Source: a virus | Virus record (IMG/VR): IMGVR_UViG_3300009373_000025 | Location: 1-30,855 of that record | DNA: 30,855 bases | Direction: 5' to 3' (one strand) | Shown: piece after piece, positions 1-30,855 of the stretch | Numbering within the stretch: position 1 is the stretch's first letter | Layout: each line of letters begins with the position of its first letter | Made by a program: the position numbers and the translations under genes | Notes under the pieces: generated by a model | The model's input: the letters and a program-made list of their open reading frames with translations, nothing else | Databases searched by the model: none | What the model was told of the DNA's origin: nothing

Positions 1-3000
1 TAGAACGCTGCCCCGGCGTTATATCCATGCTCCGAATACACTTCCCCACGAACCTCAACCTCTTGAAACTCGGCGACGCCGGTTCGCGTTATCTTATATC
101 CTGCAGATCCCGCCACGTAATTTGTTGATTGCAGGGTGATCAAAAACAATTCGGCCACGTTCATGTGCGCTGCAGCTATGATGCCGGCGGCAATTTCATC
201 AGCCGTGACTGCGCCAGCTGCAAGTTCGGCAGTATCTACGGCACCAGCGGCTATCTTCCCAGCTTCAATTGCGAGGGCTTCTATCTTGTCCGCCGTCACC
301 GCCCCTGCCGCGAGTTCAGCGGTATCGACTGCACCCGCTGCAATTTTGCCAGCCTCAATGGCGAGCGCTTCGATTTTGTCGGCAGTCACCGCACCTGCGG
401 CGAGTTCGTCGGTATCGATTGCGCCGGCGGCGATCTGCGCGGCGGTGATCGCGTTTGCAAGAATGTTTTCGGCCACTATAGTTCCGGAACCTACTTCGGT
501 GACGGACCAGTTGATATAGTCGTCGGAACGCGAGACAGAAGCATCCCAAAGCAGAATACGCAGTCCACAATGTGTGATACGCGAATCGTTGATTTTGTGA
601 AATGTCCGATTATTGGCGCTATTTGGACCTTCTGATTTTTGACATTCTGAAATATCGCGGTCCATTCCGATGAAATACATTGTGTACGTGGTAAATGATG
701 TCGGAGGTGTAATACCCCAAATAAAATGCCCGTCTGCACTTGAGCCAATCAGTCCCCGCGGCGCTGCCGCATAATCATCACCGTAGTAACGATTAAAAGC
801 TAAGCTTCCCGCCCAATTCAGATTACCGCCTTCATCTGCCTCAAACGCCGAAGATGCTCCTATAGAACCGATATACAGAAGGCCATTTGCTGCAGATGAT
901 TTCATCGTCACAGAGATTTTGTAAATCTTATTTTGCGATATCGGAAATGATTTGCTGCGTACTCCCCACCGCCAGTTATTGGTCAACTGCATTGCCTTGA
1001 CGGTCTGTGATTGATAGGTGACATCTTCCAACGTCAACGCCGTTGATTCCCCCGACATCAAAGCGCCGTTTTCCTCATGGTGACCCCAACCGCCAACGTG
1101 CGCCGTTTCGGTCGGGTTGTTCACGAGCTGGCGCGACAATACGCTGAGATGCTCGGCGAAAATCTGCCCGGCGCCCATCGTATCGGCAAGCACCATGCCA
1201 GGGATGTTGCCGGCCGGATTCTGCATGAGCCATTTGATCGCGCCTTGGCCGAGTACTGAATCGAATATGCGGATGTGAGCGAGTTTGCCATCAAAATATG
1301 CCCCAGGAGTCGCATGTGCGCCAATGGTCACATCGATTGCGTTCTGTATTGTAGTGCTGAGAGATCCGCCCCCACCGGACGCGACAAGATTCCCGTCAAG
1401 ATATCCTTTCATCCCTCCGGTCGATCCGTTGCCGTCATATGTGACAGCTATAAAATGCAATGTATTGTCAAGGGCGCCGTCAATCTCAATCTCTACATCA
1501 TCGACAGTGTGATTATCAGCGATCAAAAAAGAAACAGCGTCAACATTGCTTGCGAGAGTAGTAATCCGCCAACCTGCCTGTCCAACACCCCATGTAAGTT
1601 TGTTAATAATAGCAAGGTTCGATCCGCCAGTAACGGGGCCGTTTATCCAGAAAAGCACCGAAAAAGGATCTGTGCGTTCAAAATCAAAATCGGCATGGTC
1701 GGGAACCGTCAGATACATGCTGTCGCCGTCAAGATCAATGCATGGTCCCCCGGGTCCGACGGCGCTATCAATCAATTCATTTCCCGTCGCGTGGTGTCCG
1801 TTCCCGCTATTATCCTTGAATTGATAATTGACTTGATCATTTCCTACATCGTTCAGCGACCAATACGCGACCGGTCCCTCCTGCAAGATCAACCAATCCG
1901 ACATATCGATAGTTGCCTGATGAATCGCGTTGGCGACGAGATCCTTTGCGCCGGTTGCCGTACACACCACAGAAATCGAGCTCGACCACGCCGCCGAATA
2001 GACTTGAGCGCTTCCGCTTTTCCGCTTGTATCGGAATCGTAAGTAATAGGTTTCCGCTGATACAGGCAAGTTTGCCTCGTTGGTCAACGGCATGTTTTGC
2101 AGTACGAAAGATAGTTCGCTGATATCGGTAAAATCATTCTCCAATCCGGTGTACCATCGGTTAACGTCAGTTGATCCGCTAGCTTCAAAGTTCGGTGCGA
2201 ACCAATTCGAATCATTAATCGATATCTGGATCGATAGCCCGTCGGCCCATATCAGATCATCGGTGAAGTCGGCCGGAGTATCCTCTCCCATTGCGTCGAC
2301 CGTGGCGGAAATCGACCGCTTGTCGCCGCTTGCATGAATCGCGCCGGCGCCGACGGTTTCCGGTGCCCATGTTCCAAAGGATTGATGTCGTGTCGGCCCT
2401 ATAACTTCCGTCCACGCTCCGGAGAGGTTCCCGTACTTGTCCTGGGCTACAACCCGATACTTGTAGCCGCTGAGAACTGAGAATTCCGTAGCCTCGGCCA
2501 CCGGATCTTCGTATGAGTTTGTTTCGTGATCAGTGAGTAATGAAGAATATCCGCCGCCGGTGCCCCGCTCGACATCATATATATATGGTCCGATGGGGCC
2601 GCCCACAGTATCCCACTGCAAAAGGATTCTATCCGGGTATGCGACCACCGAGAGATTCGCCACCGTATCCGGGACCGCCGTATACTGTGGCGTGATTGGC
2701 GTTCCGTACCACGTTATAGTCGATTCGTTGCCGTTCACGTCGTAGGCGGAAATCCCGTAGTCATACGCCACACCATCAACCGATGAAATGTCAAGGAACG
2801 TCGTATCGGTGGCGTTGCCCGTATCGCCGACTACATGCGTATCTGACCCATCGGCATTCAGCCGGCGCCATAGCTTGTGGCCTGCCAGCCCCGAGTACTC
2901 GCCGGCGCCATATGTTGCGCCGTGAGTATCATCGCCGACGGTGAAGGTGATCGTCACCTGTGCGTACGTATCGCCGGCGAGGTTCGTAATTGCGCCGTTG

Positions 3001-3872
3001 AGCGGCGGTATCGTCTCGTTATACGACAGGGATGGCTCAGTGGTAGCATTTAGCGCTGCCGCATATGATGATTCTACCCCTCGAGCTGCATTTACGTCCG
3101 TTACAGTCCGGATCCGGTAGTAGAGTGTCTTGCCCGTTTCTGCCGGAGGCGTTCCGGCATTCGGAATATTGCTATGAATAAGTGAAGGGGAGTAGAACGT
3201 CGTATATTGATCAAGCGTCCCTTTCCAATCAACGCCATCGAAGCGCAATGAATACCAGTTGATCTGATCGTCGCTGACCTGTACATCCCAACATCGGAAG
3301 TTAGCCAGGGTGGCCGTGTATCCATTGCTTTTTATCTGCGGGAGTACTTCGAGCACTATGTTGCGCCCTACGGCAGTCGCCGCAGAGCCAAGAGGGGTCT
3401 CCGGTGTGGTCGTCCTATTCGCTATGACGAGTGCTTCCCGGGTCTCGTAATAATCACTGAATTTGGTGCGGAATGTATTCGCCACAATATCCGTGGTAAC
3501 GCTCATGTTGAAAATGACCCCAGCCGGATCATTGTTCAGATAGGTGTCAAGCGCGTTGTAAGCCGTTACATATGCATCGTATTCCGTGTCTCCCGTATCA
3601 ATGCCGTTCTGCGTTGCTATGGAAAGCACCTCAGAGTGCATGGCGGCGATCGCGAGCCATTCCTTCTTTACGATGAGCTTCTCGGCCGGGGTAAGTTTGC
3701 TGTCATCTGCTAAATCGGATAGTTCGGCGCTCAAAACCACGGTATTTGCATCAGTCTCTTCCGTGGCAGTAGCAACATCGGTTATCTGGATGTCGTTGAT
3801 ACCCTCAATGACTTCGAGGTTGCCGGTGATGACAACGTCGCCGATGATGGTCTGCTGTGGTCGCTTTGCCAT
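1..3872 (-). CDS. Tail fibre / tip (J-like) protein, 3' end cut by window edge
   Basis: An open frame runs from an ATG at 3872 to base 1 without a stop, 1290 codons; the last two bases read TA, so the true end is unknown. The start has a GGAGAA ribosome-binding site inside the end of the upstream gene, two bases away. Read in order: a helical N-terminal part (about residues 45-165), several fibronectin-III-like beta domains (about 170-640), a LamG/concanavalin-like jelly roll (about 668-875, with typical VAYW and HIRIFDS strands), a second carbohydrate-binding-like beta domain (about 910-1130), then A/G/I repeats (from about 1140) of the AGAVTADKI type common in phage fibres. Inference: it is the adhesin that contacts the host surface, with the LamG-like domain a sugar-binding candidate. 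FN3 and LamG calls are by eye. It could be a central tip protein or a side fibre. Confidence 0.85.
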   Translation of the reverse strand, partial: MAKRPQQTIIGDVVITGNLEVIEGINDIQITDVATATEETDANTVVLSAELSDLADDSKLTPAEKLIVKKEWLAIAAMHSEVLSIATQNGIDTGDTEYDAYVTAYNALDTYLNNDPAGVIFNMSVTTDIVANTFRTKFSDYYETREALVIANRTTTPETPLGSAATAVGRNIVLEVLPQIKSNGYTATLANFRCWDVQVSDDQINWYSLRFDGVDWKGTLDQYTTFYSPSLIHSNIPNAGTPPAETGKTLYYRIRTVTDVNAARGVESSYAAALNATTEPSLSYNETIPPLNGAITNLAGDTYAQVTITFTVGDDTHGATYGAGEYSGLAGHKLWRRLNADGSDTHVVGDTGNATDTTFLDISSVDGVAYDYGISAYDVNGNESTITWYGTPITPQYTAVPDTVANLSVVAYPDRILLQWDTVGGPIGPYIYDVERGTGGGYSSLLTDHETNSYEDPVAEATEFSVLSGYKYRVVAQDKYGNLSGAWTEVIGPTRHQSFGTWAPETVGAGAIHASGDKRSISATVDAMGEDTPADFTDDLIWADGLSIQISINDSNWFAPNFEASGSTDVNRWYTGLENDFTDISELSFVLQNMPLTNEANLPVSAETYYLRFRYKRKSGSAQVYSAAWSSSISVVCTATGAKDLVANAIHQATIDMSDWLILQEGPVAYWSLNDVGNDQVNYQFKDNSGNGHHATGNELIDSAVGPGGPCIDLDGDSMYLTVPDHADFDFERTDPFSVLFWINGPVTGGSNLAIINKLTWGVGQAGWRITTLASNVDAVSFLIADNHTVDDVEIEIDGALDNTLHFIAVTYDGNGSTGGMKGYLDGNLVASGGGGSLSTTIQNAIDVTIGAHATPGAYFDGKLAHIRIFDSVLGQGAIKWLMQNPAGNIPGMVLADTMGAGQIFAEHLSVLSRQLVNNPTETAHVGGWGHHEENGALMSGESTALTLEDVTYQSQTVKAMQLTNNWRWGVRSKSFPISQNKIYKISVTMKSSAANGLLYIGSIGASSAFEADEGGNLNWAGSLAFNRYYGDDYAAAPRGLIGSSADGHFIWGITPPTSFTTYTMYFIGMDRDISECQKSEGPNSANNRTFHKINDSRITHCGLRILLWDASVSRSDDYINWSVTEVGSGTIVAENILANAITAAQIAAGAIDTDELAAGAVTADKIEALAIEAGKIAAGAVDTAELAAGAVTADKIEALAIEAGKIAAGAVDTAELAAGAVTADEIAAGIIAAAHMNVAELFLITLQSTNYVAGSAGYKITRTGVAEFQEVEVRGEVYSEHGYNAGAAF
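192..431 (-). repeat. In-frame 90-nt tandem repeats in tail fibre gene
   Basis: Two full 30-residue units lie at 312-401 and 222-311, flanked by partial units at 402-431 and 192-221. Each unit contains AAGAVTADKI, then EALAIEAGKI, then AAGAVDTAEL. The protein copies are identical, while the DNA copies differ at many third positions, so this is an old duplication kept by protein-level selection. Such repeats are typical of trimeric fibre shafts. Confidence 0.9.
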
Positions 3873-3874
3873 CG

Positions 3875-6800
3875 CTATTCTCCGAGTACTCGCTCAGCGC
3901 CCTTCTTTAGCATGTAGGGGACGCCGTAATACATCATGATCATTTCCATTGAATCGTCGATAAATTGCCCTGCAGCTTTCTCGCGTTTATACCTGCTGTT
4001 CCTATCGTCCATGGCTTGGTACAGGTTATAGAGTGCTCGCGGTACCATATTCAGCGTACGCTGGACTGGTACTTCGATGTTGCTTGAAGCCGCGAAAGGG
4101 CCGTATCTGATCTTTGCCATTGTAGCTTGCTCAATATCGCGCACAAGGAAGAACATGCCGGCGACGTTATCCACAAAGGCTTCTGTGACCTTCTTTGGTT
4201 CCTTGTCTCGCACTCTATCTCTCAACGCTCTGATTGCTGTTACCCCGGCGATATTGCCGACTACAGCCACAAGCGTGCTCGTGAGCATTGCGTAGTTGCC
4301 ACGCTTAGCATGGTAGATTCCGCGGCGAATGGCGTTGAGCTCCTGATTTGTAAAGCTTGAGAACATCGTAAACATTTTCTCAAGCGTATTCCCTCGCTGC
4401 AGCGCACTCATGTGCTCCGGCGAGAACATCGGCTGTGTCCGCTCCGTTGCCCAATCAGCAAACTTGTAGGCAGCCTGTAGCTTTTGATCCGGGGTCATTT
4501 TTTGTGCCTGCGCCGGCGTAATATCGAGGGCATCCTGAACGGCTCTCGAGAGCTTTCCCGATTCAAACTCATCGAGTGCCTGGAGGACGGCGCCACGCAT
4601 GCCGGAAGAGACTGTCTTTGCGTCGAAGTACTTCGTGCCACCCATCATCAGGTCCCGGATCCGGTTCTTGCCTCCGAGAGACTGCTTATAGATGCTATTC
4701 TTCTGCAGAGCTTCCGCCACGTCTCGGCTGTACCCGCCGCGGCGCCGCTCCACCCATTCCGGCGACATCTCGTCATGGAGATACTTTGTCTTCTTTGGAT
4801 GGATAGTCTCGTCGATCGCACCGCGCATCAGATATTGAGGCTTCACGTAGGCCGAGTACATGCCGTAGGATAGCGGCTGCATGAACCACACCCACGGGTT
4901 GAGACCGAGAGCGTAGCCAGCCATCCCCGCCCGGGCTTTCTGGATGATATTCTCAAACTCGGTATACATCTGATGTTCGCCGGCGATATCTCGAAGTGCC
5001 TTGTCCATCTCTCGCCAGGTCGCCTCGCCGTACCGCTTCATAAACTCTGGCTTAAACCCCGGATGATAAAACAGCTTGGAGGCGTTGGAGAGCGGGAGCT
5101 CAAGGCCGATGTATGCGGCCGCCTTCATCACAGATCGGTTGACATCGTAGGCGACATTATTGAGATACACGGCATTCTTGACGCCTTGGCGCTCCATCAT
5201 GAAACCCTTCGGAACGCCTACCCGGACATAGTTCTTTTTAAATGACTCGATGAAATCCTGCGACTCGACGTCCCGGCCGTCGTAGCGAGTCGCCGGCATA
5301 ACGTCGACTGGATAATATTTCTCGCGCATCGGCGGCTCATATCCGTTTTTCTCAAGGAATATAGGCACGAGCTCCTCACCTTGCTCCGCAAACATCTTCT
5401 CGGCAGCCTTGGCGAACGCGAGTTCCTGGTCATCCAGCGAACTGACTATCTCGTTGAGCTCATCCTCATCGATATTGAATATTTGATTCCGATGCGTATG
5501 TTCCCTGAAGCCGATTCCGCCGGCGAGGATGTGATCTCGGTTGTCCTCATCAAGTGAGTGCAGATACAATGCAATGCGTTGCCCGCGCTCGAGCTTAAAC
5601 CTACCAGTCCGGACTTCCTTTTCAATCCAGCGTTTTATATCCTTCTCGGTAAACCCACTTTCATAGAGATCGCCATGGAATCGGTTGAACACGTCCTGTC
5701 GATATTGCATCTGCCGCGCAATGCCGTCCTTCACTTGACGGTACATCACGTCAAAAAAGGTACTTCTCGGTCCTGCTACTTTCTCGGCAATCAGGTCATA
5801 ATGATCGTGTTGAACGCCGAAGAATGCTCTTAGAGATCTGGCAGTCTGCCGAGTTTTCCCGACTTTGCGGGGCCCGACGGTAACCTCCCCTTTGATTTTC
5901 TTTGGCTTCTTTAGCTCAGAAAGCACCGTCTCCCGCACGTCGTCGGCTTCCATCTTTGCCTGGTGGACCTTGATTTCTTTCTTCAGCTTGTCCAGGTGAA
6001 CGGCGTGGAGTACTCCGTCGTGAACGAGCTCAACCTCGTCAGGAGTCATTTCTCCGACAGGGGTCTTGTCGAGGATCTTCAAGCTTTCCATGACATCATC
6101 CGGGAGCTCGGCGTCTTCATTTTGCTCGAGGAACCGCCTGGTATTAGAAAGGCGGGCAATGGTCTTTTTCTGCCGGCGCCATACCAGATCAAGGCCTTCG
6201 GTAAGGCCAAGTATTTCGTCTCGATAAAGCGGATCCATCTTCGGAGCTTTCTTGACCGCGTTCTCGAGATCTCCGATCGCTTTGTTGACTCGATCGTGCT
6301 GTTCTCGATTCCCGCGGAGACGTTCCTGTTGCTCCTGGAAGCGGGCCCTTGCTTGAGCGGCGCCGATCTCTCTTCCTTCGCGTCTTGCAGCCCGAGCTGC
6401 CTGCTCGGATTTCTTCATGGCAGCTTGGAGAGCCTGACGCTCGGTTACTAAACGGTTCATCTGCGTCTGTCCCGTCACCCGTCGCACCTGCGTTTTCATT
6501 GGCCTTCGACGTGCCGGCACTTCAGCCCCGGATACTATATCGGCTGCCTGGGCCTCTTCTGCCCTGGCTTGTTCTTGTCTGCCCATGAGATTTTGCGCCA
6601 TCTGTTGCGCAGCCTGGAATGCCTGTGACTGTTCGTCGAGTTCCTGCAAAGACTCTTGATCGTTATTTACGATCGCAAAAAGCCCTCGATAAAACTCGGG
6701 ATTATTTCGAATCATCGACGCGAGTCGGCGTGCATGGCCTTCTTTTAGTATGCCTCCTTTCTTTGAAACCAGGGCCGCAGACCACCAGAGTGGAGAAAGG

Positions 6801-9244
6801 CCTTTCGGCCTTTGCCGTTTGTGGACGGCGAGCAACGCGCCGGCGTTCTTTTGCAGCCACTCCGGATTTGCCGCCATCTCAACAAACTCGCGGTTGGCTT
6901 CCTCATACGTCTGATATCGTTCTTCCGGTACCGGGCGTTCGGAATACATCCTTCGCAACGTGCTATCATCTGGAAGAACGTCCTCTTCGTACATCGCGTG
7001 GGCAAAGTCAAGAAACTCATCATCAGTCGCAAACTGCATGGTCTCGATGTCTTCTTGTAATTGACTATTGACTTCTGCCGCGGACTCTACGATACTAGAA
7101 GTGGAGGGTTCTTCAGTGATAGTTGGCGTTTCTGAAGACGACGGCCGCGTTTGTATAGTTGGACTTTCACCTGAGATAGCAGGCGCCGCCCGCGAAGACG
7201 GCGTTTGGCGCATCGGCGGATTCTCTGCTGATGATATGATGGAGAATTTCACGGCTGTCAAAGGCAAGGAAGCCTCGACGTTGGCAAAAGAGGCCCTTGC
7301 GTCACTCTCATCCTCATAACCCATTCTTTTTAGGGCTGTTTCCCAGGCACCCTCATATCTTTCATAGCTTTCATGCATATCACCCAATAGCTCTTGGGCT
7401 TCAGGTCCATTCTCCTTTAGAATTGCCTCGATATCTTTTTCCCGCCACTTCTCAAATATCTCGTGGTTTTCATCCTTAGCTTCCTCGAGCTCTTTTAGCG
7501 GCATATAGTATTCAACAATCTGCCCGTTTGGCATCTTGAGATCAAATCCTACAAACCGCCATCCCCAAACCTTCGGGGTGAATAGCTTTTTCGTGTCAGG
7601 CTTTACCACCTGAATATTCTCATTCTCAAAATGAGCTATAGCTTCGGGGATATCCTCAAAATCATTGATGACCGTCTTGAACCGGAAGGCGTCTCTGACG
7701 TGCTCAACGTCGTGCCACGGCTTCTCTGCTCGTATGCTCGGCCGCTGCGCCTTCTCGAGGATCTTCGCCTTTTCCTTGAAGCTTGTTTTGCTTTTGGTAC
7801 CGAGATCTCGATCCACCTGCTCGAGTATGGGAGCAACTATCTCGTTGTTCTCCTGCGCGAGCTCAAGGAGTGCATCTGCCTTTTCCTCAGGCGCGAGCTC
7901 CGGATCCACTGGATTGACGATCTCTGCTTCATTTTCCGGGATTGCCTCAAACTCCGGAGCTGCTTCCACTGCTGGCGGCGCCGGCGCTGGTTCGGTCTCT
8001 GTCGTCAGGGCCGCGGTCGTCGGAGCTCCTGGGCGGCGTGCAAGATCTACGGTTGTCCCGACTGCACCGGGAATGACCACCATCGGAGCAAGAGCAATCG
8101 CTGACTCCTCGAGGGTGCTGATGAGCTCGTCTACGACGTCGCCGATCGTGGGTGCGTCGTAGCCCTGGTCCTCGAGCTCTGCGGTGAGCGTATGAGTTAT
8201 TACACGATTGGTAATTTCTATGCTTTGCTGGAGGACCTCCTCCCCTACTTCCTGCGCGTAGGCGCCGGTAGTCCGGAGAGCTCCTCGAGCAAGCGTCGTT
8301 AATGCGCCGTCAGATTTAGTGAGAGTCGCGATAGATTTTCGGAGTGCCTTATTCAGGATCCCTTTTCCAGATCCTCTGAGAAGGCGAGCTGCGGTCCCGA
8401 GCTGCGCAGATTCGACAAGCCCCATGGCTACTGAGGTTGGGATCATCGATATCAATGCAATGCGCGGATCCGCACCTTCCTGCAGGAGCTTTATATAGCC
8501 CTGGCCGTACATATATTGCGTCATGTGCACGGCTCTGCCGGCAGCGCGCCCCACCACAAAACCACCGATGAATCCCGCCGGCACAGTCAGGAGCTCCTCC
8601 GGCAAGGCGACCTGCGGTCCAGCTTGGCCTACGAGTGCTACGGTACCGGCCACTCCGGCGCCGGCGAGCAATCCGGTTTGAGCTCCTCGTTCCTCTGCTT
8701 TTATCCAGGAGGGCAGGATCCGGGCCGCCCCGGCAGCCATTCGTCCGAAAAATGATTTATACTCTTGCTCCTCGGTCGGTAATTGGGACTGAAGCTCCTG
8801 GATCTGCTGGAGCAGCTCCTCTTGTTGCTGAGGGTCGCTCGTTTGGGCGAGCTGATAAGCAAGCATGCCGGCGTTGTATGAAGCCCATCCCTCACGCCAC
8901 GCTTCCTTTACTCCCTCAAGCCAGCGTACGCCAGTCTTTTCTTCGCCGGCGAGCTGAGCAAAGGCGCCGTTCGCTGCATACGCATCCTCATAGCTCATCT
9001 GGAACATCTCAGCGAGGTATGCTGCAGCTTCGATATCTGCTGCATCATCGCTCCGGAGCAACATGTTCGCACGATCAATTTCAGCCTGGGCCCGTTCTGG
9101 AAGCTTAAGGTTCGGCGTTTCATCGAGCAGCTGCGACGGATCCTCGTCAATGCCAACGATCGGACTTACATCGTCAAGAAACTGGAAGGCTTTGGGTTGC
9201 TCTTCCTCAGTCTGCGGGTCATCAAGAAAAATGATGTCACTCAT
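3875..9244 (-). CDS. Giant internal virion (ejection) protein with RelA/SpoT-like domain
   Basis: 1789 aa, ATG start overlapping the upstream gene by 8 nt. It lies after two other putative internal virion genes and before the tail fibre, the usual place for podovirus ejection proteins. Seen: an acidic N-terminus; Gly/Ala-rich hydrophobic stretches near residues 190-240, 263-285 and 380-400; a compact domain at about 480-640 resembling RelA/SpoT-like nucleotidyltransferases (RDAFRFKTVI, GWRFVGFDLKMPNGQ, VEYYMP, with D518 and E578 as candidate catalytic acids); a Pro/Ser/Thr-rich linker (about 670-720); a long Arg/Gln/Glu-rich coiled coil (about 870-1100); and a C-terminal region like that of large polyvalent phage proteins (GLNPWVWFMQPLS near 1430, ERTQPMFSPEHM near 1610). 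Inference: it is injected with the DNA and may span the cell envelope. Enzymatic activity is unproven. Confidence 0.8.
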   Translation of the reverse strand: MSDIIFLDDPQTEEEQPKAFQFLDDVSPIVGIDEDPSQLLDETPNLKLPERAQAEIDRANMLLRSDDAADIEAAAYLAEMFQMSYEDAYAANGAFAQLAGEEKTGVRWLEGVKEAWREGWASYNAGMLAYQLAQTSDPQQQEELLQQIQELQSQLPTEEQEYKSFFGRMAAGAARILPSWIKAEERGAQTGLLAGAGVAGTVALVGQAGPQVALPEELLTVPAGFIGGFVVGRAAGRAVHMTQYMYGQGYIKLLQEGADPRIALISMIPTSVAMGLVESAQLGTAARLLRGSGKGILNKALRKSIATLTKSDGALTTLARGALRTTGAYAQEVGEEVLQQSIEITNRVITHTLTAELEDQGYDAPTIGDVVDELISTLEESAIALAPMVVIPGAVGTTVDLARRPGAPTTAALTTETEPAPAPPAVEAAPEFEAIPENEAEIVNPVDPELAPEEKADALLELAQENNEIVAPILEQVDRDLGTKSKTSFKEKAKILEKAQRPSIRAEKPWHDVEHVRDAFRFKTVINDFEDIPEAIAHFENENIQVVKPDTKKLFTPKVWGWRFVGFDLKMPNGQIVEYYMPLKELEEAKDENHEIFEKWREKDIEAILKENGPEAQELLGDMHESYERYEGAWETALKRMGYEDESDARASFANVEASLPLTAVKFSIISSAENPPMRQTPSSRAAPAISGESPTIQTRPSSSETPTITEEPSTSSIVESAAEVNSQLQEDIETMQFATDDEFLDFAHAMYEEDVLPDDSTLRRMYSERPVPEERYQTYEEANREFVEMAANPEWLQKNAGALLAVHKRQRPKGLSPLWWSAALVSKKGGILKEGHARRLASMIRNNPEFYRGLFAIVNNDQESLQELDEQSQAFQAAQQMAQNLMGRQEQARAEEAQAADIVSGAEVPARRRPMKTQVRRVTGQTQMNRLVTERQALQAAMKKSEQAARAARREGREIGAAQARARFQEQQERLRGNREQHDRVNKAIGDLENAVKKAPKMDPLYRDEILGLTEGLDLVWRRQKKTIARLSNTRRFLEQNEDAELPDDVMESLKILDKTPVGEMTPDEVELVHDGVLHAVHLDKLKKEIKVHQAKMEADDVRETVLSELKKPKKIKGEVTVGPRKVGKTRQTARSLRAFFGVQHDHYDLIAEKVAGPRSTFFDVMYRQVKDGIARQMQYRQDVFNRFHGDLYESGFTEKDIKRWIEKEVRTGRFKLERGQRIALYLHSLDEDNRDHILAGGIGFREHTHRNQIFNIDEDELNEIVSSLDDQELAFAKAAEKMFAEQGEELVPIFLEKNGYEPPMREKYYPVDVMPATRYDGRDVESQDFIESFKKNYVRVGVPKGFMMERQGVKNAVYLNNVAYDVNRSVMKAAAYIGLELPLSNASKLFYHPGFKPEFMKRYGEATWREMDKALRDIAGEHQMYTEFENIIQKARAGMAGYALGLNPWVWFMQPLSYGMYSAYVKPQYLMRGAIDETIHPKKTKYLHDEMSPEWVERRRGGYSRDVAEALQKNSIYKQSLGGKNRIRDLMMGGTKYFDAKTVSSGMRGAVLQALDEFESGKLSRAVQDALDITPAQAQKMTPDQKLQAAYKFADWATERTQPMFSPEHMSALQRGNTLEKMFTMFSSFTNQELNAIRRGIYHAKRGNYAMLTSTLVAVVGNIAGVTAIRALRDRVRDKEPKKVTEAFVDNVAGMFFLVRDIEQATMAKIRYGPFAASSNIEVPVQRTLNMVPRALYNLYQAMDDRNSRYKREKAAGQFIDDSMEMIMMYYGVPYMLKKGAERVLGE

Positions 9245-11552
9245 TGCGCGGATACTGCCTGTTCAGATCTCGAAGACGTCGTGCGCTCCAGTCGCGCCAG
9301 TCGATATCGACAATCTTTCCCTCGCTGTTCTTTTCCACATCTTCCGGCCTAGCGTATTTCCAGCGATACGCACCGACAATGTTCCTGTGTTGCGTAAAGA
9401 AATAACCGGACGCTTCGTGGTAGTAGACCGCCTCGTCACCTACACGGACATACCTAACTTGATCCGGCCCCACCTCTTCTTTGTCGTATTCCTCGCGCCA
9501 ATCACGTGCCACTTCTATGGCGATAGCGTTCAGCAGCTCATCACTTGCTCCCTCAGCAAACTTCGCCTTGAGGTTCCGAGCGCTTGCTATGGCCACTTCC
9601 CCGCCGATACCGAAAGCTTTGGCAACGAAATTGGCAGTGGGTTTCTTCAGCAAAAAAGCAACTAAATCATCATATTTCCGTCGCTGTTCGTCCTCTGGCA
9701 ATTGACGGATTTCCGGATTGTTAATGTCTCCTTGCAGAGCTCTCGTTGCGAAACCCCATTCCTTGGAAAGCATGATGCGGTCCTCGGCTGATACGTCGAT
9801 AGCGCGTAGCTGGGAATTGAAGTATTGATCGATAGTTCTGATTGATCCTGAAATAACTGGATTTCTGAGCAGTTCCTCTCTTTTGGGAATCCTCGCCATC
9901 CAGCGTTGTGCTTCCTCGGGTGTAATGTGCCCAGCCGCTTGATAGTTCCGGATGCTCTGCTCTACTTGCTCTGGAGTCATCCGATCGTTATAGAAATCTC
10001 TGAATACGTCGGCTTCGTAGTCGTGCTCCTCTTCGGCTATTTCCTCCGGAGTGGGGAGCTCACCCTTGATCCGGCGAAGAGCCGTTAGGATTTCATCTCG
10101 GTCTGAGTCGTCCATAGTGTCTGCGAGTAGTCGAGAAACCAGCGAATCATATCCTCCTTGCATAGGATTCTGCTCGAGTCTAAAAACGGCTTCATCATAG
10201 TTCCGGAGCTTGCGAGCGTACTCGGCCTCATCTACAGCTTCTTGGGCTTCGGCCGCAAGCTTCTCCTGCTCCTCCAATGCCTCGGCCTCCGCTGCAGCAC
10301 GTCCTTTTTGTGCTGCTTCCATGTCCTTGAGAATCGCTTCGATGTCATGGATCTTTGCGTTGCGCTGAGTGTCAGTGAGGTCTTTGTCCCTTCTCACGCG
10401 GGTCCGGATCTCATCCAGCAACGTCTTCGCATCATCACCCGGTGCCGCCGCTATTTCATCGATTTCCTTCGTGTACGCCGCCAGGGCGTTTTCCCGTCTT
10501 TGTTGTGCATCGGCTTCGGCCAGGTCGGCCGCGAGCTGCTCTTCCTCCTGTTTGGCCGTGTCTATGCGCGTCTCAATAGACTGAACGAGCGATGCTTTTT
10601 CCGATGCTTCCAGTGGACTGCTCCAAATTGCCTGGTAGTCGTCCTCAGCAAGGCTCATCCAGTCGTCACTGAACCACTGCTTATAAAAGGACTCGTAGTA
10701 CTGAGTTTTGGCCTCTGCGTGGTCCTGGCGTTGACGTTGGCCGAGGAAGATCGCTTCGTTGCGTGTGTTAGTAACCAGCTTCTCCTCATCATTCGGGAGC
10801 AGGTTAATCAGGCGGTAAGCGTCGAACATTTGCTGCAGCTCCGGATTTTTTTCAGCTTGGGCTTTTACAAATGTGTTATATGCATCCCCTTCCAGCCGGA
10901 TGGTCTGGTCGAGGATGTCGGAGATCTCAGTACTCGACAGGCCCTTGCTTGTGAGCGTGCGCGTAGCCTGGTTCATGAGATCTCGAGCATCCGCGTACAT
11001 TGACTTAGCCTTGGCGTCGGCCAATAGTGCCTCACCGAGAGCCGGCGACAATCCAGCTTGCATGGCGTTAGTCACGAGGCGAGTGAGTCGCACATCCTGA
11101 CTAATCCGCCGCTCCCGGGGATCCTGTGATCCAAGAGGCTGGGTAGAAATGACAGTGCTAATATCCCGCCGCAGATTCTGCTCGAGGACTTCAAGGCTTT
11201 TGACATCTGCTATATCCAGAACCATACCCCGCGCGCGCTGCGTTGCCGCGCTCCAATCAGTCTCAAATCGCTTCTGTGCGCGGACGTTTGTCATTGATTG
11301 TGATATCTGAGATTGAAGCTCGGCCTGATAAGTCTCAAACTTCTTTTCGTAAGATGAGTAATCCGGATCCTTCTCGATAGATCGTACAAAATCACTCAGG
11401 CCTGTGTTCATCGTCGTGAGTGCGTGATTATACTGGTCCGCCGCCTGGCGCTCGATGAAAAAATCAGCTGTACGTAGGACATTGCCGGCAAACTCCATGC
11501 CTTGAAGAAGCGTTTTGTATGGGGCTGCTTTGTCTACGTACGTCTTTGCCAT
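9237..11552 (-). CDS. Internal virion protein, coiled-coil rich
   Basis: 771 aa, ATG start with a GAGGG site about 8 nt upstream. The protein is strongly charged and mostly helical, with long Glu/Ala/Arg/Lys runs (for example around residues 320-460), and has no obvious enzyme motif or signal peptide. Its place between the 298-aa and 1789-aa virion proteins, its 8-nt overlap with the latter and its size fit the middle ejection protein of podoviruses (positional analogue of T7 gp15). That role is inferred from position and composition. I see no lytic transglycosylase signature. Confidence 0.65.
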   Translation of the reverse strand: MAKTYVDKAAPYKTLLQGMEFAGNVLRTADFFIERQAADQYNHALTTMNTGLSDFVRSIEKDPDYSSYEKKFETYQAELQSQISQSMTNVRAQKRFETDWSAATQRARGMVLDIADVKSLEVLEQNLRRDISTVISTQPLGSQDPRERRISQDVRLTRLVTNAMQAGLSPALGEALLADAKAKSMYADARDLMNQATRTLTSKGLSSTEISDILDQTIRLEGDAYNTFVKAQAEKNPELQQMFDAYRLINLLPNDEEKLVTNTRNEAIFLGQRQRQDHAEAKTQYYESFYKQWFSDDWMSLAEDDYQAIWSSPLEASEKASLVQSIETRIDTAKQEEEQLAADLAEADAQQRRENALAAYTKEIDEIAAAPGDDAKTLLDEIRTRVRRDKDLTDTQRNAKIHDIEAILKDMEAAQKGRAAAEAEALEEQEKLAAEAQEAVDEAEYARKLRNYDEAVFRLEQNPMQGGYDSLVSRLLADTMDDSDRDEILTALRRIKGELPTPEEIAEEEHDYEADVFRDFYNDRMTPEQVEQSIRNYQAAGHITPEEAQRWMARIPKREELLRNPVISGSIRTIDQYFNSQLRAIDVSAEDRIMLSKEWGFATRALQGDINNPEIRQLPEDEQRRKYDDLVAFLLKKPTANFVAKAFGIGGEVAIASARNLKAKFAEGASDELLNAIAIEVARDWREEYDKEEVGPDQVRYVRVGDEAVYYHEASGYFFTQHRNIVGAYRWKYARPEDVEKNSEGKIVDIDWRDWSARRLRDLNRQYPRNE

Positions 11553-11564
11553 CGGGGATCCCTC

Positions 11565-12461
11565 TTAAAAAAAAGAAGCGACGTCTTTGGCGAGATTCAA
11601 GCTTGTCTGCGCTCCGCTAAAAACTCCGCTCAAGATATTCGACGCTTGAAACTGAAACGAGTCGAGATACGCGAGTTGTGATTTCATCCAATCGAGCTCA
11701 TGGGTGCCGGTCTCTAGCGCGTGGCTTTCAGCCTGGGAGATGCTATCCATTGTCTGGCTAAATGCGAGCGAGAGGCTTTCACGCTCGCGGCCGGCAGCGG
11801 CATCAAGTCTTCCTCGAGCAGTATCGAAGCTTTTCTCTCGCTCTTCTAAAGACTGCTCGAGCTGCTCTACCCTTCGCTCACCGCCGAGATCTCCGGACTG
11901 CAGGATTTCCTCAACACTGCCGCTTCTCCGTACGCCGCTCGTTCCCAACTGAGCTTCGGTTTGTCCCATAGCGAGCTCATTCTCAACCAAGATTTGTTCA
12001 TGGGCGCCGGCCGCTTCCAGCTGTGTGCCCCGCTGCTGCTCATAGGTGAGACTACGAGCTTCACCGAGCTCGGCCTCCAGATGCGCAAGCGCCTGTTCAT
12101 GGCTCTCGGTAGCCTGGGTTCTTGCAAGCTCAGCTTTCTCGCCGACCTGCCCGCTATCCTGGGGCCGTTCCTTGAATGCCGTCATAGCCTTTTCCCACTC
12201 AGGATCTCCAGGCTTAAGCCCTTTTGCACTCAACCGCTGCGCGAGCCTTGCTTGCTGCTGTGTCCGAGGTCGGTCTTCGCCAAAGAGTATCTCTTGCGCT
12301 TCAACGTCATGCTGCACTTCCTGCAATGTCTCTTGACGGGTAGCTTCCGCGGCGAGCCCGCCGATGATGCCACCGGCCATGCCGCCGATGATTAACGTCG
12401 CGGCGACTGCCGGAACACAGTAAACAGTCGGTTCGACAGAGTATTTAAATGGATCATGCAT
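11565..12461 (-). CDS. Small internal virion protein with Gly-rich membrane segment
   Basis: 298 aa, ATG start overlapping the preceding gene by 8 nt (ATGCATGA). Near the N-terminus, residues 17-41 form one hydrophobic, glycine-rich helix (PAVAATLIIGGMAGGIIGG), followed by a long polar coiled coil full of Glu, Gln, Ala and Arg to about residue 250. That architecture and the position right after the nozzle and gp13-like genes fit the smallest podovirus ejection protein (positional analogue of T7 gp14, which enters the outer membrane). The stop lies in a T-rich stretch 12 nt before the next start. No sequence family was recognised, so the function is inferred. Confidence 0.65.
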   Translation of the reverse strand: MHDPFKYSVEPTVYCVPAVAATLIIGGMAGGIIGGLAAEATRQETLQEVQHDVEAQEILFGEDRPRTQQQARLAQRLSAKGLKPGDPEWEKAMTAFKERPQDSGQVGEKAELARTQATESHEQALAHLEAELGEARSLTYEQQRGTQLEAAGAHEQILVENELAMGQTEAQLGTSGVRRSGSVEEILQSGDLGGERRVEQLEQSLEEREKSFDTARGRLDAAAGRERESLSLAFSQTMDSISQAESHALETGTHELDWMKSQLAYLDSFQFQASNILSGVFSGAQTSLNLAKDVASFF

Positions 12462-12861
12462 CGTTGAACCTCACAAATTGAAGCCAGTCCTCGCCGAGGG
12501 GGCCGATGTTTCGGATCACGCATTCGGGAACGCAGCCGAGCCAGTATGCGAACCGAATTGCCTTGGGATTGAGAATATCGACCTGCATCGATAACCTTCT
12601 ATAATCCGAGACGTACCGCTCCCAGATCCTTCGCATTTGGATGAAGAGTGCGGGATACTGAAGACCTTCCGGGGTCAGCCAAAGGAAGGCTTCGGCGCAG
12701 CTATTCATACCCTTGCGAACTCCGCCCACCGCTACTGCCGTGCCGTCAATCACTGCCATCACCGCATCGACACGCTCATCGTTGATGATGGGCTCAAGCA
12801 GCTCGTCAGGTAGCCAAGTCAGCATGCAGGCACGCGGCCGCAAGAATGTCGCTTTCTTCAT
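12454..12861 (-). CDS. T7 gp13-like / GNAT-fold virion assembly protein
   Basis: 135 aa, ATG overlapping the nozzle gene stop as ATGA. The pattern fits the GNAT-like family that includes T7 gp13: a central strand pair (AVMAVIDGTAVAVGGV), a helix, MQVDILNPKAIRFAYWLGC as the typical C-terminal helix where acetyltransferases read 'N..A..F...LGF', and a final strand GEDWLQFVRF. In T7-like phages this protein is needed for internal core assembly or is lost from the mature particle. The acetyl-CoA loop (Q/RxxGxG/A) is not evident, so catalysis is doubtful. Position immediately before the ejection genes supports the call. Confidence 0.65.
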   Translation of the reverse strand: MKKATFLRPRACMLTWLPDELLEPIINDERVDAVMAVIDGTAVAVGGVRKGMNSCAEAFLWLTPEGLQYPALFIQMRRIWERYVSDYRRLSMQVDILNPKAIRFAYWLGCVPECVIRNIGPLGEDWLQFVRFNDA

Positions 12862-14927
12862 GCTATTTCCGTCCTTGGCACTATTGAGGTAACGGTGGTA
12901 GGCTCGGCTTTTTCCGAAACGATGTTGATGCAGGCCTCTTTGTCGTAATTGCCTGAAAATGGGAGGGCAATGATATCGTCGGACCAGGTGCTCCCCAGAT
13001 CCTTCGTTTCGGTCTCAGCCGTATCCCAGGTGTTAAATCCGGCCTGGATATCGAGCGAGTGGTAGAGCCTGATATAGAGTGCGTTGACTCGCTTATCCTG
13101 ATTCGCCCCGCTTCCGGTCGACTTGACAACCGGTGAGGGCATCGATCGATACTTACTCGTGAACGCGAGACCGACATACATCTGAGTGCCGGAGTATCCC
13201 GAAAAATCTATCACTCCCGATCCATTCGCAGAGAGATCCGTCACGTGCTCGCCGTCGACGATGAGCGCTACCGTATCGTTTGCCAGCCAGGAGCACGTCA
13301 CGGTATTCCCGGACACGAGCGTGAGCGGATCCGCCGTGACGTCATAGCAGGCATCGGCAAACTCACAGAGCCCTTGAGTCGCTGGGAATGGATCGGTGAG
13401 CTTGACGATGTAGTAATTCGTCCCGTCATGAACGGCAGCGTATACCACGTCATCACCACTCTCCGGTATCACCGCCACAGAGATCCAGGTCCACGAGTCG
13501 CCGAGGATCCACCGCTGCCAGGCCAGCACATTGGCCGCCCGTTCATAGGTGAGGACCGCGAGCTCACCGTCAGCCCGCACGAAATACGCTACACTGTACG
13601 GCTCCTGCTGGTAGTCGAATTGCACGACTCCCGTTGCCCCACAAACGTGATCGGCATACCGGGTGAGATTCGGTGAGACATAGCCCTGGCGCTCGTAGGT
13701 GTACTGATATTCCCGCACTTTTTTGCCATCTCCCTGCAGGAAGAGCATAGAGTCTCGCACGAGTTTTGGCTGGATGGTATTCGAGCCGTACCGTGTCATG
13801 AGCTCGGCAGCCGGCGTACGTGCAGAAATGTTATGTGGGATTACCCATTCGGCTGCCGCGGTATTGATAACCAGGTGCTTCGCCGACGACATGCCATAAA
13901 TCGCATCGCTCTTATCTGACGCAATCTCGATATCAATCGCATTGCTGTCTGTGATGATCTCCCGGACGTAGGTGATCGCCTCAGTCTCCGGCTCGTCGGC
14001 CACCGCCCATTCGGCGTCGGGCTTGAGTACTTGACGAGTCGCCGTCACAGTCTCGTACATAGTCAGGTCGACGTACAGCGTGCCTGAGTCAATCAGGTAC
14101 TCATAGGTCTCACTTCCCCATGCCCGCTGCGGCTCGTTGTTCGTGCCGCCAAACCAGAACCGCCCACCGATGATCGCGATGGTCCGCGGATACTTGCTGG
14201 CGCCACCGAACGGAGTGGTAGATCCGTCAGCGTGAAATTTATGCCCAATGACCAAGCTGTCTCCGCCGTCATAGGTTCTCCTAAGCGCCGGAGAGACGCC
14301 GCTGAAAGTCGAAGTGGCCCAGGATGTATAAGTATATTCATCTGATTTCCCCACATCGTATTCAACAGAAAATGAGCCCTGTTGCGGAACCGAGGCACCG
14401 ATCGCCTCTTGGACGACAAAATCCTCGTCATCTGCAACGTTGCCCGTCGCATGGCTCGTGTAGGTGGCGCCAACGTTGTAGATGAAGACGATACTGCCGA
14501 ATGAGAATGTATCGGTCGCAGTCCTGACCAGCGCCGCCGGCGCATGGGCGTTGTGTGCGAAGTAGATCCCGTTGTTGTCCTGGCAGTAGTGAATGTCCCA
14601 GATCTGCGCGGCCGTATAGGTCGGCGAGCTCGTGGTCGCAACAACGTCTCCGTTCCTCCATACCCGCAGGTATCCGTTCGTGAGCTCAACGATATAGCTC
14701 TCGGTATCGTTGTACACAAACGGGATCAACCGCGGTTTATTGGTATTCCCGTAGGCGGCGCCAACATACTCGGTGCCCGGGCGTTTGGTGAGAATCGCCT
14801 GCTCGGTGATGAGAAAGTTTTCGAGCACCTGAGCACCCGCATGGTAGAACGGCAGGTCCGATCGCCCGAACGTTTTATCGTCGAGCTCGCCGGCAGCCCA
14901 ATTGTTGATGACCGGTGTTTGGATCAC
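12858..14927 (-). CDS. Tail nozzle (tail tubular protein B-like)
   Basis: 689 aa, GTG start sharing GTGA with the stop of the adaptor gene. The N-terminal part matches podovirus nozzle proteins: NFLITEQAILTKRPGTEYV, PRLIPFVYNDTESYIVELTNGYLRVWRNG and later GSNTIQPKLVRDSMLFLQGDGKKVREY followed by beta-rich propeller-like sequence. It should form the hexameric nozzle that closes the short tail. An unusual insert at about residues 156-228 is shared with the adjacent adaptor protein (see separate entries). Without it the length is near that of related nozzle proteins (about 600 aa). Confidence 0.85.
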   Translation of the reverse strand: MIQTPVINNWAAGELDDKTFGRSDLPFYHAGAQVLENFLITEQAILTKRPGTEYVGAAYGNTNKPRLIPFVYNDTESYIVELTNGYLRVWRNGDVVATTSSPTYTAAQIWDIHYCQDNNGIYFAHNAHAPAALVRTATDTFSFGSIVFIYNVGATYTSHATGNVADDEDFVVQEAIGASVPQQGSFSVEYDVGKSDEYTYTSWATSTFSGVSPALRRTYDGGDSLVIGHKFHADGSTTPFGGASKYPRTIAIIGGRFWFGGTNNEPQRAWGSETYEYLIDSGTLYVDLTMYETVTATRQVLKPDAEWAVADEPETEAITYVREIITDSNAIDIEIASDKSDAIYGMSSAKHLVINTAAAEWVIPHNISARTPAAELMTRYGSNTIQPKLVRDSMLFLQGDGKKVREYQYTYERQGYVSPNLTRYADHVCGATGVVQFDYQQEPYSVAYFVRADGELAVLTYERAANVLAWQRWILGDSWTWISVAVIPESGDDVVYAAVHDGTNYYIVKLTDPFPATQGLCEFADACYDVTADPLTLVSGNTVTCSWLANDTVALIVDGEHVTDLSANGSGVIDFSGYSGTQMYVGLAFTSKYRSMPSPVVKSTGSGANQDKRVNALYIRLYHSLDIQAGFNTWDTAETETKDLGSTWSDDIIALPFSGNYDKEACINIVSEKAEPTTVTSIVPRTEIA
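14244..14462 (-). repeat. 73-residue inserted module, copy in nozzle gene
   Basis: Residues 156-228 of the nozzle protein align without gaps to residues 67-139 of the neighbouring adaptor protein; I count 30 of 73 identities. Shared anchors are YTSHA at the start, then F, I, A, P, G, V, YD.G, DEY.Y.SW, F, and finally RTYD.GD..V. The copy sits between two conserved nozzle strands. The module is not part of the nozzle proteins I know and may be a small beta domain. Confidence 0.75.
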
Positions 14928-15736
14928 TTAACATCCACCCATCTCTTCTTGCCGGTAGCCGGATACTCAGCCACTCGCTGGTGTGCATCGGCCGCCACGG
15001 CGTCATCGAGAGCTTCCTTGGCCTCATCGCGCATGAGCAGGACCAGGTCCCTTTGCTTGCGCGGCGCTAATCTAAAAGCGAGCTCCGCGGCGATCGCGTC
15101 TGCTACATGCTCATCGTAGACCACGGCACTGCTTACCTCGTCGCGGATATCTTTGATGTACCTGAGCACTACGCCGAGCTCGGAGTCGTACTCGTTGGTG
15201 TAGAGATAATCTCCCTCCACCAACCGCTCGATCGTGTCATCATGGTTGATCTCGAGAGCTCTCAGGCAATCACTCGGAAGATCGTACATGTACTCAAACT
15301 CGTTGTCGTGGTTGTTTGGAGTCGTCACCATGGTATCGCCGTCGTCGTACGTTCGATTGAGCGTCACCCCGTCGAGGGTGAAGATCGCTCCGGTCCATGA
15401 AGAGTAATCGTACTCGTCTGTCAGACCCGTATCGTAGGTGACGGTGATCGTTCCGGTTCTGGGAGTATCTGCGTCGATGCTGGTGGTGCACTCGAACGTG
15501 CTCGAGCCGGAGGTGTTGTTGCTCGCATGCGAGGTGTAGTCGTCTTCAGCTTCAGACGCCAATGTCGACCAGGCTACTGCGTTTCGCCAGTCGTGGGCGG
15601 TGAGTACTTTGCATGCGGCTACTGGATAGAGCCGCCTAAAACGCTTGGCCTCATCCGATGGATCATTAGCGTAATCAGCAATCGCCTCAACGCCAAGGAT
15701 ATCATTGGCAAGGTTACATACATCAGTAATAGTCAT
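14924..15736 (-). CDS. Tail adaptor protein (tail tubular A-like), second copy with insert
   Basis: 270 aa, ATG with a GGAG site within the previous stop. The ends match podovirus adaptor proteins: MTITDVCNLANDILG at the start, a helix with FRRLYPVAACKVLTAHDWRNA, then MYDLPSDCLRAL, YLYTN and VVYDEHVADAIAAELAFRLAP. Such proteins form the 12-mer ring between portal and nozzle. It is longer than usual because residues 67-139 are an insert that replaces the normal short loop before the LPSDCLR strand. The gene before it is a second adaptor-like gene, so this phage carries two. Confidence 0.8.
   Translation of the reverse strand: MTITDVCNLANDILGVEAIADYANDPSDEAKRFRRLYPVAACKVLTAHDWRNAVAWSTLASEAEDDYTSHASNNTSGSSTFECTTSIDADTPRTGTITVTYDTGLTDEYDYSSWTGAIFTLDGVTLNRTYDDGDTMVTTPNNHDNEFEYMYDLPSDCLRALEINHDDTIERLVEGDYLYTNEYDSELGVVLRYIKDIRDEVSSAVVYDEHVADAIAAELAFRLAPRKQRDLVLLMRDEAKEALDDAVAADAHQRVAEYPATGKKRWVDVK
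15320..15538 (-). repeat. 73-residue inserted module, copy in adaptor gene
   Basis: Residues 67-139 of the 270-aa adaptor protein, bounded by DYTSHA and DGDTMVTT, match the insert of the nozzle protein (30 of 73 identical, no gaps). Removing the segment leaves a continuous adaptor fold of about 197 aa, near the 203 aa of the neighbouring adaptor gene, which lacks it. Confidence 0.75.
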
Positions 15737-15740
15737 GTGA

Positions 15741-16352
15741 CTACTCCGAGATTATATTTCGACCGCGAAGAACCTGCGCCGGATTAATTTGCTGGAGCAT
15801 CGTGATGGTCTCATTTGCTTCTTTGGTGTCTTCTACGATTTTCAGCTTGATAGCTACACTGAGAAGGGCCAGAAATTCCTGATACAGCATTGCATATAGC
15901 TCGATGTTGCCGGTGATCCGAAATGCAATCTTGCTTGCCAGCCTCACTTCTATGCAGGAGAGCAAAATCGCATCCCAATTCGCAATCGTGGCTTCTTGAG
16001 CTGTATGCTTGAAATAGCCTGTCTCTTCGTTCGTAAAGAGCGTTAAACCCTCGACGGCGAATGGCTTATCTGTATCATTTCCAACAGTCAGCACGGTGAG
16101 AACTGTACTTGCGAGCGTATGCTTGTAGCCAAAAGTCGATTCCGCGGCGGCCGATGTGGACAACGCCGTCCTCGTGATGAGACACGACCAAGGAAGCAGT
16201 TTGCAGATTTCATCTCGAGTATCGATGTAGAAATGCTTTACAGTTTTTGCCCAATCGGAAGTGTCGTCGATAGAGTCAATTTTCGCGGCTCCCACTCTTA
16301 GTAATGCCAGGTTGGCAACGTCTGTTTCTGATGATGCAGCTGCCGCTGCCAT
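15741..16352 (-). CDS. Tail adaptor protein (tail tubular A-like), first copy
   Basis: 203 aa, ATG preceded by AAGGAG at good spacing and by a strong hairpin. The sequence shows the adaptor signature SETDVANLALLRVGAAKIDSIDD, then AKTVKHFYIDTRDEICKLLPWSC, and C-terminal helices (CIEVRLASKIAFRITGNIELY, LLSVAIKLKIVEDT). Family proteins dock on the portal and open the tail channel. The two adjacent adaptor-like genes are only distantly similar. They may occupy different rings of the neck, or one may be a head-completion protein; the sequence alone does not tell. Confidence 0.75.
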   Translation of the reverse strand: MAAAAASSETDVANLALLRVGAAKIDSIDDTSDWAKTVKHFYIDTRDEICKLLPWSCLITRTALSTSAAAESTFGYKHTLASTVLTVLTVGNDTDKPFAVEGLTLFTNEETGYFKHTAQEATIANWDAILLSCIEVRLASKIAFRITGNIELYAMLYQEFLALLSVAIKLKIVEDTKEANETITMLQQINPAQVLRGRNIISE

Positions 16353-16365
16353 AATGTCTCCTTAT

Positions 16366-16395
16366 GAGAAAGGCCCGGGACCGAAGTCCCGGACC
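16366..16395 (-). terminator. UUCG hairpin between head and tail genes
   Basis: Read on the minus strand, GGTCCGGGAC and GTCCCGGGCC form a 10-bp stem (one G-U pair) closed by a TTCG tetraloop, followed by TTTCTC. This looks like an intrinsic terminator with a short U tract, or an RNA-stabilising or attenuating hairpin, in the only sizeable gap between the head and tail blocks. The following adaptor start keeps its own ribosome-binding site downstream of the hairpin. On the plus strand no T run follows. Confidence 0.7.
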
Positions 16396-16413
16396 GCTTT
16401 GTCGAGAGATACG

Positions 16414-16773
16414 CTATTGCTCCGGTGTCTCGTCCAAGCTCTCAAGCATAATGGCGAGCTCCTTTGCCGTGTTCTCCTCGGGATTTTCAATGCCGGCTTG
16501 TACGGCCAGCTCCACGAGCTCAGGTTTCTTGAGGCTGCGATAGTCGATTGCCTGTACGACTTCCTCGACTGGCTCTTCCCCAGGCATGTGTTTGAAATGC
16601 CTGTTCTCCGCCTTATAGACGGGCTTGTCCTCTTCGTCTAGCACCGACTCGCCGTTTTCGTCGAGCACGGGCTTTGGCTCAGTTGGGTCGAATGGGAAGG
16701 AGACAACCTCACCCTCTTTGAACAGCCGATCAAGTCGGCTGAAGAACGTATCTCGTAAACAGATAAACTTCAC
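16414..16773 (-). CDS. Small head protein with HeH/SAP-like C-terminus
   Basis: 119 aa, GTG start with AAGGAGG seven nt upstream. The N-terminal half (MKFICLRDTFFSRLDRLFK, EGEVVSFPFD, then RHFKHM) matches a type of small phage protein found beside capsid cement genes. The C-terminal half (residues 75-112: DYRSLKKPELVELAVQAGI, then ENTAKELAIMLES) resembles the helix-extended-loop-helix or SAP-like nucleic acid-binding fold. An acidic linker with a DEN/DEE repeat joins them. It is probably a capsid-associated or completion protein; the exact role is unknown. Confidence 0.6.
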   Translation of the reverse strand: MKFICLRDTFFSRLDRLFKEGEVVSFPFDPTEPKPVLDENGESVLDEEDKPVYKAENRHFKHMPGEEPVEEVVQAIDYRSLKKPELVELAVQAGIENPEENTAKELAIMLESLDETPEQ

Positions 16774-16785
16774 TTATGGGCCTCC

Positions 16786-17220
16786 TTAATCGATGCAAAT
16801 GAACGCATCGATGGCGCCCGCCGTGAATTGCGTGCTGCTCGGCGTGATGTCCAGACCGAGATACCGTTGCTGTGCAGCATACGCTGCCGCTGGAATGCTC
16901 AGCTGATACGTTTGACCAGCTGATATTCCGCTTGGTATCGTAAACAGACCGCATAGGTTCTTATTACTCGACAGAGCTGCCGCGTCGTCAGTAACCAGGT
17001 CGATCTGCAAGGTCGGGTCACCCGCAGAGTGGGCGAATGCCGTTGTAACGACAACTTTGACATGGATCCGCGCGCCCACCCCGTAGGTTGGGGTTGTTAA
17101 TCCGGTGTCATATGCATTCTCGGAGACATCGGCAGCTCCATCCGTGGGGATGGCTTGTGCGGAACAGATTTCCATATCCGTGTCTTGGAAACCCCGCTGT
17201 ACTGTAGGATTTATAGCCAT
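16786..17220 (-). CDS. Bbp16-like capsid cement protein
   Basis: 144 aa, with an AGGAGG site upstream. The protein is rich in beta-prone residues and small polar residues: DMEICSAQAIPTDGAAD, GVGARIHVKVVVTTAF, PTLQIDLVTDDAA, LFTIPSGISAGQTYQLSIP and RYLGLDITPS. The order of strands and the 'tdd' and 'ip..aG' turns follow the Bbp16 family from Bordetella phage BPP-1, thought to decorate or stabilise the capsid. It directly follows the major capsid gene, as in BPP-1. Confidence 0.75.
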   Translation of the reverse strand: MAINPTVQRGFQDTDMEICSAQAIPTDGAADVSENAYDTGLTTPTYGVGARIHVKVVVTTAFAHSAGDPTLQIDLVTDDAAALSSNKNLCGLFTIPSGISAGQTYQLSIPAAAYAAQQRYLGLDITPSSTQFTAGAIDAFICID

Positions 17221-17232
17221 ATTGCCTGCCTC

Positions 17233-18222
17233 CTAGCTGACCGCAGATTCGGTGATGGTCAACGAATCTGTGAACCGAATCCGGTTATTGCCAAACCAGT
17301 ACTCCGGCTGGCCCCAGGGATTCTTAGCGTTCTGGATGACGTTGGCCTTGTCCTGCGCAACTTTCCAGAGCTGACCCCAGAGGGTCCGGTTCAAATAGAT
17401 GACCGCACCGGCTCCCATGTTTTTCATGGAAACGAGCGCATCGATTACGATCTGCATGTACTTGGAGGTATCTCTAAAGTTGTTTGACGTCCCAGTACTT
17501 TCGACGTTTGCAACGCGCCGGATACACCGGTCATCCGCGATCACGAGCCCTCCCTTCCAGCCGTAGCGGACGACGTACGCGTAGTACGCTTTGCTATTGC
17601 TGTCGAGAACTCGTTCGACTCCCCTGTCTTCCTTCTCGATGCCGAGAAACTTATGTCCTCTGGAATATACCAGATACACGCTCTCCGGTCCCCATTGAAC
17701 GATAATTACCGACGCCAAGTCAGAGCCAGATCCACCATAACTGTGCACCGCTGTCTGTCCAAACGCATCCGTCAAAGACGTTGCATTCAGTCTCGCTTCG
17801 ACACCATCGAAGTGATTTCCGCCGGCCACACTGCCGGTGACGAGCGCGTCACCGACGTCATTGCCGAGCCCCTCCATGTGTGCATACTCTTTGCGTTTCA
17901 AGAATCCCTCTTTGTCTCTCTCGAGATCCAGGAGGCCTGTATCTACTTCAAGACGAGATTCTATGTTTCCGATGTATTCACGGACGGGGGTCTCACGGCC
18001 TTTGGCAGCATCAATCCCTTCGTTAAGATCACGCCATGTGCCGGCAACCAACGACGCGTTTCTCACTACTCGGTGAGACGTGAAGTCGTTTGCCTCAAAC
18101 ATGGGTGCGTCTTTGAGAAGGTCCTGCGATTCAGTCAGCGGCATTACCATGTCCATCAACTGGCCGTTGTGCGAAAGCTCGGCCAGATCGTACATGGTTA
18201 CTTTCGTGCCTATAGTAGCCAC
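17233..18222 (-). CDS. Major capsid protein (HK97-fold, podovirus type)
   Basis: 329 aa, GTG start with GAGG seven nt upstream. Family features: MATIGTKVTMYDLAELSHNG at the N-terminus, HRVVRNASLVAGTWRDLNEGI, an E-loop-like segment near residues 70-110, GHKFLGIEKEDRGVERVL, and C-terminal MGAGAVIYLNRTLWGQLWK and NRIRFTDSLTITESAV. It belongs to the group of podoviral capsid proteins around 330 aa that have no prohead protease; none is seen here. It sits between scaffold and cement genes. Confidence 0.88.
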   Translation of the reverse strand: MATIGTKVTMYDLAELSHNGQLMDMVMPLTESQDLLKDAPMFEANDFTSHRVVRNASLVAGTWRDLNEGIDAAKGRETPVREYIGNIESRLEVDTGLLDLERDKEGFLKRKEYAHMEGLGNDVGDALVTGSVAGGNHFDGVEARLNATSLTDAFGQTAVHSYGGSGSDLASVIIVQWGPESVYLVYSRGHKFLGIEKEDRGVERVLDSNSKAYYAYVVRYGWKGGLVIADDRCIRRVANVESTGTSNNFRDTSKYMQIVIDALVSMKNMGAGAVIYLNRTLWGQLWKVAQDKANVIQNAKNPWGQPEYWFGNNRIRFTDSLTITESAVS

Positions 18223-18278
18223 TGCATAACCTCGTTAGTTTGTTACGCAGGACTATTCGCAACGCGAATCTCTACCGA
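18223..18278 (-). other. Gap between scaffold and capsid genes
   Basis: This is the longest clear untranslated gap among the head genes (56 nt). It holds a 6-bp inverted repeat, ATTCGC/GCGAAT with a 3-nt loop at 18255-18269, and the capsid ribosome-binding site. There is no T run after the repeat, and no convincing -35/-10 pair was found. It may affect capsid mRNA ends or translation. Confidence 0.3.
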
Positions 18279-19130
18279 CTAGAACGTTCCCTGTTGTCTG
18301 TTTTTCTCGTAATCAGCGAGGTGCGGAAAACTGGATTCTCCCGGCTGGCTGCTGCCCTCACCATCGGAGCGTGGACCTTCCCCTTCAGATATCTGCGCTC
18401 CAAGGTCTGCAAAGAATCGCCTCAGCTCAGGTCTCGTCTGGAGCTCATTATCTACGACAAACTTACTGAACTCCGGAAATCTCGCGATTGTACGGTTCGC
18501 GAGCTCCTTGTGTTTGTTGTAGTCAGAACCCCAATCGGACTTGAGTTTTCGCTCAGCTTCGGCGAGAGCGGTGTCTCGCGCGGCAACACGTTGCTCGCCA
18601 AGAGTTTTAACATAATTGGCCGTCTGTCCACGGAACCACTTCTGCAGCTCATTCGCTTGCTCTTGGGAAAGCTTGAGACCAAAGGCTTGCTCTGCAAAGG
18701 ACTTCAACTCGCCATCGACCCACGTGAGTTCCACCCCTTCGGGAAGTTCTACGTCATCGAACTGGTAGCCGTCCTGCGTCTCGGGTCGTCCCAATACAGG
18801 GGCGATCCGTTCAAAAAAACGTGACAGCTCCTCGTCCGTGGCGTTCTCCCCAGGCAGCGAGACTGTATTGCCCTGCTGTTGCTCGAGATCTACATATGCT
18901 CGAGCCAGCTTGGATGCAGTATCGAACTTCAAAAGGCTCTCGTGCCCTTTTAGGTCCTGCTCAAACTGCTTGTGTAACGCCGGGACGTTGTTGCCGTCGG
19001 TTGCTGAAGCTACGCTCTCTTGCGACGCATCAGGTCCACCAGATTTAGGATTGCCTGCATCTCCCGTGGGTTCAGTGAGGGTTTCACCGGCCCCCTCGGT
19101 TAGCAGATCCGTAGTCTGTCCATCTGACAT
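18279..19130 (-). CDS. Capsid scaffolding protein
   Basis: 283 aa, ATG with GGAG at seven nt. The N-terminus is acidic and disordered (Gly, Thr, Asp, Glu rich, residues 1-50), followed by FDTASKLARAYVDLEQQQG, the hydrophilic domain with GYQFDDVELPEGV, then helical segments (FAEQAFGLKLSQEQANELQKW, KLKSDWGSDYNKHKELANR) and a low-complexity C-terminus ending with HLADYEKNRQQ. This layout is characteristic of podovirus scaffolds, which guide capsid assembly and then leave. Its place immediately before the major capsid gene supports the call. Confidence 0.85.
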   Translation of the reverse strand: MSDGQTTDLLTEGAGETLTEPTGDAGNPKSGGPDASQESVASATDGNNVPALHKQFEQDLKGHESLLKFDTASKLARAYVDLEQQQGNTVSLPGENATDEELSRFFERIAPVLGRPETQDGYQFDDVELPEGVELTWVDGELKSFAEQAFGLKLSQEQANELQKWFRGQTANYVKTLGEQRVAARDTALAEAERKLKSDWGSDYNKHKELANRTIARFPEFSKFVVDNELQTRPELRRFFADLGAQISEGEGPRSDGEGSSQPGESSFPHLADYEKNRQQGTF

Positions 19131-19133
19131 TGA

Positions 19134-19418
19134 TTAACTCCTATCGAACACCGGTATCACCGGGTGATTCGCTATATATTCGGCGAGAGCACCTCTGTTG
19201 TCCTCTCGCGTGACTTGCATGATGTCGAGGAGCTTGCACACAAAATTGCGCTCAATTCTGTCCTCCTCGGTCTCGCATGGATCCCAGAATCCTCCGAGAT
19301 TCATGATCGTTGCGAAAACCCTCTGGCCTTCAGGATTTTCGCAAAACACGGTCCGGAATAGCCGGCAGGCCGCTTCTTCATTGGCCTGTAGCCATTCTCG
19401 GCTTTCGGCCGGCGTCAT
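19134..19418 (-). CDS. Bbp19-like small head protein
   Basis: 94 aa, ATG overlapping the stop of the 42-aa gene as ATGA. The core RLFRTVFCENPEGQRVFATI, followed by a loop containing two acidic runs and NFVCKLLDIMQV, follows the pattern of the Bbp19 family ('F..peGq.vl..l' then 'eGrR.l...I'). Members lie between portal and scaffold in BPP-1-like podoviruses; function is unknown. Two cysteines in ENPEG and DPCET contexts do not form a clear metal site. Confidence 0.65.
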   Translation of the reverse strand: MTPAESREWLQANEEAACRLFRTVFCENPEGQRVFATIMNLGGFWDPCETEEDRIERNFVCKLLDIMQVTREDNRGALAEYIANHPVIPVFDRS

Positions 19419-19543
19419 TTCTTTTTCTTGCCCTTTTTGGCCAGATACGCACGGTAGGCCCGTGTTGCCGATGCCTTAGTCTTATACATCGCCGGGCCGT
19501 TGCCGATCCGCCACTTCCCGTTAGGCGCTCTTCTTAGTGGCAT
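19415..19543 (-). CDS. 42-aa basic protein
   Basis: A short gene with a clear GGAGG site seven nt before its ATG, starting inside the last codons of the previous gene (23-nt overlap) and sharing ATGA with the next. The product begins MPLRRAPNGKWRIGNGPAMY and ends in AYRAYLAKKG plus a lysine run. The start (MPL/V-R/K-R...G+W) and the AYRAYLAKK helix recall tiny basic proteins often found near the portal gene of podoviruses. Its function is unknown; charge suggests nucleic acid or capsid-interior contact. Confidence 0.75.
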   Translation of the reverse strand: MPLRRAPNGKWRIGNGPAMYKTKASATRAYRAYLAKKGKKKK

Positions 19544-19721
19544 GTAGCCGCCTCCTCTCCTTCTTCGAAAGGTGCTGCCTTGGATACTTCCTCCGGATGC
19601 ACCGATTTCGCGGATCCCAGAAATACTGATCGCTCATCCCTTCCGTCGCCTCGCCCTTCCCAAGTTTTTGCAGTCTTTCCTGTCCTCGCTTCTCCATCTC
19701 AGTCCGTTTGTGCTTGGCCAC
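19521..19721 (-). CDS. 66-aa basic protein after portal
   Basis: GTG start overlapping the portal stop (TAGTG). The product is very basic (many Lys and Arg: KHKRTEMEKRGQERLQKLGK, RRKYPRQHLSKKERRRLHATKK) with a short aromatic centre (DQYFWDPRN). No family was recognised. Coding is supported by tight coupling on both sides and by conservation of the gene-dense layout, not by a known domain. Confidence 0.55.
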   Translation of the reverse strand: MAKHKRTEMEKRGQERLQKLGKGEATEGMSDQYFWDPRNRCIRRKYPRQHLSKKERRRLHATKKSA

Positions 19722-21373
19722 TACAGACGCCCCTGAGTCGTCATGAGATCTACGGGCGAGTTAGGCTGCACCGGCTCATTCAGCTTCGGATATGCATCGG
19801 CCACCTGGCCTGCCTGCTCGAGCATTCGCTGTTGTTGGATCGCCCGGGCCCGGGCAGCTCTCAGCTTGTCGCGTTCCGGGATTTCCCTAATCGCTTCTTC
19901 AGGAAAGCCTTCCGACGTGGCGATTTTCCTGATGAGCTCATCAAGGTCTATGTTATCCCACACCTCAGGCTTTATCTCTCCGACTGCGGAGATAACAGAT
20001 AAGCCGCTATTGATGTTGTGCGCCTGGTGATATCGTTGCTGCGCCTGGGCGAGAGGCCCAATGAAGTCAACGTCGATCTGCCCGCCTGTTTGGAGGAGCA
20101 CCATTGGCGGCACAGGCAGCCAACCGTTGCGTAGAGCAATATGAAAGGTGCGCTTGACCACGGGCTTGAGAAACTCATTGTTCATGCCTGTGAGAGGGCC
20201 GGCCAGGAGAGCCACCTTCTCTCCCATCCGCTCGTTAATCTCACGTGCGGTCATCTGCCGTTCAGATCGGGTGAGCATCTCAAATAGCTCAGTATGAAAA
20301 TGCTTGTCGATGCTCTCGTACCACCGATTGAGCACGTCAAGCCCGATTGGATATTCACCACCGAGATCAATCGCCTCGATCTTCCTGTTGTCACGTTTGT
20401 AGTAGTTCCGGCCGTGGGGAACGATCTGCTCCTTGCCGCGCATGTAGTCTGGAATATTCAGCGGCTTCTCAACGGCGAGTTGCCCGGCTTCAGTCAGCGT
20501 CCGACCAATCTCATTTACCTTGCGAATGCTACTCTTTGAGTTAAGCGCCGGCGATCTGCCGTAGTCTTCATCGCTGTTGGTTTGCCAACGAGCAACGATT
20601 ACCGGATTTTCGTAGTAGCCGGCCTCGCGGAGGATCTCCTCATCTTCGGCCAGGATCTCAACGCCGATCCATGGTCGATTCTTTGACCCCATGCCTTCGA
20701 AATACTTGTCACGTTGCGGATGAACGATGTGCAGTATCTCATGGGACCCAAGCGGCTCCTCTTCGCAGTTTTCTCGCAGATCTTTCGTCAGCTCAGATTC
20801 TGAATAGCGTTCAAGCACCGTCCGCCCTTTCATCCAGACCCGCCTGACCGAGAGATCGATCGAACGGTTCCGGCCGGAGAGAATGTACGTTTCTTTCGGA
20901 TGCCTGGTGTCATAGACCAGCGTCATAAACTCAATGGGATCTTCGACGACCATTGTCGGTGTTCCGACAGTCACCAGATCTGAGGTGTACTCCATCGAGG
21001 AGGCGTAGAAATTGCTGTTGCTGAAGATCTTGTAGCAGACCTCATCGCAGGCCGCGAACCAGTCGGCCACATAGGGCAGGTCGTTGAACTCGGGTATTGA
21101 GTGCTTGAGCTGAAACCACCTGATCCGTGGGCCGACATTGTATCCCACCAGGCCACGCACGAGGGTATCGGCTGCATTGATAGCGTGATCGTCACCTATA
21201 TCCTCACCCACCGCCGACCCGTCGTCAGCGTATGCCGTATCATTGTCGAAGAATGACCGGCGAGGATTGACATAGGGGATGATCTCCTTCCAAAGCTTCT
21301 CCCAGGGCCTGCGAATGGTCTTGAGCTCATCAAAGATATCCAGGTATTTCCGTACTCGTTCCTCGTCTGGCAT
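19721..21373 (-). CDS. Portal (head-tail connector) protein
   Basis: 550 aa. The start at 21373 (MPDEERVRKYLDIFDELKT) is chosen because AAGGAG lies six nt upstream; an in-frame upstream start at 21406 lies inside the previous gene. Family signs: RPWEKLWKEIIPYVNPRR, NAADTLVRGLVGYNVGPRIRW, DYGRSPALNSKSSIRKVNEI, SERQMTAREINERMGEK and GPLAQAQQRY near the C-terminus, all typical of T7-type head-tail connector proteins. It should form the dodecameric DNA entry ring and dock terminase. Confidence 0.92.
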   Translation of the reverse strand: MPDEERVRKYLDIFDELKTIRRPWEKLWKEIIPYVNPRRSFFDNDTAYADDGSAVGEDIGDDHAINAADTLVRGLVGYNVGPRIRWFQLKHSIPEFNDLPYVADWFAACDEVCYKIFSNSNFYASSMEYTSDLVTVGTPTMVVEDPIEFMTLVYDTRHPKETYILSGRNRSIDLSVRRVWMKGRTVLERYSESELTKDLRENCEEEPLGSHEILHIVHPQRDKYFEGMGSKNRPWIGVEILAEDEEILREAGYYENPVIVARWQTNSDEDYGRSPALNSKSSIRKVNEIGRTLTEAGQLAVEKPLNIPDYMRGKEQIVPHGRNYYKRDNRKIEAIDLGGEYPIGLDVLNRWYESIDKHFHTELFEMLTRSERQMTAREINERMGEKVALLAGPLTGMNNEFLKPVVKRTFHIALRNGWLPVPPMVLLQTGGQIDVDFIGPLAQAQQRYHQAHNINSGLSVISAVGEIKPEVWDNIDLDELIRKIATSEGFPEEAIREIPERDKLRAARARAIQQQRMLEQAGQVADAYPKLNEPVQPNSPVDLMTTQGRL

Positions 21374-21375
21374 AC

Positions 21376-22074
21376 CTACTCCTTGTACCTGCTGAAGACA
21401 TCCCACTGCTGCGGAGCAGAGAACTCCTCCTGCAGCCGGTCCGCATACGTCTTCTCGGTCTCGTGATCCTGGCGTGCCTTCCAGACTCCCATGCCCACTG
21501 CTCGAACCAGGTCATCGTATCCGGTGGCCTGGCTGTTACGGTTGATCGTGACGCCGGTGTCCGTCCGGATTCGGAGGTTGACGAGCTGTGAGTCGAGGAT
21601 TTCTATCAGCTCCAAGTCTGCTGCAGTTCGCACAAGACCTGACCGGTACGCCGAGGCCAAAGCAGTGATGAGCTCGTGCCGCGGGACCATGAACACTCCG
21701 TCAACCAGACGCGATACGCTGCCGGTGGCGCTGATGGACATGAGCACCGGCTCCTCGTCGAGCTCCTCGAGGAAGTACTCGATCGCCATGCCGGTGTCAT
21801 CGATACCGAGCACGAGCTCCACCGACTTGGTCATAAAGCTTGGATGCTCGGCGAGCTCATGTGCCATCCGGTCTATCAGCGCTTCATAGCCTTCCCCCTT
21901 GACCCGCTCCATATGCGGGATTTCAAAATTGGGCACCAGGTCCCGGGCGTCGAACCGCGCGACATCTGCACCCTCGACCCCACGAGTCTTAGCGTAGTAG
22001 CCCACCTCTACCACCGCTATTGTCGAGTACTCGGCGAGGCCTTTCCAATCTGTGCAGACATACACATCAGCCAA
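21376..22074 (-). CDS. Stand-alone RNase H-fold nuclease resembling a terminase nuclease domain
   Basis: 232 aa, TTG start with GAGGTGA upstream and an 8-nt overlap with the large terminase gene; a GTG three codons later is an alternative. The layout matches the C-terminal nuclease of large terminases: first strand VYVCTDWKGLAEYSTIAVVE with D9, a second acidic strand VELVLGIDDTGMA with D92/D93, the PRHELITALASAYRSGLV helix and the final SQATGYDDLVRAVGMGVW with D187/D188. There is no ATPase domain. The terminase gene next door already encodes its own complete nuclease, so this is an extra copy of the fold. Inference: packaging-linked DNA cleavage or a structural paralogue. Confidence 0.7.
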   Translation of the reverse strand: MADVYVCTDWKGLAEYSTIAVVEVGYYAKTRGVEGADVARFDARDLVPNFEIPHMERVKGEGYEALIDRMAHELAEHPSFMTKSVELVLGIDDTGMAIEYFLEELDEEPVLMSISATGSVSRLVDGVFMVPRHELITALASAYRSGLVRTAADLELIEILDSQLVNLRIRTDTGVTINRNSQATGYDDLVRAVGMGVWKARQDHETEKTYADRLQEEFSAPQQWDVFSRYKE

Positions 22075-23386
22075 GTGACTTCACCTCACTATCAGCGGTC
22101 GATTTGCCGTAGAGCGACTTAACACTCTGTGAATGCCCACGTTGTACGTCTTCGCCTTTGAGGATATCTTCCTGCCGGCGGAATACGCGGTAAATCGTGG
22201 CGTCGATGCAGTGATCGTTGCCGTCCTGCGGCACCGGAAGATACGAGATATTCCCGTCCTCATCAGCTTTCGCCTTCCGCTTCCACGACCACATCGCGCA
22301 TTCCTGCTTCAGGTTTGGAGACTCACCGACCACGTGAATCTGCAGGCCTTTGAGCCAAAGCGCGGCAGCCGCTTTGTAGTTCGGCGCCTTGTCGCCGGCG
22401 GAGATGAGCCATCCCAGGTCCTCGAGCTCCTGGATGCTCTTGGGCTCCGCAGAGTCGCCGGAGATATCGCTCTCGCCTTTAGTCATGCCGACCGATTCCA
22501 TCACGTCCGAGAGCTCGGGATTCGTGAGATCGGTTGCGTACACCTTCTCCCGGATCCAGAGCTCGCCCGGCTTCATCCAAGTCTCGACGACGGCAGCCGG
22601 ATCCAAAGCGAATCCGAAGTCAAGACCAAATCCCTTATGAGTCATTCCTGCAGGGACACTATCGACGCAATCCCAATTCTTGAGGATTGCACCTTGCATC
22701 CGCGTGAACAGGCCGAGGCCCCACATCTGCCACAGTTCGGGATTGGTCTCGCGGTAGCGCTCGAGTACTCGTATCGTTGCGAGGGGACAAAAGAAATTGT
22801 GCTGGTACCAAGTCCTGAGAATACATGCATCATTGGCGATGACCGGGATCCCGAGCTCGGGCTTGAGCCCGTTGAACCACCGCCGCTGGATCCAGTGCTG
22901 ATAGCCTGGTATCTCAGGAATCGGGTTGAACGTAAGCCACATCTGCGGAGGCGGATCCACCGGCGCTGAAAGGCCCGCATCGAGCGTATCGAAGTCTGCC
23001 TCTGTGAACTCCGTCCCTTCCTCAAGCCAATAGTCCGTAGCTTCCTCGACGGACTTCATCTTCTCCGGGTCGTCTGCCCCAATGAAGTGAAATACTGAGC
23101 CGTTGGGGAGCCTTATCTCCCGGTCGGTTTTATTTATGTCGCAGAAGGCCAGCCAGCCAAACTCTGATAACGCATTCTTGATTCTAGCCCAGACGGAAAG
23201 TCGTATCGTCGTTGCGTATTTCCGCAGGACGAAGATGTGCCGGCTGCGGTTCTCGATCGCGAGCCTGACCAACAGCTGTGAAACTGACCATGATTTGGAG
23301 CTCCGCCGGCCGCCGTAGATAATCATGTAGCGCTCACGAACGTTCTCGAGCTGTTGGTATACGCCGTTAATCCTGACTCTTGGCAT
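22067..23386 (-). CDS. terL: Terminase large subunit
   Basis: 439 aa from the ATG at 23386 (MPRVRINGVYQQL), which has GAGG upstream and overlaps the small subunit gene by 20 nt. ATPase domain: Walker A-like IIYGGRRSSKSW (K31) and Walker B DYWLEE (D118-E123). Nuclease domain: GLDFGFALDP (D256), SGDSAEP (D311) and NDHCIDATIY (D391, D395). The order and motifs fit the PBSX/P22-like terminases of the Terminase_3 type. The same frame stays open a further 149 codons upstream to 23833, but that part belongs to the small subunit gene region. Confidence 0.92.
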   Translation of the reverse strand: MPRVRINGVYQQLENVRERYMIIYGGRRSSKSWSVSQLLVRLAIENRSRHIFVLRKYATTIRLSVWARIKNALSEFGWLAFCDINKTDREIRLPNGSVFHFIGADDPEKMKSVEEATDYWLEEGTEFTEADFDTLDAGLSAPVDPPPQMWLTFNPIPEIPGYQHWIQRRWFNGLKPELGIPVIANDACILRTWYQHNFFCPLATIRVLERYRETNPELWQMWGLGLFTRMQGAILKNWDCVDSVPAGMTHKGFGLDFGFALDPAAVVETWMKPGELWIREKVYATDLTNPELSDVMESVGMTKGESDISGDSAEPKSIQELEDLGWLISAGDKAPNYKAAAALWLKGLQIHVVGESPNLKQECAMWSWKRKAKADEDGNISYLPVPQDGNDHCIDATIYRVFRRQEDILKGEDVQRGHSQSVKSLYGKSTADSEVKSLG

Positions 23387-23833
23387 TATCCTCATCTTCT
23401 GCCTCGTTGATATATTCAATCTGGATTCTTGCCGGTGGCCCGGTCTCGCCGAATAGTGAGCTCTCGGTTTTTGTCTTACCGTGCATGTCTGCCAGCAGTT
23501 TCGTAGCATGCATGCGAGTCGTGTTGTCCTCAAACTGGCCAAGACTCTTATCCTGATGGAACTTCGTAACCTTCGCATTGAGTCGCTTATGAATTTCCTC
23601 AAGAAGTCGCTCCTCGCCCATGTTGGCAGCTGCAAGCTTCGTCTTCCAGTCAGCTTTTTTTTTATGCGTTTAAGCATGCGAGAACCGCCAACCGAAGCTA
23701 CTTCACGCGAGCATTCCGGCTTAACGAAGAGATAAGCGTCTGTCTCTGATTTCCCCGCTATGTAGGCCTGGAAAAAGATCTGTTCTCGAGGTGTCAGTGG
23801 ATTTTTCTTAACGTTTCCTAACGAATCTGCCAA
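23367..23833 (-). CDS. terS: Terminase small subunit, interrupted by a -1 frameshift at an A9 run
   Basis: The N-terminal frame starts at a TTG at 23833 with GGGAGGGG four nt upstream and reads NPLTPREQIFFQAYIAGKSE, then KPECSREVASVGGSRMLKRI, the DNA-binding helices of Terminase_2-type small subunits. At nine A (23655-23663) a -1 shift is needed to reach ADWKTKLAAANMGEERLLEE and the rest (stop at 23367), giving 155 aa, a normal length. AT[A AAA AAA] is a classic slippery heptamer. Without a shift the frame stays open into the large subunit. Programmed frameshifting, a real mutation or a homopolymer error are all possible. Confidence 0.8.
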
Positions 23834-23884
23834 AAGGCCCCTCCCGGTCCTGATGGTCTGTTGCCCACTTTATCGGCACGAGTT

Positions 23885-24955
23885 TTATAAGGTTTTAGCT
23901 TTTTCTTGAAAATTCGTCGAAAATTTCATGTTTTGTGCCTGAAAATAGGCATGAATTTCAGTTTGTGTCTGCAAATTGTCGATTCCAGGCATTTTACCGC
24001 CCAAAAGTGAGTCCAAGCTGACACGGGGAAGACACTGCAAATTGCCTGGTGTATCCTCTGCGACTACCTCGATCATGCGCAGGCCTCCGAACTCAAGCTG
24101 GTACCTGAGCACAGTGATTTTCTCGTAGATCATCGCAGTCAAGGCCTCAAAGCCACACTCAGACATGCCGATATGATCGTTGTCCCGCGGCGGGCTGCCG
24201 TCGGCCAGGTTGGCGGCAATCTTGTTTGTTGTGCCATCGGGAAACAGCGACGGCGTCCGTGGCTTGTGCTTCCAGTAGCACAGGTCATAGCCGATGAAGT
24301 AGATCGGGCTGTAGCCCATGTAGGTTGCCAGGATCGCCGCCTGCAGCGTGGTGCCCGGGCATATTGCCACGGCATGGATGAGCGGATGCTTCATGTAGCT
24401 ATTGTTTTCGCCGAAAGCATACATCTGCAGCTGCTGAAGAGGTCCGCCTCCGGACTCCGGGTTAAACGGATCCTCCATGAGCAGGTACACCTTGGTCTCG
24501 TCCGGGAACCCTGGGAAGTCGAAGACCGGCGAGGTACATCCGGGATGCATGAGAAACGTCGCATTCGCCATTGAAACACCGGCTGCCGCGGGGATGTCCT
24601 TGCTCAGATACGCGGCTGTGTTCGGCCACGGATCATGGACTACGACGTAATTGGGCACAATTTGCCATTTGTAAAACAACATCCACATCTGCGAGGGCGT
24701 GCAGAAGATCGGGGCTTCCATTTTCGCCCTGAGCTCCTTGAGATGCGGAAGTGCGCAGCTCAGCGACGGCCCGGATCCAAGCACGAGCGCAGGGCCTGTA
24801 GCTCCCAGCTGCAGGTTTAGGTCGTGGCGCTCCGCCGCCCACTCGATCCTCGCATAGTTCTTCACGCTGTTGATGATGAACGGGAACCGTCCCCGCTCCT
24901 TCACGCTCTCGGCGCCGGCTTTGAGACGGTCTTTAAATATCTCGTATTCACTCAT
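23885..24955 (-). CDS. MptE/DUF115-like enzyme
   Basis: 356 aa from the ATG at 24955 (MSEYEIFKDRL), chosen for a GGAGG four nt upstream; an upstream in-frame start at 25012 lies within the HNH gene. Seen: ALVLGSGPSLSCALPHL (glycine-rich GSGPSL at 60-65), IVPNYVVVHDPW (D108), CPGTTLQAAILATYMGYSP and IYFIGYDLCYW. This is the pattern of the DUF115 family, which includes archaeal 6-hydroxymethylpterin pyrophosphokinase MptE and the Maf flagellin glycosylation proteins. The phage substrate is unknown. Its position just before the terminase genes and in the same strand suggests it is a cargo or modification gene. Confidence 0.8.
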   Translation of the reverse strand: MSEYEIFKDRLKAGAESVKERGRFPFIINSVKNYARIEWAAERHDLNLQLGATGPALVLGSGPSLSCALPHLKELRAKMEAPIFCTPSQMWMLFYKWQIVPNYVVVHDPWPNTAAYLSKDIPAAAGVSMANATFLMHPGCTSPVFDFPGFPDETKVYLLMEDPFNPESGGGPLQQLQMYAFGENNSYMKHPLIHAVAICPGTTLQAAILATYMGYSPIYFIGYDLCYWKHKPRTPSLFPDGTTNKIAANLADGSPPRDNDHIGMSECGFEALTAMIYEKITVLRYQLEFGGLRMIEVVAEDTPGNLQCLPRVSLDSLLGGKMPGIDNLQTQTEIHAYFQAQNMKFSTNFQEKAKTL

Positions 24956-25364
24956 TTTCCCTCCTCGCCAAATGTTTCGCTTCCACCGTTTCAAAATAAA
25001 ATTGCACGTCATGCGCAGATATATAAGCGAGTATATCTACCCCAATTCCTTTCAGCCAAGCAATCTGCTCTTTGCTAAAAACAGGAGCGCCAAGCATACG
25101 CGCTTTGTGAAGATATCGAAATCTCTCAAGAGTGTTGGTTCCCTTACGGCAATTACAGCTGCGGCAAGATGGCATAAGGTTCTTTATCTCATCTATTCCC
25201 CCGTTGAACATCGGAACAAGATGATCAATGTGCATCAGGAAATTTGCATCTAGGCGTTCTGGACGGGCAGCGTCACAATTCAACCATACTTTTTTGCCAC
25301 AGTAAGCGCACCTGCCGCCGTACATTTCAAAAACGTATTTCTGGATTGCAATACCTCTACTCAT
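24948..25364 (-). CDS. HNH endonuclease
   Basis: 138 aa, ATG at 25364 sharing ATGA with the mini gene before it. The HNH signature is clear: paired cysteines CAYCG (C19, C22), HIDHLVPMFNGG (H45, D47, H48), KNLMPSCRSCN (N62, C67, C70, N71) and KG. It lies close to the terminase genes; in several phage families such HNH proteins assist terminase in genome packaging, but free-standing homing nucleases look the same. Its own ribosome-binding site is weak, so translation likely depends on the upstream mini gene. Confidence 0.85.
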   Translation of the reverse strand: MSRGIAIQKYVFEMYGGRCAYCGKKVWLNCDAARPERLDANFLMHIDHLVPMFNGGIDEIKNLMPSCRSCNCRKGTNTLERFRYLHKARMLGAPVFSKEQIAWLKGIGVDILAYISAHDVQFYFETVEAKHLARRENE

Positions 25365-25426
25365 TTTTTTCTCTGATGCCCCATGAGCTCAAGCACCGCC
25401 CATTCTGAAAATGATTCATTAGACAT
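25361..25426 (-). CDS. 21-codon mini gene, truncated 'ELMGHQ' peptide
   Basis: ATG at 25426 overlaps the stop of the replication gene (TAATG) and follows GGAGGGG by nine nt; the stop TGA overlaps the HNH start. The peptide contains EWAVLELMGHQ, which recalls the N-terminus of a recurrent phage protein ('W.vvELmGH...aG') normally about 60-80 aa. Here it ends after RKK. Its last codons form the slippery heptamer A AAA AAA directly before the stop, and a -1 shift would enter the HNH frame. It may be a leader that couples HNH translation, a remnant cut by HNH insertion, or a frameshift N-terminus. Confidence 0.55.
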   Translation of the reverse strand: MSNESFSEWAVLELMGHQRKK

Positions 25427-26409
25427 TATTGATTTCCCCTCCTCGAAAGAAGCTCCTTCGCCTCTCGAATGGCCTTTGGATTCTTGAACTGCCCTTTTTC
25501 CAACCCGCATCGCGGGCACGCGGCCATTGTTCCCACGAGCTCTCTACCACAGGCCGGACATTTGACCTTGCGATTCAGGTACTGCGGTGATGCGCGGGCT
25601 TTTTTGTCTGTTTTCATCTGCATCATGAGCTTTGCGAATTGCTTTCTAAGCGAGCCAGCGCTGAGGATATTCGTTTTCCAGAATGTGTCGGATTGACACC
25701 AGTCGATGACTTTTTCGACGAGCGTAGGCGAGCGCCCGTCTCGTTCCACAAGAAGCCTGATATCGTTTGCCCAGGTAAGGGCGATTTTCTCAGCATTTTT
25801 ATTTTTGAAGTGATCCGGATCATTCTGGCTGATACGACCGATGAGCTTTTCGGCGAGAGGAATGTATTTAGCGTTCTCATGCGCGCGCGCGTCTTCTTCT
25901 TCCTCTTCCTTTTCCTTATCCTTTTCTAGATCCTTATCCTTTTCCTTTTCCTTTTCCTTTTCTTGGGGCCCTCGGAGAGGGCTAAGAGAGTTCTCTTTAG
26001 GGTCTTTTAGAGGACTCGGAGACCCTTCGGAGACCTCTTCGAGGGGTCTCGGAGGGCTCTCGGAGGGCTCTCGGAGGGGCCAGAGGCCGTGCCTTTTCAG
26101 CAGCTTTATATAGCTTATGTGCGCATTATTCCTACTGCCTTCACTCAGATCACCATACTGAAAATCGCAGAAATCCGGAATCCACCACTTTCCCGATTCA
26201 AGAACGTGGATATTGCTGTTAACCCGATCTGGCAGCGTGTCCCAATCCACGCTTTCGCCAATTTTGAACTCCGCGGTTTCAAAATCAGGGATCCACACGC
26301 CGACGTTGTCGCATTTGTCCTTGATATACCTGAAAGCTTCTTTTTCCGCCGGCGACAGCTTGCGAAACCAGGGACGTTCCCAGAGTTCTGTATCAGTAAA
26401 CCGTTTCAA
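25426..26409 (-). CDS. Replication initiator-like protein
   Basis: 327 aa. The start chosen is TTG at 26409 (MKRFTDTELWERPWFRKL) because GGGAGGGG lies four nt upstream and the family N-terminus fits; an upstream TTG at 26436 would overlap the preceding gene and lacks such a site. Residues 1-105 (ERPWFRKLSPAEKEAFRYI, DKCDNVGVWIPDF, FCDFQYG, RHGL) look like the winged-helix N-terminus of phage replication organisers. A Pro/Ser then Lys/Glu/Asp linker follows (about 105-180), then a helical domain (about 180-265) and a C-terminal zinc ribbon CPACG...CPRCG. Lambda O-like initiation is inferred. The linker DNA is repetitive. Confidence 0.7.
   Translation of the reverse strand: MKRFTDTELWERPWFRKLSPAEKEAFRYIKDKCDNVGVWIPDFETAEFKIGESVDWDTLPDRVNSNIHVLESGKWWIPDFCDFQYGDLSEGSRNNAHISYIKLLKRHGLWPLREPSESPPRPLEEVSEGSPSPLKDPKENSLSPLRGPQEKEKEKEKDKDLEKDKEKEEEEEDARAHENAKYIPLAEKLIGRISQNDPDHFKNKNAEKIALTWANDIRLLVERDGRSPTLVEKVIDWCQSDTFWKTNILSAGSLRKQFAKLMMQMKTDKKARASPQYLNRKVKCPACGRELVGTMAACPRCGLEKGQFKNPKAIREAKELLSRRGNQ
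25880..25964 (-). repeat. Purine hexamer tract and alternating CG run
   Basis: Directly downstream of the 11-mers the minus strand is almost pure purine: AAAAGG and ATAAGG hexamers repeated about nine times, then AAG triplets (25892-25964), coding for Lys/Glu/Asp. It ends in an alternating GCGCGCGCGC run at 25881-25890 (coding DARAH), able to adopt Z-form. The combination of repeats and an easily melted or triplex-prone tract is reminiscent of a phage origin. Confidence 0.65.
25967..26078 (-). repeat. 11-nt iteron-like array inside the replication gene
   Basis: On the minus strand the 11-mer CCCTCCGAGAG begins at 26078 and recurs head-to-tail: exact at 26067, one change at 26056, then degenerate at 26045, 26034, 26023 and 26012, with a further related copy near 25977. 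The period of 11 is not a multiple of three, so the peptide sequence does not itself repeat, which argues for a DNA-level origin or role. Copies 3-6 also form strong inverted repeats (GAGACC.../GGTCTC). Confidence 0.75.
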
Positions 26410-26422
26410 AACTCCCCTCCCA

Positions 26423-27229
26423 TTAAGGCAGCTCAAGGCTGAGCTTTTCGATTTCCGCTTTCAGCTCAGCGAGTGTTTTTTGCGCTTCAGAAATCCGCCA
26501 CACATATTTCCCGAGAGATCCGTTAATCAACTTGTCGAGCTCCTGCCGGAATCTGTCGCCTGTCAAATATGCCACGTATCCTGGTGTGAGCCCGAGTTGT
26601 ACGACCATGTCTTTGATGGCCTGAAACGACTCAATTTCTCGTCGAAGCTGCTCGTTCCGGTCCGCCACCTCGAAGATCCGCTTTTTTATTGCCTGAGATA
26701 ACGTCCTTGATACCCGGGCTCCCAGTTCGTGGTTGATCTCCTTGGTCTCAAGCCATCGTTGGAAATACATTGCTCTCTCTTCGCTGCTCAACTCGCCCAA
26801 CCGGATACTCCACGGCCGTTTGATGACCGTTCTGGCCATCAAAATATAGCGATATAGCTCTTCCGGTATCGGATGGTCGTCGTATATGGCTTTCTTTTTC
26901 TTGTACAAGCGCTTGGCGTTTTTTGAGACCCAGATAAGACCTAGCTTGTCCGGAATCTCGTCCGGCATAATCAGGTCAGCGGGGCACACGAAATAGAGCT
27001 CGTTACAGTACTCGGTGTATGCATAGAACTTATCGTCATTCATGAAATCGGAGCGCGAGACCTTGATCTCGTAGCCCGTGACCATGGGACTGGCCCACGA
27101 TCGCTTCATCGCCCATCCGTCGAGCCTTAGATGGCCGCCCCAAGTGGGTCCGTTTTTACACTCAGGCACGTAAACGTCTTCCAAATGTCGAAGCTTAAGT
27201 AAATCCTGTATGCCGTCTGCAGATATCAA
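26423..27229 (-). CDS. MmcB-like PD-(D/E)XK nuclease
   Basis: 268 aa, TTG start with GGGAGGGG three nt upstream. The N-terminal half fits the MmcB DNA repair nuclease family: RLDGWAMKRSW (D37), YEIKVSRSDFMNDDKF (E54, K56 as the catalytic E-x-K), CNELYFVCPADLIMPDEIPD and KLGLIWVS. Downstream of about residue 160 the protein is helical and coiled (ISEAQKTLAELKAEIEKL at the end) and is not part of the usual short MmcB protein (about 150 aa), so it may be a fusion with a phage-specific binding domain. It lies between the ParB-like and replication genes. Confidence 0.75.
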   Translation of the reverse strand: MISADGIQDLLKLRHLEDVYVPECKNGPTWGGHLRLDGWAMKRSWASPMVTGYEIKVSRSDFMNDDKFYAYTEYCNELYFVCPADLIMPDEIPDKLGLIWVSKNAKRLYKKKKAIYDDHPIPEELYRYILMARTVIKRPWSIRLGELSSEERAMYFQRWLETKEINHELGARVSRTLSQAIKKRIFEVADRNEQLRREIESFQAIKDMVVQLGLTPGYVAYLTGDRFRQELDKLINGSLGKYVWRISEAQKTLAELKAEIEKLSLELP

Positions 27230-27230
27230 G

Positions 27231-27264
27231 CTCCCCTCCCAGTTGTATATTATTTAATACAATC
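27231..27264 (-). promoter_or_regulatory. AT-rich inverted repeat in gap before mmcB-like gene
   Basis: The 35-nt gap after the parB-like stop holds TTGTAT...ATACAA (27243-27262), a 6-bp inverted repeat around eight A/T bases, followed by the ribosome-binding octamer. A similar AT-rich leader beginning GATTG with AATAAT precedes the parB-like start (28767-28794). It may be an operator or weak promoter; no -35/-10 pair is convincing. Confidence 0.35.
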
Positions 27265-28761
27265 TCAAGTGGCCGTCTTGACCTGCTCTTCCTCGTACTC
27301 CAGCTCCGCGAGCTCGCGCGACTCCTTCTGGATCCCCTCGAGATTAAGCCCGAGCATGTCGCAGAGGATGCCAAGATTCTCATTATCGTAAGTTGCATAG
27401 TCGCTCAAGATGTCAGTAGCCAACGTCCGCATAGTCTCAAACGGAAGTGCACAGAGTTTTTCATAGAGCAGCTTCCCGTACGCCTCACTGTCATTTTCTA
27501 CCTTTTCAGCCAATTCTTTTGTATCAATGCCGGCGGCTGTGAGCGCATCAGAAGTGTCATAACCCCACAAGTTAAAAAGATCATTTCCAAGTAGCAGAAA
27601 GATAAAGAACCGGTGCGCCTCGAGGACCTGCGGCATGAACACTTTCATGTCCTTGCAGAGCTCCTCGCGGATGGTCTCGGCTACAAGAAGATTTGCCTTC
27701 CGATCAATCTCCCACTTCCGGCTCGCAGCCTCTCGCTCTTCCCGCTCCTCCGGAGTCTCCTCGTACGACTGATGCTCATATTTGTTCTTTACGTGAACGA
27801 CTTTGCCTTTCTCCGGTCCCGACACCTTAAGTGCTGTTTTCGCCCCTTCAGTGCCTTCTTCAACTTCCTCATAGTTCCACATTTGCTCGGCGCCCTGTTC
27901 CTGTTCTGTTTCGCTATATGGATATTCCATCACTTCGATGTGCTCCGTATCTTTGAGAGCTTCCCGCTGCCGCTCAACCATCGCGTCCTGCTTTCCTTTG
28001 AAACAATCAGCGTCGAAACAGCGATCGCTATTATGGAGCTCAGGGAAAAGCTCGGGCGAAGCCCCGGATCGTTTCGAGCAGCTCCGACACGCGCCGGCTT
28101 CAGGATAGAGCTTTTCGTCATCCAGCCCCCAGGCTGCGTTTTCGAGCTTTAGATAGAGCTCCTGCTCCGCCAACATTTTAAAATCATCTACGGAGCGAAG
28201 CTCCTTCTGATATCCGAATGCCAACGGTAAGGCCTTCTCGTGGAGCTCTTTTGGCAGCCTGGCAATGAGAAGCGCGTGCGAGAGCGTGATCTTCTTCTCC
28301 TTAAGCGCCTCGAGGCAGCTCTCATGCAGTACAGAGAGCCTGAGACGTTCATAGACGTAGGTGGTGGACCTGCCAATCTCATGCGCAATCTGAGCAGGCT
28401 TGTAGCCGGCGCCGATGAGCTCCTCATAGTTCGACAGCTCATCCAGCGGATGCAAGTCCTCCCGCTGCAGATTCTCGATCGCTCGGATCTTCAGCGCGTC
28501 CATATCCGTAAGGTCTCGCACGGAGCACGGGACGTCCTTCTTGCCGGCAAGCATGGATGCCCGCCATCGGCGCTCGCCGGCGACGAGCTCATAGTACTCC
28601 GCCCTATCCTTCTGCCTGCGCACGATGAGCGGCTGCAGCACGCCATGCGACTTAATGGACTCGGCCAGCTCCTCCAGCCTCGCGTTGTTGAATCCACCGT
28701 ACTGACGGTTGTTCTTGTGCGGCTCGATCTTCTCGATCTCGATGTCAATAATTGGTTTCAT
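27265..28761 (-). CDS. ParB-like protein with long C-terminal extension
   Basis: 498 aa, ATG with GGAGG seven nt upstream. N-terminal ParB/Srx domain: IEPHKNNRQ, LAESIKSHGVLQPLIVRR, the phosphate-binding motif AGERRWRA (62-68) and ENLQREDLHPLDE (96-108). A helix-turn-helix follows at about 122-142 (AQIAHEIGRSTTYVYERL). Further on is a four-cysteine cluster CRSC...CFDADC (226, 229, 249, 254), seen in ParB-like proteins of conjugative elements, then a Glu-rich linker and a helical C-terminus. No parA gene is in view. In phages such proteins act in DNA binding, nicking or transcription control; partitioning is only one option. Confidence 0.85.
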   Translation of the reverse strand: MKPIIDIEIEKIEPHKNNRQYGGFNNARLEELAESIKSHGVLQPLIVRRQKDRAEYYELVAGERRWRASMLAGKKDVPCSVRDLTDMDALKIRAIENLQREDLHPLDELSNYEELIGAGYKPAQIAHEIGRSTTYVYERLRLSVLHESCLEALKEKKITLSHALLIARLPKELHEKALPLAFGYQKELRSVDDFKMLAEQELYLKLENAAWGLDDEKLYPEAGACRSCSKRSGASPELFPELHNSDRCFDADCFKGKQDAMVERQREALKDTEHIEVMEYPYSETEQEQGAEQMWNYEEVEEGTEGAKTALKVSGPEKGKVVHVKNKYEHQSYEETPEEREEREAASRKWEIDRKANLLVAETIREELCKDMKVFMPQVLEAHRFFIFLLLGNDLFNLWGYDTSDALTAAGIDTKELAEKVENDSEAYGKLLYEKLCALPFETMRTLATDILSDYATYDNENLGILCDMLGLNLEGIQKESRELAELEYEEEQVKTAT

Positions 28762-28788
28762 CTATTCCTCCAATATATGATTATTGTT

Positions 28789-28956
28789 TCAATCGTCTCG
28801 CAAATCTCGGAGACTCTGATTGATCACCGACACGATCCCGAACAGCAGGATGATCAGCGCCAGCTTCCAGGAGGCCCAGAAGCCGAGGAGCACGACTCCG
28901 CCGGCGTAGCATGCGACCGCGAGCCAGGTGCTGATGATTCTTGCTCTGCGCTTCAT
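28789..28956 (-). CDS. Two-helix small membrane protein
   Basis: 55 aa, start at 28956 (MKRRARIIS) sharing ATGA with the gene before it; an in-frame start at 29001 would overlap that gene more and lacks a site. A positively charged N-terminus is followed by two hydrophobic helices (about 9-26, TWLAVACYAGGVVLLGFW, and 29-44, KLALIILLFGIVSVI) and a charged tail SLRDLRDD. Both ends are predicted inside. A class II holin-like topology is possible, but no endolysin is adjacent, so I leave the function open. Confidence 0.6.
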   Translation of the reverse strand: MKRRARIISTWLAVACYAGGVVLLGFWASWKLALIILLFGIVSVINQSLRDLRDD

Positions 28957-29126
28957 ATCGTCGTATCCTGTACTTCCCACCGATGCCCACATTTGGCACA
29001 TGTCAGGATTGCCTCAAACCAATATGCCGTGCCCCATTCTGACCAATAGCTGCCGCCGTCTGTGTATTCGGCCGCGCCTTCCTCATAGGGCTCATCCATC
29101 CAATAATTACATTTAGGGCATTTCAT
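28953..29126 (-). CDS. Zinc-ribbon small protein
   Basis: 57 aa from the ATG at 29126 (MKCPKCNYWMDEPYEEG), which shares ATGA with the upstream stop. It carries CPKC near the N-terminus and CAKCGHRW near the C-terminus, a complete two-knuckle zinc ribbon separated by an acidic, aromatic middle. Such proteins are common in phage early blocks and may bind nucleic acid or a host protein. A longer start at 29177 overlaps the previous gene and is less likely. Confidence 0.65.
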   Translation of the reverse strand: MKCPKCNYWMDEPYEEGAAEYTDGGSYWSEWGTAYWFEAILTCAKCGHRWEVQDTTI

Positions 29127-29716
29127 TCTTCGATTCTTTTGAATTCCACAACCCACACCCAAGGATTCTTCTCCCACGGGTAGCCGCGCTTGGCGTTAAT
29201 TGAGTCCCACAGCGAATGAAAACGTTGTCGCCATTGTTGCTCATGCAAACCGCCAAGCGGATGCAAGCCCTCCGTGCCTTCAGCCTGAATGCCAATATTA
29301 TCTATATCCTGCACCCGCTCGACTCGAATATCGGTGATTTTGAGGAGTATGCGGGCTGCTTTGCGAGGCATGTGGATTGAAGGATGCCATTTAAAGCACT
29401 TTCCCATTTCTGGATCTGAAGCCCGGTAGTAATACGGCACGTTGCCTGCAGGGTCCCCCGGCATCCAAGTTTCCCGGACCCAGAGCTCATCGCCTGGCTT
29501 GCCGTAGGGACACTTAAAATATCCTGGAGATTGACTTTGGGTGCCGATGAAAAATCCTGCCCACAAATGCCCGATGGAAGCCATGAATCCTAAATCGGTT
29601 TTCAAATGAGCATATCTCCAACCTTTGCGTTGATATCGTATCACCCGCCGCGTCTGCGTCTTCCTGCCCTCAAGAATGGCTTTGACCATCGGGGTTGAGA
29701 AAATGATTGGTTTCAT
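29123..29716 (-). CDS. ASCH/PUA-like phage protein
   Basis: 197 aa, ATGA overlap at its start. It has the hallmark N-terminus STPMVKAILEGRKTQTRRVI, then KPGDELWVRETWMP, ARILLKITDIRVERVQDI, a GI.AEG turn and LWDSINAKRGYPWEKNPWVW near the end. This is a widespread phage family with an ASCH-type fold related to PUA domains, so RNA binding or modified nucleoside hydrolysis is possible. No specific substrate can be named from sequence. Confidence 0.8.
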   Translation of the reverse strand: MKPIIFSTPMVKAILEGRKTQTRRVIRYQRKGWRYAHLKTDLGFMASIGHLWAGFFIGTQSQSPGYFKCPYGKPGDELWVRETWMPGDPAGNVPYYYRASDPEMGKCFKWHPSIHMPRKAARILLKITDIRVERVQDIDNIGIQAEGTEGLHPLGGLHEQQWRQRFHSLWDSINAKRGYPWEKNPWVWVVEFKRIEE

Positions 29717-29910
29717 TCTTCTTTATCGCCGCAACGAATATCGTAGTGCGGGAAAATCTGGTCCAAATAATGATCTTTGCCGCAATCACACACATGGCGA
29801 TAAGGAACGGCGAATACTCCCGATATTTGAGGTTGTATCTCCTTCCCGCAATCACAAAAGGCCCTGATCTTCACGGCATATACTTCTGCCAATTCTTCTT
29901 TGGTTTTCAT
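29713..29910 (-). CDS. Small Cys-rich (zinc-finger-like) protein
   Basis: 65 aa, ATGA overlap at both ends and GGAGG just before the start. Two CDCGK motifs (FCDCGKEIQP and HVCDCGKDHYL), about 20 residues apart, form a likely zinc-binding ribbon. The N-terminus KTKEELAEVYAVKI is helical. No family was recognised. Confidence 0.6.
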   Translation of the reverse strand: MKTKEELAEVYAVKIRAFCDCGKEIQPQISGVFAVPYRHVCDCGKDHYLDQIFPHYDIRCGDKEE

Positions 29911-30284
29911 CCCTTCCTCCCATCCACCATCACGATGATCCGGTCCTGCTTCCCCTGCTCATGGACCGTCGCCGGGAACATGAAGAATGAGTCCAGACTC
30001 CGATCGTTGGCCACGACGGCGGCTCCCTCGAGGCTATCAAATACCGCGTCAATCACGTTCTGCGGATCTACCCTGGGCCCCACCGAAACCTTGAGCGCAA
30101 GGGAAAATCTCGAGAACGGAAGCTGGGCTTCTATAAACTTGTTTCGCCGTATCTGCTCGAGCCAGACGAGGATGAGGGAGTTTTTTAATGTCGTGTACTC
30201 GTCGGTATTCACCAGGCGCCCTCTGCCCGGTCCTTTCGTCCGGTTCTTCGAGACGGCTTTGCCTGCCCATTCCATGACGATCAT
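29907..30284 (-). CDS. RusA-like Holliday junction resolvase with altered active site
   Basis: 125 aa, ATG at 30284 sharing ATGA with the radical SAM gene; a second ATG at 30275 is an alternative. The RusA pattern is clear: GKAVSKNRTKGPGRGRL and Y near the N-terminus, then VDPQNVIDAVFDSLEGAAVVANDRSL. In RusA the motif is usually D-x-D-N-x-x-K...D...DD; here D73, N76, D79, D83 and D94 are present, but the second Asp is Gln75, the Lys is replaced and DD is ND. The fold looks intact, but activity may be altered. RusA enzymes resolve recombination and replication junctions. Confidence 0.7.
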   Translation of the reverse strand: MIVMEWAGKAVSKNRTKGPGRGRLVNTDEYTTLKNSLILVWLEQIRRNKFIEAQLPFSRFSLALKVSVGPRVDPQNVIDAVFDSLEGAAVVANDRSLDSFFMFPATVHEQGKQDRIIVMVDGRKG

Positions 30285-30855
30285 ATTTTCCAGCTCGCCC
30301 CGTCCCTCGGCGGCTCCTTAAGTGAGTAGAACGTGTTGTAGTAGTCTGAGTGGAAGTTGACGGGATACCACGGATTATCCGTTCGCGGATCGCCCTTGAA
30401 CTGGAGCTCCGGATCCCGGAACTGCACGGCGCCTTCGAATCCCCGGCCGGTATAAGAAAAACCACACGTCGCGCACGGGCCACGGAACATCCCTCGATCC
30501 TGCTCGTGGCGGAACTTGCACATCTTCTCGCCGTTATAGATCTCGAGCAGCGTATGCGGCCCGTCGACGTTGCCGAACTTGAAATAATCCTTGTTCGTTG
30601 CCTCGTCGTTGTAGCTGCAGGGCACAACGGCACCGTCCCACTTGATCACCATGAACATGGGATTGGAGTACATGCACGGATGCGTCCGGAACCCCTCCGG
30701 ATTCCTGTCGTCGACCATTAGCCGGCCCTCGCATACGTAGTCGATGTACGGCTTCTTGAGCCAGTAGTGGATGAACTTCTCGATCTCCGCTTGGTCCTGG
30801 CCTCGCCGGCAGATCTTCACTGCCATGTCGATCTGATCGCCTTTCGCCCGCTTCA
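30281..30855 (-). CDS. Radical SAM protein, C-terminal SPASM-like part (5' end outside window)
   Basis: The frame is open to the right edge, so the usual N-terminal CxxxCxxC radical SAM domain is not visible. From the Met at 30826 the visible part shows a SPASM or twitch-like cluster-binding pattern: C51-x13-G-x4-C70 (CMYSNPMFMVIKWDGAVVPC), FKFGNV and LLEIYNGE strands, then CATC (C118, C121). The further C-x5-C-x3-C of a full SPASM domain is missing, so it may bind one auxiliary cluster. Such enzymes modify peptides, sugars or other substrates. Confidence 0.7.
   Translation of the reverse strand, partial: KRAKGDQIDMAVKICRRGQDQAEIEKFIHYWLKKPYIDYVCEGRLMVDDRNPEGFRTHPCMYSNPMFMVIKWDGAVVPCSYNDEATNKDYFKFGNVDGPHTLLEIYNGEKMCKFRHEQDRGMFRGPCATCGFSYTGRGFEGAVQFRDPELQFKGDPRTDNPWYPVNFHSDYYNTFYSLKEPPRDGASWKI

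Follow-up and report, generated by a model that had tools for sequence, protein, structure and literature searches.

A predicted six-stranded beta-barrel shared by the second tail adaptor and the adjacent nozzle protein of a podovirus-like phage

Introduction

Two neighbouring genes for short-tail proteins, one encoding a tail adaptor and the other a nozzle protein, were found to share a segment of 73 residues. The locus raises the question of what this segment (hereafter the module) is, how it came to stand in both proteins and where the two copies would lie in the assembled tail. It was noticed in a sequence-only reading of the window, which is the whole 30.9 kb stretch of viral DNA analysed here; the segment was described there as a module inserted in two unrelated tail proteins, spread between neighbouring genes and perhaps facing its counterpart in the tail. 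In our study, the homology of the copies, the barrel fold, the insertion in the adaptor and the equivalence of the nozzle slot among homologues were computed.

Results

The features of the window are listed in Table 1.

Table 1. Location of the two module copies, their host genes and the surrounding features
Feature	Coordinates	Strand	Basis or content
Whole stretch			30.9 kb virus record with a podovirus-like structural cluster
Structural cluster		-	Terminase, portal, major head protein, two tandem tail adaptors (phrog_394), nozzle (phrog_376), large downstream proteins
First adaptor paralogue, 203 aa, no module	15741..16352	-	phrog_394, E 1.8e-28; short loop, slot of 17 residues
Second adaptor, T7 gp11-like tail adaptor, 270 aa, module carrier	14924..15736	-	phrog_394 tail protein, E 1.5e-24; AlphaFold model
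First strand of putative fibre dock, adaptor residues 54-59, just ahead of module	15560..15577	-	DSSP on model; domain named by analogy with T7 gp11 (PMC6702177)
Module copy 1, adaptor residues 67-139, predicted six-stranded beta-barrel	15320..15538	-	Alignment, homologue comparison, model, structure matches
Other strands of putative fibre dock, adaptor residues 149-195, after module	15152..15292	-	DSSP on model; conserved YxLPSDCLRVL start in homologues
Nozzle, T7 gp12-like, tail tubular protein B, 689 aa, GTG start	12858..14927	-	phrog_376, E 9e-103
Module copy 2, nozzle residues 156-228, same predicted beta-barrel, fills the probable nozzle-tip slot	14244..14462	-	Alignment, profile match, model
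Probable nozzle-tip slot in beta-propeller, nozzle residues 150-245	14193..14480	-	Variable content in 88 homologues; maps to about T7 gp12 150-345

The predicted structure of the second adaptor (pLDDT 86) aligned through its core with the Carin-1 connector (8ck1_E, Z 13.3) and with T7 gp11 (6r21_M, Z 10.9). The model contained helices at residues 3-14, 28-47, 205-223 and 226-251, the second and third of which are separated by strands, so that the protein joins the phrog_394 profile to the four-helix bundle and the fibre-dock beta-domain between helices 2 and 3 that characterize T7 gp11-like adaptors. The equation of this beta-domain with the fibre dock of T7 is made by analogy. The nozzle model (pLDDT 86, pTM 0.84) aligned over its full length with Carin-1 8ck1_A (Z 40.7, 2.2 Å over 556) and T7 gp12 (6r21_a, Z 27.1), and was found to have the beta-propeller, the platform built from both chain ends and the tip domain inserted in the propeller that mark T7 gp12-like (phrog_376) proteins. 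The two hosts therefore have different folds, as the sequence-only reading held. They are the folds of T7 gp11 and gp12 and of the Carin-1 connector and nozzle (8CK1), whereas the tip domains of those phages are of other sequence.

The adaptor-1 sequences of the window, L001 and L022 formed one clade (100/100) and the adaptor-2 sequences of the window, L001, L003 and L022 formed another (100/99). Because the two sets form separate clades, the tandem arrangement of adaptors must be old, and the tail may contain two adaptor rings stacked on each other.

The two module copies aligned without gaps and contained 30 identical residues among 73, and the previously given coordinates and counts were exact. 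The Smith-Waterman score of the pair was 160, whereas the highest score of 2000 shuffles was 83. A profile of three adaptor copies compared with a profile of three nozzle copies by hhalign gave a probability of 99.3% (E 2e-20). Chance resemblance is ruled out by the shuffles and the profile comparison. At the DNA level the copies were only 48% identical (38% at third codon positions); the resemblance is therefore an old one that lies at the protein level, and the third codon positions also rule out a recent duplication.

Both predicted structures gave the same compact barrel, and the 73-residue segment is thus a discrete domain, as had been supposed. The strands of copy 1 (DSSP on the model) were found at residues 65-69, 80-83, 95-101, 105-115, 118-121 and 135-140, and those of copy 2 at 154-158, 169-172, 184-191, 194-204, 207-209 and 224-227, which are the copy 1 positions shifted by 89; because the alignment behind each prediction included module pieces of the other host protein, the two models are only partly independent of each other. 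In the adaptor model, most blocks of the module core had a pLDDT of 91-97.

The copy 1 unit (adaptor model residues 64-141) was compared with the PDB by structure. It matched the JBD30 distal tail protein (8rk3_D 248-325; Z 10.0, 2.0 Å over 74), the Mystique tail tube (9n71_A 104-179; Z 9.8, 2.1 Å over 74), the LKA1 tailspike (4ru4_B 286-370; Z 9.1, 2.2 Å over 73) and the Chi tail tip (8vjh_B 234-309; Z 9.0, 2.2 Å), followed by weaker matches to a K1 capsule lyase, the lambda tail tip, a GP4 tail protein of 116 residues and the N-terminal barrels of V-ATPase. The P22 I-domain and the T7 tip barrel were absent among the structural matches listed, which is uninformative either way. A search of the PDB by sequence gave no match at a meaningful E-value, a result compatible with kinship to the solved barrels. 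According to the model, the module is a compact six-stranded beta-barrel of a known kind, the insertion or decoration barrel of phage tails. Because copy 1 matches solved barrels of this kind, both the fold and its role as an addition to tail proteins were known beforehand; what is new is the sequence family.

Among the matches listed, the best single domain was OB domain V of the JBD30 distal tail protein (8RK3 chain D, 252-320). According to the JBD30 paper (PMC11445458), this domain decorates the distal tail protein, is named oligosaccharide-binding and is one of two such domains in the protein. Like the module it is a decoration inserted in a tail protein, whereas its host is a siphophage distal tail protein and its sequence does not match the module. 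The barrel of the LKA1 gp49 tailspike (4RU4, residues 284-370) also has six strands and a similar length and lies in a loop of an unrelated fold, but its host is a polysaccharide lyase tailspike and its sequence similarity to the module is not detectable; the barrel was reported in PMC5701251, from which its tie to the P22 coat protein also comes. The Mystique barrel (9N71, 104-179) is similar too, but it stands within the tube protein of a long-tailed structure and not in an adaptor or a nozzle. Insertion domains of the barrel or OB type have thus been described before in several tail proteins, and even twice within a single one, for JBD30 (PMC11445458) and for LKA1 (PMC5701251).

The adaptor slot was defined as the stretch from helix 2 to the conserved YxLPSDCLRVL strand in an alignment of 63 adaptor-type sequences. 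The slot was 15-21 residues long in most of these, 95-96 residues where the module was present (window, L001 and L003) and about 89-94 residues where it contained an E1_FCCH-like domain (another lineage and L016). In L022, which falls within the clade of the module carriers (100/99), the slot had 21 residues, and the Carin-1 and LME-1 adaptors (8ck1_E, 9efk_T) were without an inserted barrel. In the model, strands 54-59 and 149-152 are the first two of the beta-domain that separates helices 2 and 3, and the module falls between them. Since L022 and most homologues have a short slot and the module lies between two strands of the T7 gp11-like core, the adaptor module is a true and clean insertion. 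The podovirus lineage with an E1_FCCH-like domain in the adaptor loop comprised L024, L025, L026, L028, L029, L031-L034, L037, L038 and L040. In E1_FCCH (PF16190) adaptors such as those of L024 and L016 the same loop is occupied, but by another sequence family; neither module copy had a Pfam match to PF16190, and hhalign gave a probability of 1.2%.

In the nozzle, the slot was never empty in the 88 homologues and contained at least 95 residues. Most of them had a common barrel-like motif there, the window, L001 and L003 had the module and L016 had an E1_FCCH-like stretch. The earlier description of both copies as inserted therefore holds for the adaptor, which has homologues without the module, but not for the nozzle, where the slot is filled in all 88 homologues and its content alone differs. 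The nozzle segment is no optional extra; the module replaces the usual tip domain, to which it showed no detectable sequence kinship (hhalign probability under 1%). Position 262 of the nozzle profile, just past the slot, pairs with T7 residue 352. In T7 gp12, a loop of blade 3 extends into the nozzle tip, whose base carries Y146, Y281 and W297 (PMC6702177). Because it maps to the site of the T7 gp12 tip, the slot is most likely the nozzle tip, and the module would serve there as the tip domain. Assignment of the slot to the platform domain was dropped, as the T7 (PMC6702177) and SU10 papers place the platform otherwise.

From its sequence, the nozzle slot of BPP-1 and two relatives (L013, L014 and L075) appears fibronectin type III-like, which would be one more case of replacement at the tip. 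In L016 (phage MW202510.1, 3480-7042), E1_FCCH-like domains were found in the adaptor slot and in the nozzle slot, the nozzle match being the weaker (3.5e-7, with a profile built from adaptors). L016 is a possible second case of one module type at both sites.

The other two module-bearing phages, L001 and L003 of IMG/VR, contained both inserts at the identical two sites. Further copies were sought with consensus queries, there being too few conserved stretches for degenerate patterns. The module was found in further phage structural proteins of L002, L007, L008, L009, L010 and L123. The carriers of L002 and L009 are putative adaptor-position proteins by gene position and length, with no PHROG match, and in L007, L008, L010 and L123 the module lies towards the C-terminal end of large structural proteins. 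L123, a contig filed under a Microgenomates genome, had it in the same C-terminal setting in two such genes that are neighbours (1-1656 and 2546-4990). In L010 (2949-5633) a different, repeat-like domain of about 80 residues split the module. No family for the module was found in Pfam, PHROGs or NCBIfam, though its fold and insertion habit are known; BACON and DUF5046 were rejected as weak matches far under the cut-offs. The tblastn search of 50,697 phage records with one module copy or the consensus gave nothing meaningful, so the family is rare in that collection. The best explanation is that the module comes from a larger stock of domains of phage structural proteins.

A tree of the module was built from 13 copies and 78 columns. 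The nozzle copies grouped together (100/99) and adjoined the adaptor copy of L003 (86/88), and the adaptor and nozzle copies of the three phages lay on one side of a branch, with the other copies opposite (90/92). The adaptor module of the window was 58% identical to that of L007, 53% to that of L002 and 39% to its own nozzle copy.

Discussion

The module is a new sequence family of a known kind of insertion barrel, placed at two positions of the podovirus tail that were already known to vary. For its history, the sequences allow, but do not prove, a single copying step long ago, perhaps out of the adaptor gene into the nozzle gene. The proposed spread between neighbouring tail genes gains only moderate support, which comes from the 90/92 branch in a short alignment of 78 columns. 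A rival for the history alone, and one compatible with the functional reading favoured below, is that the module was captured twice independently from a common domain pool. It is a serious candidate, although we lean somewhat against it: the adaptor copy of the window is closer to the L007 and L002 copies than to its own nozzle copy, and the two copies share few third codon positions, but every adaptor and nozzle copy from the three phages falls on one side of the 90/92 branch and the nozzle copies adjoin the L003 adaptor copy. It is rather improbable that the nozzle module is a strongly diverged form of the ordinary tip barrel, from which the adaptor module was copied. A domain is present in the slot of every homologue, and in a MAFFT alignment the common tip motif falls on the module at similar spacing, as this would have it; against it stand the negligible hhalign probability between the module and the common tip domain and the nesting of the nozzle copies beside adaptor copies, for which the opposite direction fits slightly better.

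For the placement of the copies in the tail, we infer how many stand in each ring, where they lie in the particle and what the two do. With moderate confidence, we favour a six-stranded decoration barrel from the wider pool that stands in the fibre-dock loop of the adaptor and in the nozzle-tip slot, with a docking role in the former and a tip role in the latter. The module would have entered the loop between the first two fibre-dock strands of the second adaptor before the three phages diverged, and would have come to fill the tip slot of the adjacent nozzle gene either as a copy of the adaptor module or through a further capture. With ring sizes like those of T7, 12 adaptor barrels would project radially round the neck at the fibre-docking site and would most likely enlarge or brace the fibre-docking surface; in SU10, the fibre-dock domain and radially projecting loops hold the tail fibre. 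At the distal tip, the same assumption gives a ring of six small nozzle barrels, which would most likely act as a distal plug. The T7 nozzle tip protrudes toward the outer membrane (PMC6702177), and in the present phage too the tip would shut the tail and meet the host envelope first.

The sequence-only reading had the modules facing each other, and two barrels that meet could provide an extra contact between adaptor and nozzle. In T7 the adaptor and nozzle rings do touch, with the fibre between two fibre docks (PMC6702177). However, the adaptor-facing part of the T7 nozzle is the platform, formed by the N-terminal 45 residues and the C-terminal domain (PMC6702177), which makes a direct meeting unlikely since this part comes from the chain ends, whereas the module is in a beta-propeller loop that maps to the distal tip and its counterpart is in the fibre dock between helices 2 and 3. 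We regard a meeting of the barrels as very improbable; by analogy with T7, the two copies most likely sit apart, one at the fibre-docking ring and the other at the tail tip.

The main rival reading is sugar binding by both barrels, in which the adaptor ring and the tip would bind the same envelope glycan on the host surface and adsorption would be raised by avidity. It draws on analogy with the matched barrels: that of JBD30 is called oligosaccharide-binding, the LKA1 insertion domain lines the substrate groove of a polysaccharide lyase (PMC5701251) and a K1 capsule lyase also carries the barrel. The same fold, however, also occurs in a tail-tube protein and at the N-terminus of V-ATPase proteins, and in the accessible part of PMC11445458 the OB label of JBD30 is given without a sugar-binding assay. 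We consider glycan binding unlikely and retain the docking and tip roles as the preferred reading.

A further reading takes the fibre dock and the nozzle tip as interchangeable sockets supplied from one pool of barrels, in which selection favours the same family in both, through a shared ligand or fibre part. We hold this to be quite doubtful; if it were true, L016 would count as another, independent example, since each of its two sockets contains an E1_FCCH-like domain.

Because this type of barrel was already known as an addition to tail proteins, the news is modest. Two fixed sites of the podovirus tail, the first fibre-dock hairpin of the adaptor and the loop of the nozzle tip, take different small domains across lineages. 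These sites map natural domain exchange in short tails and give a testable idea of the role of the exchanged domains.

Follow-up and report, generated by a model that had tools for sequence, protein, structure and literature searches.

Does the repetitive linker of a phage replication initiator gene hold the origin at which that initiator acts? The question arises at one locus of a 30,855-base IMG/VR virus record, a fragment that is called the window here. From comparative evidence and from analogy with known systems, we consider it very likely that a phage replication origin, probably of the theta type, lies within the linker of its own initiator gene.

The initiator gene and its linker in the window

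Nearly all genes of the window are on the minus strand. On the left are the genes for tail, head, head-tail adaptor and terminase, and to the right of the terminase follow, in order: MptE-like, HNH, initiator, MmcB-like and ParB-like genes. The MptE-like protein (PF01973) is encoded at 23885-25012, between the HNH gene and the terminase large subunit gene (22067-23833), the latter about 2 kb from the repeat array. The window proteins scanned, a subset of the open reading frames of this fragment, included no recognisable helicase or loader. A SPASM (iron-sulfur) domain protein is encoded at 30281-30826, close to the right edge, and is possibly a piece of a radical-SAM system lost at the contig end. 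At the other end, positions 202-436 hold a tandem repeat of a 90-nt unit (2.6 copies, 77% match).

The open reading frame of the initiator gene spans 25426-26436 on the minus strand and its translation is 336 aa as listed. Translation probably begins at a TTG at 26409 and not at the listed start, because the conserved protein opens MKRFTDTE from there. The proteins of relatives open M(A)KRFTDT, and a ribosome-binding-like site (GGGAGGGGAG) precedes the TTG.

The N-terminal DNA-binding domain (about residues 10-120; 26076-26409, minus strand) is a predicted winged helix. AlphaFold2 modelled it confidently, with pLDDT block means of 86-98 over residues 21-120 and values mostly about 93-98. Fold matches were winged helices at modest Z, including origin-recognition proteins and the N-terminal domains of plasmid Rep proteins, with no clear single relative; the RepA_N-type structures 4pql, 4pt7 and 5kbj scored Z about 4, tied with many other winged helices. 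Foldseek returned nothing below E 1, PDB sequence searches returned nothing meaningful, and no Pfam, PHROGs or NCBIfam model matched the N-terminal family. The RepA_N Pfam model (PF06970) did not match the window and matched one of the 11 members of A1 at E 0.1. The window protein had no Pfam match to the lambda O families up to E 0.1, and O-like PHROG matches covered only residues from 124 on, not the N-terminal domain.

Past this domain, AlphaFold2 predicted disorder for residues 134-161, a long helix over the charged tract for residues 162-204, and a C-terminal domain of moderate confidence. PHROG and tblastn matches assign the C-terminal domain (25561-25860, minus strand) to a phage replisome organizer or DnaD-like type. 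The PHROG matches were 4880 (E 4e-31), 2514 (E 2e-29) and 391, the first two of which span the charged tract as well, and tblastn matches to replication proteins of Bacillus, Lactobacillus and Listeria phages all fell within residues about 190-290, with E values down to 9e-15. The matching Bacillus phage replisome organizers have a helicase and a gp40-annotated helicase loader as gene neighbours. Near the end of the window gene, 25480-25570 encodes a zinc-ribbon-like CPACG...CPRCG stretch that has weak Pfam matches and does not occur in the relatives read.

Between the two domains, about 330-440 nt inside the coding sequence, lies an array of ten in-phase 11-nt units (26078 to 25969, minus strand; register read on the coding strand) with the consensus CCCTCCGAGAG, an imperfect CTCnGAG dyad. 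An earlier note on this DNA had counted at least six units, a conservative figure. Counted by eye, the successive units match the consensus at 11, 11, 10, 9, 7, 7, 6, 6, 6 and 9 of 11 positions, so that the best-matching iterons are at the 5' end of the array; the last, tract-proximal unit (CTCTCCGAGGG) can also be read as an inverted copy. Measured against synonymous recodings, the best inverted repeat of the window itself was not significant. Self-match at lag 11 reached 34/44 in the window, and the highest value that 60 whole-window Markov simulations gave was 26. Locally it was 21/22 (p 0.005 and Z 4.7 against synonymous recodings of the same peptide), and the array exceeded 200/200 recodings. 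The claim that an 11-nt period does not fit codons was correct, and its visible trace in the peptide is a weak 11-residue (33-nt) repeat. An exact scan of IMG/VR with CCCTCCGAGAGCCCTCCGAGA gave no match; the iteron sequence of the window was therefore not seen elsewhere.

Four bases separate the array from a 73-nt purine tract of AAAAGG/ATAAGG hexamers (25964 to 25892, minus strand), which is proposed as a DNA unwinding element from its composition and stability. Array and tract are the two strongest short periodicities of the window, and they are adjacent. On the plus strand 68/73 positions of 25892-25964 are pyrimidines, which makes this the top 73-mer of the window, the next best elsewhere having 58; the tract that the note described is thus borne out far above chance. 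Its GC content is 37%. By duplex stability computed from the sequence, a 70-nt stretch of the tract is among the least stable 0.03% of all 70-nt windows, in agreement with an origin. The 10-nt alternating CG run GCGCGCGCGC is present at 25881-25890, as noted earlier, and its inclusion in the origin did not stand. It is incidental and outside the conserved feature, because an equal run was found in 16/100 shuffles of the window and in the initiator gene of 0/49 relatives examined. Cumulative GC skew, which had been suggested as a check, was flat with no inflection at the site, which is uninformative in a linear 30-kb fragment where most genes share a strand.

Array and tract across the family

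A first set of relatives (L001-L015) was biased, as its query patterns included charged-tract EKEKEKE peptides. The search was repeated with the N-terminal domain only and found 388 IMG/VR relatives, 80 of which were kept (L017-L096). Five first-set loci were added (L005, L006, L011, L012 and L013), four of which survived as representatives after clustering at 70% identity, window included, into 39 non-redundant representatives. Contigs of relatives were from Bacteroidota, Melainabacteria/Gastranaerophilales and Chitinispirillales. Pseudanabaena phage Pan5 was the one cultured phage found with a related N-terminal domain, and the search for plasmid relatives found none. The C-terminal domain alone gave no confirmed relatives in IMG/VR. 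Genes adjoining the initiator in relatives included those of a DnaB-like helicase (L018) and a DnaC-like loader (L055).

For the family test each peptide was fixed, its codons were resampled and linker self-match was scored per lag. Lag 11 was raised in 22-23/39 representatives at p<0.05 and in 17-18 at p<=0.01. Other lags (7-10, 13-17 and 19-21) were raised in 0-2/39 only, lags at multiples of 6 in 2-7/39, and lag 22 in 7-9/39; the multiples-of-6 signal is attributed to the hexamer tract. Four control segments of the same genes gave a raised lag 11 in 1, 5, 1 and 2 representatives. In 24/25 scored members the array was immediately 5' of the hexamer tract, usually with no more than about 12 nt between the two. 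L011 is the exception and an ambiguous one, its tract itself scoring.

The hexamer tract was found in 35/39 representatives, a count that misses L011, the tract of which sits past an HNH-like insert and hence outside the fixed search range. The insert, in the initiator of L011 (L011:5995-6978), is an HNH-endonuclease-like stretch that separates the N-terminal domain from the linker with its iterons and purine tract. Three of the 39 (L074, L084 and L086) keep the N-terminal domain and have neither a tract nor a convincing array; the feature is therefore common, not universal. Many other representatives have two recognisable iterons only.

Iteron sequences vary by phage, for example: AAAGGGTATCC, AAGCCCCTTAC, ATAGACTATCT and CCCTCCGAGAG. 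The linker of L006 reads AAAGGGTATCC AAAGGGTATCC ATACCCT, then GAAAAGGAAAAGG; that of L048 has TATATAAGGTC-type units, then AAGGATAAGGAC; that of L058 reads AAGCCCCTAAC AAGCCCCTTAC, then GATAAAGATAAAG; and those of L036 and L055 have ATAGACTATAC-type units. Contigs of named bacteria have a matching layout, such as L100 with three AAAGGGTATCC-like units. Inverted repeats were significant against synonymous recodings in 11/39 representatives only; a terminal inverted iteron is therefore common in AAGGGTAT-type members and no general rule. One locus with an unrelated-looking N-terminal domain and a similar C-terminal domain (L014:3917-4627) has 12-nt repeats (GGGGCTACCGGA) and, after them, an EKEKEK tract, a hint of the same layout outside the N-terminal-domain family.

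The tract DNA is kept while its reading changes. A run of 25 nucleotides common to the window and L005 is translated as EKEKEKEK in the former and as GKGKGKGK in the latter. Likewise, L048 and L085 share 29 nucleotides, read as KDKDKD and QGQGQG respectively; in both pairs the frames differ. Taken with the codon-incompatible period of 11 nt, these shifts of frame point to the DNA as the level under selection. The earlier note had asked whether related phages conserve the 11-mers despite a changing peptide. In the following sense the outcome favoured the note: what recurs in relatives as the peptide changes is the 11-nt period, its site between the N-terminal domain and the tract, and the hexamers; the iteron sequence itself varies.

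Iteron type tracks the tree of N-terminal domains, with 5 changes against a mean of 11.7 and a minimum of 8 in 300 shuffles. This tree is built on 94 columns and has weak forks, and the window, wrongly labelled B by the automatic A/B/C assignment, was left out of the counted test. Part of this co-inheritance is expected, because linkage within one gene suffices. Alignment columns that differ between types A and B are confounded by descent. Members with related C-terminal domains can carry different types of iteron (L018, L020 and L021 with L036; L028 with L041 and L106). These patterns fit an N-terminal domain that would read the iterons and C-terminal parts that may have been exchanged.

The origin reading and its alternatives

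As a mechanism, the interpretation of the site as a replication origin gains support from analogy and from the comparative evidence. The winged-helix N-terminal domain would bind the 11-bp iterons, and, with one helical turn from each iteron to the next, all bound protomers would sit on one side of the DNA. Once assembled, the complex would then destabilise the adjoining low-stability purine/pyrimidine hexamer tract, the putative unwinding element, which the initiator may hold as a single strand. The C-terminal domain, tethered by the origin-encoded linker, would recruit the helicase or its loader.

Could the repeats be a by-product of the protein, that is, of a flexible charged KE/KD linker expanded by slippage and without a role as DNA? 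Low-complexity charged linkers are widespread, slippage by a hexamer, which is two codons long, keeps the frame, and AlphaFold2 gives disorder or a lone helix for the linker. The 11-nt period is, however, incompatible with codons and above synonymous recodings in most members, and differences of frame turn the same hexamer DNA into EK, GK, KD and QG, which leaves this explanation improbable. We give still less weight to the array as an operator, and not an origin, through which the initiator would repress itself or tune its own operon. Initiators such as plasmid Rep proteins often autoregulate by binding their own iterons, and the array could serve both roles, but it lies several hundred nucleotides inside the coding sequence and is coupled to the low-stability hexamer tract. 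Least probable of all, and very nearly dismissed, is a packaging (pac) or recombination site: the nearby terminase large subunit gene of the window would suit it, but in the loci examined the array of relatives stays in the initiator gene, and the recognised neighbours are a helicase, a loader, a methyltransferase or HNH, not a terminase.

Beyond an intragenic origin in the window, we tentatively propose, as possible and not quite probable, a large undescribed initiator family that serves diverse hosts with one origin grammar. Sequence-variable 11-bp iterons, which would change with the N-terminal domain and often have an inverted last copy, would abut strand-biased AAGGAN-type purine hexamers. 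The hexamers would be a specific unwinding element read by the initiator, not merely AT-rich DNA, and C-terminal domains would be swapped across the tract.

Comparison with known initiators and origins

Given the experimentally studied precedents of lambda O, SPP1 gp38 and pSK41 Rep, an intragenic iteron origin is an already known kind. A description of this initiator family or of its iteron-hexamer grammar was not found in the open-licence literature searched. The signature could locate origins and initiators in hundreds of uncultured phages, from hosts with few phage models, in which the initiator gene is now unannotated or 'hypothetical'. Iteron variation against one domain family provides a data set on change in initiator DNA specificity. 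The hexamer tract, being independent of reading frame, offers a case in which the idea of a sequence-specific unwinding element can be tested.

Lambda O with ori-lambda resembles the window in having iterons followed by an AT-rich tract in the middle of the initiator gene. Lambda has four iterons, which are longer than 11 bp; the window has ten of 11 bp and its relatives often two to four. The 'lambda O-like' label of the earlier note holds as an analogy of layout and not as homology, because the N-terminal domain has no match in any curated family, those of lambda O and RepA_N included. In lambdoid origins the iterons and then an AT-rich tract lie midway through the O gene, and each gain of iterons lengthens O by residues that are not predicted to contact DNA (PMC7466680).

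In pSK41 Rep, a winged-helix N-terminal domain binds Rep boxes in the DNA coding for the central linker, and this origin-encoded linker is dispensable to the protein (PMC5703833). The RepA_N initiators (pSK41 and pTZ2162) and PLE RepA have an N-terminal domain of about 120 residues and a variable C-terminal domain, with modular swaps (PMC5703833). The window shares with RepA_N plasmids an N-terminal winged helix, predicted in its case, and repeats in linker-coding DNA, and differs from them in lacking a RepA_N Pfam match. The unwinding element of RK2 oriV is built of 13-mers and the one proposed for the window of purine hexamers. The origins of RK2 and other iteron plasmids are not known to lie inside the rep gene. 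In RK2 oriV and other iteron-plasmid origins, as in the window, the iterons adjoin a repeat-bearing low-stability element, and Rep can bind its single strand (PMC4081077).

In SPP1, oriL lies within gene 38, and gp38 binds its direct repeats, which have an AT-rich unwinding element next to them (PMC6316719). The window has homologues of its C-terminal domain among Bacillus phage replisome organizers; its N-terminal domain is unlike the Bacillus phage proteins aligned, a set that did not include SPP1 gp38. As in SPP1, direct repeats and an AT-rich putative unwinding element lie together inside the gene of an origin-binding protein, putative in the window; in contrast to the SPP1 type, the window has 11-nt iterons and a purine hexamer tract of its own.
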